Shown here: piece by piece, positions 1-64,000 of the stretch | How positions within the stretch are numbered: position 1 is the stretch's first letter | How the letters are laid out: each line of letters opens with the position of its first letter | Assembly (NCBI GenBank): GCA_035627955.1 | Contig: DASPKU010000010.1 | Location: 1 to 64,000, forward strand | Origin: Phycisphaerales bacterium | Lineage (GTDB): Bacteria > Planctomycetota > Phycisphaerae > Phycisphaerales > UBA1924 | DNA length: 64,000 nt | Direction of reading: 5' to 3' | Notes under the pieces: model-generated | The model's database searches: none | The model's input: the letters and a program-made list of their open reading frames with translations, nothing else | What the model was told of the DNA's origin: nothing | Made by a program: the position numbers and the translations under genes

Positions 1-119
1 CGCCGGGGCTGCAGCGGAACAGCCGGCTGTCGTGCCAGTGCGTGATCGAGAAGGAGGGGCCGATCCAGCTGCGGGTGCCCGCGTGGAACCGGAATGCGGT
101 GAAGGAAGTGCCGCACTAG
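1..119 (+). CDS. fdx: 2Fe-2S ferredoxin, C-terminal fragment
   Basis: The reading frame is already open at the window edge (first full codon at base 3) and stops with TAG at 117-119, leaving about 38 residues. The visible tail contains GLQRNSRLSCQCVIEKEGP, which matches the last Fe-S ligand region of Isc-type 2Fe-2S ferredoxins (SRLSCQ motif). Ferredoxins of this kind donate electrons during cytosolic Fe-S cluster assembly. The next gene is iscX, the usual partner at the end of isc operons, which supports the call. The rest of the gene and any iscS/iscU/hscA genes would lie upstream, outside the window. Fragment only, so identity rests on the tail and its context. Confidence 0.75.
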   Translation, partial: PGLQRNSRLSCQCVIEKEGPIQLRVPAWNRNAVKEVPH

Positions 120-124
120 CGGAA

Positions 125-196
125 GTGGCGGAGTGGCAGAGTGGCAAAGTGGCGGAGTGGCGAAGTGGCAGAGTGGCAAAGTGACGGAGTGAGGCG
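125..196. repeat. 8-bp tandem array, nine units
   Basis: Nine consecutive 8-bp units of the form GTGGC(A/G)(A/G)A, the last two diverged (GTGACGGA, GTGAGGCG), fill the gap between the ferredoxin stop codon and iscX. The last unit overlaps the likely GAGG ribosome-binding site of iscX. It belongs to a family of 7-, 8- and 9-bp arrays seen in other gaps of this window; the reverse complement of the unit recurs at 28144-28183. Confidence 0.85.
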
Positions 197-199
197 CGA

Positions 200-436
200 G
201 TGGGTGGGCAGGACACGTTCGGATGGCTGGAGACGGAGCTGATCGGGGAGCTGCTGGCGGAGGAGCACCCGGACAAGGACCCGCTGCGCGTGGGGTTCAC
301 GGAGCTCAAGAAGCTGGTGGTGGCGCTGCCGGGGTTCGAGGAGGAGCCGGGGCATCCGGTTAACGAGAAGATCCTGGAGCACATCCAGGCGGCGTGGATC
401 GACGAGCGGAACGACATCCAGCGCGACGAAGACTGA
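200..436 (+). CDS. iscX: Fe-S cluster assembly protein IscX
   Basis: 78 residues, close to the usual 66-75 of the family. The sequence FGWLETELIGELL, then DPLRVGFTELKKLV, then a tail with NEKILEHIQAAWIDER, follows the IscX pattern (W-x-D-x-x-x-I-G at the start, then F-T-D/E-L, then NEK-I-L-E-x-I-x-x-x-W). IscX is a small acidic cytosolic protein that binds the cysteine desulfurase IscS and iron and tunes cluster assembly. The start is a GTG at 200 preceded by GAGG five bases upstream. It directly follows the ferredoxin gene, as in isc operons. Confident. Confidence 0.9.
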   Translation: MGGQDTFGWLETELIGELLAEEHPDKDPLRVGFTELKKLVVALPGFEEEPGHPVNEKILEHIQAAWIDERNDIQRDED

Positions 437-439
437 CGC

Positions 440-473
440 CTTTCATTTTCACTTTTCGCTTTTTACTTTTCAG
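440..473. repeat. 7-bp pyrimidine-rich tandem array upstream of rlmE
   Basis: Four heptamers (TTTTCAC, TTTTCGC, TTTTTAC, TTTTCAG) run from 446 to 473 between iscX and rlmE, with a related partial unit before them. A strongly T-rich strand is exceptional in this GC-rich sequence, so it may also affect termination after iscX or initiation of rlmE. Confidence 0.75.
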
Positions 474-481
474 TTTCTCCG

Positions 482-1132
482 ATGCCCCAGCCCCGCAAGC
501 TCCATGACGAGTACTTCAAGAAGGCCAAGGCCGAGGGGTACGTCGCGCGCTCGGCGTACAAGCTGATCGAGATCAACGACAAGAAGCGGGTGCTCAAGCG
601 CGGCAACCGGGTGCTGGACCTGGGGTGTGCGCCGGGTTCGTGGCTGCAGGTGGTGGATGAGATTATCGGTGATCGCGGCGTGGCCGTGGGGATCGACCTG
701 CAGCGGGTGGACACGCGCTTCTCGCACCGCGTGCGGCTGCTGCAGGCCGACGCGTTCACGCTGGACCCGCAGGCGCTGCTGAAAATGTCGGGCGGGCTGT
801 TCAACGTGGTGCTCAGCGACATGGCCCCCAGCACCACCGGGCACGGGGATGACTTCCTGTCGGTGCGGCTGTGCCGGCGGGTGCTGGAGATGCTGCCCAC
901 GGTGCTCGCGCCCGGCGGGAACGTGGTGATGAAGGTGCTCGAGGGGGCCGAGTTCGCGCAGCTGCTCAAGGACACCAAGCGGCTGTTCCGGGAAGCGGGG
1001 GCCACGAAGCCCGCGGCCAGCCGCGACGTCTCCCGCGAGATCTTCATCGTGGGGACCGGTTATATCGGACCCGCGCAGCAGCCGACGCCCCCTTCCGCGT
1101 CCAAGGGCGGCGAACCAGACAACGCGGGTTGA
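482..1132 (+). CDS. rlmE: 23S rRNA (uridine-2552-2'-O)-methyltransferase RlmE
   Basis: 216 residues, typical FtsJ/RlmE length. The SAM-binding motif DLGCAPGSW lies at about residues 46-54. The K-D-K-E catalytic tetrad of the family is present: Lys27 (SAYKLIE), Asp113 (LSDMAPS), Lys151 (VMKVLEG) and Glu186 (SREIFIV). The enzyme methylates the 2'-OH of U2552 in the A-loop of 23S rRNA late in 50S assembly. The C-terminus has a short Pro/Ser-rich extension after the conserved fold. Start is ATG at 482, just after the T-rich heptamer array; no clear Shine-Dalgarno is visible. Confidence 0.95.
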   Translation: MPQPRKLHDEYFKKAKAEGYVARSAYKLIEINDKKRVLKRGNRVLDLGCAPGSWLQVVDEIIGDRGVAVGIDLQRVDTRFSHRVRLLQADAFTLDPQALLKMSGGLFNVVLSDMAPSTTGHGDDFLSVRLCRRVLEMLPTVLAPGGNVVMKVLEGAEFAQLLKDTKRLFREAGATKPAASRDVSREIFIVGTGYIGPAQQPTPPSASKGGEPDNAG

Positions 1133-1140
1133 AGTGAAGC

Positions 1141-2607
1141 GTGCATTGCTCCGATGTTCCCCACGCTGAGGGGGAACACCCGGAGCTCAACGTGCCCGAA
1201 GCTGGCGACAGCTTGCGCTTCTTCCCCGTCCCGATGGACTCGCTGGACTTCCGTGCTCACACGGTGGACCTGTACATCCGCTTCGACGCGACGCCCGGGC
1301 AGCCGACGCTGTACCGCTCGGCGGGGCTCGAGTTCACGAAGGCGGACGCCGAGCGGCTCGCAACCCAGGGCGTGAAGTTCCTGTACATCTCTGCGGCGCA
1401 GCACGCGGCCTACCGCAAAGCTCTGGCCGAGCGGCTGGAGGCGGCCTTCACGGACAAGGCCGCGGCGACGGAGGAGCGGGCCCGCATTGTGCGCTCGGCG
1501 TGCGGCAAGATGATCGAGGATGTGCTGCTGCTGCCGGGGCAATCCGAACCGGTGGCGGCGGTGAAGGAGATCAGCGAGCGGTTCGGCGAGTGGTCCAAGG
1601 CCGACCCGCAGGCGTTCACGTACCTGTTGGACATGTCCGGGCACGACTTCTACACGACGACGCACATGGTGAACGTGGGCGTCGGGTGCGGGCTGCTGGC
1701 CAAGGAGGCGTTCCCCAACGACGCCGAACTGTTCAAGCTGGTGGTGCAGGGCGGGCTGCTGCACGACCTGGGCAAGCGGAACATCCCCGAGAGCGTGCTC
1801 AACAAGGAGGGCAAGCTCAGCGATGCGGAGTGGAACCAGATCAAGGTGCACCCTTCGCTGGGGTTCGAGGAGCTCAAGAACAACCCGGAGATCCCGTCTG
1901 CGGTGCTGGAGATGGTGCGCGACCACCATGAGCGGCCGGACGGCAAGGGCTACCCCAACGGCGTCGACGGCTCGAAGCTGTCGATCCCGGCGAAGATCTG
2001 CGGGATCGTGGATGTGTTCGACGCGATCACCGCGGCACGCCCGTACCGCGGCCCGACGCCGCCCGCGCGCACGCTCCAGATGATGCAGGACGGGCGGGGG
2101 ACGCAGTTCGACGCGGACCTGTTCGATGCGTGGACGCGGGTGGTCAACACGATGCTGAAGGAGGACCCGCAGCGGGCGCCGGTCGCGCCGCCGATTGATC
2201 CCAAGGCGCCGCCGCCGTCGCTGGCGGCGTTCGCGCAGGTCGCGCCCGAGGGCGTGATCGCGAGCCTGTCGCGTCCGGCGCCGCTGGAGGGCGATCAGCG
2301 GCGGCCGTACGAGCGGAAGCGGTGCGACATCGCTGCGATGGCGACGTTCAAGTGGCAGGGGAAGAAGTACACGGTGAGGCCCGGAGAGTTCTTCAGGGTG
2401 CGGGTGGTGGACGTCAGCCGCGGGGGGTTGCAGATCGAGACGCCCTGGCCGCTGACGCTGAATGACGTGCTGGTGGTGCAGCTGCCCACGAAGGACAAGC
2501 CGATTGCACGCCTGTGCCGCGTGGTACGGGTGCGGAGCGCGGGGGCGGCCTGGTCGGCAGGGGTGTGCTTTATCGACGCGCAGGCGGCGGCTTCTCCGGC
2601 GGCATGA
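1141..2607 (+). CDS. HD-GYP phosphodiesterase with C-terminal PilZ domain
   Basis: 488 residues. A central HD-GYP domain carries LLHDLGK (His208-Asp209) and the HHERPDGKGYPNG segment (GYP near residue 270), the signature of cyclic-di-GMP phosphodiesterases. After a Pro/Ala linker, about residues 385-475 contain ERKRCDI and VDVSRGGLQIE, matching the RxxxR and DxSxxG elements of PilZ c-di-GMP-binding domains. It probably degrades c-di-GMP in the cytoplasm and senses the same nucleotide through its tail. The GTG start at 1141 gives the longest frame; ATG at 1234 is an alternative. It lies nine bases after rlmE, and its last 38 bases overlap the convergent histidine kinase gene. Confidence 0.88.
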   Translation: MHCSDVPHAEGEHPELNVPEAGDSLRFFPVPMDSLDFRAHTVDLYIRFDATPGQPTLYRSAGLEFTKADAERLATQGVKFLYISAAQHAAYRKALAERLEAAFTDKAAATEERARIVRSACGKMIEDVLLLPGQSEPVAAVKEISERFGEWSKADPQAFTYLLDMSGHDFYTTTHMVNVGVGCGLLAKEAFPNDAELFKLVVQGGLLHDLGKRNIPESVLNKEGKLSDAEWNQIKVHPSLGFEELKNNPEIPSAVLEMVRDHHERPDGKGYPNGVDGSKLSIPAKICGIVDVFDAITAARPYRGPTPPARTLQMMQDGRGTQFDADLFDAWTRVVNTMLKEDPQRAPVAPPIDPKAPPPSLAAFAQVAPEGVIASLSRPAPLEGDQRRPYERKRCDIAAMATFKWQGKKYTVRPGEFFRVRVVDVSRGGLQIETPWPLTLNDVLVVQLPTKDKPIARLCRVVRVRSAGAAWSAGVCFIDAQAAASPAA

Positions 2608-4531
2608 CGGGCGGGGGCGTGGCAGGCTGAGTCGGCGTGCCCAGCGTGAACCAGAACGTGGCGCCGTTCCCCGGCTCGCTCTCCACCCACACCTCGCCGG
2701 CGTGGCGGCGGACGAGCTTCTGCACCAGGGCGAGGCCGGCGCCGGTGCCGCCGCCGTAGGCGTCGGGGGTGTGCAGGCGGCGGAACATGCGGAAGATCTG
2801 CTGCTGGTGCTCGGGCTTGATGCCGATGCCGTTGTCGCGGACGAACATGGCGAGCTGGCCGCCCACGCGCGGGTGGGGCTCGCAGCCGACCTCGACCCGC
2901 TTGGGGCGGCTGGTGTTGTACTTGATGGCGTTGGTGATGAGGTTGGTGAGGATGCGGGCGACCTGCACGCGGTCGCAGGTGAGGGTGGGCAGCTCGCAGG
3001 TGCGCGACACGATCACCTCCTGCTCGTCGATCAGCCTCGTCAGCCCCTCGAGCACGTCGGCGAGGAGCCTGTTGAGGTCGACCTCGGCGAGGCGGAGCTG
3101 GGTGCGGCCGGCCTGCGAGACCTCCAGCAGCGAGTCGACCAGGGCGATGCCGCGGGAGGCCAGGCGCGAGATGGTGTGCACCATGCGGCGGCCCTCCTCG
3201 GGGAGAGATTCGCCGTGGTCTTCGAGGAGGAAGGAGGCGTAGAGGGCGAGGCCGCGGAGGGGCTCCTTGAGGTCGTGGGCGGCGGCGTGGGCGAACTGCT
3301 CGAGGTCGGCGTTGCTGCGCTCGAGCTCGGCGGCCTTGCGGAGCAGCTCCTGCTGGGCGTGCTTGAGGTCGGTGGTGTCGAAGCACTCGACCAGGAGGAT
3401 GCCGCCATCTTCCGCGCCATCGTGGGGGCCATCGTGACGCACCGGGATCTCGCGGGCGGTGAGCTCAACGTCCAGGACCGTCCCCGTGCGGGTGACCTGA
3501 CGCGTGGCGATGGTGCCCTCGAAGTGGTCGGCCTTGTCGTGGCGCTGCTCAAGCTCGGTGGGGGGCTCGTCGGGGGGCCGGAGGTCGGCGAGCGTCCTGC
3601 TCAGGAACTCCTCGCGGGTGTAGCCGAAGCACTCGATGGCGGCGTCGTTGACGTCCAGGAAGCGGAGGGTTTCCATGTGCACCAGCCACTTGGGCCAGGG
3701 GGCCTGCTCGAAGAGGAGGCGGTAGCGGGCGGCGCTCTCGGCCAGCGCGGCCATCGCCTGCTTGCGGCGGGTGATGTCGCGGTAGACCATGACACCGCCG
3801 ATGATCAGCGGCTTGCCGTCGGGGCCGAAGCAGGTGCGGTCGAAGATGGGGGCGCCGTTGAGCAGCACGGGGATGCGGCTGCCGTCGGGGCGCTCGACGA
3901 CCAGCTCGCGGTCGAGGATCGGCTCGCCCTTCTCAAGCATGCGGACGAAGGGGCGGTCGGTGTGCGGGATCGCGTCGCCGCTCACCGGGTCGATGGCCCT
4001 CCAGGTGCGGGCCAGCTCGTAAAGACTGCGGCCCTGCACCTGCGGGGCGTGGAAGCCGCCCATCTCGGCGCCGGCGCGGCTGATCAGCCGGACCACCCCG
4101 CCGGGCATGTCGATGATGACGATGCCCTCTGGGATGGAATCGAGCAGGGCGCGGAGGGTGTTGAGTGCGGTGCGGGACTCGTGCTGGCCGCGGACGTAGG
4201 CGACCTCGGCGCGGGCGCGGGCCTGCGCGAGCAGGCACACGACCAGGCCGGTGAAGGCGTACATGACAGTGCCCGCGATGTGCGGCGTGGTGGTGGGCCA
4301 GAGCAGCCCGCGCGGCTGGATGAACAGCAGCAGGTGCGTGAAGTAGCAGAGCACGAGGGTCAGCAGCGCGGGGCCGGCGCCCAGCAGCCAGCCGGAGACC
4401 ACCACCGCGCCATACGCGGTGAAGAAGGGGTACATCTGCTGGGTGACCGGCACGAGGGCGGCGCGGAGCAGCACGGCGCCGGCCACCACGAGGACCGCGG
4501 CGGCGTACCGCTGGGCGGGCGGGCGGCCCAT
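2570..4531 (-). CDS. membrane PAS-domain sensor histidine kinase
   Basis: 653 residues. The first 105 or so residues hold several hydrophobic segments resembling the DUF4118/KdpD-type four-helix sensor. Two PAS-like regions follow (about 122-255 and 268-390), then a HisKA domain with phospho-acceptor His419 in AHDLKEPLRGL. The ATPase domain has the N box (NLITNAIKYN, Asn534), DNGIGI and GTGAGLALV. It should autophosphorylate and pass phosphate to a response regulator, but no cognate receiver gene is adjacent. The Pro-rich tail overlaps the end of the convergent HD-GYP gene. Start is ATG at 4531. Confidence 0.9.
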   Translation of the reverse strand: MGRPPAQRYAAAVLVVAGAVLLRAALVPVTQQMYPFFTAYGAVVVSGWLLGAGPALLTLVLCYFTHLLLFIQPRGLLWPTTTPHIAGTVMYAFTGLVVCLLAQARARAEVAYVRGQHESRTALNTLRALLDSIPEGIVIIDMPGGVVRLISRAGAEMGGFHAPQVQGRSLYELARTWRAIDPVSGDAIPHTDRPFVRMLEKGEPILDRELVVERPDGSRIPVLLNGAPIFDRTCFGPDGKPLIIGGVMVYRDITRRKQAMAALAESAARYRLLFEQAPWPKWLVHMETLRFLDVNDAAIECFGYTREEFLSRTLADLRPPDEPPTELEQRHDKADHFEGTIATRQVTRTGTVLDVELTAREIPVRHDGPHDGAEDGGILLVECFDTTDLKHAQQELLRKAAELERSNADLEQFAHAAAHDLKEPLRGLALYASFLLEDHGESLPEEGRRMVHTISRLASRGIALVDSLLEVSQAGRTQLRLAEVDLNRLLADVLEGLTRLIDEQEVIVSRTCELPTLTCDRVQVARILTNLITNAIKYNTSRPKRVEVGCEPHPRVGGQLAMFVRDNGIGIKPEHQQQIFRMFRRLHTPDAYGGGTGAGLALVQKLVRRHAGEVWVESEPGNGATFWFTLGTPTQPATPPPVMPPEKPPPARR

Positions 4532-4830
4532 CCACCAGCGGAGCTCGGCGTGGGAGGGTTCGGGGCCGACAAGGGGTGGAACGTGGGCTTCGCGGTCCCG
4601 CTCGCGGGGCTCGCGCCCGGCGAGGCGGCCGATGCCGCGGGGTTTCTCAGCGTCGGTACCGGCGGGGGAGCGCCCGGCTTGACGGGAGCTCGCGGCGCCC
4701 TGCTCGCGTTGACCTGTGCGCCTGTCCGTGCGGCACCTCCCCCGTGGTGTTCAAGGGACGGTACCACCGAAACCGGAGAGATTGGTCAAGACTCGCCCGC
4801 GAGCGTGCTGATGCTGGGCTGATGCGGGGT

Positions 4831-5139
4831 TCAGGATCTCTGGAGGCGCCGGACTTCAAGCTCCAGCCAGGCGAGGCCGTCGGGGGAGTTCACATCGACG
4901 GAAAGGAACGTGGAGACGCCGACCGCGTCGGGGTCGAAGATCCACACGACCGAGCTGGTGGGAGTGCGGGTGGGGACGGTGAGCTCGATGACGACCTGGG
5001 TGCCGGTGCTGGGGCGGGCCATGGACCAGCGGAAGCCGCCGGACACCGACGTGGGCTCGCCGAAGGCGGCGACGAGCACGGTGTAAGCCGCGTCGCAGCC
5101 GTCTCTGGTCCAATCTTTCGTCCTGGTGCTTGAAACCAT
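4831..5139 (-). CDS. hypothetical protein, 102 aa
   Basis: No family recognised. The frame is supported by a good ribosome-binding site, AAGGAG eight bases before the ATG at 5139. The product is soluble with no signal peptide or membrane segment. It contains beta-rich stretches such as TQVVIELTVPTRTP and SSVVWIFDPDAVGV. It is transcribed divergently from the dockerin protein gene downstream and lies upstream of the histidine kinase on the same strand, about 300 bases away. A real small gene is likely; function unknown. Confidence 0.6.
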   Translation of the reverse strand: MVSSTRTKDWTRDGCDAAYTVLVAAFGEPTSVSGGFRWSMARPSTGTQVVIELTVPTRTPTSSVVWIFDPDAVGVSTFLSVDVNSPDGLAWLELEVRRLQRS

Positions 5140-5405
5140 GTTCGCCTCTCCTTAAGGCTTCACCCGGAATGGCTGTCTTCCTGACGGCTTTATCCGGGTC
5201 TAGAGATAAAAACGCGGGCCGGCTGAACGCCGCATGAAAGATCAATAAAGACAAGGACTTGGGGCTAAGAACGCGCCTCGGGGCAACAGATCCCAGCCCG
5301 AGAACACCCGGGTCAGGGGATATCGGGGTGCCCGGCGTCGGGTTGGGCTTGGCGTTCCGGGGCACGCCGGTTAGCTTGGTGGGTCCCCAGCTCGAAGGAG
5401 GATCG

Positions 5406-6497
5406 ATGTCCCGTGCGATCGTGAGTCTGATCGTCGGCGCGGCGGTGGCCGCCCCCGCCCTGGCCCAGCCCTATGAGTTCACGGTGCGGAGCGCCGGGAC
5501 GGGCGCGAGCACGATGTCGTCAACTTTCAACGGCACAGCGACGTTCAGCGGGACGTACATCGGCAACTACGACCAGGCGACCAACCCGACGGGCACACGC
5601 ACGCTGAACTTCAGCCCCTTCTCGCCGCGCCCGGGGCCGCCCACCAACATCTCCAAGACCCTGAGCGGCAACGGGAGCGCGAACGGCAACGCCCCGGGCG
5701 CGCCGGTGGGCACGTATGGGCTTGAGGTGAGCGGCGGGACGGTGTCGCTGACCTCGCTCAGCACGAACCTGATCGGGAGCGCCGCCCAGACGCCGGCCCC
5801 AGTGAACGCGACGGTGACGTACCAGTCCTTCATGACGGCGGCCCCGGATTACACCTATCCCTATCTGGTGCCGATCACGGTGCAGGTGGGCACGGCGACG
5901 GTCGCCGCCGTGAACGTGGTCCAGACCGGGCCGGCATCGGGCGCGATCACAGGGACGGTGAACGGCACGCACTCGTTCTCGCTGTCGGTGCCGGTGGATG
6001 TGACCGCCACGGTGGACTTCCAGGGCTCACCGGTAACACAGACCTCCGCGCAGACGCTGGCGGTGAACGGGACAGTGACGCCCAACGGTGACGCGGCGAC
6101 GGCCTCGCTGAGCTTCCAGCTGAACGTGAGCGCCTCGAGCAACACGCCGCAGCCGCAGCCGACCACGCCCTTTGCGTTCCCGCCGCCCTCGGGCACCGGG
6201 GCACCCGCGAACCTGCTGCTGACACTGACGATCAATACCCAGAGCACGTCGGTCACAGCGAACGCCACCCTGCCTGCGGACGGGACGCGCCAGGGGCCGG
6301 TGTGCGGCACGTCGGACTTCAACGGCGACGGCGACTTCGCCACCGACCAGGACATCGAGGCGTTCTTTGCGTGCATCGGCGGGCACTGCTGCCCGACCTG
6401 CTTCGCGGGCGGGTCGGACTTCAACGGGGATGGGGACGCGGCCACGGACCAGGACATCGAGTCCTTCTTCCGGGTCATCGGCGGGAACCCTTGCTGA
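5406..6497 (+). CDS. exported GC-type dockerin protein
   Basis: 363 residues starting at the ATG at 5406, chosen because AAGGAGG precedes it by a few bases and it begins a clear signal peptide (MSRAIVSLIVGAAVAAPALA). The body is rich in Thr, Gly and Ser and low in charge, like beta-sandwich surface proteins, and matches no enzyme I recognise. The last 64 residues form a GC-type dockerin: SDFNGDGDFATDQDIEAFF, a GGHCC motif, a second SDFNGDGD repeat, and the terminal GGNPC. This module is known in Phycisphaerales as a C-terminal surface or complex-anchoring domain. The role of the body is unknown. Confidence 0.85.
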   Translation: MSRAIVSLIVGAAVAAPALAQPYEFTVRSAGTGASTMSSTFNGTATFSGTYIGNYDQATNPTGTRTLNFSPFSPRPGPPTNISKTLSGNGSANGNAPGAPVGTYGLEVSGGTVSLTSLSTNLIGSAAQTPAPVNATVTYQSFMTAAPDYTYPYLVPITVQVGTATVAAVNVVQTGPASGAITGTVNGTHSFSLSVPVDVTATVDFQGSPVTQTSAQTLAVNGTVTPNGDAATASLSFQLNVSASSNTPQPQPTTPFAFPPPSGTGAPANLLLTLTINTQSTSVTANATLPADGTRQGPVCGTSDFNGDGDFATDQDIEAFFACIGGHCCPTCFAGGSDFNGDGDAATDQDIESFFRVIGGNPC

Positions 6498-6542
6498 GCC
6501 GGCCAGCCGGTCAGCCCAGCTGCCTGCCCTTCATCCAGCGTC

Positions 6543-7163
6543 ATGACGGCCCTTTTCCGCAAGACAACCCCGGCCGCCGACATCCAATCTGGGGCAACAC
6601 CCTCAAGGGGACCGGAGTTGACGCCCGAGGAGTTTGCGCGGAGGTACGAGGAGTGCCATCGGACCCTGTGGTTCATCGCCGCGGCCATCCTCGGCGATAA
6701 GACCCAGGCCCATGACGTCGTGCAGGAAGCAGCGGCCATCGCCATGACCAAGCTCGCAGAGTTCAACCCGGCGACCAACTTCACGGCGTGGATGGGCCAG
6801 ATCGTCCGGTACGTCGCCCTCAACGAGTCGCGGACGCGCCAGCGGCGTCGGAGCAGCACCGCGCCCGACGCGCTGGACTCTGTGCCGGCGGGGCGGTCGG
6901 CGGGCCTGGCGACCGGAGTATCGGGGCAGTTGGATGAGCACGTGGCGGCGGGGCTGATGTCGCTGGATGAGCTGCCCCGGACGTGCCTGGTGCTGCGGAT
7001 CGTGCACGGGCTGGCGTACAGCGAGATCGCGGCGGCGCTGAGCATCCCCGAGGGCACGGCCATGAGCCACGTGCACCGGTCGCGCCTGGCGCTGCGTGAG
7101 CGGCTGCGGGGGCGGGAGGATGAGTTGCGGTCGACGCTGGGAACGGGGGGAGGTGCACGATGA
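6543..7163 (+). CDS. sigma-70 family (ECF-type) RNA polymerase sigma factor
   Basis: 206 residues. Region 2 is recognisable (HRTLWFIAAAILGDKTQAHDVVQEAAAIA, FTAWMGQIVRYVALN), and region 4 carries the helix-turn-helix LAYSEIAAALSIPEGTAMSH followed by VHRSRLALRERL. It resembles the sigma factors abundant in Planctomycetes. Its TGA overlaps the ATG of the next gene (ATGA at 7160-7163), so the two are translationally coupled, and the downstream protein has the layout of an anti-sigma factor. Regulon unknown. The start at 6543 lacks a strong Shine-Dalgarno. Confidence 0.9.
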   Translation: MTALFRKTTPAADIQSGATPSRGPELTPEEFARRYEECHRTLWFIAAAILGDKTQAHDVVQEAAAIAMTKLAEFNPATNFTAWMGQIVRYVALNESRTRQRRRSSTAPDALDSVPAGRSAGLATGVSGQLDEHVAAGLMSLDELPRTCLVLRIVHGLAYSEIAAALSIPEGTAMSHVHRSRLALRERLRGREDELRSTLGTGGGAR

Positions 7164-7882
7164 ACCAGCTGACCCCCATTGAGCTGTCGCGGGTGGCCGC
7201 GTACGTGGATGAGGCGATGACCGCGGAGGAGCGGGCGCAGTTCGAGAGCGAGCTGGCGGTGAACGCGGCTTTGCGTGAGGAGCTGGAGATTCAGGCAAGC
7301 CTCGACGCGTCGCTGAACCGGTTGTTCGAGTACAGCGCGGCGGAGGCGGGGGCCGAGGCTGTCGCGGCGCCGAGGGCGCTGGCGTCGCCGTTCGTCGGGC
7401 GGTCGCGGGTGCGGCGGTGGTCGGCTCTGGCCGCGGCGGTGGTGGTGGTCGGCGTGACGGCGTGGGTGATGACGCGGCGTGACCCCAACCTGATCCCGCC
7501 GCAGCAGGTGTGGGCGAACATGGAGAAGGCCAACTTCGTGCCCAACTGGCGGTGCGAGGATGAGCCGACGTTCCGGGCGTACCTCAACTCGCGCCTGGGC
7601 GAGTCGTTTGCGATTGACGAGAGCGATTCGCTCAAGGTCGTGGGCTGGGGCTACAGCAGCGATTACCAGTTCTACCCCATCAGCGAGCAGACCCTGACGC
7701 TGATCAACAGGGTGGGCGACCAGCACGCGGTGGTGCTGATTGACCGGGCGGAGAACGACCGGGCGCTGAAGGTGCCGGAGGGCTCGGGCCTGCACCTGTA
7801 CCGCAAGCGCGTGGGCGATCTTGTTCTGTACGAGATGTCGCCGATGTCTGAGGCGCGGGTTCTTCCGCGCGTGCGCAGCTGA
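7160..7882 (+). CDS. putative membrane anti-sigma factor
   Basis: 240 residues. The N-terminus (LSRVAAYVDEAMTAEERAQF, then LAVNAALREELEIQ) has the short helical pattern of anti-sigma factors (x-L-x-x-Y-x-D-x-x-L/M-T-x-E-E-R-x-x-x-E). A single membrane segment follows (about residues 90-108, ALAAAVVVVGVTAWVM), then an extracytoplasmic domain. No zinc-binding HxxxCxxC is present. Gene order and the 4-bp overlap with the sigma gene support a sigma/anti-sigma pair. Inferred role: hold the sigma factor at the membrane until a signal reaches the outer domain. Confidence 0.7.
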   Translation: MNQLTPIELSRVAAYVDEAMTAEERAQFESELAVNAALREELEIQASLDASLNRLFEYSAAEAGAEAVAAPRALASPFVGRSRVRRWSALAAAVVVVGVTAWVMTRRDPNLIPPQQVWANMEKANFVPNWRCEDEPTFRAYLNSRLGESFAIDESDSLKVVGWGYSSDYQFYPISEQTLTLINRVGDQHAVVLIDRAENDRALKVPEGSGLHLYRKRVGDLVLYEMSPMSEARVLPRVRS

Positions 7883-7885
7883 GTG

Positions 7886-8758
7886 CTATTCGGCCTTCGC
7901 TTCTTCGAGTTTGACGCGCCGCACGCCCGCGGCGACTTCCGCGGCGCCCACCTCACGCAGCCACCAGCGCGGGCGCGGCCCTGCCTTGAGGCTCTCCTCG
8001 TGCGTCTCCAGCCCCCGCACAATCGCGTCGATGGCCTCGTCGGGCGAGTCGGTCACCGTCAGCAGGCGGAGGTCCTCGGCATCGATGGTCCGCGCGGCGA
8101 GCAGGGTCTGCTCAATGAACTGGACGAGGGGCCGCCAGTAGTCCACGCCCATGAGCACGATGGGGAACGAGTAGATCTTCTTCGTCTGCACCAGCGTGAG
8201 GGCCTCGAAGAGCTCGTCGAGTGTGCCGAAGCCTCCGGGCATGCACACGAACGCGTAGCTGTACTTGACGAGCATGACCTTGCGCACGAAGAAGTAGCGG
8301 AACTCGATAAACCGATCCACGTACGGGTTGGGGTGCTGCTCCATGGGCAGGATGATGTTGCAGCCCAGCGAGCGCCCGCCGGCTTCCTTGGCCCCCCGGT
8401 TGGCGGCCTCCATGATGCCCGGGCCGCCGCCGGTCATAGTGGTCAACCCCATCTCCGCGATGCGCCGGCCCATGTCGCGGGCCATCGCGTAGTAGGGGTT
8501 GTCCTCCTTGAAGCGGGCGGAGCCGAAGACGGTGATGCACGGGCCGGCGAAGTGCAGTGCGCGGAAGCCGCGGACGAACTCGCTGCCGATGCGGACCACG
8601 CGGAGGAGCTCGGCCCAGCGGGAGCGGGGGCCGGCGAGGAATCTGCGGACATCGGGGTCCCCTGGGACCTTGGCCCAGCGGGCCCGTCCGTTGGGGCTGC
8701 TCCCCTGGGCGTGGGCGTCCGGGAACTTCTGAGTTGGGTCCAAAGCCACGTAATCCAC
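7886..8758 (-). CDS. LOG family protein (cytokinin riboside 5'-monophosphate phosphoribohydrolase type)
   Basis: 290 residues with both family signatures: the GGGPGIMEAANRG loop at about 110-122 and PGGFGTLDE at about 174-182, in a Rossmann-like fold (TIGR00730 group). Members cleave the N-glycosidic bond of nucleoside 5'-monophosphates. The biological substrate in bacteria is often unclear. This is the longer bacterial form with about 70 extra N-terminal residues. GTG at 8758 is taken as the start; the upstream sequence gives no strong ribosome-binding site, so the N-terminus is uncertain. It ends three bases from the convergent anti-sigma-like gene. Confidence 0.88.
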   Translation of the reverse strand: MDYVALDPTQKFPDAHAQGSSPNGRARWAKVPGDPDVRRFLAGPRSRWAELLRVVRIGSEFVRGFRALHFAGPCITVFGSARFKEDNPYYAMARDMGRRIAEMGLTTMTGGGPGIMEAANRGAKEAGGRSLGCNIILPMEQHPNPYVDRFIEFRYFFVRKVMLVKYSYAFVCMPGGFGTLDELFEALTLVQTKKIYSFPIVLMGVDYWRPLVQFIEQTLLAARTIDAEDLRLLTVTDSPDEAIDAIVRGLETHEESLKAGPRPRWWLREVGAAEVAAGVRRVKLEEAKAE

Positions 8759-8975
8759 CTGAATGCGGCGGCCGATGCACAGAGCGGGGTGAAGGAGAGG
8801 CCGCGACCAAGGTTTTATCGGCCCACCGCATGGAGGGCTGGGAAATTCGCCGGTGAGAACGAATCCACTCGTTACCCCTTGTCGGATTGACTGTTAGGAA
8901 AAGAGAAGCCCCCGGCAGCCGAGAGAGCGCCAGTTTGGAGCCGGGGCCCATCGGAGTGAAAACCAAGGCGCAGGG

Positions 8976-9656
8976 ATGCGTAATCACATGATGCAGTCAA
9001 GTGTTCGAGACACCACCAGCACCGGCGGCAAGTTCCAGCCGACCAAGGACCCTTTCTGGTCGGCGCTCACGGACGACACCAACCTGCCCGTGCTCATCGT
9101 CGATGCCAACGGCGTGATCGAGTTCGCCAACGGCGTCGCCAGCAAGATCATGGGGACCGACCCCACCAACGCGTCGGGCAAGAACCTGCGCGAGTTCTTC
9201 AGTGAGGAGCTCGTGACGGAGCGGCTCGGGCTCATTCGAGAGGCGGTCAACACGGGCCGGCCGATCACGATTGAGGGCATGGTCAAGGGGCGGCTGATGC
9301 GGGCGGTGTTCCGCCCGATGATGTCGCCCGGCCAGCCGCCGCGGGTGCTGGTCACCAGCCGCCTGGCGATCGGTGATCAGACGGGCGAGGGCGTGGTGCA
9401 CGCACGGGTCAACGACTCGGGCGCGCTCGCGAGCCTCACCGCGCGGGAGCTGGAGATCCTCAAGCTCATCGGCGTGGGCCTGTCGACGGCGGATATCGCC
9501 AAGAAGCTGGGTCGCAGCGTGAAGACGGTGGAATGGCACCGCGTTTCGCTGGGCGACAAGCTGGGCGTGACCAACCGCGTGGAGCTGGCCCGCATCGCCA
9601 TCGCGGCGGGGCTGGTGGGGCTGGACGAGCCGGTGAGCAAGCACGGCGAGAACTGA
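8976..9656 (+). CDS. PAS domain-LuxR type transcriptional regulator
   Basis: 226 residues. An N-terminal PAS-like domain (about 32-135, PVLIVDANGVIEFANGVASK) is joined to a LuxR/FixJ helix-turn-helix (about 153-212, LTARELEILKLIGVGLS then IAKKLGRSVKTVEWHR). It has no receiver domain, so it is not a classical response regulator; a ligand- or partner-binding PAS sensor is more likely. Start ATG at 8976 with alternatives at 8988 and 8991. A strong terminator follows at 9768. Targets unknown. Confidence 0.88.
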   Translation: MRNHMMQSSVRDTTSTGGKFQPTKDPFWSALTDDTNLPVLIVDANGVIEFANGVASKIMGTDPTNASGKNLREFFSEELVTERLGLIREAVNTGRPITIEGMVKGRLMRAVFRPMMSPGQPPRVLVTSRLAIGDQTGEGVVHARVNDSGALASLTARELEILKLIGVGLSTADIAKKLGRSVKTVEWHRVSLGDKLGVTNRVELARIAIAAGLVGLDEPVSKHGEN

Positions 9657-9767
9657 GCGGAGCTTCCAATGAGCGTGAACGGCGCTCGCACGAACCAGTA
9701 AGGCCGGACGGCTGGACCGGCACAAGCTACTCGGGTTTCCGTTCACCACATCCGAGTTCACACCACC

Positions 9768-9801
9768 ACGGCACGCGTGAAGCGTGCCGTGTGTGCTTTT
9801 T
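9768..9801 (+). terminator. rho-independent terminator after the PAS-LuxR gene
   Basis: Perfect 9-bp stem ACGGCACGC / GCGTGCCGT with a 5-nt loop GTGAA, followed by GTGTGC and five T. It separates the regulator from the ABC transporter genes. Confidence 0.8.
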
Positions 9802-9891
9802 GGACTTTGCGTGCCATGGCGACGTCTTCATCGCTATGACTTCGCTCAGGAGAGCGGCGGCGGAACAACAACGGCACGATCCCAAGCCGGT

Positions 9892-9897
9892 TACCAT
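9892..9897 (+). promoter_or_regulatory. possible -10 element (TACCAT), leaderless start of ABC ATPase gene
   Basis: TACCAT ends nine bases before the ATG at 9907 and no Shine-Dalgarno lies between them, so transcription would begin at or next to the start codon. One of about ten such arrangements in this window. Confidence 0.4.
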
Positions 9898-9906
9898 CCC
9901 CACTCG

Positions 9907-10605
9907 ATGAGTGCCGCGCTGAACATCACGGGCCTGTCGTTCTCGTACCAGTCGGGGGAACAGCCATTCCGGCTGGACCTGCCGTCGTTGTCGCTCGCGT
10001 CAGGCGAGCAGTGCCTGCTCACGGCGGCGTCGGGGCGCGGCAAGTCCACGCTGCTGGCTCTGATCGCGGGGTTGATCGACCCACACCGCGGGACCATCGA
10101 GGTGGCAGGGACGAACATCCACTCGCTGCACGGGCACAAGCGGGACCTGTTCCGTGGGCGGCACATCGGGATGATCTTCCAGACCTTCAACCTGCTCCAG
10201 GGCTTCACCGCCCTGGAGAACGTGAAGGCGGCGCTGATGCTGGCGGGCCATTCGCCGCGGGTGCAGCAGGAGAAGGCCAAGGCGCTGCTGGACCGGCTGG
10301 GCATCGCCCGCCAGGGGGCGCTGGTGGAGACGCTGAGCGTGGGGCAGCAGCAGCGGGTGGCTGTGGCGCGGGCGATGGCCGTGGACCCGGTGCTGGTTCT
10401 GGCGGATGAGCCGACGGCGAGCCTGGACCCAGAGAACGCCGTCGCGGCCATGGACCTGATCCAAGGGCTCTGCCGCGAGAAGAACGCGGCCCTGCTGTGC
10501 GTGAGCCATGATCCTTCAATGGCGTCCCGGTTCGCGCGCCGGGAGGCGTTGAACGTGGGCGAGGCGGCGGCGAGCGGCGCGCCGGCCGGGGGGGCGGGGC
10601 GATGA
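9907..10605 (+). CDS. ABC transporter ATP-binding protein (LolD/MacB type)
   Basis: 232 residues. Walker A is TAASGRGKST (about 39-48; the first Gly of the usual motif is Ala), the signature is LSVGQQQR (about 143-150, Val for the usual Gly) and Walker B is VLVLADEPT. The sequence groups with LolD/MacB/FtsE ATPases that pair with FtsX-like permeases rather than with importers. The ATG at 9907 is chosen because the fold starts there; upstream in-frame codons are not conserved in character. Its stop overlaps the permease start (ATGA at 10602-10605), so the two are a unit. See the DUF3299 gene for the possible metal link. Confidence 0.9.
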   Translation: MSAALNITGLSFSYQSGEQPFRLDLPSLSLASGEQCLLTAASGRGKSTLLALIAGLIDPHRGTIEVAGTNIHSLHGHKRDLFRGRHIGMIFQTFNLLQGFTALENVKAALMLAGHSPRVQQEKAKALLDRLGIARQGALVETLSVGQQQRVAVARAMAVDPVLVLADEPTASLDPENAVAAMDLIQGLCREKNAALLCVSHDPSMASRFARREALNVGEAAASGAPAGGAGR

Positions 10606-11945
10606 CCGACTGGACGATCATCCTGCGGAGCATGCGGGCGCGGCTGTTCTCGACCGCGACGACGGTGGCGACTGTGGCGGTGGCGGTGGCGCTCATGCTG
10701 GTGCTGCTGACGATGCGGGACGCGGCGCGGCGTGCGTTCGACAAGGGCGGGGGCAACATGCACCTGCTGCTGTCGCGCGACGCCAGCCCGCTGGTGTCGA
10801 TTCTGAATGGGCTGTACTACGTCAACTCGCCGCGGGCGCCGATCCAGTTCCGCGAGTACGAGCAGTTCGCGACCAACCCGCTGGTGGAGTGGGCGATCCC
10901 CATGCAGCTGGGCGACAGCTACCGGGCGCGGTACCCGGTGGTGGCGACGGCGCCGGAGTTCTTCACGAAGTTCAAGCCCGAGCCGGACGCGGAGTGGTCG
11001 TTCGAGTCGGGGTACCCGTTCGCGGTGGACTTCGAGGTCGTGATCGGCGCCGAGGTGGCGCGGGAGACGGGGCTGAAGGCGGGGCAGTGGATCACGCTGA
11101 CGCACGGGTTCCCCGCGCGGGACGGGGGTGGGGCGGGGGCGGCGCACGAGCACGATCAGTTCAAGTACACGGTAGTGGGGGTGCTGAACCCGACGGGGCA
11201 GGCGTACGACCGCGCGGTGTTCACCAACCTGATGAGCACGTGGATCATCCATGCGCACGACCGCATCGAGAAGGCGCACGCGGGCGAGGATGAGCACGAC
11301 CACGACCACGCCCATCACGACCATGATCACGAGGTGGTGACCACGGCGGCTGATGTGACCGACGAGGACAAGAAGATCACCAACGTGTTCGTCCGCGTCA
11401 AAGGGCGCGAGGGGTCGGACTCCTCCGCGGTGCTCCCGATGGTCTTCGACCGCCTTCGGCGCGGCCAGCTCTTCCCCGGCGGCGTCACGGTTGCCCAGCC
11501 CAAGCAGGAGCTCGACAAGGTCTGGAGCATCGTGGGCAATGTCGATCGCATCATCATCGCGATCGCCGCGGCGGTGCTGCTGTCGAGTGGGATTGCGATC
11601 ATGCTGGCGCTGTACAACTCGATGGAGCAGCGGCGGCGGCAGATCGCGGTGCTGCGGGTGCTCGGGGCCAGCCGAGGGCGGGTGCTGGGGCTGGTGCTGA
11701 CCGAGTCGGCGGTGATCGGGCTGCTCGGGGCCGCGGCGGGCGTGGTGCTGGCGGCGGTGGGGGCCCTCGTCGCCGCGACGATCATGAAGCGGGAGGTGGG
11801 GCTCACGATTGATCCCACGCTCCAGCCGGTGGCGTTGATCCTCGTGGCGATCGGGACCATTGTGCTGGCGTGCCTGGCGGGGCTGGTGCCCGCGCTCGCC
11901 GCGTACAACACGAGTGTGATGCGGAACCTGCGGCCGATTGGGTAA
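10602..11945 (+). CDS. FtsX-like ABC transporter permease with His-rich loop
   Basis: 447 residues in the MacB/LolC plan: an N-terminal membrane segment (about 12-38), a large periplasmic domain, and three C-terminal membrane segments (about 318-345, 365-395, 405-435) with RRRQIAVLRVLGASRGRVLG between them, the FtsX signature region. A His/Asp cluster at about residues 217-246 (for example EDEHDHDHAHHDHDHE) lies in the periplasmic part and looks like a metal-binding loop. Coupled to the ATPase gene upstream by a 4-bp overlap. Likely role, inferred: moves or presents a metal-related substrate at the cell envelope. Confidence 0.88.
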   Translation: MTDWTIILRSMRARLFSTATTVATVAVAVALMLVLLTMRDAARRAFDKGGGNMHLLLSRDASPLVSILNGLYYVNSPRAPIQFREYEQFATNPLVEWAIPMQLGDSYRARYPVVATAPEFFTKFKPEPDAEWSFESGYPFAVDFEVVIGAEVARETGLKAGQWITLTHGFPARDGGGAGAAHEHDQFKYTVVGVLNPTGQAYDRAVFTNLMSTWIIHAHDRIEKAHAGEDEHDHDHAHHDHDHEVVTTAADVTDEDKKITNVFVRVKGREGSDSSAVLPMVFDRLRRGQLFPGGVTVAQPKQELDKVWSIVGNVDRIIIAIAAAVLLSSGIAIMLALYNSMEQRRRQIAVLRVLGASRGRVLGLVLTESAVIGLLGAAAGVVLAAVGALVAATIMKREVGLTIDPTLQPVALILVAIGTIVLACLAGLVPALAAYNTSVMRNLRPIG

Positions 11946-12046
11946 GAACCGCGACCGTGAGGGAGCGGCTGGGTGGGCAGTGAGTTGGAAGGCCAAGGCA
12001 GCAAGCCCGCGAGGCGCGGGCTTCCGCTTCCTCACGGGCGCGGTTC
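11946..12046. repeat. REP-like composite inverted repeat
   Basis: Outer arms at 11946-11966 and 12026-12046 are inverted copies (19 of 21 bases match; core GAACCGCG-x-CCGTGAGG). Inside lies a second hairpin, AAGCCCGCG / CGCGGGCTT at 12003-12023. The whole element sits between the permease and the DUF3299-like gene, and its right end abuts the probable -10 of that gene. Similar short inverted elements are common in planctomycete genomes (recollection, not checked). Confidence 0.75.
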
Positions 12047-12047
12047 C

Positions 12048-12053
12048 TATTCT
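12048..12053 (+). promoter_or_regulatory. possible -10 element (TATTCT), leaderless
   Basis: TATTCT is followed by only six bases before ATG 12060, with no ribosome-binding site. It suggests that the DUF3299-like gene has its own promoter downstream of the REP-like element. Confidence 0.5.
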
Positions 12054-12059
12054 TGTTTC

Positions 12060-12998
12060 ATGTGGAAGTTCTGGGCGATCCTTGGGGCCGCGCTGCTGGG
12101 CGGTGGTGTGTACGTCGTGGCGCAGTCGCGACCTGCTGGGAAGCAGGTGGTGAAGGAGACGGCACCGGCAGAGCCGGTGCGGCCGTCGCGGCCCGACGTG
12201 ATAAACCAGGCGCCAGAGGTGAAGCCGGTGCCGCCAGCGCGGCCCTCGACCCCGGAGCCGGCTCGTAACGGCACGCCGGCGCAGCCTCTCGAACCGGAAG
12301 CGTCGGCGACCGACGCACCTCCTGAGGCTGCGCCTGTGGAGCCCACGTCTGAGGAGAACAAGAAGCCAGGCGAGTTCGACGAGCTGGTGCCGACCGAGCC
12401 CGCGCCGGAGATAACCCCGCCGCCCATCGTGCCCGAGGCGCCCGCGGCCGACGCGGCCAAGGAGGAGCCCGCCCCCGAGAACCTCAAGAAGCTCGGCGCC
12501 TTCTCCATCGTGCCCGGCAAGATCGAGAGAAAGGATGACGGCTCGCTGCTGCTCGACGGCAAGTACACGCTGAAGGGCGAGGGCACGCCGCAGAGCCCGT
12601 ACGTCGTGAGCTGGGACCTGCTGACCTCGGCCGAGGAGGCGTTCGATCCTCAGAACGGCAAGCGGCGGCTGCCCGAGCGGGTCGCGATGCTCGATGGGAA
12701 GACGGTTCGACTGAACGGGTACATCGCCTTCCCGATGACAAGCACCGAGCCGCGTGAGCTGCTGAGCATGCTGAACCAGTGGGACGGCTGCTGCATCGGC
12801 ACGCCGCCGACGCCGTACGACGCGGTGGAGGTGGCGCTCACGGAGACGGTCGAGGGAGATGACCGCTTCGCCACCACGGGCAAGGTCGTGGGCACCTTCC
12901 ATGTGAAGCCGTACCTCGAGGGCGACTGGCTCATTGGGCTGTACGTGATGGAAGATGCGAAGCTGACGCCAAGGGACTTTGGGCCGGGGGCGAACTGA
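12060..12998 (+). CDS. DUF3299-like exported or membrane-anchored protein
   Basis: 312 residues from the ATG at 12060. The N-terminus is a signal or anchor helix (FWAILGAALLGGGVYVVA), followed by about 130 residues rich in Pro, Ala and Glu that probably span the periplasm. The C-terminal domain contains LDGKTVRLNGYIAFPM and a DGCCIGTPPTPYDAV loop, which fit DUF3299. That family is often encoded beside LolD/FtsX-type ABC genes. My recollection is that such operons in gammaproteobacteria are zinc-regulated (zrg-type); the His-rich loop of the neighbouring permease agrees with a metal role. The Cys pair in the loop is a candidate metal or redox site. Function is inferred from context. Confidence 0.75.
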   Translation: MWKFWAILGAALLGGGVYVVAQSRPAGKQVVKETAPAEPVRPSRPDVINQAPEVKPVPPARPSTPEPARNGTPAQPLEPEASATDAPPEAAPVEPTSEENKKPGEFDELVPTEPAPEITPPPIVPEAPAADAAKEEPAPENLKKLGAFSIVPGKIERKDDGSLLLDGKYTLKGEGTPQSPYVVSWDLLTSAEEAFDPQNGKRRLPERVAMLDGKTVRLNGYIAFPMTSTEPRELLSMLNQWDGCCIGTPPTPYDAVEVALTETVEGDDRFATTGKVVGTFHVKPYLEGDWLIGLYVMEDAKLTPRDFGPGAN

Positions 12999-13010
12999 GC
13001 ACGACGCCAA

Positions 13011-13106
13011 GACTGAGCGAGCTTTGACGCGAAGTCGCGGATTGAGAGTTGCGCCGGGAAAGGTGCGTCGCCGCCAATCCGGGACTTCGCCCAGAGCGGC
13101 TCAGTC
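13011..13106. repeat. long imperfect inverted repeat between convergent genes
   Basis: Arms at 13011-13044 and 13075-13106 are about 80 percent complementary (shared blocks GACTGAGC, GCGAAGTC, CGGATTG). It fills the 119-bp gap between two convergent genes and could terminate both. There is no T tract, so it may be a repeat element or a processed hairpin rather than a classical terminator. Confidence 0.7.
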
Positions 13107-13117
13107 CCGGCTTCGGC

Positions 13118-14404
13118 TTATTCGGGGATGAACGCCGTGTAGCCGCGCTCGAGGAGGCCGTTGGGGGCGGTGTGCCCGGCGAGCAGGCGGTCGACAGCGC
13201 CGTCGATGCGCTGCGCGGTGTCGGCGAGGATCGACTTCTCGTCGGTCTTGCCGCCGGCGGACATGAGGTAGCCGAAGGTACGAGCCATGCCGCAGTTGGC
13301 CACGAAGTCGGGGATGATCGCGAACTCCTTGTCGGCGATCTTCTGGAGGGCGAGCATGTCGCTGACCCAGCTCTTGAGGTCGCTCTTGCTGCGGTCGTAG
13401 GCGAACGGGTTGTTGGCGCCGCAGGAGACGACCTTGACGCCGCAACGCTTGAGGGCGTCGATGCGAGCCGCGTTGGTGGAGTGGGAGATCGCGCCGGGGA
13501 TGTATATCTCGGCCTTGTGCTCGAAGAGCTCGTCGCCGCTTGCGGAGTCCACGATCTGCGGGTGCTCCTTGCCGGGGGCGGGCAGCTCGGTGCCCTGGCG
13601 GGCGAGGATCAGGGCGTTGACGTTGAGGCCCTTGGCGTCGCTCGCCACGCGGGTGGTGCGGTTCGCACCCCGCGAAGACGCCGCCACCGTCACCACGCCC
13701 AGCTTCTGCAGGTAGTACGCGGCGAACGCGCCCACGGCGCCGAAGCCCTCGATGATCGCCCGCTGACCCTCGAGCTTTAGGTTCCGCTGCTTGTAGTAGC
13801 GCTCGACGGCGCGGACGACGCCGTAGCCGGTGACGACGTCGGCGATCATCCAGCGGCCGTCGCGGGGGCCGGGGAGGTCGGGCAGGACGACGGGGGCTTC
13901 GACGCCGTGCTTGAGGCGCTCGATCTTGGGCGTGGGGCCCTCGGTGTCGGTCCAGGAATGGCCGCGGGCGATGCCTTCCTGCGGGTGCTTGTTGCCGACG
14001 ACCTTCTCGATGATGGCGGTGGCCTCGGAGACCTCGTCAACGCCGATGTCGCCGCCCGTGCCGTAGCAGCACTTGAGGTAGGGCCCGATGTGGCGGTACC
14101 AGCGCTCTAGCACGCCGCGCTTCACGTCGGCGGGGTACTTGTCGTAGTCGAAGTCGATGACGGACTTGCCGCCGCCGATGTCGGGCCCGGCGACGCAGAA
14201 CTTCACGCCCATGGTCTTGGCGAGGAACACGGCCTCCTGCTGGGTGCCGCCGGCACGCATGCGGGTGCCGCCGCCGGCCGCGCCGCCGCGGAGGGTGTCG
14301 ATCGCAAGCCAGCCCACGGCGGGCGTCTCGCGGTCGCGCCACTCGACGACGATGGTGGCGGGCCGCTCGTAAAACGCCTGGTACTTGTCGAAGCCGGTGG
14401 GCAT
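13118..14404 (-). CDS. Glu/Leu/Phe/Val dehydrogenase family protein
   Basis: 428 residues, the length of hexameric glutamate dehydrogenases. The N-terminal domain carries MGVKFCVAGPDIGGGKSVI, corresponding to the substrate-binding and catalytic lysine region (Lys68, Lys80). The NAD(P)-binding domain follows with IIEGFGAVGAFAAYYL (GxGxxG/A type). Typical reaction: oxidative deamination of an amino acid, or reductive amination of 2-oxoglutarate, in the cytosol. The exact amino acid cannot be decided from sequence; residues around the substrate pocket differ from classical GdhA (for example a long insert near 135-190). Start ATG at 14404. Confidence 0.88.
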   Translation of the reverse strand: MPTGFDKYQAFYERPATIVVEWRDRETPAVGWLAIDTLRGGAAGGGTRMRAGGTQQEAVFLAKTMGVKFCVAGPDIGGGKSVIDFDYDKYPADVKRGVLERWYRHIGPYLKCCYGTGGDIGVDEVSEATAIIEKVVGNKHPQEGIARGHSWTDTEGPTPKIERLKHGVEAPVVLPDLPGPRDGRWMIADVVTGYGVVRAVERYYKQRNLKLEGQRAIIEGFGAVGAFAAYYLQKLGVVTVAASSRGANRTTRVASDAKGLNVNALILARQGTELPAPGKEHPQIVDSASGDELFEHKAEIYIPGAISHSTNAARIDALKRCGVKVVSCGANNPFAYDRSKSDLKSWVSDMLALQKIADKEFAIIPDFVANCGMARTFGYLMSAGGKTDEKSILADTAQRIDGAVDRLLAGHTAPNGLLERGYTAFIPE

Positions 14405-14412
14405 GGCGAGTT

Positions 14413-14448
14413 CCTATAGGACCTATAGGACTCATTGGACCTATAGGA
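14413..14448. repeat. 9-bp tandem array, four units
   Basis: Units CCTATAGGA, CCTATAGGA, CTCATTGGA, CCTATAGGA just upstream of the dehydrogenase start codon. The unit itself is partly palindromic (CCTATAGG). Related to the CATAGGACT array at 18689. Confidence 0.85.
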
Positions 14449-14509
14449 GCAGACCAATAGACAACCACGCCGGGGAGGCCCAGCGGCTGAAGGCGGAGTC
14501 GATTGCGGC

Positions 14510-14671
14510 TTACTTGTTGCCGACGAGCGTCTTGGGCAGGCCGAGGGCCTTGTCCTTCTTGGGGTCGAACTTCTTGTCGGTCTGCATCTTCTGGATGCGC
14601 TCGGCGCGGGTCATGACGGAGCGCTTGCCGGTGAGGTTGGCGGAGATCTTCAGGCTGCGGTCGAGGCTCAT
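14510..14671 (-). CDS. small basic protein (PVC group, TIGR04137-like)
   Basis: 53 residues: MSLDRSLKISANLTGKRSVM, then TRAERIQKMQ and a DPKKDKALGLPKTLVGNK tail. This matches a short lysine-rich family restricted to Planctomycetes, Verrucomicrobia and Chlamydiae that has been suggested to be ribosome-associated (recollection of TIGR04137). The start at 14671 is chosen over an in-frame upstream codon because AAGGAAGGA precedes it and the family begins with this M-x-x-D-x-S-L-K motif. It lies between the dehydrogenase and a membrane protein gene on the same strand. Function unproven. Confidence 0.8.
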   Translation of the reverse strand: MSLDRSLKISANLTGKRSVMTRAERIQKMQTDKKFDPKKDKALGLPKTLVGNK

Positions 14672-14716
14672 GGTCCAATCCTTCCTTCGTTCGTCAACGC
14701 CTTGCCGCGCCGACAC

Positions 14717-15481
14717 TTACTTGAACTTCTCCCACAGGAACTTCTCGAAGTTCGAGCTGCCCCTGTGCTGCTTCTGCCAGATCGCCCCGAGCTTCACGAC
14801 CTCCGCCTCCATCTTGGTGCGGACTGACTGGCGGTATTCGTCCGAAGTCAGCCCATCACCCACGAAGACGCGGTAAAGACCGGGGCCAGCATTGTTCGCC
14901 CCCCCGGCCGCGGATTCAACCGGCACATAGTGGGCATTGAGGCCGTTCTGGCGGAGCCAGCCGACGGTGCTCTCGGCGTCCTCCCGGGGGAGGTTGGCGA
15001 GGTACAGGTAGTTTTTCCCCGGTTCGCGGGGGTCGCGACCGGTGGCGGGAGGCAGGGCGGTGACGCCCGAGGACGGGCGCGGGTTCGTGGTAGCGGGGGT
15101 GCTTGCCGCGGCGGTGCTGGTAGTACCCATGGGCACCGACTCGTCGGGCTCCTGCACCTTGGGCGGGTCGCGGCGGAGGTCGGCGCTCAGTTCCTTCTCG
15201 GCACGCTTCTCGCCAAACCAGGAGCCAGCCGACCACGCGGCCACCAGTGCAAGGAAAGCGACCACCGCGACGACGGACTTGATCCACGCGGGGTATGCCC
15301 TGCCGTTCACGTGGACGACTTGCTCGGGCGCGGGCTCAGGGTCGGGTGCGTAGCTCGGCTCGCGGGGTTTGAGCTCGACGCGGACCACGGGCTTGGCCGG
15401 GCGCGGCGTGGCCGGTGGCGGAGCGCTCGCCTGGCTCCTGCTCAGCAGGTCGAACAGCGGGGTTTGGCGGCGACCGGCCAT
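14717..15481 (-). CDS. membrane protein with possible SPOR-like C-terminal domain
   Basis: 254 residues. A Pro-rich cytoplasmic stretch is followed by one membrane segment (about 68-87, IKSVVAVVAFLALVAAWSAG), a Ser/Thr/Pro linker, and a C-terminal domain (about 150-240) with NYLYLANLPREDAESTVGWL and GLYRVFVGDGL. The layout (short helix-strand repeats, one-pass anchor) is that of SPOR-domain proteins that bind denuded peptidoglycan, but the match is weak. Gene 14510 lies just downstream on the same strand. A TACCAT box six bases before the ATG suggests a leaderless transcript. Confidence 0.65.
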   Translation of the reverse strand: MAGRRQTPLFDLLSRSQASAPPPATPRPAKPVVRVELKPREPSYAPDPEPAPEQVVHVNGRAYPAWIKSVVAVVAFLALVAAWSAGSWFGEKRAEKELSADLRRDPPKVQEPDESVPMGTTSTAAASTPATTNPRPSSGVTALPPATGRDPREPGKNYLYLANLPREDAESTVGWLRQNGLNAHYVPVESAAGGANNAGPGLYRVFVGDGLTSDEYRQSVRTKMEAEVVKLGAIWQKQHRGSSNFEKFLWEKFK

Positions 15482-15487
15482 GCGGGG

Positions 15488-15493
15488 ATGGTA
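15488..15493 (-). promoter_or_regulatory. possible -10 element (TACCAT), leaderless, minus strand
   Basis: TACCAT on the minus strand, six bases before the ATG at 15481, with no Shine-Dalgarno between. Confidence 0.45.
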
Positions 15494-15618
15494 TCAGAGC
15501 CGGTGGTGTTGGGGTGACCCTGCGGCGGGCTCTTCTGCCCATTCTGTCGGAGACGGCGTGCGAGTGTGGGCGGGTGCGACGCGGTTGAACGCCGCCGCCG
15601 AGTCCAAGAGCACCCCCG

Positions 15619-15624
15619 TATACT
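15619..15624 (+). promoter_or_regulatory. -10 element (TATACT), leaderless start of NuoI-like gene
   Basis: TATACT is a near-consensus -10 box and ends seven bases before ATG 15632. There is no room for a ribosome-binding site. It is the best example in the window of the TAnnnT-start codon arrangement. Confidence 0.6.
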
Positions 15625-15631
15625 GGGCCCC

Positions 15632-16177
15632 ATGGCCATCCGCGACGAGGACATTCTTCCGCTCAAGATCAAGCCGCTCTCCCGCACGGAGGCGGTCTAC
15701 ATCCCCGAGATCGTGAAGGGTTTCGGCACCACCCTGCGGCACTTCTTTACCTCGTTCGGGCAGGGGCGGACCAGCCGCACCATGCAGTACCCCGAGGTGC
15801 GGCGCGAGGACCTGCCCGTGGAAGAGGGCGGGATGCTCAAGTCCAACTTCCGCGGCGTGCACCGCCTCAACCGCGATGAGCAGGGGCGGGTCAAGTGTGT
15901 GGCGTGCATGATGTGCCCGACGATCTGCCCGGCGCGGTGCATCCATATCACCGCGGGCGAGAGCCCGTGGGAAGACCGCGAGAAGTACCCGGTCAAGTTC
16001 GAGATCGACGAACTGCGGTGCATCTACTGCGGCATGTGCGAGGAGGCGTGCCCGGTAGACGCCATTGAGCTGACCCCCGAGTACGACATCGTCGGGGCGT
16101 CCCGCCAGGAGATGATCTTCGACAAGGAGAAGCTCCTGCACATCTACGACGTGACCATCGACAAGAAGCCGATGTAG
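15632..16177 (+). CDS. nuoI: NuoI-like 2x[4Fe-4S] ferredoxin, NADH-quinone oxidoreductase subunit I family
   Basis: 181 residues, the length of NuoI. Two ferredoxin cysteine clusters are complete: Cys89/92/95/99 in CVACMMCPTICPARC, and Cys130/133/136/140 in CIYCGMCEEACPVDAI. The N-terminal segment (IPEIVKGFGTTLRHFFTSF, then QYPEVRRED) also matches NuoI, which carries electrons inside the peripheral arm of complex I. It stands alone here, with no other nuo gene in the window, and is followed by its own terminator, so it is a monocistronic NuoI or a close paralogue. Confidence 0.85.
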   Translation: MAIRDEDILPLKIKPLSRTEAVYIPEIVKGFGTTLRHFFTSFGQGRTSRTMQYPEVRREDLPVEEGGMLKSNFRGVHRLNRDEQGRVKCVACMMCPTICPARCIHITAGESPWEDREKYPVKFEIDELRCIYCGMCEEACPVDAIELTPEYDIVGASRQEMIFDKEKLLHIYDVTIDKKPM

Positions 16178-16178
16178 G

Positions 16179-16205
16179 GTCGGCGAGGTCGGCGAGGTCT
16201 GATGG
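16179..16205. repeat. 9-bp tandem array directly after the NuoI-like stop codon
   Basis: GTCGGCGAG, GTCGGCGAG, GTCTGATGG begin one base after TAG (16175-16177). Same period as the arrays at 14413, 18689, 22738 and 59222. Confidence 0.7.
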
Positions 16206-16223
16206 GCAGGACTTGGTTTGGAG

Positions 16224-16246
16224 CCCCCGCGACTGCGGGGGTTTTT
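16224..16246 (+). terminator. rho-independent terminator after the NuoI-like gene
   Basis: Stem CCCCCGC / GCGGGGG (7 bp) with loop GACT, followed by five T. Confidence 0.85.
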
Positions 16247-16568
16247 GCATTTGGGGGCCGGCGGTTCGGAAGCCCCGAACAGACCCGTGCAACCCATTTA
16301 TTCCTCCCACTCCGTTTGCCCATCCAGCATTCATGGTGTCTCTTCCACCCGGAGAACGGTTCTTTCTGATCGGGGTGCACCCAGTGCGCTGGCGGTCAGG
16401 CCGTAGCTCTTGATTGACTGATTCCCGCGGCGAAGCCGGGGCACGTTGTGCCTGCGCTATCCCCTTGCCCACGCGGCCTGGGAGTGGCGGCTGAACCGGG
16501 GGGGCGGTTGATCGCTGGGGACGGAGTGCGCCAGCGGTTTGTGCAGAGGGATTGTCAGGAGATCGAGT
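16247..16568. other. intergenic stretch, nothing specific seen
   Basis: About 320 bases between the terminator and the next start codon. I see no conserved frame, tRNA or riboswitch core. The last bases hold AGGAGA before the ATG at 16569, and the promoter of that gene should lie here. Confidence 0.5.
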
Positions 16569-17306
16569 ATGCAGCAGACTATCGCAGTGTCGGCCGTCGC
16601 CCTTGCCATCGCGAGCGGCGCCGCCCAGGCCGCGTTCTTCCGGTTCTCGCCGGACACCAATGACAACAGCTGGGCCTTCACGGGCAACGGCGCGAACGTG
16701 ACGGCGGCCACGGGCAGCACGCCCGTCATCCTGCACATCGATGACAACAACGGGCCCGCGCCTGAGCTGCAGGTGTCTGTGTCCTTCGTGGCGCAGTACA
16801 CGCTCACCTTCGTAGGGTCGGTGAACCTTCCGGGTGGGGGTCAGTCGCTGAGCTATGCCGCGAACGGCAGCTTCAGCTTCACGGACATCGCCAGCGGCGT
16901 GACGCTGCTGACCACGAACTTCTCCAACGCCCTGTTCACTACCCGCGGCGGCGCGAACAACGGCCCGTGGGCGACGACCGCTTCGCTGCAGGTCGATGAC
17001 GGCCTGGGCGCGGCGGTGTCGATGGTCTGGGGCGGCGCCAACCTGCCGGCCTACGGCCTGATGAATGGCGCTCTGAACGGCAGCCCCCGCGGCTTCGCGT
17101 TCGAGATGACGAGCCTGAACTCCAGCGGCGCTCTGCCTTACGCGGGCCAGAACCCCGGCGTGTCGATCAACCCCACGACTCGACTGCCTACGGCTCAGTG
17201 GTGGAGCGAGGCGACCTACTCGTCCACGGCCGCGATTCCTGCTCCCGCGACGCTCGCGGCGGTGGGTGTGGGCGCCCTGGCGATGGGCCGCCGCCGTCGC
17301 CGCTGA
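16569..17306 (+). CDS. exported protein with PEP-CTERM-like tail
   Basis: 245 residues. Start ATG at 16569, preceded by AGGAGA; it opens a signal peptide (MQQTIAVSAVALAIASGAAQA). The body is Asn/Thr/Gly-rich with alternating beta-type hydrophobicity. The tail is IPAPATLAAVGVGALAMG followed by five Arg, which is the tripartite PEP-CTERM design (P-x-P motif, hydrophobic helix, Arg cluster) with PAP in place of PEP. Such proteins are exported, cleaved by an exosortase-type enzyme and displayed or released. No exosortase lies in the window. A terminator follows. Function of the body unknown. Confidence 0.8.
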   Translation: MQQTIAVSAVALAIASGAAQAAFFRFSPDTNDNSWAFTGNGANVTAATGSTPVILHIDDNNGPAPELQVSVSFVAQYTLTFVGSVNLPGGGQSLSYAANGSFSFTDIASGVTLLTTNFSNALFTTRGGANNGPWATTASLQVDDGLGAAVSMVWGGANLPAYGLMNGALNGSPRGFAFEMTSLNSSGALPYAGQNPGVSINPTTRLPTAQWWSEATYSSTAAIPAPATLAAVGVGALAMGRRRRR

Positions 17307-17352
17307 GATCGTCTTTGATCGTCCTCCGAGTTTGAACGGAACTGAAGCACAA

Positions 17353-17382
17353 CACGGCCCTCTGGGGCCGTGCTGTGTTTTT
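17353..17382 (+). terminator. rho-independent terminator after PEP-CTERM-like gene
   Basis: Stem CACGGCCC / GGGCCGTG with loop TCTG, then CTGTG and a run of five T. Confidence 0.8.
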
Positions 17383-17421
17383 GCAGGTTGTGGTTGTTGT
17401 TGCGATAGAGTCGGGCAGCGC

Positions 17422-18285
17422 TCAGGCGCGGACCACGCCGGCGACCTCGGTGGCGAAGCGTGCCGCGGCGTCGTGGATGTTCTGCTCCCATGAGGCGGAG
17501 CCCTGGGCGTAGATGACCGAGCGGCTGGCGGTGACGAGCACGCCGCACTCGGCGATGCTTTTGCCCGGGCGGACCATGGCTCGGATGTCTTCTGCGGTGC
17601 CGCCCTGGGCGCCGTAGCCGGGGATGAGGAAGAGCTGGTCCGGCATGCGCTGGCGCATGGCCGCGGCCTCGGCGCTCTTGGTGGCGCCGACGACGGCGCC
17701 CAGGGCGCTCAGCTCGCGGGCGGACTTGTACTTGAAGCCGACGCCCTGCACGAAGGACGCAATCATCTCGCCGACGGTGCGGCCGTCGATGAGGGGCTGG
17801 CGCTGCACGGCGTCGCTGTCGGGGTTGCTGGTGCGGACGAGGGAGAAGACGCCGAGCCCAGCGTCGAGCAGGGGGGTGAGGCCGCTCGCGCCGAGGTAGG
17901 GGCTGGCGGTAATCCAGTGGGCGCCCAGGTGCGTTGCGGCCGCGGCGTAGTGGGCGGCGGTGGTGGAGATGTCGCCGCGCTTGGCGTCCCACACGACGAC
18001 CAGCCCGAGCCGCACGGCCTCGGCGACGGCGTCTTCCATGACAGCAAAGCCGCGGGAGCCGTAGCGCTCGAAGCACGCGGACTGGAACTTGACCGCGGGT
18101 GCGACGCCGGCGCAGGCCCGCAGGACGCCCCGGCAGAACTCGGCGATGGCAGCGGTGGGCTCGTGGTGGCGGGCGCGGAGGTCGGCCGGGAGGTTCTCGA
18201 GCACGGGGTCGAGGCCGACGCAGACGGGGGAGCCAAACTTGTCGATCGCGGCCGCGAGCCGCTCGGCGGGGTGCATGGTGGCCAT
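17422..18285 (-). CDS. pyrF: orotidine-5'-phosphate decarboxylase
   Basis: 287 residues, the length of the longer PyrF subfamily 2. The catalytic signature DAKRGDI (Asp100, Lys102, Asp105) is intact, with VCVGLDPVLENLP at the N-terminus and LIPGYGAQGG as the phosphate-binding loop near the C-terminus. It converts OMP to UMP, the last step of de novo pyrimidine synthesis, in the cytosol. No other pyr gene is nearby. It is divergent from the DUF971 gene, with 63 bp between the start codons, so both promoters lie in that short gap. Confidence 0.93.
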   Translation of the reverse strand: MATMHPAERLAAAIDKFGSPVCVGLDPVLENLPADLRARHHEPTAAIAEFCRGVLRACAGVAPAVKFQSACFERYGSRGFAVMEDAVAEAVRLGLVVVWDAKRGDISTTAAHYAAAATHLGAHWITASPYLGASGLTPLLDAGLGVFSLVRTSNPDSDAVQRQPLIDGRTVGEMIASFVQGVGFKYKSARELSALGAVVGATKSAEAAAMRQRMPDQLFLIPGYGAQGGTAEDIRAMVRPGKSIAECGVLVTASRSVIYAQGSASWEQNIHDAAARFATEVAGVVRA

Positions 18286-18337
18286 AGGGTGCCCTCAGCT
18301 CGGCGCGGTGTGGCCGAGGCACGCAACACTATCCGAC

Positions 18338-18343
18338 TATCCT
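18338..18343 (+). promoter_or_regulatory. possible -10 element (TATCCT), leaderless
   Basis: TATCCT ends five bases before ATG 18349. No Shine-Dalgarno is present. Confidence 0.45.
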
Positions 18344-18348
18344 CGCCC

Positions 18349-18693
18349 ATGGACGCGCCGCGGCACATCGACCTCAAGAAGGACAAGGGGCTGACGGTGG
18401 AGTGGCAGGACGGGGCGACGAGCTACTACTCGATTCCCTACCTGCGGCGGATGTCGCCCAGCGCCGATGCGCGGGACCTGCGGGAGAAGCTGACGAAGAA
18501 CCCGCTGACGGTGCTGCCTGCGTCTCGCTCGCAGGGACCGCTGGTGGCGACGGACGCGGAGCTGGTGGGGAACTACGCGATCAAGATCACGTTCTCGGAT
18601 GGGCACGCGACGGGGCTGTATTCGTGGAAGTACCTGCGGGAGATTGATCCGGCGGTGAAGGAGCGGGAGGCGCCGCCGGGCGCTTCGGCATAG
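18349..18693 (+). CDS. DUF971 domain protein
   Basis: 114 residues consisting of one DUF971 domain: KGLTVEWQDGATSYYSIPYLRR near the start and VGNYAIKITFSDGHATGLYS near the end, ending in the W-x-Y-L-R motif SWKYLREID. DUF971 is the N-terminal domain of gamma-butyrobetaine hydroxylase and is also found alone or fused to Mrp/ApbC-type Fe-S carriers, so a role in iron or Fe-S metabolism is possible. Start ATG 18349. Its TAG lies inside the first unit of a 9-bp repeat array that fills the gap to recG. Confidence 0.85.
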   Translation: MDAPRHIDLKKDKGLTVEWQDGATSYYSIPYLRRMSPSADARDLREKLTKNPLTVLPASRSQGPLVATDAELVGNYAIKITFSDGHATGLYSWKYLREIDPAVKEREAPPGASA

Positions 18694-18724
18694 GACTCAT
18701 AGGAGTCATGGGACTCATAGGACT
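18689..18724. repeat. 9-bp tandem array, four units, starting at a stop codon
   Basis: CATAGGACT, CATAGGAGT, CATGGGACT, CATAGGACT. The first unit supplies the TAG stop (18691-18693) of the DUF971 gene. The array leads up to the -10 of recG. Confidence 0.85.
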
Positions 18725-18734
18725 GTTGGGCTGT

Positions 18735-18740
18735 TACCCT
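18735..18740 (+). promoter_or_regulatory. possible -10 element (TACCCT), leaderless start of recG
   Basis: TACCCT ends seven bases before GTG 18748; no ribosome-binding site. Confidence 0.45.
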
Positions 18741-18747
18741 GCGGGCT

Positions 18748-20907
18748 GTGTCTGAGTCGCCTTACCTCTTGACAACACCGCTCTCCGACATCCGCGCGAT
18801 CACGGATCGGCAGGTGTCGCTGCTCAGGGGGCTGGGGATTACGCGCCTCGGTCACCTGATCGCGCACCTCCCCATGCGGCATGAGAAGATCGAGGCGGAG
18901 ACGCCGCTAGGTGAGCTGGTGGCGGGGCAGCTGGTGTCGGCGCGGGGGACGATCTCGGCGACACGGCCAGTGCGGAAGGGCAAGCTGCCGCGGCTGGAGC
19001 TGGCGCTGATCGACGAGACGGGGCGGCTGGATGTGGTCATCTTCAACGCCCCGCGCTGGCGGATGGAGCAGCTGCACCCGGGCGTGCGGATCCGCGTCAC
19101 GGGTAAGCCGCAGACACGCGGACCGGGCTTGCAGATGGCTAACCCCAAGATCGACGTGCTGAAGGAGGGGACCGAGGAGCCGGACCTGTCGGACGCGCGG
19201 GTGCGGCCTGTGTACCCCGCGACCGAGGAGCTCAAGAGCGCGGAGATCGAGAAGGTCGTGCAGAAGGTGCTCGACGGGGCGCTGCCGCTGCTGGAGGACC
19301 ACCTGCCGGAGGCGTACCGCAAGGAACGCGGGCTGCCCAGCCTCTCCGAGGCGTACCGCATGCAGCACCGGCCCGAGTCGCTGGAAGAGACCAAGGTATC
19401 GCGCCGGCGGCTGGCGTACGACGAGCTGCTGATGCTGCAGGTGGGCGTGCACCTCAAGCGGGCGCTGCTGCGGAACACGCTGAAGGCGCCGGCGCTGAAG
19501 TTTAATGACGCGATTGACCGGCATATCCGCGAGCGGCTGCCGTACCAGCTCACGCCGGGGCAGGAGGAGGTCGTGCGCGAGATCGCGAAGGACCTCAGCC
19601 AGTCGGTGCCGACGAACCGGCTGATCCAGGGCGACGTGGGCAGCGGCAAGACGCTGGTGGCGCTGTACGCGATGCTGCTGGCGGTGGCGAGCCAGCGGCA
19701 GGCGAGCCTGATGGCGCCGACCGAGCTGCTGGCGGAGCAGCACTTCGCGAGCATCTCGCGGATGCTGCACGGCTCACGGGTGAAGGTCGAGCTCCTCACC
19801 GGCAGCACGCCCCGGCCCGAGCGCGAGTCGATGCTCGCGCGCCTCGCGGACGGCGAGATCAACATCCTGATCGGGACGCACGCGCTGCTGACCGAGAGCG
19901 TGCAGTTCAAGGCGCTGGTGCTCGCGGTGATTGATGAGCAGCACCGCTTCGGCGTGCACCAGAGGGCGGCCCTGCGCGACAAGGCCACCGAGGGGGCGAC
20001 GACGCCGCACGTGCTGGTGATGACGGCGACGCCGATCCCGCGGACAATGGCGATCACGCTGTTTGGTGATCTCGACATCTCGTCGATTCGGGGCCTTCCG
20101 CCGGGGCGGACGCCGATCCGCACGAAGGTGCTGCCGCCCGAGCACCGCGAGATCGCCTACGGCGAGATCGAGGCGCGGCTCGCACGCGGCGAGCAGGCGT
20201 ACTACGTCGTGCCAGCGATCGACCCCACGCACCAGGACGAGGGGGATTACATGCCCGTGGCCGGCGACGGTGGTGCCGTTGCTGCCCCGCTGCGGGACGT
20301 GCGCACGGCGGTGCGGGAGCTGGAGCAGCGGTTCCCGGGGGCGAGGATCGCGGCCGTGCACGGGCAGCTTTCGCGGGCGACGCGCGAGCCGGTGATGGAG
20401 CGGTTCCGCAATGGAACGATCCAGATCCTGGTTGCAACGACGGTGATCGAGGTGGGCGTGGACGTGCCCAACGCGACGCTGATGGTGGTCGACAACGCCG
20501 ACCGCTTCGGCTTGGCGCAACTGCACCAGCTGCGCGGGCGCGTGGGACGCGGCAGCAAGGAGTCGGCGTGCTACCTGATCGCGGGCGAGACCGACCCGGC
20601 CAACCCCAACCCCGAATCGGCGGCGCGCCTGGCGATCATGGAGAAGACGACCGACGGCTTCGCGCTGGCGGAGAAGGACCTGGAGATCCGCGGGCCGGGC
20701 GAGATGTTCGGGGCGCGGCAGTCGGGGCTGCCGCCCTTCAAGGTGGCGGACCTGATGCGGGACCGCGAGCTGCTGCTGCTGGCGAAGCGGGACGCGGCGG
20801 CGTGGGTGGGGGCATCGCCGCGGATGGAGCGGGCGCAGGACCAGCTGCTGCTGCGGCGGTTGACGAAGGCGTTTGGGCGGGAGTTGGGGCTGGCGGATGT
20901 GGGGTGA
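18748..20907 (+). CDS. recG: ATP-dependent DNA helicase RecG
   Basis: 719 residues, the family length. An N-terminal OB-fold wedge domain (LVSARGTISATRPVRKGKLP) is followed by the helicase core: Walker A GDVGSGKT at about 293-300, the DEQH box DEQHRFGVHQRAAL at about 395, motif III MTATPIPRTMA, and motif VI QLRGRVGRG. The C-terminal TRG-type region is present. RecG regresses stalled replication forks and branch-migrates Holliday junctions. The GTG start at 18748 is the only plausible start and has a -10 box but no Shine-Dalgarno, which suggests leaderless translation. Confidence 0.95.
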   Translation: MSESPYLLTTPLSDIRAITDRQVSLLRGLGITRLGHLIAHLPMRHEKIEAETPLGELVAGQLVSARGTISATRPVRKGKLPRLELALIDETGRLDVVIFNAPRWRMEQLHPGVRIRVTGKPQTRGPGLQMANPKIDVLKEGTEEPDLSDARVRPVYPATEELKSAEIEKVVQKVLDGALPLLEDHLPEAYRKERGLPSLSEAYRMQHRPESLEETKVSRRRLAYDELLMLQVGVHLKRALLRNTLKAPALKFNDAIDRHIRERLPYQLTPGQEEVVREIAKDLSQSVPTNRLIQGDVGSGKTLVALYAMLLAVASQRQASLMAPTELLAEQHFASISRMLHGSRVKVELLTGSTPRPERESMLARLADGEINILIGTHALLTESVQFKALVLAVIDEQHRFGVHQRAALRDKATEGATTPHVLVMTATPIPRTMAITLFGDLDISSIRGLPPGRTPIRTKVLPPEHREIAYGEIEARLARGEQAYYVVPAIDPTHQDEGDYMPVAGDGGAVAAPLRDVRTAVRELEQRFPGARIAAVHGQLSRATREPVMERFRNGTIQILVATTVIEVGVDVPNATLMVVDNADRFGLAQLHQLRGRVGRGSKESACYLIAGETDPANPNPESAARLAIMEKTTDGFALAEKDLEIRGPGEMFGARQSGLPPFKVADLMRDRELLLLAKRDAAAWVGASPRMERAQDQLLLRRLTKAFGRELGLADVG

Positions 20908-20915
20908 GGGGTGAA

Positions 20916-20985
20916 GACCCTCGCTTGCGCGTCGGGCTCGTTGGAGGGGATGCGGGGACCCTCGCTGGCACGTCGGGCTCGTTGG
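20916..20985. repeat. two direct copies of a 29-bp dispersed repeat
   Basis: Copies at 20916-20944 and 20957-20985 differ at two positions (core GACCCTCGCT-x-GC-x-CGTCGGGCTCG). The reverse complement reads as the AACGAGCCC family also present as inverted pairs at 27488-27571 and 53768-53851. Confidence 0.8.
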
Positions 20986-21042
20986 GCGTGGTGGACCTTC
21001 GCTATTCTGTGGGTGGTACGGATGGCACCTTGGAGATTCACC

Positions 21043-22320
21043 ATGAGGCGTGGCGTGTTGGCGGTGGTGGCGGCGGCGGGGCTGCTGGTTGGGGTAGGGG
21101 CGTTCACGGGCGTTGCTAAAGCGCAGGGCTCCAGCGCGGCAGCCAAGGGCGAGGACGCGTCCAAGCTGCTGGAGAAGGCGCGGGCCGCGCTGTCGAAGGT
21201 GAACGCGCTCAGCTATGAGGGTTCGGTGGTCGGCGGCGGTGGGCTGAACGCTCCGGAGGTCAAGGCGCAGGTCTCGATGGCCAAGGCCGATGCGGGCGGG
21301 TGGAAGGTGTACGCGAAGGGCACCTCGGGCACGACGCCCTTCGAGGTGGCGTACGACGGCGTGCAGGCGAAGTCGGTTCGCGAGGCGGACAAGGCCGTGT
21401 ACGAGAAGACGCCCAAGGACCACGCGGACCTGATCGTGTTCTTCAGCGGGCAGCAGGCCAAGCACCCGGTGGCGTGGGAGCTGATCGAGGAGTCGCCCCT
21501 GCCAGCGACGGGCACGCCCGTGCTGGAGGGCGAGGCGACGGTGGACGGTGAGGCGTGCGATGTCGTGCGCGTGCCGGGCAAGGCGGACGCGAAGGAGGGG
21601 GCGCCCGACGCCGACTACGGCTACAGCGTGGCGATCGCACGCCGGGACTCGCTGCCGCGCCGGATCGAGCGGCGGGTGGGGATCGCGGGCACGCAGTCGC
21701 GGGTGCTGACGCTGTCGAAGTTCAAGGTCAACGGGGAGTCGGTGGGGGCGCCGTACTCGCTGTCGGTGCCGGACGGGTACGCGGTGCGGCAGGCGGACGT
21801 GGTCAAGAAGAAGAAGGGCCCCAGCGGCGGGCCGAAGGAGCCCAAGCAGGCAAAGCCAGCGGGCAAGGTGGATGTGGGCGCGGTGGCGCCGGAGTTCGCG
21901 CTCAAGGACGCGAGCGGCAAGGAGCACAAGCTCAGCGACTACAAGGGCAGGGTCGTGGTGCTGGACTTCTGGGCGACGTGGTGCGGGCCGTGCAAGATGG
22001 CGATGCCTGGGCTGCAGAAGCTGCACACGAAGTACAAGGGTCGGGGCGTGTCGGTGCTGGGGATCAACGTCAACGAGAACGGCGATCCCGTCGAGTACAT
22101 GAAGAAGAACAAGTTCACGTACGGGCTGCTGCTCAACGGGGAGGAGCTGGCGCAGTCGTACGAGATCGGGCCGATCCCGATGTTCATCATCGTGGGCAAG
22201 GACGGAAAGATCATCTGGAAGGCGGTGGGGTACTCGCCGGATCACCAGCAGGAGATGGCGGAGGTGATCGAGAAGGAACTGGGCAGCAAGGGCGAGGGCG
22301 AGAAGAAGGGGGGCGAGTGA
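21043..22320 (+). CDS. TlpA/ResA-like thioredoxin with N-terminal lipoprotein-carrier-like domain
   Basis: 425 residues from ATG 21043 (GGAG eight bases upstream). A signal peptide (MRRGVLAVVAAAGLLVGVGA) is followed by a region of about 230 residues whose beta pattern (LSYEGSVVGGGGL, YSVAIARRDSLPRRIE) resembles LolA/OutA-type lipoprotein-binding or DUF2092 domains. After a KKKKGPSGG linker comes a thioredoxin domain with WATWCGPCKMAMP (Trp313, Cys314, Cys317) and the cis-proline IGPIPMFIIV. It probably catalyses disulfide exchange in the periplasm. TATTCT at 21003-21008 may be its -10. Its stop overlaps the next start (TGATG). Confidence 0.85.
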   Translation: MRRGVLAVVAAAGLLVGVGAFTGVAKAQGSSAAAKGEDASKLLEKARAALSKVNALSYEGSVVGGGGLNAPEVKAQVSMAKADAGGWKVYAKGTSGTTPFEVAYDGVQAKSVREADKAVYEKTPKDHADLIVFFSGQQAKHPVAWELIEESPLPATGTPVLEGEATVDGEACDVVRVPGKADAKEGAPDADYGYSVAIARRDSLPRRIERRVGIAGTQSRVLTLSKFKVNGESVGAPYSLSVPDGYAVRQADVVKKKKGPSGGPKEPKQAKPAGKVDVGAVAPEFALKDASGKEHKLSDYKGRVVVLDFWATWCGPCKMAMPGLQKLHTKYKGRGVSVLGINVNENGDPVEYMKKNKFTYGLLLNGEELAQSYEIGPIPMFIIVGKDGKIIWKAVGYSPDHQQEMAEVIEKELGSKGEGEKKGGE

Positions 22321-22724
22321 TGAACGACACCGAAATCGATGTGCTGGCGAACGAGTCGCGGAACCTCACGAACAAGACGGGCGAGCACAACCTGTGGAAG
22401 GCGGTGCTGAAGCTGCCGGCGTGGTACTTCGTGGCGCAGGGCAGCGGTGAGGATGTGGAGCCGCTGGTGGCGAAGGTGGGCGGGCGGCCGACGCTGCTGG
22501 CCTTCACCAGCGAGGAGCGTGCCACGGCGTTCACGCGCCATCTCGAATCCCGCCAGGGCGGCGCCCGGCGGGGCGTGCTCGACATGGAGGTGGCCGACGC
22601 GGTCGCGTACTGCCAGCGGCTGTTCGAGGCCGGGGTGGAGACGATCCACTTCAACAGCGGCGACTACGAGTTCAGCAGCGGGATGATCAAGCTGAAGGAC
22701 ATGGCGGGGCGTTACGGGAGCTGA
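22320..22724 (+). CDS. SseB-like domain protein
   Basis: 134 residues. The segment KLPAWYFVAQG through GRPTLLAFTSEERATAFTRH resembles the SseB N-terminal fold (a short domain with L-x-F-T-S-x-E-R-A). The remainder is unrecognised. No signal peptide. The ATG shares a base with the TGA of the thioredoxin gene (22318-22322), so it is translationally coupled to it, although one product is exported and the other cytosolic. Function unknown. Confidence 0.65.
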   Translation: MNDTEIDVLANESRNLTNKTGEHNLWKAVLKLPAWYFVAQGSGEDVEPLVAKVGGRPTLLAFTSEERATAFTRHLESRQGGARRGVLDMEVADAVAYCQRLFEAGVETIHFNSGDYEFSSGMIKLKDMAGRYGS

Positions 22725-22737
22725 CGAAGCGATCGCC

Positions 22738-22773
22738 CATAGGTCTAATAGGTCTTCGAGGTCCTCGAGGATC
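22738..22773. repeat. 9-bp tandem array, four units
   Basis: CATAGGTCT, AATAGGTCT, TCGAGGTCC, TCGAGGATC between two convergent genes; same class as the CATAGGACT array at 18689. Confidence 0.8.
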
Positions 22774-22785
22774 TCCGCAGTTGCG

Positions 22786-23607
22786 CTACCGCCACTCGTG
22801 GGCATCTGGCACGTAGTGCGGCGCGTTGTCGCCCACGGAGCCGATGCGGTGGAGCTCATCAATCATCAACTCGGGGCTGGCGCGCCAGGCGCGGGCGCTG
22901 CCGTCCGCGGCCACGGCCATCGACAGGTCGCCCGCGTGCCGGAAGGAGGTCGTCGGCGAGTCGTTGGGCACCCACTCCGTGCCCGACCAGAGCATGGGCG
23001 GGTCGAGGAGTGCCGAGTTGCGCGGCGTGCCCGCAGGGAGCATCGCGTCGGCGAAAACGAAGAGGCTCGAGGGCTGCTGGATGTCGGCGAGCCGCCGCCA
23101 TGGGCGGTGGCCAATGGTGAACGCCCAGCCGGGCGTCTTGCTCGGCGAGAGGTAGTAGCCGTTGTAGCCGTACGTGCTCGTGGGCTCGCGGCTGGGGCCC
23201 TGCGGCTGGTACGTGCCCCAGGGCTGCTCCGGGCACTCGTACACCGATCGCTGCGCGAGTGAGGCGTCGAGGTAGGGCGCGATGAAGCCGCGGGCGTGGT
23301 CGACGGGGGTGGTGCTGCTGCCGTGCGTGCCCCACCAGTAGATGACGGGGCCGCTGCCGATGTCCTGCGTGGACCAATAGGCGAGGGGGATGGCGCGGTC
23401 GGCGTGCGTGCCGGCGTAGAGGGTCCACGCGGCCCCCAGCTGCCGCTGGTTGGCCAGGCAGCGCGTGCCGCGGGCGGAGGCGCGGGCCGCGCCGAGCGAG
23501 GGCAGCAGCACGCCCACGAGCAGCGCGATGATGGCGATGACCACCAGCAGCTCGATGAGCGTGAAGGCCCGACGCGTGGTCAGGCTCGTGGTCAGATGCG
23601 CGGTCAC
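22786..23607 (-). CDS. type II secretion/type IV pilus-like pseudopilin
   Basis: 273 residues from the GTG at 23607. The N-terminus has the prepilin peptidase site and helix: [20 protein letters not shown] followed by [12 protein letters not shown]. The rest ([21 protein letters not shown], then a C-terminal [20 protein letters not shown]) is the planctomycete pseudopilin plan with an H-x-n-DG-type tail. Its start overlaps the stop of the beta-propeller gene (GTGA, 23604-23607), so it is the third gene of the riboswitch-controlled operon. It likely sits in the envelope as part of a secretion pseudopilus or as a surface fibre. Confidence 0.85.
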
Positions 23608-25304
23608 GGGCGGCCCCCAATCAGCAGGGCGCTCTCGGGGGCGCGCAAGGCGTTGATGAGCAGTGAGCGGTCCGCGGCGGTGGGCTGGCCGTCGCGGTCG
23701 AGGTCGCGGGCGGCGGTAGAGAGTGAGGATTCCCACGTGTAGAGGTCGCCCGTGCTAACGACGAAATCCTGCGACAGGTCGAGCATCGCGGGCGTGGGGC
23801 CGAAGTGCACGAGACCGGCGGTGCCGACTGAGATTAGAGCGGCGCCGGGGGCGGCGGGGCTGCCGCCGGCGCCGGTGGTGTGGGCCTGCACGAAAGCCGG
23901 GCTGAAGGGCGGCGCGTCGAGGTCGAGCACGAACAGCTCGTGCGAGGGGGAGGAGAACGTGCCGCTGGGGGGGATCAGCCCCACCGCCAGCGTGGTGCGT
24001 CCGCCGAACGTGCTGGCGACCGGCTGCTGCGTCCAGCCGCCCACGGCGAGGTGCTCGCCGGGGTCAATGAAGCCGTTGAGATTGAGGTCGTTCCATGTCG
24101 CGACCGCGGAGTTCCACAGCAGCACGCCGCTGCTGCCGAGGTCCTGGAAGAGCTCGACGGCGGGGAGCGAGCCGAAGCCCTGGATGCCGGTGGAGAGTGC
24201 GATGCGCCCGCCGGGCAGCGGCACGGGGATGGACATCGTGCGGTTGCAGGGCGTGGACCAGATAAGCGAGCCGTCGCGGGCACTCACCTTGACGAGGTTT
24301 CCGGCGTCGAGGCCGCCGCTGAAGGCGTAGGTGGCCGCGAGGAGGCTGGGGGGCTCGCGGCTACGCGCCGGCGGCAGGACGCAGAGGCCGCCGAAGAAGC
24401 CCTCGGGGTGAGGGTTCTCGAAGGTGAAGATCGAAGATGGAACATCGGCGAAGGCGTCGAACGCCTCGATCTTCCCCGCGTTGCCGCCCCCGCCGCCCGC
24501 GCCCAGCGTCGCCACGTACACGTGCCCCAGGCCGCCCATTGCAGAGGGCAAGTACGCGGGGCTGTTGCCAGAGCTGCCGCCGATGGGTGCGGACCACACG
24601 ATTGCCCCGGGCTGGCGCGGGTTGGTCGGCGAAAGCGGGGCCGTGTTGATGCAGTAGAGCTTGGCCGCGGTGCTGAAGCCGTCATAGTCGGTGATGAAGA
24701 GCCGTCCGGGGCGGCCCGGCTCGTTGACCACCAGCGGCGAGGCGTTGACGACGCTGCGGGTGAGCTGCGCCTGCCAGCGCTGGGCACCGGTGGCCTGGTC
24801 GAAGGCGGTGACAAAGCGCTGCGAGGCGAAGATGACGGTGCCCGCGCGATCGTCGAGCACGGGGCCGGTGTCGGAGTCGAGCACGGTGCTGGCGACGGGC
24901 ATCCACCAGCGGACGGCGCCGGTGCTGCGGTCGAAGGCGAAGAGGCGGGTCTGGTTCGCGGGCTGGCCGGGCGGGCTGACGCGCCCCACGGCGAACACGG
25001 CGTCGCGCGAGACGGCGGTGGGGGCCTGGCCGATGAAGCTGATGGTGTTGCCGTCGGCGTCGGTGGAGCGGGTCCACGTCGCGGCCAGCGGACGGTCGAT
25101 CGCAGCCAGCGGGTGCGGTGTCGTCGCGAGGCGGGACGGCCCCTGCCCGAGCGTGCTCCACGCCCCCGGCGGCGCGAGGTGCTGCAGCCCGACGGGTCCG
25201 CCGGGGTAGGCCGTCTGCGCGCGGAGCGAACATGGAAGATGGAACATCGACGCGAGGATGATCGCGATCTTCGATCTTCGATGTTGCCCGAAGCGCTGCG
25301 GCAT
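23604..25304 (-). CDS. exported PQQ-like beta-propeller protein with dockerin-like tail
   Basis: 566 residues. An Arg-rich start and a hydrophobic segment ([19 protein letters not shown]) act as a signal peptide. The body has repeated propeller blades typical of PQQ-like WD proteins ([52 protein letters not shown]). The C-terminus holds one type I dockerin-like loop ([20 protein letters not shown]). No catalytic residues recognised; a binding role is likely. It is the second gene after the cobalamin riboswitch. In Bacteroidota, surface beta-propellers (BtuG) capture B12, which makes an analogous role conceivable but unproven. An alternative GTG start lies at 25322. Confidence 0.8.
24426..24446. 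repeat. 7-bp array inside the beta-propeller gene
   Basis: Three heptamers, GAAGATC, GAAGATG, GAACATC, within coding sequence (they encode part of a DVPSSIFTF segment on the minus strand). The same units recur at 25228 and 26767-27070. Confidence 0.6.
25228..25290. repeat. 7-bp array forming the signal-peptide region of the beta-propeller gene
   Basis: Nine heptamers in register, starting GAACATG, GAAGATG, GAACATC and ending TTCGATC, TTCGATG, TTGCCCG. The two halves are roughly inverted. They lie within the codons of the predicted signal peptide. Confidence 0.65.
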
Positions 25305-25350
25305 CAAAGACCGCCCGCGCACCTCTCGGCACGCAGGCGGCTCTCCTCGA

Positions 25351-26187
25351 TCAGTGGGCGTGGCTCATGCGCCGGCGGCGGGTCGCCAGCAGCCCGGCGG
25401 CGCCAAGCACCACCACTCCCGCGGGCGCGGGCACCGGCGACACATCGGACATCGCGTCGATCTGGAGGTCACCGCTCGTGCCGAGGTAGGTGATCCGCAC
25501 GTAGCTGATGGAGCTCAGGCCGGTGCCTGCGAGGTCAACGCCGGTGCCGCCGCCCGAGCCGTCGTAGGCCGCGACGATCTGCGCGAGGTTCAGGCCCGCG
25601 GCGTCGAACGCCGGGTTCACCGGCTTGGTGAAGTCGGTGGGGATGAGGCCGTGCGGGCTGGTGAAGGGGTGCGTGACGTCGACGTATCCGAGCGTCGGGA
25701 ACAGGTGGTCGGGGCGGGCGCCGGTGATGGGGAACCACGTGGTGCCGTTCTGGCTCACCTCGATCACGCCCTGGTCACTGGCGCTGTACATCGAGCCGCT
25801 GGTGGTGTCCTCCGCGAGGTCACTGACGTAGAACGCGTTGCCGAAGATCAGCAGGTCGATGCCGAAGGGATTCAGCGGGTCGTCGGTCACGGGCTCATCG
25901 AAGCGCATGACCAGCGAGCCGCCCACGCCGATACCCACGAGCTCATTGGGCAGCCAGGGGGAGCTGAAGGGCGTGACCGCGCCGGGCCACTGGCCCTCGC
26001 CGGTGTAGCGCTCGGGCGACCCCACTGCATTCGCGGGGTCGTTGTACGCGGGGCTCGCGAGCACGCCGCTGGTGTAGGACACGACTTGGTCGGCCCACGG
26101 GTTCTGAGCGCGGGCGGTTCCGCACAGCCCGGCGACCAGCGCAACCGACGACAGCACGAGGCACGAACGAGAAGAACGAAGACGCAC
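25351..26187 (-). CDS. surface protein with PEP-CTERM-like tail, cobalamin-riboswitch controlled
   Basis: 278 residues from the GTG at 26187 (GGAG six bases upstream; in-frame upstream codons to 26271 are less likely). It has a signal peptide (LVLSSVALVAGLCGTARA), then a beta-rich body with GGSLVMRFDEPVTDDPLNPF, GIDLLIFGNAF and IEVSQNGTTWFPI. That pattern is shared, as I recall it, with 'cell surface protein' genes of B12-uptake loci in Bacteroidota. The tail VPAPAGVVVLGAAGLLATRRRR is PEP-CTERM-like. It is the first gene after the riboswitch, 227 bases downstream. The role in corrinoid capture is inferred from regulation and resemblance, not shown. Confidence 0.8.
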   Translation of the reverse strand: MRLRSSRSCLVLSSVALVAGLCGTARAQNPWADQVVSYTSGVLASPAYNDPANAVGSPERYTGEGQWPGAVTPFSSPWLPNELVGIGVGGSLVMRFDEPVTDDPLNPFGIDLLIFGNAFYVSDLAEDTTSGSMYSASDQGVIEVSQNGTTWFPITGARPDHLFPTLGYVDVTHPFTSPHGLIPTDFTKPVNPAFDAAGLNLAQIVAAYDGSGGGTGVDLAGTGLSSISYVRITYLGTSGDLQIDAMSDVSPVPAPAGVVVLGAAGLLATRRRRMSHAH

Positions 26188-26340
26188 ACCAACTCCAGAC
26201 GCCGTGAGACACGGCCTTTCCCTCCGTTTCGCGCGGAGGAAGCCCCAGCCAGAAGACCTCCGGCCGCTCACGGGGGATGGAGTTGAGAGGGCCGCGCTGG
26301 GACGGTGCGCGGGTCATCAACGCCGGGTCCCTTGGCACGC

Positions 26341-26380
26341 GTCCTCATCCGAGGAGCACGATCATGAGGACATGATCGTG
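26341..26380 (-). promoter_or_regulatory. two mutually exclusive hairpins in the riboswitch leader
   Basis: Hairpin 1: perfect 10-bp stem CACGATCATG / CATGATCGTG with a 4-nt loop (26357-26380). Hairpin 2: 8-bp stem GTCCTCAT / ATGAGGAC (26364-26371 with 26341-26348). They share bases and cannot form together. They lie 35 bases after the aptamer, so they may be part of the expression platform. No U tract follows either. Confidence 0.5.
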
Positions 26381-26414
26381 GCACGCGGCCCGCGAGGGCC
26401 AACCAGCAACACGT

Positions 26415-26616
26415 TGTCGGCAGGTCTTCCGGCTCCGGGCTCCGCGGGTCCAACCTTCCCAGCCTCTCGGCGATCGCCTTGAGGCCAGTGGCCGGGATAG
26501 CTCCTGTTGGAACCATCCCCAGTGGGACCCGCATCAGCACCCGATACGGCGGCGCGTCCGCGGTGGGTTTACACCACACTTCCCTTTCGCACCCGCGGGC
26601 GGCGTCAATGCCGACA
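26415..26616 (-). promoter_or_regulatory. cobalamin riboswitch
   Basis: About 202 nt on the minus strand. P1 is closed by TGTCGGCA (26616-26609) pairing with TGCCGACA (26422-26415). The core reads GGTGCGAAAGGGAAGTGTGG, then TGTAAACCCACC and GCGGACGCGCCGCCGTA, matching the conserved GGGAA...GGTGnAA...CC...GCnG-CCCGC-ACUGUA block of RF00174. Then come GCCACTG and TGGGAAGG, and the B12 box AGCCGGAAGACCTGCC (26434-26419). The element controls B12-related genes in most bacteria. Here the first gene downstream is the PEP-CTERM surface protein. A TTGACA/TACGCT promoter lies just upstream. Confidence 0.92.
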
Positions 26617-26636
26617 GCGGGACCAACAACGCGGGC

Positions 26637-26664
26637 AGCGTATCAGGGCGGGGGCGGGTGTCAA
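26637..26664 (-). promoter_or_regulatory. putative sigma-70 promoter for the riboswitch operon
   Basis: On the minus strand, TTGACA (26664-26659), a 16-base spacer and TACGCT (26642-26637), about 20 bases before the start of the aptamer. The -35 is consensus, the -10 is weak. Confidence 0.55.
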
Positions 26665-26766
26665 CCCGCAGCGACGCGGGTGGCACGACCCGCCCTGGGG
26701 TCGTGCTCGGCTCGTCCCAGCAGGTCAGGATGATCAACATCGAACATCACGCCCTCCCTTCAGAAG

Positions 26767-27070
26767 GAGAGGAATCTTCAATGTTCCGCTCTGGGGAAGG
26801 CTGCTGCGCCCACGGCTGAGCAGGAGTCTCAGGAACAAGGAAGATGGATTCTCTCCCTTAAGAGGGAGAGGAATCTTCCATCTTCAATGTTCCGCTTGGA
26901 GGAGGGTCATGCGATCCTCTGCGTTCCTCGCCTCCTCTCCGCGCTCCTCAGCTCTTCTGCGTACCCTCCGCGTTCCTGCCTTCCTCTTCGCCTCTGTTGC
27001 TCCGCCCGAGACTGGGAGAGAAGAAGGAAGATGGAAGTTCCAGAGGGGAAGGAATCTTCCATCTTCAATC
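26767..27070. repeat. three copies of a heptamer-based repeat (GGAATCTTC-CATCTTC-AATGTTCC)
   Basis: Copies at 26767-26790, 26866-26898 and 27046-27070 share GAATCTTC plus ATCTTC/ATGTTCC heptamers; inverted fragments (GGAAGATGGA) precede the second and third. The stretch 26665-27165 has no gene that I can support; it is otherwise unusually rich in T and C. Confidence 0.7.
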
Positions 27071-27165
27071 TCTACCGGGTGCCACCCTTCTCAAGCCGGT
27101 TTTCATCGCTCCCCGACCCCCGCCATCTACCTTCCACGCGGAGGAACACCCCTGGAGGACCAGAG

Positions 27166-27471
27166 ATGGTGCAGGATCAGAATGACGCTGTGAACACGGC
27201 CGCGGGGCGGCTGCGGGGCGATGTGGACCGGTTCCGTGAGGACCTCAAGCAGCTGGGGCAGGACTTCGCCAACCTGGTGAAGCATGGCCTGAGCTCGGGC
27301 AAGTCTGCCGGGTCCCGCTTCGGAGGGCGCATGAAGGGCGCCCCGGGCGAGATTGGCGACAAGTTGGGCGGCAAGGTGGGCGACGCCATTGAGAACCGGC
27401 CGCTGGCGGTGATCGGGACGGCGTTCGCGGCGGGCATCCTGGCGGGGATGCTGCTCAAGCGGCGGGGGTAA
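27166..27471 (+). CDS. DUF883/YqjD-like membrane-anchored protein
   Basis: 101 residues from ATG 27166 (GGAGGA seven bases upstream). An amphipathic helical N-terminal part (AAGRLRGDVDRFREDLKQLG) is followed by a Gly-rich linker and a C-terminal membrane helix (about 78-96, PLAVIGTAFAAGILAGMLL) ending in KRRG. This is the plan of the ElaB/YqjD/DUF883 family, tail-anchored inner-membrane proteins reported to bind ribosomes in stationary phase. No operon partner; the repeat pair at 27488 follows. Confidence 0.75.
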   Translation: MVQDQNDAVNTAAGRLRGDVDRFREDLKQLGQDFANLVKHGLSSGKSAGSRFGGRMKGAPGEIGDKLGGKVGDAIENRPLAVIGTAFAAGILAGMLLKRRG

Positions 27472-27487
27472 GGTCAGCCTGAAAGCC

Positions 27488-27571
27488 AACGAGCCCTTTG
27501 CGCAAGCAAAGGAGAGTGCTGTTCGCCTGTTCCGGGTGAGCCTATTCCGGTGCTCGCGCACAGGGCTCGTT
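27488..27571. repeat. inverted pair of the AACGAGCCC dispersed repeat
   Basis: Arms 27488-27508 and 27551-27571 match at 19 of 21 positions as inverted copies (AACGAGCCCT-x-TGCGC-x-AGCA). It lies in the leader region of rpsP. Same family as 20916 and 53768. Confidence 0.8.
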
Positions 27572-27687
27572 CGCCTATTGGGTCGCCGTTGCCGACCCTC
27601 CCGCCTATCCTTCCAACCCCCCAGCACGTGCCGGGGGAACAACTTGTCGTGGTCGGCCTGCCCTCTCAGGCCAGAAGGAAGGATCCC

Positions 27688-28041
27688 ATGGTTCGTCTCC
27701 GCATGCAGCGGCTCGGCCGCCGCAACCGTCCGTTCTACCGCATCGCCGCCGTCGAGAAGCAGACCCGCCGCAATGGCCCGGTCATCGAGGCACTCGGCTG
27801 GTACAACCCGCTCGAGAAGGACCCGGCGAAGGCCCTGCAGATCAACGATGAGCGCGTCAAGCACTGGCTGAGCAAGGGCGCCCAGCCCAGCGACACCGTC
27901 CGCGACATGCTCGCCAAGCGCGGCATCGGCGACGTGAAGCAGTGGGAGGCCGACCGCGCCGCCGACCGCAAGCTGGTTGAGGAGAAGAAGGCCAAGGCCG
28001 CCGCGGCGGCCGCCGCGGGCGAGGGCGAGAAGAAGGCCTGA
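27688..28041 (+). CDS. rpsP: 30S ribosomal protein S16
   Basis: 117 residues. VRLRMQRLGRRNRPFYRIAA at the start and GPVIEALGWYNPLEKDP are diagnostic for S16, a 30S assembly protein. The C-terminal extension is Lys/Ala-rich (EEKKAKAAAAAAAGEGEKK), as in many planctomycetes. Start ATG 27688 with AAGGAAGGA upstream. First gene of the rpsP-trmD-rplS group; a terminator separates it from trmD. Confidence 0.97.
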   Translation: MVRLRMQRLGRRNRPFYRIAAVEKQTRRNGPVIEALGWYNPLEKDPAKALQINDERVKHWLSKGAQPSDTVRDMLAKRGIGDVKQWEADRAADRKLVEEKKAKAAAAAAAGEGEKKA

Positions 28042-28103
28042 GCCTGAGTATCTTCCTGGGTACCCCGCCGCTCCGCGGCGGCTCTCACGCAATCTGCTGA
28101 CTC

Positions 28104-28137
28104 AAGGCCCGGGCTCAACTCCCGGGCCTTATTCTTT
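28104..28137 (+). terminator. rho-independent terminator after rpsP
   Basis: 10-bp stem AAGGCCCGGG / CCCGGGCCTT, 7-nt loop, then TTATTCTTT-type tail. Confidence 0.85.
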
Positions 28138-28143
28138 GCCTTC

Positions 28144-28183
28144 CACTTCGTTACTCGGTCACTTCCACACTTCGTCACTTTCC
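28144..28183. repeat. 8-bp tandem array, five units, upstream of trmD
   Basis: CACTTCGT, TACTCGGT, CACTTCCA, CACTTCGT, CACTTTCC run to two bases before the trmD ATG, leaving no Shine-Dalgarno. The unit is the reverse complement class of the 8-bp array at 125-196. Confidence 0.85.
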
Positions 28184-28185
28184 CA

Positions 28186-28929
28186 ATGCCCCTCCGCATC
28201 GACATCCTCACCACCTTCCCCGAGATGTTCGCCACCGAGCCCCCCGCGGCCCTTGGCGTGAGCATCCCCGGGCGGGCGGCGCGCACCGGGCACATCGAGG
28301 TTCACGCGACCAACATCCGCGACTTCACGACCGACAAGCACCAGAAGACCGACGACCGACCCTTCGGCGGCGGGCCGGGGATGGTCATGATGTGCCAGCC
28401 GCTGTGGGACGCGGTGCAGGCGGTGGAGGCCCGGGACCCCCGCCCGGCGACGCGGATCCTGCTGACGCCTCAGGGTGTGCCGCTGCGGCAGCCCTTGGTG
28501 GAGGAGCTGGCCCAGAAGTCCCGGCTGCTGCTGATCGCCGGGCATTACGAGGGGATTGACGAGCGGGTGATCGAGCGGCTGGCACCGCTGGAGGTGTCGA
28601 TCGGCGACTACGTGCTCTCCGGCGGCGAGCTGGGGGCGATGGTGCTGATCGACGCCGTGACCCGCCTCATCCCGGGGGTCCTTGGCGACGAGTGCTCGAA
28701 CCTGGAGGACAGCTTCGCCCGCGGCAAGGACGGCCGGCGGCTGCTGGACTGCCCGCACTACACCAAGCCCCGGGAATGGATGGGGGTCCCCATCCCCGAC
28801 GTCCTGCTCAGCGGCAACCATGCCAGAATCGATCAGTGGCGGCACGAACAACGCCTGGCCCGCACGAAATCCCGCCGACCCGACCTCCTCGCACCCCCCG
28901 AACAGGCTCCGCAACCACCTGTCGTATAG
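28186..28929 (+). CDS. trmD: tRNA (guanine-37-N1)-methyltransferase
   Basis: 247 residues. MPLRIDILTTFPEMF, the knot motifs LLLIAGHYEGIDERV and SIGDYVLSGGELGAMVLID, and DRPFGGGPGMVM are all TrmD hallmarks. The SPOUT enzyme methylates G37 of tRNAs reading CNN codons and prevents frameshifting. In most bacteria rimM lies between rpsP and trmD; here it does not. The ATG at 28186 is preceded by the 8-bp array instead of a ribosome-binding site. Confidence 0.97.
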   Translation: MPLRIDILTTFPEMFATEPPAALGVSIPGRAARTGHIEVHATNIRDFTTDKHQKTDDRPFGGGPGMVMMCQPLWDAVQAVEARDPRPATRILLTPQGVPLRQPLVEELAQKSRLLLIAGHYEGIDERVIERLAPLEVSIGDYVLSGGELGAMVLIDAVTRLIPGVLGDECSNLEDSFARGKDGRRLLDCPHYTKPREWMGVPIPDVLLSGNHARIDQWRHEQRLARTKSRRPDLLAPPEQAPQPPVV

Positions 28930-29026
28930 CGTACTACGAGGACTATGGGTCGTCTCAGTCCGCTCGCCTCCCTAGAAGTTGCCCGGCGGCACGCCTAACC
29001 TTCCCGCCCTACTCCGAGGTATAGCC

Positions 29027-29449
29027 ATGTCCCAGCAGCTCATCGAAGAGATCAATAAGGCCACGCTCAAGACGAACGTCCCCAAGTTCGAGCCGGGCGA
29101 CACCATCAACGTGCACTTCCGGATCGTCGAAGGCGACAAGGAGCGCACGCAGGTGTTCCAGGGCGTGGTGATCTCCCGCAAGGGGCGCGGCATCGGCGAG
29201 ATGGCCGTGGTACGCAAGGTCGTCGACGAGGTCGGCGTGGAGCGCATCTTCCCGGTGCACAGCCCGCTGATCGCCAAGTACGAGGTCGTGCGTCGCGCCG
29301 ATGCGCGTCGCGCCAAGCTCTACTACCTCCGCGACCGCGCCGGCAAGAGCCGCCGCCTCCGCGACCGCCGGCGTGGCCTCAAGCACGACCCGATGGCCGG
29401 CATCACCGTCGAGACGCCGGCGAAGAAGGAGAAGGCCGAGAAGGCCTGA
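29027..29449 (+). CDS. rplS: 50S ribosomal protein L19
   Basis: 140 residues. PKFEPGDTINVHFRIVEGDK, ERTQVFQGVVISRKGRGI and SPLIAKYEVVRRADARRAKL define L19, which sits at the 30S-50S interface. The C-terminus is Lys-rich. Start ATG 29027 with GAGG upstream. It follows trmD by 98 bases and ends in a terminator at 29496. Confidence 0.97.
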   Translation: MSQQLIEEINKATLKTNVPKFEPGDTINVHFRIVEGDKERTQVFQGVVISRKGRGIGEMAVVRKVVDEVGVERIFPVHSPLIAKYEVVRRADARRAKLYYLRDRAGKSRRLRDRRRGLKHDPMAGITVETPAKKEKAEKA

Positions 29450-29495
29450 GCCCTTTCTCCGCTTTCGATCACCGATCTTCGAACTTGATCTTCCT

Positions 29496-29531
29496 CCGGA
29501 CCCCTGCCACGCGGGGGTCCGGTTCGCTTTT
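29496..29531 (+). terminator. rho-independent terminator after rplS
   Basis: 9-bp stem CCGGACCCC / GGGGTCCGG, followed by TTCGCTTTT. Confidence 0.85.
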
Positions 29532-29568
29532 GGCCCGGTGGTGAGGCCGCGGCCTAGGCTTGTCTCGT

Positions 29569-29642
29569 GCGCTCGTAGCTCAGTTGGATAGAGCGGCGGT
29601 TTCCTAAACCGCAGGTCGGCAGTTCGAATCTGCCCGGGCGCG
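29569..29642 (+). tRNA. tRNA-Arg (anticodon CCT)
   Basis: 74 nt that fold as a full cloverleaf: acceptor GCGCTCG / CGGGCGC, D arm with AGCTCAGTTGGA, anticodon stem GCGGT / ACCGC with loop TTCCTAA (anticodon CCT), and T arm GGCAG-TTCGAAT-CTGCC. Discriminator base G; CCA is not encoded. It decodes AGG. A terminator follows, and there is no integrase or att-like repeat beside it. Confidence 0.95.
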
Positions 29643-29671
29643 TTTCCCACTCGGGGCTGGAACCAGCAAAG

Positions 29672-29711
29672 AACGAGCCCGGCGCAGCAGCGCACCGGGC
29701 CCGTTTCGTTT
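29672..29711 (+). terminator. terminator after tRNA-Arg
   Basis: Stem AACG-A-GCCCGG / CCGGGC-C-CGTT followed by TCGTTT. Confidence 0.7.
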
Positions 29712-29734
29712 GATCGCAGGTGATGGTTGCGGAC

Positions 29735-31666
29735 TCAGCAGCTGCCGCCGCCGAGCACGCGGAAGAACGACTCGATGTCCTGGTCGGTGCCGAAGTCACC
29801 GTCGCCGTTGTAGTCGCTGGTGCCGCACATCAGGCAGCAGTTGCCGCCCAGGCACGCGAAGAAGGCCTCGATGTCCTGGTCGGTGCCGGAATCGCCGTCG
29901 CCGTTGAAGTCCTGCGCGCAGTGGTCGAGCTGGCCTTCGACGAGGTCCTCGGGCTCGCTCTGCGGCGCGCTGGGCGTCGTGTCAGCGGCGGGGCGGGTGA
30001 GCGCGAGGGTGAAAGGCTGGCCGGGGGCGACAAGCGTGCCCGCGTAGAGCGAGTTGGACTTCGCAACCCACGAACCCGCGGCGTCCTGCTCGTACTCCTG
30101 CACGACGCCGTTGTTGACGAGCATGACCGAGCCGGTGTCGGTCCACGTGAGGCTGCGCGGCTCACTGCCGGCCGGGAGCGCGATGGTCTCCGCGAGCTGG
30201 TAGCCGTTCACGCGGTCATACGAGATGCGGTGCACGGCGGGGACCCCGCTGGAGCACAGCAGCACCTCACCGGTCGTGGGGCTCACGCTCATGGCGATGT
30301 CGCCGATGAGCGACACCGCGGGCGGGCAGGGCTGCACGGAGTCCTCGGGCTGCGCGAGTTCGAGGGGACGGCGGCACATCACGTAGCTGCCGGTGCTGTC
30401 CTGCTGCAGCAGCACAAGACGCCCGGCGGTGTCGTCTTCGCCGATGGCGAGCGTCTGGCGGGCGAGGAGGATGTGCTCTCGCGTCTGTGCGGTCGGGCCG
30501 GGGTTGGCGAGGCGGCGGAGATAGATCGCACCGGTAGTGGGCGCGGTCTCCACCACGTAGAGCTCGCCCGTGTGTGCGATGTAGCTGGTGACAAGCGAGT
30601 TCTCGAGCTCGTACTGCAGGTGCGACTCGCCACTGCCCATGCCGACGCGGATGAGGCGCGTGGTGTTGCCGGGGCCGGAGGCGAACACCCAGGAGTAGGC
30701 AAGACCAGGGTCCACGTGCACCGCCTTGATCTGGCCGGTCCCGGTGGGCAGCTGGCTGTGCGTGTGCGTCGGGTTGAGCTCGTCGGTCAGATTCAGCGGG
30801 CGGACGAAGTTGATGCCGCTGGGCTCTTCCCCGACAACCGGCTGGCCGGTGAGCGCGACGGTGGGGATGAGGGTGGCAAAGCCCTCAAGGTAGCGGCGGG
30901 TCTGCCAGGTCTCGCCGTTGACCTGCGAGGTGCCGATGGAGTTCGCGTACCGCCAGACCTCGCGGTTCTCCAGTGAGCCGTCAATATAAAACGTGACCGT
31001 CTCCTTGTGCAGCGGCTCATAATGCGTGCGGAACGCGGACTGCTCGGTCTGCGATTCGATGTTGCGGTCAGTGTTGGGGTCGCGCATGCTGACGATGGGG
31101 TCGACGGCGCAGGGCTCGTGCAGGCCGCGGAGGGCGACGATGTGGCCGCCGTAGCGGATCCACTGGAAGGTGTTGGGCTGGAGGCGGTAGAAGCCGCGGG
31201 TGAGGGCGGCGAATCCGCCGGCGAGCAGCACCTCGCGCATTTCGGCGGGGCCGGCAGTCCAGCCGTACGCGCCGCCGACGAGGGCTCCGGGAGCGCGCTC
31301 GTCCATCAGCTGCTTGATGCCACTGACGGAGTTGCTGGTGCCGTCGGCGTCGGTTCCCATGAGGAAACCCATGTAGCCGATGAGGGCGCCGGCGACGTTG
31401 TAGCTGCTCTCGTCCGTCCAGTCGTAGCTCTGGTTGAGCAGCAGGCCGGGCAGGCCGTGGTCAGAGATGTAGGCGATGTTGTCGGCCCAGCTGGCCGGGA
31501 CACAGTGGGAGGCGCCGTTCCACGGCAGGCCGAGCTTGTTGGGGGCGTCGATGCGGCGCTGGTCGAGGTCGGGCAGCCCGGTGCGGTAGACGTCCTCGCA
31601 CTGGGCGTGCGCGTTCTGGCACAGGCCGGCGAGGAGGACGAGAGGAAGAGCGCGGGCGATGGTCAT
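29735..31666 (-). CDS. exported C39-peptidase-like protein with GC-type dockerin
   Basis: 643 residues from ATG 31666 (GGAG upstream); the in-frame extension beyond it is antisense to the kinase gene and is rejected. Signal peptide MTIARALPLVLLAGLCQNAHA. Residues about 45-180 resemble a papain-like C39 peptidase or pseudo-peptidase: Cys55 in SHCVPASWADN and His175 in RYGGHIVALRG, followed by a conserved D-P-N. A beta-propeller-like region follows, then the GC dockerin (QDFNGDGDSGTDQDIEAFF, GGNCC, second repeat, end GGGSC). Substrate unknown. It is 3' of tRNA-Arg on the opposite strand. Confidence 0.8.
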   Translation of the reverse strand: MTIARALPLVLLAGLCQNAHAQCEDVYRTGLPDLDQRRIDAPNKLGLPWNGASHCVPASWADNIAYISDHGLPGLLLNQSYDWTDESSYNVAGALIGYMGFLMGTDADGTSNSVSGIKQLMDERAPGALVGGAYGWTAGPAEMREVLLAGGFAALTRGFYRLQPNTFQWIRYGGHIVALRGLHEPCAVDPIVSMRDPNTDRNIESQTEQSAFRTHYEPLHKETVTFYIDGSLENREVWRYANSIGTSQVNGETWQTRRYLEGFATLIPTVALTGQPVVGEEPSGINFVRPLNLTDELNPTHTHSQLPTGTGQIKAVHVDPGLAYSWVFASGPGNTTRLIRVGMGSGESHLQYELENSLVTSYIAHTGELYVVETAPTTGAIYLRRLANPGPTAQTREHILLARQTLAIGEDDTAGRLVLLQQDSTGSYVMCRRPLELAQPEDSVQPCPPAVSLIGDIAMSVSPTTGEVLLCSSGVPAVHRISYDRVNGYQLAETIALPAGSEPRSLTWTDTGSVMLVNNGVVQEYEQDAAGSWVAKSNSLYAGTLVAPGQPFTLALTRPAADTTPSAPQSEPEDLVEGQLDHCAQDFNGDGDSGTDQDIEAFFACLGGNCCLMCGTSDYNGDGDFGTDQDIESFFRVLGGGSC

Positions 31667-31779
31667 GACAAGTCTCCGAGTACTGAGGTGTTCGCTTGGG
31701 GAGCAGGGCAACGGGGCCTGTATCAACCCTCCGACAGCCAGAGCGGAGACTGGGCGCGGGTGTGACACGCTGCGAGCAA

Positions 31780-34371
31780 TTAATTGTGCTGGGGGCTTGT
31801 TCGGGCGATGGCAGCCTCGAGGTCCTGCGCCTGCTTCGCCAGCTTTTCGCCCGCGTTGCCCATCGCGCGGGCGTCGGCGCGGACCTGCTTGAGAATGGCC
31901 AGGGCCTCGTCGTGCTTCTGGAGGGCCGCGAGTGCGCGTGCTTCGACGACCAGCAGCGGGCCGCGGACCGCGGGCAAGCTGCTCGGGCGGAGGTTCTCGG
32001 GGATCGCGGCGCGGGTGAGCTCGGAGGCCGCCGCCGGGTCGCGGCGGACCTTTATTAGAAAGTCGGCCAGGTTCCAGTGAGCGAAGACGGTGCCCGCGTG
32101 GTAGCGGCCGTTCACGGCGATGGAGTCGTCCACCAGGGTGCGAAGTGCCTGCTCGGCCTCGTCCATGCGGCCCTCGTCCCAGAGGGCGCGTGCGACGTTG
32201 TGGCGGGCATTGAGGGTGCGGACGTCGTCGCGACCGAGCTTCTTGGCCGCGGCGTCTGCGATGGCCTGCCGAAGCTCCGTGCGTTCGCGGAGGCGGTCCT
32301 GCTTGTAGTAGAGCTCCGCGAGCCGGCCGCCGACCTCCTGCCACTCCAGCAGACCGATGCCGGGACCGTCGCGCAGCGATCGTTCGGCGCGGGCGAGCAG
32401 CGGCTCGGCCTTGCCGAGCTGCCCGTCGGTGAGGGCCCACTGGCCCAGGGCCGCGTAGGCGAGCCCGGTGTCGACATCGCTCTCGCCGAGGGTGGTCGCG
32501 CAGAGCGGGGCCACGGTGTTCATCTCTGCGCGAGCACGCTCAAGATCGCCCGCGTGCGAGCGCGCCCACGCCAGCAAGCGGCGGGCGCGGAGCGTGTCCG
32601 GCGCATCGATTCCCAGTTGTTCGGCACGCACTCGCACGGCCTCGACGAGGTGCTTGACCGCGCGGTCGTGCTCCTTGTTGGCGATCAATCCTGACGCCAG
32701 CACCACGCGCACGCCGGCTTCGATGAGCGGGCGCTCGGAGACGCTGTAGTGCATGCGGCGCTCGGCGAGGTCCAGGGCTTCCTGGATGGTGGGCTTGTCA
32801 GTGGGGGAGCTGCGCAGCGCGGCCACGATGGAGTCGGCCGCGTACTGGTTGATGGCCAGGGCCGTGTCGCGCTGGCGGATCGCTTCCTCGAGCTGGCTCA
32901 GGGCGTCACCTTCCGCGGCCACCGCGCGCCTCATCTCACGGTCGGCGGCGTGCTCGGCGGTCAGAGCCCGGTCGCGCTCCTCTCCAAGCCGAAGCACGTA
33001 GACAGTTGTCGAAACCCCGATCGCCGCGGCGGCGACTGCGCTGACGAGCACGGCGGCGCGGTGGCGGCGGGCGAAGAGCCGGGCCCTGTGCAGCGGCGGG
33101 GTGACGCGCGCCGCCACAGGACGCCAGTGCCGGAAGGCGTGGAGGTCCGCGGCAAGCTGGTCGGCGGAGGTGTACCTCGCTGCTGGGTCCGAAGCCGTGG
33201 CCCGCTCGATGATGGCGCGGAGGTCGGTCGGGATGGTGGCGGCGAGCGGGCGCAGCTCGGCGCGGCGTGCCTGTTCCAGCACGTCCTCGCGAGCGGAGCT
33301 GCTGTGTTGGCCACTGGGTGCATAGGGCGGCGTGCCCGTGAGCAGGAAGCGGAGCGTTGCGCCGAGGGCGAAGACATCGCTCTGCGGGGTCGCGGTCTCG
33401 CCCCGGGCCTGCTCTGGGGGCATGTACGCCGGTGTGCCCACAATGCGGGCATCGGCCTCAGCACGCGCCTCGAGGGCCAGGCCGAAGTCGGCGACCATCA
33501 CGCGTCCCGAAAGGGTGAGCAGGATGTTGCCGGGCTTGATGTCCCGGTGCAGCACGGCGCGGGCGTGGGCGGCGCCGACGCCGCGGCAGGCGGCCTCGAT
33601 GACACGCGCGGCCTCGCGCGGCGGCATCGGTGCACATTCTTCCAGCGACCGCGCGACACGCACGTGCAGTGGATCATTCCCGGTGGGCTCTGGATCGCCC
33701 GCGAGTTGCGAGTCCAGGTATGCAAGGCCGTGGTCCTCGAAGAGGCCTGCCGCGTGCACGCGGACGATGTTCTCGTGGTCCAGGGCCGCGGCGGCGCGGG
33801 CCTCGGCGACCAGGCGGGAGTGCCCTGTGCTGCCTCCCGGTCGCACGGGGGCGGCGAAGAGCTTGAGGGCAACGTAGCGGCCCAGCTCGGAGTCGAGTGC
33901 CCGCCACACGTGCCCGAAGCCGCCCGAGCCGATGTGCTCGCGGAGCTCGTACTTGCCCAGGCGCGTGCCGGGCGTCAACGCGGGCCCAGCCTCCTCCGCC
34001 TCGCGCATGAGCGAGAGCAGCTCCAGCACCTCATCGAGCTCGCCCGCAAGCGAGGGGAAGCGCGCCAGCAGGTCGGTGCGGATGGCGACCATCGGCTCAC
34101 TGGTGCGGCGGGCGGCCTCGCACATGATGAGGGCGCGGCAGAGATCGCGCTGCTCGGTGAGCCCGGGATCGGCCGCGAGGTACTCCTCCAGGCGGGCGGG
34201 CAGGCCGCGGTTCCAGCGCTCCTCGGCGTCCGCAACGACCGGGTCGACCAGCATGACCCCGTTGTCAGAGGCCCTCGCCAGCACCTCGGAGATCGCGGGC
34301 GGCCCCGCCGTCCACGAGGCGCGGACCCGCGCCGAGGCCGAAACAGAAGCTGAACGCGTGAACGGGTCCAT
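31780..34371 (-). CDS. membrane Ser/Thr protein kinase with TPR-like C-terminal region
   Basis: 863 residues. A short helical N-terminal region is followed by a Hanks-type kinase domain (about 141-410): IGSGGFGHVWRA glycine loop, VALK (Lys170), LHRDIKPGN (about 274-282), VADFGLA (DFG 295-297) and YMPPEQARG. A membrane helix (about 438-460) precedes a long helical region with TPR-type repeats (for example ALGQWALTDGQLGKAEPLLA). All catalytic residues are intact. Divergent from an ECF sigma gene with 103 bases between the start codons; kinase/ECF pairs are common in Planctomycetes, so the sigma factor is a plausible partner. A TAGACT box precedes the ATG by nine bases. Confidence 0.93.
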   Translation of the reverse strand: MDPFTRSASVSASARVRASWTAGPPAISEVLARASDNGVMLVDPVVADAEERWNRGLPARLEEYLAADPGLTEQRDLCRALIMCEAARRTSEPMVAIRTDLLARFPSLAGELDEVLELLSLMREAEEAGPALTPGTRLGKYELREHIGSGGFGHVWRALDSELGRYVALKLFAAPVRPGGSTGHSRLVAEARAAAALDHENIVRVHAAGLFEDHGLAYLDSQLAGDPEPTGNDPLHVRVARSLEECAPMPPREAARVIEAACRGVGAAHARAVLHRDIKPGNILLTLSGRVMVADFGLALEARAEADARIVGTPAYMPPEQARGETATPQSDVFALGATLRFLLTGTPPYAPSGQHSSSAREDVLEQARRAELRPLAATIPTDLRAIIERATASDPAARYTSADQLAADLHAFRHWRPVAARVTPPLHRARLFARRHRAAVLVSAVAAAAIGVSTTVYVLRLGEERDRALTAEHAADREMRRAVAAEGDALSQLEEAIRQRDTALAINQYAADSIVAALRSSPTDKPTIQEALDLAERRMHYSVSERPLIEAGVRVVLASGLIANKEHDRAVKHLVEAVRVRAEQLGIDAPDTLRARRLLAWARSHAGDLERARAEMNTVAPLCATTLGESDVDTGLAYAALGQWALTDGQLGKAEPLLARAERSLRDGPGIGLLEWQEVGGRLAELYYKQDRLRERTELRQAIADAAAKKLGRDDVRTLNARHNVARALWDEGRMDEAEQALRTLVDDSIAVNGRYHAGTVFAHWNLADFLIKVRRDPAAASELTRAAIPENLRPSSLPAVRGPLLVVEARALAALQKHDEALAILKQVRADARAMGNAGEKLAKQAQDLEAAIARTSPQHN

Positions 34372-34380
34372 GCGGGCTCA

Positions 34381-34386
34381 AGTCTA
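34381..34386 (-). promoter_or_regulatory. possible -10 element (TAGACT) of kinase gene, leaderless
   Basis: On the minus strand, nine bases before ATG 34371, without a Shine-Dalgarno. Confidence 0.4.
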
Positions 34387-34474
34387 ACGAAGTGGCGGGT
34401 CCTCCCGTATGCTGAGAGCGTCGCGGCGGGGCCGGTGTGACACGCCGCCGCATGTTTTTCCCGGAGACGCCCGC

Positions 34475-35095
34475 GTGCCCGAGCCAACGGACAGCCCGGT
34501 GCAGAAGCCGCAGCAGGCGGCGCGGTTGTCGGGGCTGCTGGCGCGGGCGTGCGCGGGGAGCGACCCCCGCGCGCGAGAGGCCGCGTTCGACGAGCTGCTG
34601 CGGCTGCTGACGATCTACGTCCGCGCGGGCATGGGCTCGCGCCTGCGCGACCACCGCGAGTCGATGGATGTCTGCCAGTCGCTGGCGAGGTCGTTCGTGG
34701 ACGACTTCGAGGGTGGCAGGATCGCGTTTGAGAGCGAGGCGGCCCTGGCTGCGTACGTCCGTCAGTGCGTCCGCAGCAAGCTCGCTGATCTTTCCCGCCA
34801 TGACCGGGCCGCCAAGCGCGGCGGCGGCGCGGTGACGCAGGGTCTGCCAGGGGATGGCCCGCACGGCGGGCCCGGTCCCGCCAGCGCTGCCATCGCCCGA
34901 GAAGCCGTCGCGGGGGCACTGGCGGCGCTCAATGAGGATGAGCGCACGCTCCTGCGGCTGCGGTCGCAGGGACTCGCGTGGGAGGCGATCGCGCGCGAGC
35001 TGGGACGCACGCCCGAGGCGGTTCGGCAGCAGTTCAGCCGCGTGCAGCGGCGGCTGGCGCAGGGTTCGCAAGAGTCTCCGCCTCCGACGCGCTGA
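34475..35095 (+). CDS. ECF-type RNA polymerase sigma factor
   Basis: 206 residues from GTG 34475 (GGAGA eight bases upstream). Region 2-like part RESMDVCQSLARSFVDDFEGG and ALAAYVRQCVRSKLADLSRH; region 4 with LNEDERTLLRLRSQGLAWEA and IARELGRTPEAVRQQFSRVQ as helix-turn-helix. It belongs to the planctomycete ECF groups that are linked to protein kinases. Divergent to the membrane kinase gene upstream, which could control it by phosphorylation. No anti-sigma gene adjacent. Confidence 0.88.
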   Translation: MPEPTDSPVQKPQQAARLSGLLARACAGSDPRAREAAFDELLRLLTIYVRAGMGSRLRDHRESMDVCQSLARSFVDDFEGGRIAFESEAALAAYVRQCVRSKLADLSRHDRAAKRGGGAVTQGLPGDGPHGGPGPASAAIAREAVAGALAALNEDERTLLRLRSQGLAWEAIARELGRTPEAVRQQFSRVQRRLAQGSQESPPPTR

Positions 35096-35123
35096 CGTAG
35101 CCCTGCAGCACGAGCGAAAAGAA

Positions 35124-35151
35124 AAGGGCCCGGACGCTGGTCCGGGCCCTT
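35124..35151 (-). terminator. strong terminator, mainly for the minus-strand dockerin gene
   Basis: 12-bp perfect stem AAGGGCCCGGAC / GTCCGGGCCCTT, loop of 4. On the minus strand it is followed by TTTTCTTTTC, so it serves gene 35174; on the plus strand it may also help to end the sigma factor transcript. Confidence 0.85.
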
Positions 35152-35173
35152 GATCCACCGATTGACTCACACG

Positions 35174-36619
35174 TCAGCAGGGGCTGCCGCCCAGCACGCG
35201 GAAGAACGCCTCGATGTCCTGGTCGGTGCCGATGTCGCCGTCGCCGTTGAAGTCGCTGCCCTGGCAGAAGCAGGTCGGGCAGCAGTTGCCGCCCAGGCAC
35301 GCGAAGAACGCCTCGATGTCCTGGTCGGTGCCGGCGTCGCCGTCGCCGTTGAAGTCCTGCGGCCCGCACTGGTTGCCGGGGCAGAAGGAGATCAGCACGG
35401 CCGCGTCGGTGGAGGTGCCCAGCACCACGCGGACGATGAGGTAGCGGCCGTTGTCCGACATGGCGAAGCCATCGGCGATGCCGCGCACGGTGGTGACGGT
35501 CTGGCCGTCGACGACAGTCACGCCGTCCTGAATGAGGAGGTCGCCGTTCCAGAACAGGCCGTTGTCGACGTTCGTGCTCGGGTCGTTCCAGTCGCCGTAC
35601 CACACGACGTTGCCGGAATCGTCCATCTGCACAGGCGCGGAGCCAAAGCCGGTGAAGGCCCAGGGGCCGAGCGCCGCGGGGACAGCCTGCCCCTCGCGAG
35701 CCACCACTGTTCCATCGCCCTTCACGATCACCTCGTCGTCGATCGTGTCGCCGGTGAGGTTGCCGCGGACGACCCATGCGCCGCTGTTGTTGAGGTCGAG
35801 GGGGCGGTCGTTGAGGATCTCCCACGTACGCCCGGCGATCGGCGAGGGCTGGAGCTCCTGGGCCACGATCGTGCTGCCGACGAAGAGGGCGTCGGTGGTG
35901 GAGGCGACCAGCTCAGCGCAGTACATGGGGGTGCCGGACTGGTTCCAGGCGAACGCCGCGGCATCGGTGCTGAAGTCGGCGATGGTGGAGGCGCCGACCG
36001 CCTCGCCCTCCTTCGCGAGAACGGTCTCGGTGAAGGTCTGGGTGCTCGAGTTGTAGTCTACCCGTACCAGCGCCCGGTCCACCGTGCTCGCGAGCGCGGG
36101 GTCGTCCACGCTCGCCACCATCAGGATCTGGTTCGCGTCGTTCATCTTGCAGCCGAACCACCCGATGTACGGCGTGCTGGGGCTGAAGCCGGTGGCGGTC
36201 GAATGCGTGCCTTCCTGGATCAGCAGGCGGTCGTTGAAGAAGATGCCCGAATCGGTGCTGGTGGTCGCGCCCGAGAGGAACCAGTTCCAGCCGCTGTCGC
36301 CATTGTTGTTGAGCACGAGGTCGTCGAAGGAGCTGATGCCGATGACACCGTTGGCGGGGGGCGGCAGGATGGTGCCCTGCTGGTAGGCGATGGCGCCGCC
36401 GCGGATGATGATGCCGTCAGCCGCGGTGTTGGCGTTGTTCGTGTCACACTCCACCAGCCAGTGGCCGCTGTTGTTCACCATCACGTTGTCGACACTCGTG
36501 ATCGCGCCGATTTCGGTGAGGTCCCCCTCCCGGACCAGGATGGTCATGGTGAAGGGCGGGGCCGCCAGCGCGGTGGTCGCGGCGGCGAGGATCAGGGCGG
36601 CGGCGGGGGCGTAACGCAT
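35174..36619 (-). CDS. exported GC-type dockerin protein
   Basis: 481 residues from ATG 36619. Signal peptide MRYAPAAALILAAATTALAA. The body has repeated motifs of the kind TEIGAITSVDNVMVNNSGHW and VQMDDSGNVVWYGDWN, suggesting a beta-propeller of the DUF7453/'choice-of-anchor' type seen in planctomycete surface proteins (inference). The C-terminus is a GC dockerin: QDFNGDGDAGTDQDIEAFF, GGNCC, SDFNGDGDIGTDQDIEAFF, final GGSPC. Function unknown. Strong terminator downstream. Confidence 0.82.
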   Translation of the reverse strand: MRYAPAAALILAAATTALAAPPFTMTILVREGDLTEIGAITSVDNVMVNNSGHWLVECDTNNANTAADGIIIRGGAIAYQQGTILPPPANGVIGISSFDDLVLNNNGDSGWNWFLSGATTSTDSGIFFNDRLLIQEGTHSTATGFSPSTPYIGWFGCKMNDANQILMVASVDDPALASTVDRALVRVDYNSSTQTFTETVLAKEGEAVGASTIADFSTDAAAFAWNQSGTPMYCAELVASTTDALFVGSTIVAQELQPSPIAGRTWEILNDRPLDLNNSGAWVVRGNLTGDTIDDEVIVKGDGTVVAREGQAVPAALGPWAFTGFGSAPVQMDDSGNVVWYGDWNDPSTNVDNGLFWNGDLLIQDGVTVVDGQTVTTVRGIADGFAMSDNGRYLIVRVVLGTSTDAAVLISFCPGNQCGPQDFNGDGDAGTDQDIEAFFACLGGNCCPTCFCQGSDFNGDGDIGTDQDIEAFFRVLGGSPC

Positions 36620-36730
36620 GCGTGGACCTCCAATCATCGGGGGGATCTGGTAAAGATCGATAGCGTGTGAGAACCTCTCTCTGGCGGACTCTACGCGGGG
36701 ACCCGATCAGGGGTTGCAGCATTCACCCGA

Positions 36731-39484
36731 TCAGCACGCCCCCCCGCCCAGGACCCGGAAGAAGCTCTCGATGTCCTGATCCGTCCCCGTGTCGCCGTCG
36801 TTGTTGAAGTCCGACGACCCGCAGGTGACGCAGCAGTTCCCGCCCAGGCACGCGAAGAAGGCCTCGATGTCCTGGTCCGTGCCCGCGTCGCCGTCGCCGT
36901 TGAAGTCCTGCGTGCACATGGCGGCGGGCACCAGCCAGCGCGAGGCGGGGATGACCGCCTTCGTCAGGCTCGGGCTGCTCATGCTCACCTGCACGGCCGC
37001 GCCGCCACCAGCCTCGAAGTACTCGATCCGCAGCGGGTGGAAGCCGGCCTTGAGGCCGATCAGGGCGCTGGCCTTCTCGGTGGCCCCGTGCAGGCCGTCG
37101 TGGTTGATGATCTCCGTGCCGCCCAGGAACACCTTCGAGCCGTCGTCGGAGGTGATGTAGAAGGTGTAGAGGTTGGTCGCGGGCACCTCCACGTGCCCGA
37201 CGAACACCACGCCCACGTCGTCGCTGCGCCCGGAGCCCGCGATCACGCCGGTGGTGTTGGGGTAGTTGATGTTCGCCAGCCGCGCCCCGCCGTAGGGGGT
37301 GAGCGTCGCGAAGTCCGGCAGCGAGCCGGGGGCGGAGAGGGCGTAGTAGTCGGCGTCCACGCCCGCGCGCACCTGCCCGAGGCTGTCGCCGTTGCGGTAG
37401 GTCGCGGGGTTGTAGAGTCGCGCCGTCACCGCCGCGGCCGCGGGGTTGCCGCCCGCGTCGCTGACGGTGTAGTTGAAGGAGTCCAGCCCCTGGGTGTTCA
37501 GCGGCGGGGTGTAGGTGAGCCTGTCCCGCCCGCCGGGCCCGGTGCCCACGCTCCGCGTGATGGTGCCGCCGCGCGTGCTCGTCGCGGAGAAGCTCGAGAT
37601 CGTCATGGGCAGGCCGGTGGAGTGCCAGTCGTTGGCAAGCACGTCGATAGTGACAGGGGTGGCGCTGCTCGTCTGGAAGACGCCCGCGTCGTCGGAGACG
37701 GGGTGGCACACGGACTGATCGCTCACGCGGAAGCTGGCGACCCAGTTGCGCCAGCTCGCCGTCGGCCCCGGGTACTCGCCGATCCCCCAGAAGAGCAGGT
37801 CGTCGCTGGGGTCGACCGCGATGTGGTAGTAGTCGCCGTAGCGGCCGTCGGTGTTGGCCTCCCCGTCCTTGAGCAGGATGGGCTGGCCCATGCGCCCCAG
37901 CGGGTCGGTGGCGCGGCGGCCCGCGATCCGCACGCTCACCCGGTAGTCCGGGCCGGTGGCCCCCATGACCACCGCCACGTCGCCCGCGCTGTTGGCGGCG
38001 ATGGCGGGGAACATCGTGTGCAGCCCCGGCCCCGGATCGACATCGCCCGACTGCACCCGCGTGACCACGCCGCTCGTCGGCCACGTGTTCGTGCTGAACT
38101 GGTGCCAGCGCACCACGTTCCGCGCGGCCGTGCCGCTGCCGGTGCGGGCGTTGTGGCACCAGTAGAGCTGGCCGTTGCGCCAGGTGGGGTCGGTCGAGCC
38201 GCCCGCGCTCATGGTGCCCCCGCCCAGCGTGGGCGCGCCCTCGGGGCCGCTGTAGCCGGGCACGGTGACGTTCGTGCTCACGATCGCGGGGGCCGTGAGC
38301 GGGCTCAGGATGGAGTAGATCCGCACCGTCGTGGAGTTGATGTCGTCGGTGAAGTAGGGGTGCGTGGGGTTCCCGAAGTGCCGCGCCGGCTGCAGGGTGT
38401 ACGCCCCCGCCTCGCGCAGCGTGGAGTAGGTCGCCGTGCCGCCGGTGAGCATGGGCGTCTTGTTGAATATTCTGAAACCGCAGCCGCCGTAGGGGCCGCT
38501 GCTCATGGCGAAGAGGTTGCTGGTGACGTACCACGCGTTCTGGTCGTAGCCCAGGCCGGGGTAGTCCCACCAGTACAGCGCCCCGTTGATGTTGGTGACG
38601 CAGTCGGTGCGGTACTTGTACCACGTGCCGTTGGGGTCGCTGTCGTCGCTCACGGCGATGGTGACGAACGCCTGGTTGCTGCTGGTGTACGCCTCCAGCA
38701 CCAGCACGATGAAGCGCTGGGCGAAGTGGTCGTACACGACCTTGGGGTCAAAGCAGAACGTCGACCCGCCCACGCCCTCGAAGAAGCCCGGGTTGCCCTG
38801 GCTGCCCAGGGGCGCGTTGAACTGCTGCACGCCCGCCTTGGTGTACCACGCCACGCTGGAGTTCACCGCCACCACCACGTGCCCCGGCCCCACCGCCAGC
38901 GTCGGGTCCGGAGGGTTCCACCCCGTCGCGTTGATGCTCGGCCACAGCGTCTCCACGCTGGTGCGCGGCTCATCCATCGTCGTGCCCGCCTCCAGCGTGT
39001 TCGCCGGCCCTTCTCTGGGCCAGTTTTTGATCTCCTGCTTGTTGGCCTCGTGCGGCGGGAGGTGGTCGCGGACCATCCTGTACGTCCACGAGGGCCGGTC
39101 GTCCGCGGTGGGGTCCTCCTCCTGCAACTGCGGCATGGTGCGGGTGTCGATGATCTCGACGGGGGTCGTGCCCCAGGCGACGGCGCCCTTGGGGCCCAGG
39201 TCCGTCATCTGCGCGAGGTCCCGCGCGTTGGCCTCGCCCGCGCCCGGCACCGGCTGCCCGCCGCCCGACGGCCGCATGGGCGTTGGCGCGAAGGCGTCGC
39301 TCTCCTCGGCGGTGGGGGCGCCCGATCCAACCGCCCCCGCGCTCGACGCCAGCGCGCTGGCCCCCCCGCCCCGCGCCGAGCGGGCGCACCCCGCCGCCCC
39401 CGCCCACGCCAGCGCCGCCACGCTCACGCCCAGGGCCACGCCCACCTTGGAAATACTGATCACGCCACGCCGACGCACGCTCAT
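36731..39484 (-). CDS. large exported protein with PA14 domain and GC-type dockerin
   Basis: 917 residues from ATG 39484. A twin-Arg-like start (SVRRRGVISISK) and a hydrophobic helix precede a Cys (GAAGCARS) that could be a lipobox. The N-terminal 500 residues are propeller-like (GPGHVVVAVNSSVAWY, FVTIAVSDDSDPNGTWYKYR). An Ig/cadherin-type module follows (DSFNYTVSDAGGNPAAAAVT), then a PA14 carbohydrate-binding-type domain (VYNLY-like FVGHVEVPATNLYTFYITS, SDDGSKVFLGG). The end is a GC dockerin (QDFNGDGDAGTDQDIEAFF ... GGGAC). The layout suggests a surface-bound glycan-interacting protein. The in-frame extension past 39484 is not supported. Confidence 0.82.
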   Translation of the reverse strand: MSVRRRGVISISKVGVALGVSVAALAWAGAAGCARSARGGGASALASSAGAVGSGAPTAEESDAFAPTPMRPSGGGQPVPGAGEANARDLAQMTDLGPKGAVAWGTTPVEIIDTRTMPQLQEEDPTADDRPSWTYRMVRDHLPPHEANKQEIKNWPREGPANTLEAGTTMDEPRTSVETLWPSINATGWNPPDPTLAVGPGHVVVAVNSSVAWYTKAGVQQFNAPLGSQGNPGFFEGVGGSTFCFDPKVVYDHFAQRFIVLVLEAYTSSNQAFVTIAVSDDSDPNGTWYKYRTDCVTNINGALYWWDYPGLGYDQNAWYVTSNLFAMSSGPYGGCGFRIFNKTPMLTGGTATYSTLREAGAYTLQPARHFGNPTHPYFTDDINSTTVRIYSILSPLTAPAIVSTNVTVPGYSGPEGAPTLGGGTMSAGGSTDPTWRNGQLYWCHNARTGSGTAARNVVRWHQFSTNTWPTSGVVTRVQSGDVDPGPGLHTMFPAIAANSAGDVAVVMGATGPDYRVSVRIAGRRATDPLGRMGQPILLKDGEANTDGRYGDYYHIAVDPSDDLLFWGIGEYPGPTASWRNWVASFRVSDQSVCHPVSDDAGVFQTSSATPVTIDVLANDWHSTGLPMTISSFSATSTRGGTITRSVGTGPGGRDRLTYTPPLNTQGLDSFNYTVSDAGGNPAAAAVTARLYNPATYRNGDSLGQVRAGVDADYYALSAPGSLPDFATLTPYGGARLANINYPNTTGVIAGSGRSDDVGVVFVGHVEVPATNLYTFYITSDDGSKVFLGGTEIINHDGLHGATEKASALIGLKAGFHPLRIEYFEAGGGAAVQVSMSSPSLTKAVIPASRWLVPAAMCTQDFNGDGDAGTDQDIEAFFACLGGNCCVTCGSSDFNNDGDTGTDQDIESFFRVLGGGAC

Positions 39485-39681
39485 GAACTCACCCCTGCAA
39501 AGGACAGACACAGGCCCCACCGCGCCAGCGTAGCAGACGCCGCAACCCCCGCCATCCCCGCGCCCCACGGGCATGGGGGGCTGGGCGCCGCCGACTCCCG
39601 GCTGGGTGCCACTGATCCCCGGCTCTGCGGCAATCAGTGGTGGGCGCACGTTGCTCACAGATCGCGCGGACCGCTTGCCTT

Positions 39682-39733
39682 CAGCAGGGAGTCGCAAGAG
39701 GGGCGGCAGCCCCTTTTGCATGCGCGGAACGAG
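39682..39733. repeat. copy A of a 52-bp hairpin repeat
   Basis: Core GGGAGTCGCAAGAGGGGCGG followed by CAGCCCCTTTTGCA and CGGAACGAG. Contains the hairpin GGGGC-GGCA-GCCCC followed by TTTT, so it can act as a terminator on the plus strand. The surrounding gap 39485-39929 has no gene that I can support. Confidence 0.85.
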
Positions 39734-39917
39734 AACCGCGCCGAGCTTGCCCAAGACTCCAAGGCAAAGCAGACAAGGCGTTGGCTCCGGTTGGGCACTC
39801 GGGGAGAGGGCCCGCAAAGCCCGGGCCCCCTCCCCAGCGCCCAAAGTCCCGGGGGCGTTGCCGTCAACCGTGCGCACCAGTGGGCGCGCGGCCCTCGCCG
39901 CATCGGAGCGCCCGCGG

Positions 39918-39923
39918 TAGGCT
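39918..39923 (+). promoter_or_regulatory. possible -10 element (TAGGCT), leaderless
   Basis: TAGGCT, six bases before ATG 39930; no Shine-Dalgarno. Confidence 0.45.
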
Positions 39924-39929
39924 GCGGGC

Positions 39930-40670
39930 ATGCAGACTCCCGCTGCCGCCGGCCGGCCGAGCAACCCCGCTCCCAAGCGCCGCCGCTTGCCATGGCTGGC
40001 GGCGCTCGCGGCCGCCCTGACACTGGTGGTCGGCACCGCCATCGTTTTCGCGCGGCGTGAGGTCGCTTTGCTGGGCTTCAGCCCCGGCGTTTTCCGCACC
40101 GCCTCCAGCACGCAGGTGGAGCAGATCGCGCCGGGGCCTAACGCCTACGCCGCGACGCTCCCGCTCAGGCCCGGCGAGACCCTCTTCGCGACGCTCAGGT
40201 ACACCAGGGCTGACCGCGCGTGGCCGGTGCCGAGGGAGGACCCGCCGCGCTTCGGGGACCGCCTGCCCGTGGGCACCCTGCACAGCCTCACCGTCTCCTA
40301 CTTCGCGGCGGGCGGGGCCGAGGGGAAGCGGGACATCACCGAGGCGGAGCTCCCGCGCGGGCTGCGGCAGTGGCTCGCGGGCGTCCTCGAGGGCCGCACG
40401 CCGCCCGCGACCACCGTGGCCGGCCTGCTCCGCGACAGCGACGGACGACGCACGGAGTGGGCCGCAGACGGAGTGCTGCGGGTGCTCGCAATCTGGCTCA
40501 GCGCCTACTGGTGGGCCGCCGCGGCCGCCCTCCTCGCGCTGGACGCGGCGGTAGTGGCCCGCGTGCTCCGCGCCCGCCGCCGGCGCTCGCAGGGGCGCTG
40601 CGCCTGCGGCTACGACCGCCGCGGGCTCGCCGCCGACGCCCACTGCCCCGAGTGCGGCCTCGCACCTTAG
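39930..40670 (+). CDS. two-helix membrane protein with C-terminal zinc ribbon, paralogue 1
   Basis: 246 residues. Membrane helices at about 20-42 (LPWLAALAAALTLVVGTAIV) and about 190-215, with an extracytoplasmic region between. The cytoplasmic tail is CACGYDRRGLAADAHCPECG, a C-x-C-G-Y-D-x-R...C-P-x-C-G rubredoxin-like zinc ribbon that is widespread at the C-terminus of planctomycete membrane proteins. The gene at 40761 has the same plan. The stop codon abuts hairpin repeat copy B. Function unknown; zinc binding is inferred from the four Cys. Confidence 0.75.
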   Translation: MQTPAAAGRPSNPAPKRRRLPWLAALAAALTLVVGTAIVFARREVALLGFSPGVFRTASSTQVEQIAPGPNAYAATLPLRPGETLFATLRYTRADRAWPVPREDPPRFGDRLPVGTLHSLTVSYFAAGGAEGKRDITEAELPRGLRQWLAGVLEGRTPPATTVAGLLRDSDGRRTEWAADGVLRVLAIWLSAYWWAAAAALLALDAAVVARVLRARRRRSQGRCACGYDRRGLAADAHCPECGLAP

Positions 40671-40720
40671 GCGGGGAGTCGCAAGTGGGGCGGCAGCCCC
40701 TCCTGCGCCAGCGGGAGGAG
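40671..40720. repeat. copy B of the 52-bp hairpin repeat, directly after a stop codon
   Basis: GCGGGGAGTCGCAAGTGGGG and CGGCAGCCCCTCCTGCGCC; diverged from copies A and C at several positions but with the same hairpin. Begins at the first base after TAG. Confidence 0.75.
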
Positions 40721-40748
40721 GATGATGCAGGACGCGGCCCCCGCGCGG

Positions 40749-40754
40749 TAGGAT
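40749..40754 (+). promoter_or_regulatory. possible -10 element (TAGGAT), leaderless
   Basis: TAGGAT, six bases before ATG 40761; no Shine-Dalgarno. Same spacing as in the paralogue upstream. Confidence 0.45.
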
Positions 40755-40760
40755 GCCGCG

Positions 40761-41516
40761 ATGGGACGCACTCGCGCCGCACCGCCGCCCCGCCGCCGTG
40801 TGGTGGTATCGCTGGCCTTCGGTGTGCTCGCGACGGCTGCGCCGATGGCGTGGGGCTGGAGGCTCGCGGACGACCGGCGGCCCGGCGCCGCGCCGCTCAA
40901 CAGCGGGCCCGCCGCGGCCCTGGGCTCCTTCATCCACCCCAACGGCGCCGACGTCTGGACCTGGGGCGTCTGGGAGAAGCCGTTCATTACCAGCTGCTGG
41001 GCCGCGGGGCGCGACCCGCTCATCGTTCCCGGCCAGCGCCTCACCGTGCAGCAGCGCAAGCGCTCGTGGGAGATCAACCGTCACCCCGACGGCTGGCCCC
41101 CAAGTTCATCGGGCGTAACCGCCGACCTCCTCGCACAGCACCCGCACACGGTCGCCGAGGGGTACGCAGTTGGCTTTCCGTTCCGCTGCGGCCGGGCCGT
41201 GATCCTGCGCGCCGCCCCCGGCGGCGACCCCGCCGACCACGTAGCGGCGCACGGGTATGACATGGGCATGGCCGCCTACACCGAGCACCTGGGGCGCGTG
41301 GTCCCCACCAGCGTCATCTGGCCGGGGATGCTCGGGAACATCGCCGCGTACACACTGCTCCTGCTCGCGCCCTGGCACGCGGCCGCCTGGTGGCGCACCA
41401 GGCGAGCGGCGCGACTCAACCGCTGCCCCGCCTGCGGCTACGACCTCCGCGCCACTCCCGCGAACGCCCCCTGCCCGGAGTGCGGCGGGACGCGCGTGGT
41501 CTCCGCAGGTCTGTGA
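40761..41516 (+). CDS. two-helix membrane protein with C-terminal zinc ribbon, paralogue 2
   Basis: 251 residues. First helix about 14-32 (VVSLAFGVLATAAPMAWGW), second about 195-212 (GNIAAYTLLLLAPWHAA), then the tail CPACGYDLRATPANAPCPEC, the canonical planctomycete zinc-ribbon form. Between the helices is a region of about 150 residues that is unlike that of paralogue 1 except in length. Tandem duplication or parallel acquisition are both possible. Repeats follow on the 3' side. Function unknown. Confidence 0.75.
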   Translation: MGRTRAAPPPRRRVVVSLAFGVLATAAPMAWGWRLADDRRPGAAPLNSGPAAALGSFIHPNGADVWTWGVWEKPFITSCWAAGRDPLIVPGQRLTVQQRKRSWEINRHPDGWPPSSSGVTADLLAQHPHTVAEGYAVGFPFRCGRAVILRAAPGGDPADHVAAHGYDMGMAAYTEHLGRVVPTSVIWPGMLGNIAAYTLLLLAPWHAAAWWRTRRAARLNRCPACGYDLRATPANAPCPECGGTRVVSAGL

Positions 41517-41520
41517 GCCG

Positions 41521-41554
41521 CGCATCCGAGAGGGGCTCCAAGGCCGCCCCTCTC
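41521..41554. repeat. 34-bp hairpin repeat, copy 1
   Basis: CGCATCCGAGAGGGGCTCCA then AGGCCGCCCCTCTC; identical to 41710-41743. Palindrome GAGAGGGGC / GCCCCTCTC. Confidence 0.85.
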
Positions 41555-41614
41555 AAGGTCTCCGGGCCTCTGCGTGCACACCGCGCCCGCCGAGCGCGCG
41601 AGCGATGTGCCTTA

Positions 41615-41667
41615 AGCAGGGAGTCGCAAGAGGGGCGGCAGCCCCTTTTGCACTAGCGGAACGAGGA
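41615..41667. repeat. copy C of the 52-bp hairpin repeat
   Basis: Nearly identical to copy A over the first 38 bases (AGCAGGGAGTCGCAAGAGGG, then GCGGCAGCCCCTTTTGCA) and again at CGGAACGAG. It lies between the two 34-bp hairpin copies. Confidence 0.85.
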
Positions 41668-41709
41668 CGGCGCAGGGCGCGCCCAGCACCCTCAGTGTGA
41701 AGGATGTCG

Positions 41710-41743
41710 CGCATCCGAGAGGGGCTCCAAGGCCGCCCCTCTC
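41710..41743. repeat. 34-bp hairpin repeat, copy 2
   Basis: Identical to 41521-41554. The gap 41517-41840 consists mostly of these repeats; no gene seen in it. Confidence 0.85.
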
Positions 41744-41828
41744 GGGCTCTCCTGGTTTGGCGACGGTGACGTGCTTGCTCAAGCGAATGGGAACAAATCA
41801 CTAGGTGGGTTTGTAAATGGGTTCGCCG

Positions 41829-41834
41829 TAAACT
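41829..41834 (+). promoter_or_regulatory. possible -10 element (TAAACT), leaderless start of SIR2-like gene
   Basis: TAAACT, six bases before ATG 41841; upstream DNA is AT-richer than the surroundings. Confidence 0.5.
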
Positions 41835-41840
41835 CGGCTC

Positions 41841-42749
41841 ATGGCCGTGACCACATTCATCCTTGGAGCGGGCGCGAGCAAGCCCTACGGGTTCCCCATC
41901 GCATCCGAGCTACGAACGGCGATCTGCAATGCCCCCCCAGTGTTCATCGACCGCATGTGGGAGGGCGACAAGATGATGACTCAGATGGCGAAGGAGCAAT
42001 CAAAGAGGATCGCCACGGCTCTCCGCGCGAGCGGCCAGGCCTCGATTGACGCCTGGCTGGCCCAACAGCCGCAACACGCGGAATGGGGGAAGACTGCGAT
42101 TGCCATGCACCTGCTGCCGGTAGAGGCCCGTTGTCTGGCCTCCGATACGGAGGACTGGTACAGCTGGTTCTTCCGCAGGTACCAAGTCAAAGGCGGCCTC
42201 AACTTCGCCAACGTACGGGTGGTCACCTTCAACTACGACCGCAGCTTGGAAATGTTCCTTGTTCAGGCGTGCATGAATAGTTTCGGGATGACGCTCGATC
42301 AGGCGGTCTCGCACGTAGGACAACTCCCACTCGTGCACGTGTACGGAACCTTCGCGGCACCCGCGCTCCAGTCGCACTTCACCAATCGGGTGCGATTGCA
42401 CCTCGAGGTGTTTGTCGAGGCGTCGAAGGGCATTCTCACCATGAACGATGAGCGTGAGGCGGCGGACCGCGCCGTCGCGACAGCTAGAAAGTTCATTGAC
42501 GAGGCACGCCATGTGGTCTTCCTTGGTTTCGGCTTCGACGAAGCGAACCTCGCTCGCATCGGCGCGCACCGGGCAAGAGCCGCATGGGTGATGCGGAAGG
42601 GTCAGGTCGACTGCTTGGGTTCGGCCTATGGCATGCTCGAGGGAGAGCGGATGCTTGCTCGCATGCGCATAGGAATCGAACCCAAGTTCGGCATCCCGAC
42701 CTATGGGTGTTACGAGCTCCTCCGATCGGCCGTGACGTGGGAGGACTAG
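41841..42749 (+). CDS. SIR2-like domain protein
   Basis: 302 residues. The SIR2-like nucleotide-binding elements are present: ILGAGASKPYGFP (GAGAS at 9-13), VVTFNYDRSLE (TFNYD at 129-133), a VHVYGT motif (about 165-170, matching the usual LHG) and VVFLGFGFDEANL (about 225-237). Stand-alone SIR2 proteins of this class often hydrolyse NAD+ in anti-phage defence, but no effector partner is visible here. The gene is visibly AT-richer than its neighbours (several lines near 50-60 percent GC against about 70) and is flanked by repeats on the 5' side, which suggests recent acquisition. Its stop overlaps that of a minus-strand frame in a shared CTAG. Confidence 0.82.
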   Translation: MAVTTFILGAGASKPYGFPIASELRTAICNAPPVFIDRMWEGDKMMTQMAKEQSKRIATALRASGQASIDAWLAQQPQHAEWGKTAIAMHLLPVEARCLASDTEDWYSWFFRRYQVKGGLNFANVRVVTFNYDRSLEMFLVQACMNSFGMTLDQAVSHVGQLPLVHVYGTFAAPALQSHFTNRVRLHLEVFVEASKGILTMNDEREAADRAVATARKFIDEARHVVFLGFGFDEANLARIGAHRARAAWVMRKGQVDCLGSAYGMLEGERMLARMRIGIEPKFGIPTYGCYELLRSAVTWED

Positions 42750-43105
42750 CTCAAGAGACCGCGATCCGCTGCGGGGGCGGCCGCGACCCACGCGCGGAAC
42801 TTGGGGACAGCTTCCAACGTCGCGTTCACGACTGCGGTGAACTCCGCTGCGGCCACGAACGAGGGATTCGCCACCTCGAACAACCTCTCCGCAGCTTCGT
42901 CTAGCCCGCTTGCCGCCTCCGACAACCCCCCCGCACCCTCCACGAACCCGTCCGCACCCTGCGCGGGTTTTCTCGCACGGGGCGGGGGTTTGTTGGCGTG
43001 GGGCGGCGGTTGTTCCGGCAGGCCTTGCGCGTTCCCGGCCCGGCCACGCGCGTCCTCGGGGCGCTGACTGAAAAAATCAGAAGGTGCACCGAAGTCCCCC
43101 TCCAT
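42746..43105 (-). CDS. possible low-complexity protein, uncertain
   Basis: 119 residues if read from the ATG at 43105 (a frame also opens at 43135). The N-terminal half is Pro/Arg-rich (PEQPPPHANKPPPRARKP); the second half is Ala/Glu-rich and helical (GAGGLSEAASGLDEAAERLF). It ends in a CTAG shared with the SIR2-like stop. The plus strand of the same DNA also stays open over part of its length, so coding strand is not certain. No family recognised. Confidence 0.35.
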   Translation of the reverse strand: MEGDFGAPSDFFSQRPEDARGRAGNAQGLPEQPPPHANKPPPRARKPAQGADGFVEGAGGLSEAASGLDEAAERLFEVANPSFVAAAEFTAVVNATLEAVPKFRAWVAAAPAADRGLLS

Positions 43106-43166
43106 CCTCGCCGAAACCTCTGTACCGCGGGGCAATGACGCTCCCGCTCATACGGAGTGTTCCACC

Positions 43167-43829
43167 ATGTCCAGCTGGCTGCCCATCACTGATTCTGGTT
43201 TCGATGCGTTCTACCTCAACTTCAAGACGCTGATCGCGGCCAACCCCACCAACTATGGCTTGCAGGCCAGCGACGGCACGGCCCTGGCGGCCGACTACAC
43301 GGCGTGGCACAACGCGTACCTCGCGGCCACGCAGGAGACCACCCGCACCAAGGCGACGGTGGCCACCAAGAACACGCAGAAGCGCACCAGCATGTCGCTG
43401 GTCCGCGGCTACGCGGCCCAGATCCGCGTGAACCGCGCCGTCACCGAGGCCCTCAAGATCGGCCTGGGCCTGCACATCCCCGACACCACGCCGTCGGTCA
43501 TCCCGCCGCCCGCGACCAAGCCGGTGCTCTCGATCGCCCGCATCGAGCAGGGCAGCCAGCAGGTGCGCGCCACCGACGAGGCCACCCCCAACAAGCGCTC
43601 GCGGCCCGTCGGCAGCGCGGGGATGCTGCTCTACCGCGCCATCGCCACCGACGCGGTGAACGACCCGGCGCAGGCCACCTTCGTGGGCTTCGTGGGCCGC
43701 CCCGACTTCACCTGCGAGTTCACCTCCGCCGACCGCGGCAAGACGGTGACGTACTTCGCCCGCTGGACCAACGCCAAGGGCCAGACCGGCCCCTGGAGCC
43801 AGGGCGTGTCGTCCTCGATCGCCGCGTAA
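43167..43829 (+). CDS. conserved hypothetical protein, Fn3-like C-terminus
   Basis: 220 residues from ATG 43167 (GGAG upstream). The N-terminus MSSWLPITDSGFDAFYLNFK and the helical segment with LAADYTAWHNAYLAATQET are similar to a small family I recall from planctomycetes and Bacteroidota, of unknown function. The C-terminal 80 residues end in TVTYFARWTNAKGQTGPWSQ, which resembles a fibronectin type III domain. No signal peptide. The next gene on the same strand (43932) is probably linked. Confidence 0.7.
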   Translation: MSSWLPITDSGFDAFYLNFKTLIAANPTNYGLQASDGTALAADYTAWHNAYLAATQETTRTKATVATKNTQKRTSMSLVRGYAAQIRVNRAVTEALKIGLGLHIPDTTPSVIPPPATKPVLSIARIEQGSQQVRATDEATPNKRSRPVGSAGMLLYRAIATDAVNDPAQATFVGFVGRPDFTCEFTSADRGKTVTYFARWTNAKGQTGPWSQGVSSSIAA

Positions 43830-43931
43830 GCACCCGCACACTCTGGGAGACGCGCCCGGGCGGTGGTTGCCTGTTTACGCCGCCCGGGCGCACGCCCACC
43901 CGACGTTGATTCGCCCCCGCGGAGGTTCCCC

Positions 43932-44309
43932 ATGACACCGCAGAGCGGCGCGGCCGTGCGCCCGCGCAGCAATAAACCCAGGTCCATCCTCGAGGCGGGG
44001 CTGCCCGACCCGAGGCCGGTGACTACCTACAGCGTGGAGGTGGTGGGCACGAACCACCTGCTGGTCACGCTGGACCAGCCCTGCGTGATCCGTTCACCCG
44101 CGTGGTCGCTGGTGGACTCGATCACCGGCGAGGTGCTCACCGCCACCGGCGTCGAGATCGTGAGCCCTAAGCAGTTCACCCTCGAGTTCTCCAGCACCAT
44201 CAAGGACAGCATGGGCTTCGTCGAGGTGCCCTACATGGACACCAGCGTGCAGAACTTCGCGGGCGGGTTCGTGAAGCCCGGGGCGCAGTGGTTCCGGGCG
44301 GCGGGGTAG
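43932..44309 (+). CDS. hypothetical beta-rich protein, 125 aa
   Basis: Start ATG 43932 with GGAGG upstream. The chain VTTYSVEVVGTNHLLVTLDQ and KQFTLEFSSTIKDSMGFVEV suggests an all-beta domain; the end FVKPGAQWFRAAG is unremarkable. No signal peptide, membrane helix or known motif. It lies 102 bases after gene 43167 on the same strand, with a good ribosome-binding site of its own. Function unknown. Confidence 0.65.
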   Translation: MTPQSGAAVRPRSNKPRSILEAGLPDPRPVTTYSVEVVGTNHLLVTLDQPCVIRSPAWSLVDSITGEVLTATGVEIVSPKQFTLEFSSTIKDSMGFVEVPYMDTSVQNFAGGFVKPGAQWFRAAG

Positions 44310-44322
44310 GCCCCGCCGGGGT

Positions 44323-44418
44323 GATGTCGGATGTCGGAGGTCGGATGTCGGACGGTCAGGAAGCCGTCGGCGGCGCCGTGCTGCACCTCCGACATCGCAC
44401 ATCCGACATCCGACATCC
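44323..44418. repeat. two inverted 7-bp arrays between convergent genes
   Basis: Left arm: GATGTCG, GATGTCG, GAGGTCG, GATGTCG (44323-44350). Right arm: the complement, with CATCCGA, CATCCGA, CATCC ending at 44418. Together they can form a long hairpin; no T tract. Situated between gene 43932 and the convergent dockerin gene. Confidence 0.85.
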
Positions 44419-44422
44419 TTCT

Positions 44423-45928
44423 CTAGCAGGGCCCGCCCCCCAGGATCCTGAAGAACGCCTCGATGTCCTGGTCGGTGGCGTAGTCCCCGTCCCCGTTGAA
44501 GTCGCTGCCGCAGGGGCAGCACGTGGTGCAGCAGAAGCCGCCGATGCAGGCGAAGAAGGCCTCGATGTCCTGGTCGGTGCCGAAGTCGCCGTCGCCGTTG
44601 AAGTCGCTGGTGCCGCACCCGGGCAGGTGCAGCAGGAGGCTCAGGTTCAGCCGCCAGCGCGCCCGCGGCGTGCCGCCGTGCACCTCCGTGGTCACCAGGT
44701 CGGGCAGGCGGTTGTGGCCGATGTCGCCCACCCCCGCGAGCACCCGCCCCATGGTGTCAAAGCCGATGCCGGCGCGGTTGGCGTAGCCGCCCATGCCGTC
44801 GTTCACCCACACCTGCCCGAAGGCGGAGGCGTTGGGCACCTTGAGGATGTGGGCACGCCCGCCGGTGAAGCCGGCGACGGCGATAGTCGCGGTCGATTCG
44901 TTGTCCTCGGCCCGCGTCTCCCGCGCGGTGAGGGTGAACTCGCCGTTGTCCCCCGCGAGCAGGACGTAGAGGCCGCCCTCACCGCTGACGTCGCCGCGCT
45001 CGCCGAAGACCACGAGGTCGGCGCGGGCGTCGCCGTTGAGGTCGGTGAGGTACGCGCGGGCCTGGCCGGTGCGGACGTTGGTCAGGCGCACGTCGAGGGT
45101 GAAGGCGGTCTGGAAGTGCACGGCGCCCGAGCCGTCGTTGAGGTTCACGGCGACGGTGGTCTGTGCGTGCGCATCGCTGCCGGTGTTCACGAGGGAGACC
45201 ACGTCGGGCACGGCGTCGCCGGTGACGTCGGCCAGCAGCGTGATGCCCCCGGCGCCCACGCCCGAGCCCCAGCCCGACTGCAGCGGGGGCATGAAGGTGC
45301 CGTTGCCGTTGCCGCGGAGGACGGAGAAGGCGTGGTCGCCCGCGGGCGAGACGATGTCGGCCCTGAGGTCCCCGTTCATGTCGGCGATGGCGACGCTGCG
45401 GCCGCCCGGGCCGCGCGGCGTGGTGTCGGTCCAGCTGTTCACGAGGTTCACCTGGCCGGCGAAGCCGCCGTTTTCCTGGCCGAAGAGGATGGCGAGGTTG
45501 GGGCGGACGCCCGACTCGGGGCTGAACCGCGCCAGGCGCGTGGTGACGAGGTCGGCGCGCCGGTCGCCGTTGAAGTCCGCGAGCGCGAGGGCGATCTCGC
45601 CGAAGTCCGCGCCGTCCAGCTGGGGCGTCGTGGTGATGGGGGAGGAGAACACGTCGTCGGAGAGGTTGAGCAGCGTGGTGATGACGGGCACGCCCGCGGC
45701 GATGTCGGCGATCACGATGTCGGCGCGGTTGTCGCCGTTGACGTCGGCGACCTCGATGCCGGCGCCGGGGGCCCGCGCGGCGGGCGTGAGGGCAACGCCG
45801 GGCGGGGCGGCCGCGAACTGCGGCGGCCCGCCCTGGGCCAGCGCGGGGGCGGTGAGGGCCGGGGCGGCCGCGGCCGAGGTGAGAACGAGGCAGACCCTGA
45901 CGCCCGCGTGCCAGCCTGTGTAGCCCAT
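44423..45928 (-). CDS. exported FG-GAP/VCBS-repeat protein with GC-type dockerin
   Basis: 501 residues from ATG 45928 (AGGAGG upstream). Signal peptide with LVLTSAAAAPALTAPALA. At least five repeats of the VCBS/FG-GAP type carry calcium-binding loops (VADVNGDNRADIVIAD, LADFNGDRRADLVTT, IADMNGDLRADIVSP, LTDLNGDARADLVVF), which form a seven-bladed integrin-like propeller. The GC dockerin closes the protein (SDFNGDGDFGTDQDIEAFF, GGFCC, SDFNGDGDYATDQDIEAFF, end GGGPC). Likely a surface or adhesion protein. Calcium binding is inferred from the loop pattern. Confidence 0.87.
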   Translation of the reverse strand: MGYTGWHAGVRVCLVLTSAAAAPALTAPALAQGGPPQFAAAPPGVALTPAARAPGAGIEVADVNGDNRADIVIADIAAGVPVITTLLNLSDDVFSSPITTTPQLDGADFGEIALALADFNGDRRADLVTTRLARFSPESGVRPNLAILFGQENGGFAGQVNLVNSWTDTTPRGPGGRSVAIADMNGDLRADIVSPAGDHAFSVLRGNGNGTFMPPLQSGWGSGVGAGGITLLADVTGDAVPDVVSLVNTGSDAHAQTTVAVNLNDGSGAVHFQTAFTLDVRLTNVRTGQARAYLTDLNGDARADLVVFGERGDVSGEGGLYVLLAGDNGEFTLTARETRAEDNESTATIAVAGFTGGRAHILKVPNASAFGQVWVNDGMGGYANRAGIGFDTMGRVLAGVGDIGHNRLPDLVTTEVHGGTPRARWRLNLSLLLHLPGCGTSDFNGDGDFGTDQDIEAFFACIGGFCCTTCCPCGSDFNGDGDYATDQDIEAFFRILGGGPC

Positions 45929-46040
45929 GTGCGCGCCCTCCTGAGGAAGCGGCGTTGGCCCGCCCACAAGCCCGCCGTGCAAGTGTGCATGCGGCGGCGC
46001 GGGCGTGCGCGGATCAGCGGCGCGGATTGCGGGCGCGGTA

Positions 46041-46090
46041 AAAAAAGCACGCGGCCCGCCGACCCGGTGCGGGTGGTCGGCGGGCCGCGT
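46041..46090 (-). terminator. strong terminator of the minus-strand dockerin gene
   Basis: 16-bp perfect stem ACGCGGCCCGCCGACC / GGTCGGCGGGCCGCGT; on the minus strand it is followed by GCTTTTTTTA. Confidence 0.92.
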
Positions 46091-46120
46091 GGGATGAATC
46101 AGCCGGATGCTACGGACGGC

Positions 46121-48187
46121 TCAGCAGGGGTTGCCGCCCAGCACGCGGAAGAAGGCCTCGATGTCCTGATCGGTGCCGAAGTCGCCGTCGCCGTTGAAGT
46201 CGCTGCCCTGGCAGAAGCAGGTCGAGCAGCACGTGCCGCCGAGGCAGGCGAAGAAGGCCTCGATGTCCTGGTCGGTGCCGCTGTCGCCGTCGCCGTTGTA
46301 GTCCTGCGGGCCGCACTCGTTGCCGGGGCAGGGCGGGGCCCCGCCGATGGTGACGAACTGGTCGCCGGCGATCGCGGTGAAGTCGACCACCGCGGACTCG
46401 CCGAGGCTGGGGGCGTAGGGCTCGCCCGCGGGCGTGGGCAGGCCGCCGATGACCTGGTTGGACACGAAGTCGTGGCCGGTGCCGTTGAGGAAGCCGGCGA
46501 CGCGGATGGGGCCGTTGTCCCAGCCCAGCTCCGCGAGGTCGATCTCCAGCTCGATGCCGGTGGTGACGCTGGCCGCGCCGGAGGTGCTCGGGGTGCCGTC
46601 GATACCGCTCACGCCCGCGACGTTGGAGTTGTTGATGGCGACCTTGATGAGGCCGGGGGTGAGCTGGCCGTTGAACGCGGCACGGGGGGCGCCGTCGGTG
46701 TTCAGCGGGTCGGTGCTGACGAAGTCGGGCTCGTCGCGGTAGGTGGCGGGGAAGTTCATGACCGGCAGCGTGGACTTGGGCCCGCCGCTGGTGGCCGAGT
46801 AGTCCATGATGTAGCCGGAGCTGTAGATGGGACCGTCGGCGCGGAGGATCGCGGCGTTGGTGTAGTTCTCCACCGGGTAGCTGCCGTTGGTGATGCCGAT
46901 GAAGTAGTCGGCGGCGAAACCGGACTCAAACTTCATGCCGGGGCGGGTGGCGTCGCCGCCGCCGCCGGTACCCATGCGGTTGATGCCGTTGTAGTCAACG
47001 TCCACGTTGTCCATGCGGAGCACGTTCTGGCCCTCGCTGGCGTTGACGTCGATGAACAGGTCGAGCTTGTTGAAGTTGGTCTCGAGGTTGCCGGTGATGA
47101 GCAGGTAGAGCTTGCCGTTGCTGACGGTGCCGTAGAGGCCGTCGATCTCGGAGCCCGCGGCCACGTCGTTGTTGGGCAGGGTGATGCCGGTGACGCCGCC
47201 GCCGACGCCGGCGGTGTTGCCGTTGTCGAGGGAGCACTGGAGGGCGGGGGCGCCGGCGTCGCCGCCGGTGAGCACGCCGTTGCTGAGCGGGGCCGCGGTG
47301 CCGCAGTACCAGCCGGGGCCGCCGCCCGCGGGCAGCAGCTGCGCAAAGTTGGTGTAGAGGGCGGTGGGGGCGCCGCCGGTGGTGACGCCCGCCCAGTAGC
47401 CCGGGGTGAACGCGGCATCGAAGGTGAGGCCGGGCTGCGTGCCGTTGGTGCCCATGCGGTTGAGGCCGCCGCCGTCAACGCCGTTGTTGTCGGAGCGGAG
47501 GGTGTTCTGGCCGCCGGTGCCGGTGTCGAAGAAGATCTCGAGCTTGTTGAAGTTGCTCTCGAGGTTGCCGGCGATGAAGACGTAGAGGATGTCGTCGGCC
47601 GTGTCGGCCTCGGTGCCGTTGTTGTAGACCACGGCGTAGAGGGCGTCGATCTCCGAGCCGTTGGCGGTGACGCCGGTGTTCTGGGTGTTGTTGCCGAAGC
47701 CGGTGTAGTTCTGCTGGAGGAAGCGCGGGCCGCCGTAGGTCGTGGCGTCGCGCGAGCCGTCCACCACCGGTGCGACGGCGCTGCGGGTGAGGTCGAGGGT
47801 AACGAACTGATCGCCCGCGATGTTGGCGAGGTTGATGTTGCGCGGCTCGGCGAGATTGCCGGTATTCACCGGCAGGCTGCCGATGAACTGGTTGCTGGCG
47901 TAGTCGTGGCCGCCGCCGTTGACAAAGCCTGCCACCTTGATGGACGTGGGGTTGCCCAGCGCGCTCATGGGGATGACGAGCTCGACACCCTTGGTGACGT
48001 TGGCGGGGTCGCCCACGGTGCCGAGTGTGCCCGCGGCGTTGTTGCCGAAGGTGGTGGGCTGGTTCTGGACCCAGAGGATGCTGCCGTAGGGGTCGGAGCC
48101 GAGCTGGCCGTCAACGACGGGCTGGGCGTAAGCGGCGCCGGCGCAGAGGGCCAGCAGGGCGGCGGACATCGTGGGCTTCATCTTCAT
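46121..48187 (-). CDS. exported repeat protein with GC-type dockerin
   Basis: 688 residues from ATG 48187. Signal peptide MKMKPTMSAALLALCAGAAYA. Internally duplicated: IKVAGFVNGGGHDYASNQFI recurs as IRVAGFLNGTGHDFVSNQVI, and YVFIAGNLESNFNKLEIFFD recurs as YLLITGNLETNFNKLDLFID. The modules look like beta-sandwich domains of choice-of-anchor type. The GC dockerin ends the chain (QDYNGDGDSGTDQDIEAFF, GGTCC, SDFNGDGDFGTDQDIEAFF, end GGNPC). Followed by a very strong terminator, so probably a single-gene unit. No enzymatic residues recognised. Confidence 0.85.
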   Translation of the reverse strand: MKMKPTMSAALLALCAGAAYAQPVVDGQLGSDPYGSILWVQNQPTTFGNNAAGTLGTVGDPANVTKGVELVIPMSALGNPTSIKVAGFVNGGGHDYASNQFIGSLPVNTGNLAEPRNINLANIAGDQFVTLDLTRSAVAPVVDGSRDATTYGGPRFLQQNYTGFGNNTQNTGVTANGSEIDALYAVVYNNGTEADTADDILYVFIAGNLESNFNKLEIFFDTGTGGQNTLRSDNNGVDGGGLNRMGTNGTQPGLTFDAAFTPGYWAGVTTGGAPTALYTNFAQLLPAGGGPGWYCGTAAPLSNGVLTGGDAGAPALQCSLDNGNTAGVGGGVTGITLPNNDVAAGSEIDGLYGTVSNGKLYLLITGNLETNFNKLDLFIDVNASEGQNVLRMDNVDVDYNGINRMGTGGGGDATRPGMKFESGFAADYFIGITNGSYPVENYTNAAILRADGPIYSSGYIMDYSATSGGPKSTLPVMNFPATYRDEPDFVSTDPLNTDGAPRAAFNGQLTPGLIKVAINNSNVAGVSGIDGTPSTSGAASVTTGIELEIDLAELGWDNGPIRVAGFLNGTGHDFVSNQVIGGLPTPAGEPYAPSLGESAVVDFTAIAGDQFVTIGGAPPCPGNECGPQDYNGDGDSGTDQDIEAFFACLGGTCCSTCFCQGSDFNGDGDFGTDQDIEAFFRVLGGNPC

Positions 48188-48494
48188 CTCTCCAGTCGTC
48201 GGTCGCGCAGGAAGTGCGGACGCGAGCAGTGCATTGAGGGGTCGCGGTGCGCGCGCACCACGACCCGCAATGGGCCACTGTACAGGAGGTGTCAAGCCGC
48301 TCAGATAGGGTGAATACCCCATGGGGCCCTTGGGCATGAGTGGCGTGCGGAAGGTTTCTGTATGGAGCGCGCCGGTGACTGGAACGAGCATCGCGGCCTT
48401 CGCCGCTCCAGATGGCTCCAGATACGAGTGTAGAAGCGGCGGCATCGGCTACACTGGTGGTTGGAGCGCACTCGTCGCCCACCGGGAACTCTTT
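48188..48494. other. divergent promoter region
   Basis: 307 bases between the divergent dockerin and pseudopilin genes. On the plus strand TACACT occurs about 45 bases before ATG 48495, with TTGGAG-type sequence after it. Nothing else that I can identify; no RNA element seen. Confidence 0.4.
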
Positions 48495-49445
48495 ATGAAG
48501 GCTTCGGCGCGTCGGTCCGGCTTCACGCTCATCGAGCTGCTGGTGGTGATCGCGATTATCGCGCTGCTGATCGGCATCCTGCTGCCGGCGCTGGGCAAGG
48601 CCCGCGAGGCGGGCAAGCTCAACAAGTGCCTGAGCAACACCCGGCAGGTCGGGCTGGCGATGACGTACTACGCCAACGACTGGAAGTACTGGTACCCGAT
48701 CATCCCGTTCAAGCCGCCGCCCAGCCCCAGCAACGGATGGACGCAGTGGAATCAGCCTCCGAGCGGCTACCGCGCGCTGACCGATCAGTGGGTCCGCGGC
48801 GGCGTTGCTGGCCTGTTCAGCCTCAACCAGGTTGGCGACGGCGTGAGCACCGGGTTCTACGGCCAGTCGATCGCGGAGGGTGACCCGCTTGAGAAGTACC
48901 CCGACGGCAACACCACCCCGCTGATGCGCGGCTACCTCGACGGCTTCGGCACGCTCACCTGCCCCTCGGACAGCGAAGACCGCTATTACCGCAACGGCAT
49001 CTCCAACCCGCCCCTTGACGGGATGTACGCTACCGCGGCGGTGAAGAACCCCAAGGTCTGCGGCAGCGAGTCGGACGTGATTTCGTACAACATCAGCTAT
49101 CTCTACATCGCGGGCATGAAGTCGGACGACCCGCAGATCCTGGCGCCGGCGCCGATCTGGGGCGACGAGACCAACGGGCCCGACATCAGCACGGATGCGT
49201 GGTACGGCGACAACCCCGGGGGTTCGGCGACGGCGAACGCGACGCAGGCGGGCACCACGCCCGGCATGTTCTCCAAGTTCGACAATCACAAGACCTCGGG
49301 CGGCAACTACACCTTTACCGACGGTCACGCGCAGTTCCTCACCGGGCGCGTGTGGTACAACTTCTTTTCGAGCGACAACACCGCGGGGACGAGCATCAAC
49401 GTGGTCAACCCTCGCCGCAGCGACGCGACGCAGACCATTGATTGA
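48495..49445 (+). CDS. type II secretion/type IV pilus-like pseudopilin
   Basis: 316 residues from ATG 48495. The prepilin site and helix are clear: [20 protein letters not shown], then [20 protein letters not shown]. The tail has the H-X9-DG motif [17 protein letters not shown]. These pseudopilins are numerous in Planctomycetes. Upstream of the sugar transporter; no terminator is seen between them (49446-49553), but a TAGGCT box at 49500 may start a new transcript. Confidence 0.87.
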
Positions 49446-49553
49446 GGCGTGACACACGCGGGGTTGTCCCCAGGCCCTGACAGGATGCACGGGCGCGGGT
49501 AGGCTATCGACCCCCTCCGCCGGCTGAGCCGCGGGGCGGGTTGGAGGCTGTGA

Positions 49554-50900
49554 TTGGCCGCAGGGGCGACAACGGGTGCAACGGGCGCGGGGCGGTCGCT
49601 GCTCAAGCGCGTGCTGCTGGCGCAGGAGATCGGGCTGGTGGCCGTGATCCTGCTGATGGCCCTGGGCCTGACGCTGTTCGGCGGCACGAAGAACAAGCGG
49701 GTGCAGACCGAGAGCGGCCAGTGGGAGGTCGTGCAGGTCAATAAGTTCCTCGACGCCCAGAACCTCGTGCTCTTGGCCAAGGACGCGAGCTTCGTGGCGA
49801 TCATGGCCGTGGGCATGACGGGGGTGATCGTCATGGGCGGCATCGACCTGTCGGTGGGCTCGGTGTACGCGCTGTGCGCGCTCGTGGGCGGGATGTTCCT
49901 GCGGTACAACTGGGCCAACGGGCCGCCGCCGCTGTCCTTGGGGGGGCACGGGTGGCTGGCGTGGACGCTGCTGGTCGCCGGGCTGTGCGCCGCGGCCGCG
50001 TCGGGCGCGGCACTCAAAAGCGCGGGCTCGGCGGAGGGGACGAAGAAGGCCAGGGCGGGCGGGCTGACGCTCGCGGCCATCGGCGGAGCGGCCGTGCTGG
50101 TCGTGATCGGCGCGTTCGTCGTGTCGGTCCGCGATGAGGGCGCACCGGCGGCCGCGGCCTACGGCTGGAAGACGTCAACGATGCTGTCGGTGGTGGTCGG
50201 CGTGGGCGTCTGCTGCCTGGTGGGGGCGATCTGCGGGCTGATCAACGGCTCGCTGGTGGTCGGCCTCAACGTGCACCCGTTCATCATCACTCTTGGAATG
50301 ATGACGGTCGTCCGCGGCATCGCGTTCGTGCTGACGGACGGGCTGTCGGTGAGCGGAGTGCCCGAGGGGTTCACGCGCGGGTTCTTCAAGGCGGGGTTCT
50401 GGGAGCAGGCGATCGGGGTGCCGGTGTACCCGGTGCCGGTCGTCGTGATGATCATCGTCGCGCTCGCGGGCGCGTTCGTGCTGGCCCGCACCGTTTATGG
50501 ACGGCGCGTGTACGCCATCGGCGGCAACGAGACGGCCGCGCGGTACGCGGGCATCCCCGTCGGCCGCGTGAAGATCCTGACATTCACGCTGATGGGGCTG
50601 CTGGCGGGGCTCTCGGCGTGCGTGTCGCTCGGATATCTCGGCTCGGCCTCGAGCAATGACGGCATCGGCTATGAGCTGAGCGTGATCGCCGCGGCGGTGA
50701 TCGGCGGGGCCTCACTCAGCGGCGGGCGCGGCTCGGCGGTAGGGGCGGTGCTGGGGGCCGTGCTCATCCAGCTGATCAACAACGCGATGATCATCCTCGA
50801 CATCAACACCAACTACACCAACATCGTGATGGGGGCCGCGATCGTCGCGGCCGTGGTGCTGGATCAGACCAAGGCGCGGCTGTTGCCGGGCGGCCGATAG
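49554..50900 (+). CDS. sugar ABC transporter permease (RbsC/XylH type)
   Basis: 448 residues from a TTG at 49554; no other in-frame start fits. The membrane core is diagnostic for the ribose/galactose class: VIVMGGIDLSVGSVYALCAL, FIITLGMMTVVRGIAFVLTD, ETAARYAGIPVGRVK, and GYELSVIAAAVIGGASLSGG. It is about 110 residues longer than usual RbsC because of extra hydrophobic segments and a charged loop near 120-205. First of three genes permease, binding protein, ATPase, which would import a monosaccharide such as glucose or galactose; the ligand is not determined. Confidence 0.9.
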   Translation: MAAGATTGATGAGRSLLKRVLLAQEIGLVAVILLMALGLTLFGGTKNKRVQTESGQWEVVQVNKFLDAQNLVLLAKDASFVAIMAVGMTGVIVMGGIDLSVGSVYALCALVGGMFLRYNWANGPPPLSLGGHGWLAWTLLVAGLCAAAASGAALKSAGSAEGTKKARAGGLTLAAIGGAAVLVVIGAFVVSVRDEGAPAAAAYGWKTSTMLSVVVGVGVCCLVGAICGLINGSLVVGLNVHPFIITLGMMTVVRGIAFVLTDGLSVSGVPEGFTRGFFKAGFWEQAIGVPVYPVPVVVMIIVALAGAFVLARTVYGRRVYAIGGNETAARYAGIPVGRVKILTFTLMGLLAGLSACVSLGYLGSASSNDGIGYELSVIAAAVIGGASLSGGRGSAVGAVLGAVLIQLINNAMIILDINTNYTNIVMGAAIVAAVVLDQTKARLLPGGR

Positions 50901-50922
50901 CGGCAAACACAGGAGTGAATCC

Positions 50923-52032
50923 ATGAAGACTCTGAAGCGGTTGGGCGCGGCGGCCCTGATGGGCGTGCTGGCGCTGGGCGTGAGTGCAGGCCTGGGCGGG
51001 TGCGAGAAGAAGCCCGCGGCCAACAACACAACCCCCGCGCCCAAGAACGCGGGCACGAACTCCGGCGCGGGCAACACCACTGCGACCGGCGACACGAGCA
51101 AGACGGGCAACAACGCGGCCGCGCCCGCGGCCGGCAAGAAGAACCTGACCATCGGCGTTATCGCCAAAAGCACGGGCAACCCAGTCTTTCAGGCGGCCAA
51201 GACCGGGGCGGAGAACGCCTGCCGCGAGCTGGGGCAGAAGTACGGAATCACCATCGAGATGAAGTGGCTGACGCCGGTGGACGAGGACGCGGCTAAGCAG
51301 GCGCAGAACGTGGAGCAGCTGGTGTCGCAGGGCGTGGACGGGATCTCGATCTCGTGCAGCAACGCGGAGACGCTGACAGGCGTGATCAATGACGCCGTCG
51401 ACAAGGGCGTGGTGGTCGTCACGTTCGACAGCGACGCCCCCAACAGCAAGCGGATGGCGTACTACGGCATCAATGACGTGGAGTGCGGCCGCGCGGTGAT
51501 GCGCGAGCTGGCGAAGGCGATGGGTGACAAGGGAGGGACGGTGGCGATCCTGTCGGGCAACCAGACGGCGCCGAACCTGAACGCGCGTATCCAGGGCGTC
51601 GAGGAGGAGCTGGCGAAGCTGAAGGACAAGGGCTTCACCCTCAAGGGCAAGTGGAACACGAAGGAAACGCCCGGTGACGCCGCGGCCATGGTGCAGCAGG
51701 TTCAGGGCGCGAACCCGGACATCGCCGGCTGGGCGATGGTGGGGGGGTGGCCGCTCTTCACGCAGAACGCGCTGGACAACGTGAACGCGAAGGTGGTCTC
51801 GGTGGACACGCTCCGCGAGGAGCTGGACTACGTGAAGGCGGGCAAGGTGCAGGCGCTGATCGGGCAGGACTGCTACGGCTGGGGCTACGAGTCGGTGCGG
51901 ATGATCGTGGAGAAGCTGGTGGAGGGGAAGACGCCCGCCAAGCCGATCAACAACTTCGAGCTCGCGGTGGTGACGCCCGCGAACGTGGACCAGTACTACG
52001 GGAAGTGGGAGGAGTGGCTGGGGAAGAAGTGA
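50923..52032 (+). CDS. sugar ABC transporter substrate-binding lipoprotein
   Basis: 369 residues. Lipoprotein signal with lipobox LGGC (Cys27), then a Thr/Asn/Gly-rich spacer and a type I periplasmic binding fold: LTIGVIAKSTGNPVFQAAKT, EQLVSQGVDGISISCSNAET, VVVVTFDSDAPNSKRMAYYG, and GWGYESVRMIVEKLVEGK. This is the RbsB/XylF-like family. AGGAG precedes ATG 50923. The ligand cannot be assigned from sequence. In operon with the permease (22-base gap) and, after a heptamer array, the ATPase. Confidence 0.92.
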   Translation: MKTLKRLGAAALMGVLALGVSAGLGGCEKKPAANNTTPAPKNAGTNSGAGNTTATGDTSKTGNNAAAPAAGKKNLTIGVIAKSTGNPVFQAAKTGAENACRELGQKYGITIEMKWLTPVDEDAAKQAQNVEQLVSQGVDGISISCSNAETLTGVINDAVDKGVVVVTFDSDAPNSKRMAYYGINDVECGRAVMRELAKAMGDKGGTVAILSGNQTAPNLNARIQGVEEELAKLKDKGFTLKGKWNTKETPGDAAAMVQQVQGANPDIAGWAMVGGWPLFTQNALDNVNAKVVSVDTLREELDYVKAGKVQALIGQDCYGWGYESVRMIVEKLVEGKTPAKPINNFELAVVTPANVDQYYGKWEEWLGKK

Positions 52033-52088
52033 GCGGAAAGCGGAAACCGGAAACCGGAAACCGGACGTCGGAAGTCGGAAGTCGGATT
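52033..52088. repeat. 7-bp tandem array, eight units, directly after a stop codon
   Basis: GCGGAAA x2, CCGGAAA x2, CCGGACG, TCGGAAG x2, TCGGATT; starts at the first base after TGA (52030-52032) of the binding-protein gene. It lies inside the transporter operon. Confidence 0.9.
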
Positions 52089-52177
52089 GATCGCGAGCGC
52101 CGGTCTGCAAGGAGCGGCGCTCGTATTCGAGCATCGAACCAACCCACCCCAACCCCTCCCTCTGGGAGGGGCTTTCA

Positions 52178-53788
52178 ATGCAGGAACACCACGACAACTT
52201 CCTCGTCGCGAGCGGCGTGTCCAAGCGCTTCGGGATCACGCAGGCGCTCGATGACGTGTCGGTGTCGTTCCGGCGGGGGGAGGTGCACGCGCTGATGGGG
52301 GAGAACGGCGCGGGGAAGAGCACGCTCGGCAAGGTCATCGCCGGGCTGCACCGGGCCGACAGCGGGACGGTGACGCTGGATGGGCGGGTGCTCAAGCCGG
52401 GGTCGCTGGACGACGCGTTCGACGCGGGCGTGCGGCTGGTGCACCAGGAGCTGGCGCAGTGCCCCAACCTGTCGGTGGCTGAGAACCTGTGCCTGCACGA
52501 CCTGCCGCGCCGGTACGGGCTCGTGGACGACCGCGAGATGGCTCGACGCGCGGCGGCGCTGGTGCACAAGCTGGACGCGAGCATCGATGTAGAGGCCCCG
52601 CTGGGGCTGCTCAGTCCGGGGCGGCGGCAGATCTGCCAGATCGCCGCGGCGCTGGAGGAGCGGGCGGGCAAGCCCGCGGCGCGCGTGATCGTGCTGGATG
52701 AGCCGACGAGCTCGCTCTCGATCAGCGAGGCGGACCGGCTGCTGGAGATCACGCGCGGGCTGGCGGCGCAGGGGATCACGGTGCTGTACGTGAGCCACCG
52801 CATGGGCGAGATCTTCGCCGTGTGCGACCGGGTGACGGTGCTGCGGGATGGGAAGTTCGTCGCGACGAGCGTGACCAAGGAGATCGACGAGCCGACGCTG
52901 GTGGAGCAGATGATCGGGCGGCGGATCGAGACGGCGCGGGCGCGGGAGTTTTCAAGGGGTGTCGTGGCGGGCAGCGCGGGGGCGGAGTCGGCGGGAATCG
53001 CGGCGCTCGCGGGCGGGGAGCACCACGGGCGGCCGGGCGCGGTCACACTCGAGGTGCGAAACCTCTCGAGCAGCAAGGTGAAGGGCGCGTCACTCCAGGT
53101 GCGTGCGGGAGAGATCGTGGGAATCGGCGGGCTGGTTGGCGCGGGGCGGTCGGAGCTGCTCAACGCGATCTTCGGTCTGGATCCGACGGCCAAGGGCACG
53201 GTGCTGGTGGAGGGGCGCGAAGTCTCGATCGCAAACCCCGCGGGACCGATCCGCGCGGGGATCGGCTATGTGCCCGAGGACCGGCGGAACCAGGGGCTGT
53301 TCTTCCAGCTCGGCGTCGACGAGAACATTCTGATGCCCTTCATGGCCCGCTTGGCGCGGGTGATGGGCGTGCGGTCGGCGTCGCGCGAGGCCGCGCTGGT
53401 CGGCGGCAGGCTTAGCGAGTTCCGCGTCAAGGCCGCGGCTACGAGCAGCCTGCCGGGCGAACTCTCGGGCGGCAACCAGCAGAAGCTGCTTATCGCGCGG
53501 TGGATGGGCAAGCAGACGAAGGTGCTGCTGCTGGATGAGCCGACGCGCGGCATTGACGTGGGGACGAAGGCGGAGATTTACAAGGCGGTGCGGCAGGCCG
53601 CGGACGCGGGCGCGGCGGTGCTGCTGGTATCGAGCGAGATGCCGGAGCTGCTGGCGTTGTCGGACCGCGTGCTGGTGATGTGCGGCGGGCGGATCACGGG
53701 GGAGCTGGCTGGCGAGGCGATGACGCAGGCGGGGATTTTGCGGCTGGCGACCTCGGACGACGTTCGGAACGAGCCCCGAACGAAGTGA
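52178..53788 (+). CDS. sugar ABC transporter ATP-binding protein, two nucleotide-binding domains (RbsA type)
   Basis: 536 residues. Domain 1: Walker A GENGAGKST, signature LSPGRRQ, Walker B VIVLDEPTSSLS. Domain 2: degenerate Walker A GLVGAGRSE as usual for this class, signature LSGGNQQK, and LLLDEPTRGIDVG. Cytoplasmic motor of the transporter whose permease and binding protein lie upstream. Start ATG 52178 with GGGAGGGG upstream. Its last codons (encoding RNEPRTK) and stop lie within the left arm of a dispersed inverted repeat, so the C-terminus may have been altered by the repeat. Confidence 0.93.
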   Translation: MQEHHDNFLVASGVSKRFGITQALDDVSVSFRRGEVHALMGENGAGKSTLGKVIAGLHRADSGTVTLDGRVLKPGSLDDAFDAGVRLVHQELAQCPNLSVAENLCLHDLPRRYGLVDDREMARRAAALVHKLDASIDVEAPLGLLSPGRRQICQIAAALEERAGKPAARVIVLDEPTSSLSISEADRLLEITRGLAAQGITVLYVSHRMGEIFAVCDRVTVLRDGKFVATSVTKEIDEPTLVEQMIGRRIETARAREFSRGVVAGSAGAESAGIAALAGGEHHGRPGAVTLEVRNLSSSKVKGASLQVRAGEIVGIGGLVGAGRSELLNAIFGLDPTAKGTVLVEGREVSIANPAGPIRAGIGYVPEDRRNQGLFFQLGVDENILMPFMARLARVMGVRSASREAALVGGRLSEFRVKAAATSSLPGELSGGNQQKLLIARWMGKQTKVLLLDEPTRGIDVGTKAEIYKAVRQAADAGAAVLLVSSEMPELLALSDRVLVMCGGRITGELAGEAMTQAGILRLATSDDVRNEPRTK

Positions 53789-53851
53789 GCGGGCAGAGTC
53801 GCGATGGAGCCGCGTCGCACGAAGAACCCCTCACTGCGTTCGGGGCTCGTT
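53768..53851. repeat. inverted pair of the AACGAGCCC dispersed repeat
   Basis: Arms AACGAGCCCCGAACGAAGTG-A (53768-53788) and 53831-53851 are complementary at 20 of 21 positions. The left arm includes the last seven codons and stop of the ATPase gene. It lies between the ATPase gene and the convergent GH31 gene and could terminate both. Confidence 0.88.
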
Positions 53852-53870
53852 GCGAACGCCACAGGCGAAC

Positions 53871-56054
53871 CTACTTCGCCGTGACGGGCGTGCCGTCCTG
53901 CCCTTCGCCGTGGAGCTCCTTGTCTCCCAGCACGCGCACCATCACGGCCCGCTTGTCACGCGGGCGGCTGCCCTCGGTGTTGACCACCTGCACCTCGACG
54001 CTGCCGTCGGGGTTGCGCGTCGCCTCGTACGTCGTCAGCAGGTACTCGCCCTTCTGGAATCCGTAGCCATCGCCCGCGTCCTCGTACAGCGTGCCGCTGG
54101 CGCGCCCCTTGTCGTCGAGGTTCACGAGGAGCGTGAGGGGGTTGAGCGGCTTCTCGTCCACGTACTGGATCTCGGGGCCGATGGGCACAATGGCGCCGGG
54201 GCGGACGAACAGGCGCGGGTTGTCCTTGCTCCGGGGCTCGAGCACTTCTCGCCACGAGCCCGCGGGCATCTTCGGTGACTTCCCACCCTCCTTGCTTGTT
54301 TGCGCCACAACCAGCACATCGCCGCCGATGAGGAAGGAGTCATCCTCCGCCCGCAGCGCTGCATCCTTCGGATCAGCGAAGAACGTCGGGCGCGCCACCG
54401 GCAGGCCCGTCACGTGCGATTCGCGGAACACCGTGTAGTAGTACGGCATGAGGATGTACCGGCGCGTGATCGCTTCGCGGCAGCTCTCCTCCACCTTGGG
54501 ACCGAAGGCCCACGGCTCCTTGTTGATGCTCTCCTTGGCGGTGTGGCCGCGGGGGAAGGGGAAGAGGGCGCCGAAGCCCATCCAGCGGGCGAAGAGCTGG
54601 CCGTCGCCGTTGCCGTTGAAGCCGCCGATGTCGGGGCCGCTGAAGGGCTGGCCCGACAGCCCAAGGTTCAGCACCATGGGGATGGACATATCAAGGTGCG
54701 GCCAGTCGGCGTTGTTGTCGCCCGTCCACGAGGCCGCGTAGCGGTGGCCCCCGATGTAGTTCGCGCGGCTCAGCACGAAGGGCCGCTTGTCGGGGTTGGC
54801 GGCCTGGATGCCCTCACGGCTGCCCTTGACCATCAGCATGCCGTAGACGTTGTGGTAGCGGGCGTGGTCCCCCGCCGCCTTGTCGCCCTGCGGCTTGCCC
54901 GCGGGCGTGAGCATCGCGGGGTCGCCCCGGTGCCGGTTGTCCTCGGGCATGGTCTTGGACTTGACGTTGAACACGGCGGGCTCGTTCATGTCGTTCCACA
55001 CGCCGGTGATGCCTTGGGCCATGAAGTCCTGGTAGAAGCCGGCCCACCACTGGCGCACTTCAGGTGAGGTGTAATCGGGGAACACGCACCAGCCCGGCCA
55101 CACCTCGCCCTTGTACGTCTCGCCCTTGGCGTTCTTGACCCAGACATCCTGCTTGGTGCCGGTGTCGTAGATCTGCGTAACGCCGGACTCTTTCTCGGCG
55201 TGCACGCCGGGGTCGATCATCCACACGTTGTGGAACCCGTCCCTGAGCAGGTCGTCGTTGAGCTTCTTGGGGTCGGGGAAGTGCTCCTTGTTGAAGGAGA
55301 ACACGCGGAACTTGTCCATGTAGTCGATGTCGTACCAGATGACGTCGCAGGGGATCTTCCGCTCGCGGAAGTTCTGCGCAATCTCGCGGGCCCGCGCTTC
55401 GGGGAAGTACGAGTAGCGGCACTGGTGGTAGCCGATGGCCCACTTCGGCGGCATCGGCATCGGCCCGGTGAGCTCGGCGAGCGTGCTTACCACTTCCTGA
55501 GGCGACTGCCCTTCGATGACGATCACCGGGAACGAGGGCCCCTCGGCGTGGAAGATGATCTGGTCGGCGCGGGTGGCGCCGGTGTCGATGGTGCAGCGGT
55601 AGGTGGTGTCGGCGAGCACGCCGAAGGCGGTGCCGTCCTTGCGCACGGCCAGCACCCACGGGTGCGACTGGTACAGCGAGGGGTAGCTCTCGGTGTAGCC
55701 GTAAGCATCCGTGTTCCAGGTGACGACCTTGCGGCCGTTGCGCAGCAGCGGGCCTGCGACCTCGCCCGTGCCGTAGAGGGACGTGCCCTCGGGGATCTGG
55801 ATGTTGGCCTTGTGGGTGCCGTCCTTCTGGGTGCTGAAGCCGATGGCCGACTTCACCGCGACCTCGCCCGCGATGGGCTTGACCGTGTCCAGCAGGGCGT
55901 AGGAGGGGAGGGCGGCCTGGCGGGCGTCCTCACTCTCGAAGAACCGCACGGCGTTCTTCGCAAGGCGCTCCTTCACGATCTGGGCGGTGGCGCTGGTGCC
56001 GGCGGCGAGCAGGATGGCGAGGGCGGCGAGGCTGCTGATGACAGGACGGCGCAT
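53871..56054 (-). CDS. GH31 family alpha-glucosidase/alpha-xylosidase
   Basis: 727 residues from ATG 56054 (AAGGAAC upstream). Signal peptide with SLAALAILLAAGTSATA. The GH31 barrel has the nucleophile segment GVWNDMNEPAVF (Asp355), the acid/base region RYAASWTGDN and WAIGYHQCRYSYFPEA near the barrel start. A C-terminal beta domain follows. It hydrolyses alpha-linked glucosides or xylosides in the periplasm or outside. No dockerin, unlike its neighbours. Convergent with the sugar ABC transporter, which could import its product. Exact specificity unknown. Confidence 0.93.
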   Translation of the reverse strand: MRRPVISSLAALAILLAAGTSATAQIVKERLAKNAVRFFESEDARQAALPSYALLDTVKPIAGEVAVKSAIGFSTQKDGTHKANIQIPEGTSLYGTGEVAGPLLRNGRKVVTWNTDAYGYTESYPSLYQSHPWVLAVRKDGTAFGVLADTTYRCTIDTGATRADQIIFHAEGPSFPVIVIEGQSPQEVVSTLAELTGPMPMPPKWAIGYHQCRYSYFPEARAREIAQNFRERKIPCDVIWYDIDYMDKFRVFSFNKEHFPDPKKLNDDLLRDGFHNVWMIDPGVHAEKESGVTQIYDTGTKQDVWVKNAKGETYKGEVWPGWCVFPDYTSPEVRQWWAGFYQDFMAQGITGVWNDMNEPAVFNVKSKTMPEDNRHRGDPAMLTPAGKPQGDKAAGDHARYHNVYGMLMVKGSREGIQAANPDKRPFVLSRANYIGGHRYAASWTGDNNADWPHLDMSIPMVLNLGLSGQPFSGPDIGGFNGNGDGQLFARWMGFGALFPFPRGHTAKESINKEPWAFGPKVEESCREAITRRYILMPYYYTVFRESHVTGLPVARPTFFADPKDAALRAEDDSFLIGGDVLVVAQTSKEGGKSPKMPAGSWREVLEPRSKDNPRLFVRPGAIVPIGPEIQYVDEKPLNPLTLLVNLDDKGRASGTLYEDAGDGYGFQKGEYLLTTYEATRNPDGSVEVQVVNTEGSRPRDKRAVMVRVLGDKELHGEGQDGTPVTAK

Positions 56055-56302
56055 GCGAGGTTCCTTGAAGCCCCGATAACCCGTGCCGGGTGGGGGTTGG
56101 GCAGCGTACAGCCGGATCAACGGCTCGGCCAACCCCCTGACCAGATGGTCCGGACCTCTCGCCGATAGAGCACGCCCGCGGAACCGCGTAGATGCGCTTC
56201 CAGAATCGATCTTTGGGTGCGATACTCGGGGGTGATCGCTGCCCGCGGCCGCGCCGTTCATGCTGCGCGCCCCCCGACTTCGTCTGCTTGAGGAACTCTT
56301 CG

Positions 56303-59200
56303 ATGACCGCACGTTCGTTCGTGATCGCCCGCTGTGCCGCCTCAGTCACGGTCCTCGCTGGCGCCGCGGCCGCGGCGCACGCCCAGGCCTGGGACGAGAA
56401 CCCCCCGCCCATGCTCCAGTGGTTCGAGTGCCGCTGGTACGACATGGAGCACCGGATGAGCGACTTCTTCGTGGCGGGGTACGGTTCGGCGTGGCTGCCG
56501 CCGCCCAGCCGCGGGTACATGCCGCCGACGAACCCCAACCAGAACAGCAGCTCGGCGGGGTTCGACGTGTTCGACCGGTTTGATCTCGGCAAGCCGGGGG
56601 CGACATCCGCGTACGGCACGGAAGCGTCGTTCCGCGCGGTGGTGGATGAGTTCCACAGGGCCAATGGGCTGGTGTACATCGACGCCGTGCTCAACCACAA
56701 CGCGGGGCGGCAGACGGGCGTGCAGTTTCAGCAGGAGGGCGGCTACCCCGGTTTCTGGATGGCGTCGACCAACCCGATCACCAACAAGACGCCCACGAGC
56801 AACTGGGGCGACTTTCACAACGGCAACGCCAGCGGCTACTACCAGAGCCACGACCCGAATGGCGCAAACTACTGCCTGCTCAAGGGCGACCTGGTCGCGC
56901 TGGTGGACATCAACCACGCCACGACCAACATGTTCATCCGCCAGCCGGTGAGCGCGGGCAACCCGCAGAACATCCCCGCCGGCACCTACTTCAACAAGCC
57001 TGACCCGAGCAACGCCCGCTTCTACCCCGACCAGGCCCTGGGCAGCGAAACGGTGAACAACCCCGGGATGTGGTTCGCGGGGCCGCTGAACACGGGGATC
57101 TTCGCGCCGCCCTGCGATGTGCCCTCGCGCAACGAGCCGGCCAGTAGCGTGCAGATGGGCCGCTTCAACCTCGCCAACCCCATGGCCGGCGACCCCGTGC
57201 CTGAGAACGCCACCGGCTACCTCATGCGCTGGGTGCAGTGGATGATGGACGTGCAGAAGGTCGACGGCTTCCGCATCGACGCCATCAAGCACACGCCCAG
57301 CTGGTTCTGGGACACGTACTACGACAGCGCGGTGCACAACCGGCTGGTGACGCCCGACGGGCGGCGGGTGACGCCGTACTCCTTCGGCGAGTGCGTGGAG
57401 GGCAACGACTTCACCTTCGACCGCTATATCCGAAAGCCCAACGGGCGCACCAGCGGCCGCTCCATCAGTGGCGACGCCTTCGGCAACCGCGACGCCCTCG
57501 ACCTCAACGGCGCCGGCCAGCTGCGCGACCTCATCAACGGCGGCGGGTTCGGGCAGTGGCAGAACGTGCTCAACGCCCACCTGGACAACACCGACGACGG
57601 CTTCAACAACGGCTCCATCGGGACGCTGCACATCTTCAGCCACGACAATGGCTCGACGGGCGACGGCGGCAGCAACCCGCCCATGCCCACCAGCCGCCAG
57701 CAGGGCTGGTACGCCCACGCCTACATGCTCTTCCGCCCGGGCGTGAGCGAGGTGTACCACAACGCCCGCGGCGTCGTCCGCACCGGCTCCGGTTTCTACC
57801 CGCGCCAGGGCGTGCCGGTGGCGCTGGGCGGCAACAGCGCCAGCATCGGCATCGAGCCCGCGATCACCACCCTCGTGCAGCTCAGCAACGGCCTCGCCCG
57901 CGGCGAGTTCACCCCCCGCTGGACCGACGCCGACGTGCTCGTCTTCGAACGCCGCACGGCCACCGGTGGTGGCGGCTACTCTGGCAACTGCCTGGTGGGC
58001 GTGAACGACAGCTACGCGAGCGGCTTTGATACGCGCACTGTCTCGACGAGCTTCCCGCAGGGCACGCGCCTTATCGAGATGACCGGCAACGCCACCAGCG
58101 CGACCGTCGATCCCAACAACGACCTCTTCGACGTGGTGACCGTGGGCGCGGGCGGGTCCGTCACGATCCGAGTGCCCCGGAACGTCAGCCCCACGGGCAC
58201 CGAGCACAACAAGGGGTACGTGGTATACGCCCCCGCCATCCCCAGTGGCACGCTCTCAATCGGCGGGGCCAGCGGCAGCCTGCCCAGCGAGCTGGGCGTG
58301 TCCACCATCGCCCCGTGGCGGCGGCGCGCCTTCGCGGTGCCGGTGGTGACCGGGCCGACGTTCTCTATCAACCTCACGACCACCAACGGCGACCCGGGCG
58401 CCGCGAACAACGACAACGCCGACGACAACGCGGTGTTCCGCATCAACCAGGGGTTTGTAGATTACAACGGCAACGGCGGGGTGGACATCCCGCACACCAA
58501 CGCCGTGGTCCCCGGCTACGAGCAGTTCGTCACCACGCGCCAACCCCTGGCGAACACCACCAACGTCAACGGCGTGTACTCGCAGACGATCAGCAGCAGC
58601 CAGCTCGAGGAGGGGCTGAACTACGTCTCCGTGGCCGCGTTCCGCAAGCGTGCCGCGAACGAGGCCCCGCTCTTCCGCGAGTTCCGCACGGCCGTGTACG
58701 TCGACCGCCTCGACCCCTCCGCCACGCTCGACAGCCCCGGCACCCTCTTCGCCGTGACCTCGCACCGCTTCCTGGTGCGTGCCAACGACCGCACGGTGAG
58801 CCGCGTGCACCTGGTGCTCAACCCGCCCGCGACCGGCAACCCGCTGTCGCTGGCAACCACCAGCAACCAGGCCGTGCAGGACGACCGCTTCGACTGGTCG
58901 CGCACGCTCAACGGCCTGCAGCCCGGCGACAACACGGTCCTGCTGCTCACCTTCGAGGAGAGCGGGCGCGGCGTCGCCACCTCCCACACCGTGCACGTCG
59001 CCTTCTGCGGCAGCCAGGACTTCAACGGCGACGGCGACTTCGGCACCGACCAGGACATCGAGGCGTTCTTCGCGTGCCTGGGCGGCACCTGCTGCGACAC
59101 CTGCTGGATCGGCGGGGCCGACTTCAACGGTGACGGCGATACCGGCACCGACCAGGACATCGAGGCGTTCTTCCGCGTGCTGGGCGGGGGCACGTGCTGA
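56303..59200 (+). CDS. GH13 alpha-amylase with GC-type dockerin
   Basis: 965 residues from ATG 56303 (TTGAGGAAC upstream; an in-frame start at 56192 is possible but lacks a signal peptide). Signal peptide, then a GH13 barrel: VYIDAVLNHNAG, DGFRIDAIKHT (nucleophile near Asp326), the acid region YSFGECVEG and the HIFSHDNGS region. A beta-rich C-terminal part, possibly starch-binding, follows, then the GC dockerin (QDFNGDGDFGTDQDIEAFF, GGTCC, end GGGTC). It should cleave alpha-1,4-glucans outside the cell and be held on the surface by the dockerin. Divergent to the GH31 gene. Confidence 0.92.
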   Translation: MTARSFVIARCAASVTVLAGAAAAAHAQAWDENPPPMLQWFECRWYDMEHRMSDFFVAGYGSAWLPPPSRGYMPPTNPNQNSSSAGFDVFDRFDLGKPGATSAYGTEASFRAVVDEFHRANGLVYIDAVLNHNAGRQTGVQFQQEGGYPGFWMASTNPITNKTPTSNWGDFHNGNASGYYQSHDPNGANYCLLKGDLVALVDINHATTNMFIRQPVSAGNPQNIPAGTYFNKPDPSNARFYPDQALGSETVNNPGMWFAGPLNTGIFAPPCDVPSRNEPASSVQMGRFNLANPMAGDPVPENATGYLMRWVQWMMDVQKVDGFRIDAIKHTPSWFWDTYYDSAVHNRLVTPDGRRVTPYSFGECVEGNDFTFDRYIRKPNGRTSGRSISGDAFGNRDALDLNGAGQLRDLINGGGFGQWQNVLNAHLDNTDDGFNNGSIGTLHIFSHDNGSTGDGGSNPPMPTSRQQGWYAHAYMLFRPGVSEVYHNARGVVRTGSGFYPRQGVPVALGGNSASIGIEPAITTLVQLSNGLARGEFTPRWTDADVLVFERRTATGGGGYSGNCLVGVNDSYASGFDTRTVSTSFPQGTRLIEMTGNATSATVDPNNDLFDVVTVGAGGSVTIRVPRNVSPTGTEHNKGYVVYAPAIPSGTLSIGGASGSLPSELGVSTIAPWRRRAFAVPVVTGPTFSINLTTTNGDPGAANNDNADDNAVFRINQGFVDYNGNGGVDIPHTNAVVPGYEQFVTTRQPLANTTNVNGVYSQTISSSQLEEGLNYVSVAAFRKRAANEAPLFREFRTAVYVDRLDPSATLDSPGTLFAVTSHRFLVRANDRTVSRVHLVLNPPATGNPLSLATTSNQAVQDDRFDWSRTLNGLQPGDNTVLLLTFEESGRGVATSHTVHVAFCGSQDFNGDGDFGTDQDIEAFFACLGGTCCDTCWIGGADFNGDGDTGTDQDIEAFFRVLGGGTC

Positions 59201-59221
59201 GAGCTCTGGAATAGACCCTCG

Positions 59222-59266
59222 AACTACATGACCTCGATGACCTAGACGACCTCGCCGACCTACGGC
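59222..59266. repeat. 9-bp tandem array, five units, at a convergent gene junction
   Basis: AACTACATG, ACCTCGATG, ACCTAGACG, ACCTCGCCG, ACCTACGGC. The last unit contains the stop codon (CTA, 59260-59262, read on the minus strand) of the GH13 gene. Confidence 0.8.
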
Positions 59267-60852
59267 ACCACCCGCACCGTGTACCCATACGCCGGCACCG
59301 CCCGCGGCAGGTCCGCGCCCGCGGGCGCCTCTTTCTCCGAGAGGTTCACCGCCACCTCCAGCGTCTGCTCCGCGTGCACCCGCCGGAAGCGCCACACCGC
59401 CGGGTTGCTGCACGCGAGCGGCTCGTACGAGCCCCGTCGCAGCGCCACGTTCTCGCGCCGCAGCCTGATCACCGTGCGGTAGGTCTCCAGCAGCGAGCCC
59501 TCCTTGCTCTGCTGCTCCTCCACGCTCCGCCCGTCCTTATCGTGGCTGTACTGCTTGTCCACCGTGCGAGGGTCGAGCGCGTGGTACCGCGTCATCGGCG
59601 CACCCTCCACCGCCAGCCACTTCATGGGCTCGCGCCGCGGGATGTCGTTGGAATCGCTTCCGAAGGAGCCCGCCCGCCCCAGCATGCCCAGCTCGTCGCC
59701 GTAGTAGATCACGGGCGGGAAGGGCTGGAGCAGCAGCGCCGCGGCCGCGGCCTTTGCACGCCCAGTCGTCTCTGCCTTGTCCGCGCCGATCTCGCTCGCC
59801 AGCCTGTCCACGTCGTGGTCGCCCAAGATCGCCAGGAACGTGCGGCCCTTGGGCACTTCCGCCACGGCCTTCCCCATCCACTCGTACAGCTCCGCGGCCT
59901 TCTCGGCCTTGAGGGCGCGGCGGGCGGCGAACTCGAAGGGCTTGGTGAAGGCCGCGTCGTGCGCGGGCAGGAGGTCGGTGCCCCAGGTCTCCCACTTTGC
60001 CTGCTCCGCGAAGGTGAACACGCGTGGGTTCACCTTCTGCAGCTCCCGCTTCCACTCCAGCCAGAAGGGGTCGGTGTTGTAGCCCAGGCCGCCCGGGGCG
60101 TTCTTGCCGTCGGGCTTGTAGGTGCCCCACACGTGGTCGAGCCGGAACCCCGCGACACCATCGCTGGGGTCGCCGTCGCCGTTGGGGTCGAGCCAGTGCC
60201 GGGCCTGCCCGGTGACCAGCGCACGGGCCGCGGAGTTGCGCAGGTCATAGTGCACGAACCGCACCGTCCCGCCCGTCCACGTCTTGAACGAGTACCCGAA
60301 GGGCTTGGTGCGGGCGTCGTCCTCCAACGCAAAGAGGGCCGCGTCCTCGCCGCCGGGCTTCTCGCGTGCCGCCTTGTACTGCGGCGATTCCTGATTGACG
60401 CCGTAGACCACGAAGTCGATGTAGACCTTGATGCCGGCGGCCTTGGCTGCGCTGACGAAGGCCCAGAACTCGCGCTCCTCACCGAACCATGGGTTCACGC
60501 CGGTGGCGGGCAGGTGCTGGTAGCCGTGGTACGCGGGGGATGGGAAGATCGGCGTCATCCACACGCCGGACACACCCAGTTCCTTGAGGTACGGGATCGA
60601 CTCGGTCATGCCGGTAAAGCTGCCGAAGCGGTTCTCCTTCGCGATGGCCGGCAGCTCGCCCGTGCTCGGCGCGTGCCGCCAGCTGATAGGCATGATCTGG
60701 TACAGGATGTCGTCGGAGGCGTCGTAGGCCGAGGGCGAGAGCACCGCCGCCGTTGACGGCGCGGCGACCTCTGCGCCTGGGGCCTGCGCGTGCGACGGCG
60801 CTGCGTTGAGAAGACCCGCGATCAGCAGCGCCGCTCGGCAGTGGGAGTGCAT
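59260..60852 (-). CDS. GH13 alpha-amylase family enzyme without dockerin
   Basis: 530 residues with signal peptide (AALLIAGLLNAAPSHAQ). GH13 motifs: SGVWMTPIFPSPAYHGY, KVYIDFVVYGVN, AGFRLDHVWG (nucleophile Asp239), VFTFAEQAKWE (acid Glu) and LAILGDHDVDRL (Asp of region IV). The pattern suits oligosaccharide-cleaving members (neopullulanase, cyclomaltodextrinase or alpha-glucosidase type). It ends after a short beta domain, with no dockerin. Convergent with the dockerin amylase. It may complete degradation of the oligosaccharides released by that enzyme. Confidence 0.92.
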   Translation of the reverse strand: MHSHCRAALLIAGLLNAAPSHAQAPGAEVAAPSTAAVLSPSAYDASDDILYQIMPISWRHAPSTGELPAIAKENRFGSFTGMTESIPYLKELGVSGVWMTPIFPSPAYHGYQHLPATGVNPWFGEEREFWAFVSAAKAAGIKVYIDFVVYGVNQESPQYKAAREKPGGEDAALFALEDDARTKPFGYSFKTWTGGTVRFVHYDLRNSAARALVTGQARHWLDPNGDGDPSDGVAGFRLDHVWGTYKPDGKNAPGGLGYNTDPFWLEWKRELQKVNPRVFTFAEQAKWETWGTDLLPAHDAAFTKPFEFAARRALKAEKAAELYEWMGKAVAEVPKGRTFLAILGDHDVDRLASEIGADKAETTGRAKAAAAALLLQPFPPVIYYGDELGMLGRAGSFGSDSNDIPRREPMKWLAVEGAPMTRYHALDPRTVDKQYSHDKDGRSVEEQQSKEGSLLETYRTVIRLRRENVALRRGSYEPLACSNPAVWRFRRVHAEQTLEVAVNLSEKEAPAGADLPRAVPAYGYTVRVVP

Positions 60853-60925
60853 TGGGTGCAGACTAGCACCCGCAGCGCCCGCCGCAAGCGTGTTCCTTCA
60901 CCGCGCCGTCAGTCGCTACACCCGC

Positions 60926-63900
60926 TCAGCAGGGCCCGCCGCCAAGCACGCGGAAGAAGCTCTCGATGTCCGCATCGGTGCCGTAGTCGCCGTCCGCATT
61001 GAAGTCGCTCCCGCACGTGCAGCACGTATCGCAGCAGTGCCCGCCCAGGCACGCGAAGAACGCCTCGATGTCCGCGTCGGTGCCGAAGTCCCCATCGCCG
61101 TTGTAGTCCTGCGTGCCGCAGCACGGCGAGTACTCGAACGCGACCACGGTCATCGCATTCGCGCCCGTTGCCAACGGGACACCGAGCGCGATCCGCCCCG
61201 TCACCGCGTCGCGGCTGAAGGTCATGCCCACGCCGTTCACCGTTACCACGTTTACGCACTGCCCCGGGTCGCTCCGCAGCGAGGTGTACACCGTCAGCGG
61301 GAACCCCGACCGGTTGTTGAACTCATTCCGGGTCCGCCCGCCCGCCTCCGCCGTCACCGTCACATCCACCTTGTGCGTCTGGTTCGCGCTCGTGCGCACC
61401 AGCGTCACGCCGCGGAAGGTCATCGTCGTCCACGCGCTGGGCAGCTTGGGGTTGAGCACCATCGCGTTCGCGGGCGCATCGGGGCGGAAGTCCAGGAACG
61501 CCATCATGGCGTCGGCCATGGTGGACATGCTCTCCCACGCGTTGGGCCACGCGGTCTGCAGCACGAAGTCGCTCTGCCCGGGGTAGAGCAGGCTCTCGAG
61601 CGGACCGCTGCTGTACGCGATCTGCTCCGCACCGAGGCCCGTGGGGCCCAGCCGGTCCAGGCACAGGTCGAGGCGGAGCTTGTGGTTGTCGATATCGCCG
61701 GTGCCGGGCGTGAAGTCCTGCCGCTGGGCGTAGTAGAGGCCGTACCAGAGCGTGGAGAGGAACCACGGCCCGCCGCGCCAGTAGCTGTCGCCCCAGTAGC
61801 GGTTGATGGTGCCCGCGTGCTCGCCGCCGAAGTTGACCAGCGGGTGGTTGTTGCCGAAGCGGTCGGTGGCGACGCCGTTCATGCGGTCCACGAGGTGGGC
61901 CAAACGCCCGTCGTTGGCGGGGTAGACGTCGAAGGGGTACGACAGGCCCAGGTGGCTCACGTCCGTGTTCTCTCCGTCCCACGCCAGCCGCGCATCCAGC
62001 CCGTTCTTGATCGCGTTGCGGCGGTTGAAGGCGTCGGTCGCGTCCGCGGCATTCCCTACGGCGCTCGCGATGGCGCGGGCGTCGTCGAGGCCGCGATAAA
62101 CCGAGGCGTTGCTGTACAGGAACACGTCGTAGCTGTCCTCCCACACGTTGTTGCTGTACATCAGGTTCGCGAAGTCGTCGAAGTAGAGGCGGCTGTCGCT
62201 GCTGTCCTGCGACATCGAGAGCACGGCATCCCGAACCGCGCTGTAGTTGAGGTTCAGGAACGCGCTGTCCCCGGTCATCAGGTACTGGTACCACACGCCC
62301 CACGGGAACGCGGCCGTCTCATCAATCTGCGGGGCCCCCCAGATCACGTACCCGTCGGTCGAGTACTTCTGCTTCCAGAAGCCCAGCCGGCCCCACGCCT
62401 CCCAGTCCCGGTAGCACACCTCGCGCATCCAGCGGTACACGTTCGCGGCCTCGGTCAGATGCCCGGTCCGGGCTAGGGTGATGGCCGCGTACACCGCGTC
62501 CCGCGGCCAGACGTACGGGTACGCCCCGTTGTGGAACCCGGCGATCACGCCGCCGTTCACGGTGTCGCAGTGCAGGGCCGTTGCCAGCAGCGAGCGCTTG
62601 AAGATGTCGTCGTACCGCTGGTCGGGCGTGTCGATCGTCACGCCCGCGTTGAGCCAGCTGCTCCAGTAGCTGTCGGTCGCCGCCTGCACCGCCCCCATCG
62701 AGCTGCTCGCGAACCAGTCCAGCACGGGTACGAGCTGCTCGTTGTAGATCGCGTCCGCGGCCGGGATCGGCCGCTGGTGCGCGCCCGCGAGGATGATGTC
62801 CACTTCGACCGGCGTGCCCGGGGGCAGCAGCACCTGCTGACCGATCCATCCCTGGAACTGGTCGCTGGAGGTGTCGCGCCAGGCCTCGCTGGCGAGCGTG
62901 CCGCCGCCCGCGCCGGGGGCCGTGACCTTCATGGCCGCGGAGAGGTAGAGGGCGTTGCTCTTCTCGTAGCCGGCGAAGGTGGTGGGGTTGTATTCGTTCG
63001 GCGGGGCGAAGCCCACGCCGGTGCCGGTGACCACGCGGAAGGTCTTGTCGAACGCGGTCATCGCGCCGCGGGCGGCGTCCCAGAACATCGCGTCGTACCC
63101 GTCGCCGCCGTTGAGCGCCGGGTCCATGTAGAAGTACACCTGCACGGTCTTGCTGCTCGGGCCGTGGTTCGTCAGCGTCATCCGCTTGATGAGGATGTGC
63201 CGCTGCGCCCGCCCGGCCGCGTCCACCGGGAACTGCACGCCGCCGCCCGCGCCGAAGAGCGGCGAGAAGTCGCTCTGCACCACCGAGATGTTGTTGCCGC
63301 CAGCGCTCAGCGTCTGCGTGGTGATCACCGTGTTCGACGTGGTCACGTAGTCCTGCGTCACACCTGAGTACCCCAGCCCCTGCTGGTTGCTCATCCAGTA
63401 CGTCGTCCCATCCACGCGGATGCCGGGCATCGCCTGGTTGAGGTGCATCTGCCCGCGCCAGCCCGACGGCAGCATGGGCGGGAAGGTGTCCTGCCCGTCG
63501 ACGTACCCCTCGTTCTGCGTGCCAACGCCCTGCACGCCGCCGGGCGTGGGGAAGTGGAAGTCGTAGTACGTGCCGTTCTGGTCGATCTGGGCCGCGCAGT
63601 ACGTGTTGCCGATGATCGCCTCCTCCTTCCAGAAGGAGACCGGCGGGTAGCCCGCGCTGGGGTTGGCGTTGCCCGCCCCCGCGCCCGGCCACGCGATCTT
63701 GTTGGTGAACTCCGCGATCGTGGGCGTGCCCGCGGGGTTGTCGCACCTGCCGTCGGAGCAGCCGGTGTTGTTGGAGAACACCTCTGGGCCGCCGCCGCTG
63801 TGCCACGCGCCGACCGTGTACCGCACACGCTGGCCGTACGCCCGCGTCCCACCGGGCAGCGTCCCCCGCCACCAGTCCACCTGCCCGCCGGGCGTGCCCT

Positions 63901-64000
63901 CGTTGTGCGAGAACGTCACCTGCGACGCCGACGACCGCAGCACCTGCGTCGCGCCGCTGAGCGCCACGCCGCGGCTGCCCTGCGGCGCGCTCCCGTCGGT
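60926..64000 (-). CDS. GH15 glucoamylase-like enzyme with GC-type dockerin, N-terminus off the window
   Basis: The frame is open to base 64000, so the N-terminus and signal peptide are outside; 1024 residues are visible. A beta-sandwich region (WFTN-like DGTTYWMSNQQGLGYSGVTQ, YFYMDPALNGGDGYDA) precedes an (alpha/alpha)6 barrel with YPYVWPRDAVYAAITLARTG, WGAPQIDETAAFPWGVWYQ and SNNVWEDSYDVFLYSNASVY. This is the GH15 pattern of glucoamylase and glucodextranase, releasing glucose from alpha-glucan ends. The C-terminal domain ends in a GC dockerin that differs slightly (QDYNGDGDFGTDADIEAFF, GGHCC, end GGGPC). Divergent specificity cannot be judged. Confidence 0.9.
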   Translation of the reverse strand, partial: TDGSAPQGSRGVALSGATQVLRSSASQVTFSHNEGTPGGQVDWWRGTLPGGTRAYGQRVRYTVGAWHSGGGPEVFSNNTGCSDGRCDNPAGTPTIAEFTNKIAWPGAGAGNANPSAGYPPVSFWKEEAIIGNTYCAAQIDQNGTYYDFHFPTPGGVQGVGTQNEGYVDGQDTFPPMLPSGWRGQMHLNQAMPGIRVDGTTYWMSNQQGLGYSGVTQDYVTTSNTVITTQTLSAGGNNISVVQSDFSPLFGAGGGVQFPVDAAGRAQRHILIKRMTLTNHGPSSKTVQVYFYMDPALNGGDGYDAMFWDAARGAMTAFDKTFRVVTGTGVGFAPPNEYNPTTFAGYEKSNALYLSAAMKVTAPGAGGGTLASEAWRDTSSDQFQGWIGQQVLLPPGTPVEVDIILAGAHQRPIPAADAIYNEQLVPVLDWFASSSMGAVQAATDSYWSSWLNAGVTIDTPDQRYDDIFKRSLLATALHCDTVNGGVIAGFHNGAYPYVWPRDAVYAAITLARTGHLTEAANVYRWMREVCYRDWEAWGRLGFWKQKYSTDGYVIWGAPQIDETAAFPWGVWYQYLMTGDSAFLNLNYSAVRDAVLSMSQDSSDSRLYFDDFANLMYSNNVWEDSYDVFLYSNASVYRGLDDARAIASAVGNAADATDAFNRRNAIKNGLDARLAWDGENTDVSHLGLSYPFDVYPANDGRLAHLVDRMNGVATDRFGNNHPLVNFGGEHAGTINRYWGDSYWRGGPWFLSTLWYGLYYAQRQDFTPGTGDIDNHKLRLDLCLDRLGPTGLGAEQIAYSSGPLESLLYPGQSDFVLQTAWPNAWESMSTMADAMMAFLDFRPDAPANAMVLNPKLPSAWTTMTFRGVTLVRTSANQTHKVDVTVTAEAGGRTRNEFNNRSGFPLTVYTSLRSDPGQCVNVVTVNGVGMTFSRDAVTGRIALGVPLATGANAMTVVAFEYSPCCGTQDYNGDGDFGTDADIEAFFACLGGHCCDTCCTCGSDFNADGDYGTDADIESFFRVLGGGPC

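Follow-up and report, generated by a model that had tools for sequence, protein, structure and literature searches.

A BtuH-like protein behind a cobalamin riboswitch and in one predicted operon with a prepilin gene in a Phycisphaerales bacterium and its planctomycete relatives

The locus and its cobalamin riboswitch

The window (the whole stretch of DNA analysed here, 64,000 nucleotides of contig DASPKU010000010.1 from a Phycisphaerales bacterium) carries the following features.

26402-26642, minus strand: cobalamin riboswitch aptamer (RF00174); cmscan 61.3 bits (gathering score 31.5), E = 1e-12, full model 1-189
26357-26380, minus strand: perfect 10-bp hairpin with a 4-nt loop between aptamer and gene; read in the sequence and paired in the folded leader
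25351-26187, minus strand: predicted BtuH-like surface protein, 278 amino acids; GTG start; signal peptide, galactose-binding-like jelly-roll domain (about residues 28-250), and PEP-CTERM-like tail
23604-25247, minus strand: PQQ/BamB-like beta-propeller, 547 amino acids (open to a GTG at 25322, 572 amino acids), with a dockerin-like C-terminus; PF13360 38.4 bits (cut-off 27.6)
22786-23607, minus strand: prepilin/pseudopilin, 273 amino acids; PF07963 26.7 bits (cut-off 21.2); GTG start

The BtuH-like gene lies in an open frame of 306 codons (26271-25351, minus strand); with the GTG at 26187 as start, the product is predicted to have 278 amino acids, and the part conserved among relatives falls inside this shorter frame. 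Genes were called with our own codon-usage script and no standard gene finder. Judging from the sequence matches across relatives, the frame is a real gene: matches at E ≤ 1e-3 were found in 52 of 61 genomes (the genome of the window and 60 relatives), and the core domain was matched in 50, with G045, G057, and secondary matches confined to the C-terminal tail left out of the latter count. An earlier note, made from the letters of the DNA alone, had described this open frame and its motifs, and GGSLVMRFDEPVTDDPLNPF, GNAF, and SQNGTTW are all present as described. The N-terminus, RSSRSCLVLSSVALVAGLCGTARA, resembles a signal peptide, and the protein ends in the tail VPAPAGVVVLGAAGLLATRRRR.

The start of the prepilin gene overlaps the stop codon of the propeller gene (GTGA), and the flanking genes on either side of the BtuH-like, propeller, and prepilin genes run in the opposite orientation. 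We read the riboswitch and the three genes as a single riboswitch operon. The propeller scores 13.9 bits with Dockerin_1 (cut-off, 22.9), and no btuB-, btuF-, btuC-, or btuD-like gene was found in the operon of the window.

The link to cobalamin suggested in the earlier note has a physical counterpart in the riboswitch directly upstream: RF00174 ends about 215 nt before the BtuH-like gene on the same strand, and it is the only RF00174 match in this genome (4.26 Mb, 95.7% complete). The leader as a whole folds with a z score of −3.05. The hairpin between aptamer and gene is a candidate part of the expression platform, possibly of an unusual type; since no run of T residues follows it, whether the leader acts as a terminator is undecided.

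The same association recurs among the relatives. RF00174 was found at 61 places in 58 of the 61 genomes, 59 of them exceeding the gathering score (the riboswitches G013 and G012:C36 reach 27 bits, under Rfam's 31.5). As a rule there is one riboswitch per genome, mostly directed at the BtuH-like domain; at 49 of the 61 places a BtuH-like core follows on the same strand, no more than 3 kb away. Conversely, 49 of the 50 core matches have RF00174 upstream (same strand, within 3 kb), 47 of these above the gathering score, and the 50th sits at a contig end. The proposal that this protein resembles those of B12 loci was to fall if its family had no association with such loci; with nearly every core match behind a cobalamin riboswitch, that did not happen. 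In a second sample, the best 80 of 281 relatives' loci from GTDB, which overlaps with the 61-genome set, a strict pair of B12 boxes was present within 1.7 kb upstream at 53 of 80 loci (2 of 661 control windows), and Rfam, run on 9 of the 27 loci that lacked such a pair, detected a riboswitch in 7.

Fold, pocket, and anchor of the BtuH-like protein

Pfam and NCBIfam scans of the window protein gave nothing over cut-off (best NCBIfam match, LIC_13355, 17.2 of 120 bits), and a single-sequence search of the PDB gave nothing useful. DUF4465/BtuJ was tried as an assignment and rejected: the protein has no Pfam match to it at E ≤ 1, and the GTPAYF/NTPAY (HI loop) motif is absent. We describe the family by its two forms. 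The short form was aligned, without use of a pattern, from 22 sequences including that of the window, which are 36-51% identical to the window protein (alignment A1), and the long form, with the motifs GGFGGSITLGFD, GNAF, and NGNGLPDDEWY, from 11 sequences (A2). Members of a further set, A3, were picked by the pattern G[IV]D[LFI][LI][VI]FGN, so that its invariance at the pattern positions arises by construction, and conservation is quoted here from A1; L086 and L127 were omitted from A3, the match not being one open frame.

The long-form profile matched BtuG1/BtuGH (8blw_B, E = 3.9e-30) and BtuH2 (7biz_A, E = 9.2e-24) in the PDB, and the short-form profile matched the long-form profile with an hhalign probability of 99.7 over 216 columns (E = 1.2e-26, a pairwise and not a database E value). 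The short-form profile alone found no BtuH structure directly, and the link of the window protein to BtuH is thus stepwise. With this reservation, the comparison with surface proteins of Bacteroides B12 loci proposed in the earlier note came out in its favour. All 11 long forms also match the NCBIfam LIC_13355 lipoprotein weakly (best E = 9.2e-7); this family, of Leptospira, may be B12-linked too.

The predicted structure of the window protein (AlphaFold, 79 sequences; pLDDT 89.2, pTM 0.84) leads to the same domain. In a Foldseek search of the PDB at E ≤ 1e-3, BtuG1 was the sole match (6.1e-6), and VIA-align ranked BtuH2 first (7biz_A, Z 13.6, rmsd 3.4, 143 aligned residues, 20% identity) and BtuG1 second (8blw_B, Z 13.4), with the next rows at 10.0 and below. 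The model fits the fold of 7biz residues about 317-592 with a clear gap to these next rows, which hold carbohydrate-binding (CBM32), discoidin-type, and other domains at Z 9-10. Since this fold class is common, the fold alone is no evidence of B12 binding. A search of a viral structure library at E ≤ 1e-3 gave two matches, one to a giant-virus protein and one to a protein without a name, with discoidin-type proteins below. The structural comparison, too, came out in favour of the earlier note. The "cell surface protein" of Bacteroides B12 loci to which that note pointed fits BtuH2 (BT_1956), annotated as a "putative cell surface protein"; BtuG1 (BT_1490), with its fused BtuH domain, bears the same label (PMC8941943).

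The B12 contacts of BtuH2 include Gln333, Asn399 (a contact of the nucleotide loop), His476, Tyr510, Trp511, and Trp577 (PMC8941943). We placed residues by adding 100 to the 7biz index, which locates Gln333 as the Q of PAPGQ, Asn399 as the N of GNAF, and Trp577 as the W of GWLGE; His476, Tyr510, and Trp511 lie outside the alignment placement. The Asn aligned with Asn399 is kept in 21 of the 22 short forms, and no equivalent of Gln333 was found in the window protein or the other short forms of A1, so the pocket would appear only partly rebuilt in the short form (there are no binding data). The DxNxNGxxDD loop of BtuH2 is likewise missing from the short form. Among the 11 long forms as called, 6 have PAPGQ or PADGQ, the others mostly beginning later, and Trp577 is unconserved.

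The tail of the window protein looks PEP-CTERM-like by eye (its shape fits a motif, a hydrophobic helix, and a basic end), and the relatives L075 and L077 have the plain VPEPA form. No curated sorting-signal model passes for the window protein, the highest score being that of GVDTG_CTERM with 14.9 of the 29 bits required. Exosortase (PF09721) was found in all 25 genomes searched, with two matches in the genome of the window. By eye, the signal peptide has no canonical lipobox, a Cys following AGL. A PEP-CTERM-like tail is present on the BtuH-like protein in 14 of 15 short-type operons with a C2 propeller; in long-type operons, it is the C3 protein that has one (22 of 23), and the BtuH-like protein mostly has a dockerin-like tail or none. 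Judging from these counts, made with rough regular expressions that miscall some tails, the sorting signal appears to shift from one putative catcher to the other. The earlier note's suggestion of the same capture domain with a different sorting solution is supported by the BtuH-domain homology, fits the tail of the window protein by its shape, and is too narrow for the relatives, whose tails are PEP-CTERM-like or dockerin-like.

Operon partners and routes for B12

The B12-dependent methionine synthase MetH (Met_synt_B12) was present in 41 of 41 genomes, and CbiC, our single marker for corrin-ring synthesis, in none of the 41 (the control search was positive in 7 of 14 well-known genomes); these planctomycetes therefore probably must import B12. 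FecCD permeases, a broad family, were detected in 38 of 41 genomes (13 of 14 controls), with only weak matches in some relatives (G017, G021), and Peripla_BP_2 in 22 of 25, weakly in the genome of the window. PF00437 ATPases occurred in 25 of 25 genomes, which says little because all 14 controls have them too. At the outer membrane, a TonB barrel was found in 16 of 41 genomes and a TonB plug in the same 16, leaving 25 draft genomes without a recognisable TonB-dependent barrel or plug. These include 21 of the 25 tested genomes of the window's own family, most of which thus have no known outer-membrane gate, as far as draft genomes tell. The riboswitch-prepilin operon is carried by 23 of the 25 TonB-less genomes (the other two are G005, which shows no riboswitch, and G041, where a BtuH-like gene and a prepilin gene share a contig that ends before the upstream part) and by 13 of the 16 TonB-positive ones.

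The single TonB receptor of the genome of the window was considered as a BtuB and rejected: it reaches 100.4 of 599.7 bits with TIGR01779, has TOL_0244 as its nearest model (525.9 of 645 bits), and lies behind no riboswitch. In the same genome, the strongest FecCD permease gene (L170:8048-9043) lies about 3 kb from the gene for B12-dependent methionine synthase (L170:12155-14920), with no BtuD- or BtuF-like neighbours recognised by eye.

Two types of operon can be told apart. The short BtuH-like form occurs with a C2 propeller at 15 places, the BtuH-like gene coming first; the long form occurs with a C3 protein at 23 (two of which also have a C2 match), here behind the C3 propeller-like gene. 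Neither propeller was recognisable as BtuG by profile. Against the PDB, the C2 profile matched BamB (1.4e-10), and the C3 profile gave only weak matches (E of 0.0041 or higher, including YncE at 0.012 and TolB at 0.022), none to BtuG; the name "C3 propeller" is our inference from the weak YncE and TolB matches. The c3 genes of L055-L065 (e.g., L055:5567-6505) encode a riboswitch-proximal, propeller-like PEP-CTERM protein with weak PDB matches that is itself a candidate B12 binder.

A prepilin gene lies downstream, within 6 kb, of 54 of the 61 riboswitches. Of the seven without one, three are cut by a contig end (G027, G060, and G041:C6). At G048 (L154), the sole cobalamin riboswitch precedes a TonB-dependent receptor gene, and the 4.7 kb left of the contig hold no prepilin; G050:C102 is followed by a short GSGAN-type protein; and the other two are G025 and G012:C36, a second riboswitch of G012 (G012:C35) preceding a C2 propeller and a prepilin. 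Twelve riboswitches lack a core match. Behind several of them lie, with a prepilin, either proteins that by eye are divergent BtuH-like ones (L148, L150, L152, and L156) or members of a PEP-CTERM family that we call GSGAN (L149, L155, and L157). In the GTDB sample (the best 80 of 281), a prepilin follows in 68 loci at a lenient threshold, and 58 pass a strict threshold with a length filter. In the Pirellulales loci L075, L077, L079, L136, and L144, a prepilin starts at most 400 nt after RF00174 in five of the five looked at; in L079 (Lacipirellula limnantheis) and L144, the prepilin is followed by a GSGAN protein and a BtuH-like protein, so that the order differs.

The GSGAN proteins ("GSGAN..LVIDW..WGYRWDG"), with PEP-CTERM or dockerin tails, occur under cobalamin riboswitches and, in Pirellulales, beside BtuH-like genes (members are L149:11923-12597, L157:2387-3013, L144:5455-6417, and L079:6721-7686). 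Searches of NCBIfam with three members, Pfam with two, and the PDB with one matched only the tail signals, and we regard the family as a candidate new B12-binding family. A small cysteine protein (about 60-100 amino acids) with a GCGMCEPYV-like motif is also found behind the prepilin (L044:6854-7063, L039, L043, L050, L057, L152, and L156). By eye it resembles BFD-type [2Fe-2S] proteins; the one member scanned had no Pfam match.

The window pilin meets the criteria for a type IV pilin or pseudopilin, with a class III signal (PF07963) and a long N-terminal helix. Its model (pLDDT 79) has the shape of a pilin, a helix at residues 17-67 followed by a beta domain, and its closest solved structure is PilA4 at only Z 5.2. 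What such a protein does behind a cobalamin riboswitch is inferred and not shown. One possibility extends, and does not compete with, the account of the BtuH-like protein preferred below: the operon would be the outer-membrane route for B12 in planctomycetes that lack BtuB, with surface catchers holding the vitamin and a pseudopilus, driven by type II secretion or type IV pilus ATPases, carrying or pulling it to the periplasm. We hold this only tentatively, the odds being somewhat against it. It draws support from the linkage of prepilin and riboswitch, from the prevalence of the operon in genomes without TonB barrel or plug, and from the TonB receptor that takes the place of the pilin behind the G048 riboswitch. 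The operon pilins are also a group of their own: the 54 score 153-328 bits over nearly the full pilin profile, compared with 32-110 bits for nine further prepilin-like frames in these loci (a tenth, with 177 bits, adjoins a BtuH-like gene at a contig end in L053), with the caveat that 33 of the pilins counted had gone into this profile, which also served for the census of 54. A second profile, A6, derived from short-type loci, separates operon pilins clearly in short-type genomes (in the genome of the window, 276 bits versus 100 for the next match). For 18 of 21 genomes its best match, among the matches listed, fell within the operon behind the riboswitch; the exceptions were G041 (beside the BtuH-like gene), G008 (beside a C2-type propeller, L188, in a genome where no riboswitch was found), and G005 (no full-length match).

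In cultured planctomycetes, dextran has been described to bind to pili-like fibres located at crateriform structures; the same authors give about 600 Da as the limit for porins and consider the uptake system still to be characterised (PMC5394234). Taken with the constant pseudopilin partner, this makes a B12-loaded pseudopilus a reasonable hypothesis. The reservations are several. Because 13 of 16 TonB-positive genomes also have the operon, it is no simple substitute for TonB receptors; a pore may have escaped recognition, and genes may be absent from draft assemblies; the ATPases, being present in every control, do not discriminate; in long-type genomes, the margin of A6 over other pilins is small among the matches listed (121.6 versus 112.7 bits in G004, 111.7 versus 101.2 in G006); and, as the plain alternative, the prepilin could be a helper of secretion, display, or surface assembly. 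We know of no pilus that imports B12.

Alternatively, the prepilin might be one of the generic pilin-like proteins of planctomycetes, present in the operon by chance, with B12 entering through an unknown porin or a divergent TonB receptor. Such proteins are indeed numerous (41 A6 matches at E ≤ 1e-8 in the genome of the window, among the matches listed), this genome does have one TonB receptor, and the riboswitches G050:C102 and G025 have more than 5 kb of sequence behind them with neither pilin nor BtuB. We consider this explanation, too, rather less likely than not: operon pilins match over nearly their full length and others mostly in the N-terminal part, the linkage holds across families with differing neighbour genes and in all five Pirellulales loci looked at, and the receptor fits TOL_0244 and not BtuB.

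A putative surface catcher compared with known systems

The best explanation, to which we assign a probability of about 0.82, is that the window protein is a surface-displayed catcher of B12 (cobamides) that belongs to a planctomycetal short-form subfamily of BtuH, ends in a tail processed by exosortase, and is made from a riboswitch-controlled operon. Its homology, its fold, the riboswitch, and the conservation of the operon were established by computation; B12 binding, surface location, and repression by B12 are inferred, without biochemical evidence. It is improbable that the protein is instead a CBM32- or discoidin-like jelly-roll that binds carbohydrate or matrix and not B12, with the riboswitch reporting B12 status as a signal for something else: such domains fill much of the fold list under BtuH, Gln333 is missing from the short form, and PEP-CTERM proteins are usually linked to the extracellular matrix, but BtuH2 and BtuG1 lead the next rows by 3.4 Z units, sequence matches tie these two to long-form sisters from operons of this kind, and the usually single riboswitch of a genome mostly points at this very domain.

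As a surface B12 catcher, the protein would be exported by its signal peptide and held at the surface by its PEP-CTERM-like, exosortase-processed tail in place of a lipid. As long as the cell has sufficient B12, the riboswitch presumably keeps the three genes silent. Under B12 scarcity the operon would be on, and the catcher, the beta-propeller as a second surface protein, and the dedicated prepilin would be made; catcher and propeller would be exported, anchored by exosortase or docked, and B12 would be caught at the surface. An inner-membrane importer of the FecCD type would finish uptake. For the outer-membrane step, in B. theta the work of BtuB with BtuG (PMC10404256), the mechanism is open, and the constant partner here is the pseudopilin; that it aids the transfer of captured B12 across the outer membrane is the least certain part of the proposal.

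Put in its widest form, many planctomycetes would import B12 with neither BtuB nor another TonB-dependent receptor, through a riboswitch-controlled "capture pseudopilus" of exosortase-anchored or dockerin-tagged BtuH-like and propeller catchers with a dedicated pseudopilin. This is an inference that we regard as doubtful on present evidence. If true, it would be a new outer-membrane route for a large nutrient and would offer a molecular handle on the uncharacterised uptake of macromolecules by planctomycetes. How large molecules pass the planctomycete outer membrane is an open question, and a riboswitch operon of few genes makes it testable; the named isolate Lacipirellula limnantheis carries both a prepilin and a BtuH-like gene, in a different order. 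We found no published report of the operon in the open-access literature (subscription papers and preprints were outside the search). The BtuH domain is known, and its planctomycetal subfamily, with its anchors and its pseudopilin operon, is without report in the literature searched.

Several known systems resemble parts of this one. Planctomycetal DUF1559/prepilin-type proteins share the prepilin N-terminus, and the operon pilin of L044 passes the DUF1559 model (25.8 versus 23.3 bits), whereas the pilins of the window (14.9) and of L032 (22.3) stay under that cut-off and operon pilins far outscore most other prepilin-like frames in their loci. DUF4465/BtuJ proteins, including the planctomycete protein "Pan," are likewise secreted jelly-roll B12-binding proteins found beyond Bacteroidota and are riboswitch linked in B. 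theta (PMC13398666); the window protein differs in lacking both a DUF4465 match and the loop motif given there. Since the planctomycete DUF4465 protein was shown to bind B12 (PMC13398666), capture of B12 at planctomycete surfaces becomes more plausible. BtuG1/BtuGH (BT_1490, 8blw chain B) pairs a propeller with a BtuH domain in one protein, which planctomycetes have as two neighbouring genes; unlike BtuG1, which rides on BtuB1, the planctomycete propellers cannot be recognised as BtuG by profile.

Closest are BtuH2 (BT_1956, 7biz) and BtuH1 of Bacteroides thetaiotaomicron, with a homologous domain and the same control by a cobalamin riboswitch. The planctomycete proteins differ from them in having no canonical lipobox and no Ig-like domains, a PEP-CTERM-like or dockerin-like tail, a short form without Gln333 and the NGxxDD loop, and an operon that has no BtuB and is linked to a prepilin. 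Because the lipoprotein anchor (judged by eye) and the btuB/btuG neighbours of the Bacteroides type are lacking, and the operon of the window has no TonB receptor, we place the protein in the BtuH domain superfamily without calling it a BtuH orthologue. Gut Bacteroidetes are the bacteria for which BtuH-type catchers of B12 at the cell surface have been reported; in Planctomycetota this domain now appears behind a riboswitch of the same kind, together with a partner that resembles a pilin and with its surface sorting solved in another way.
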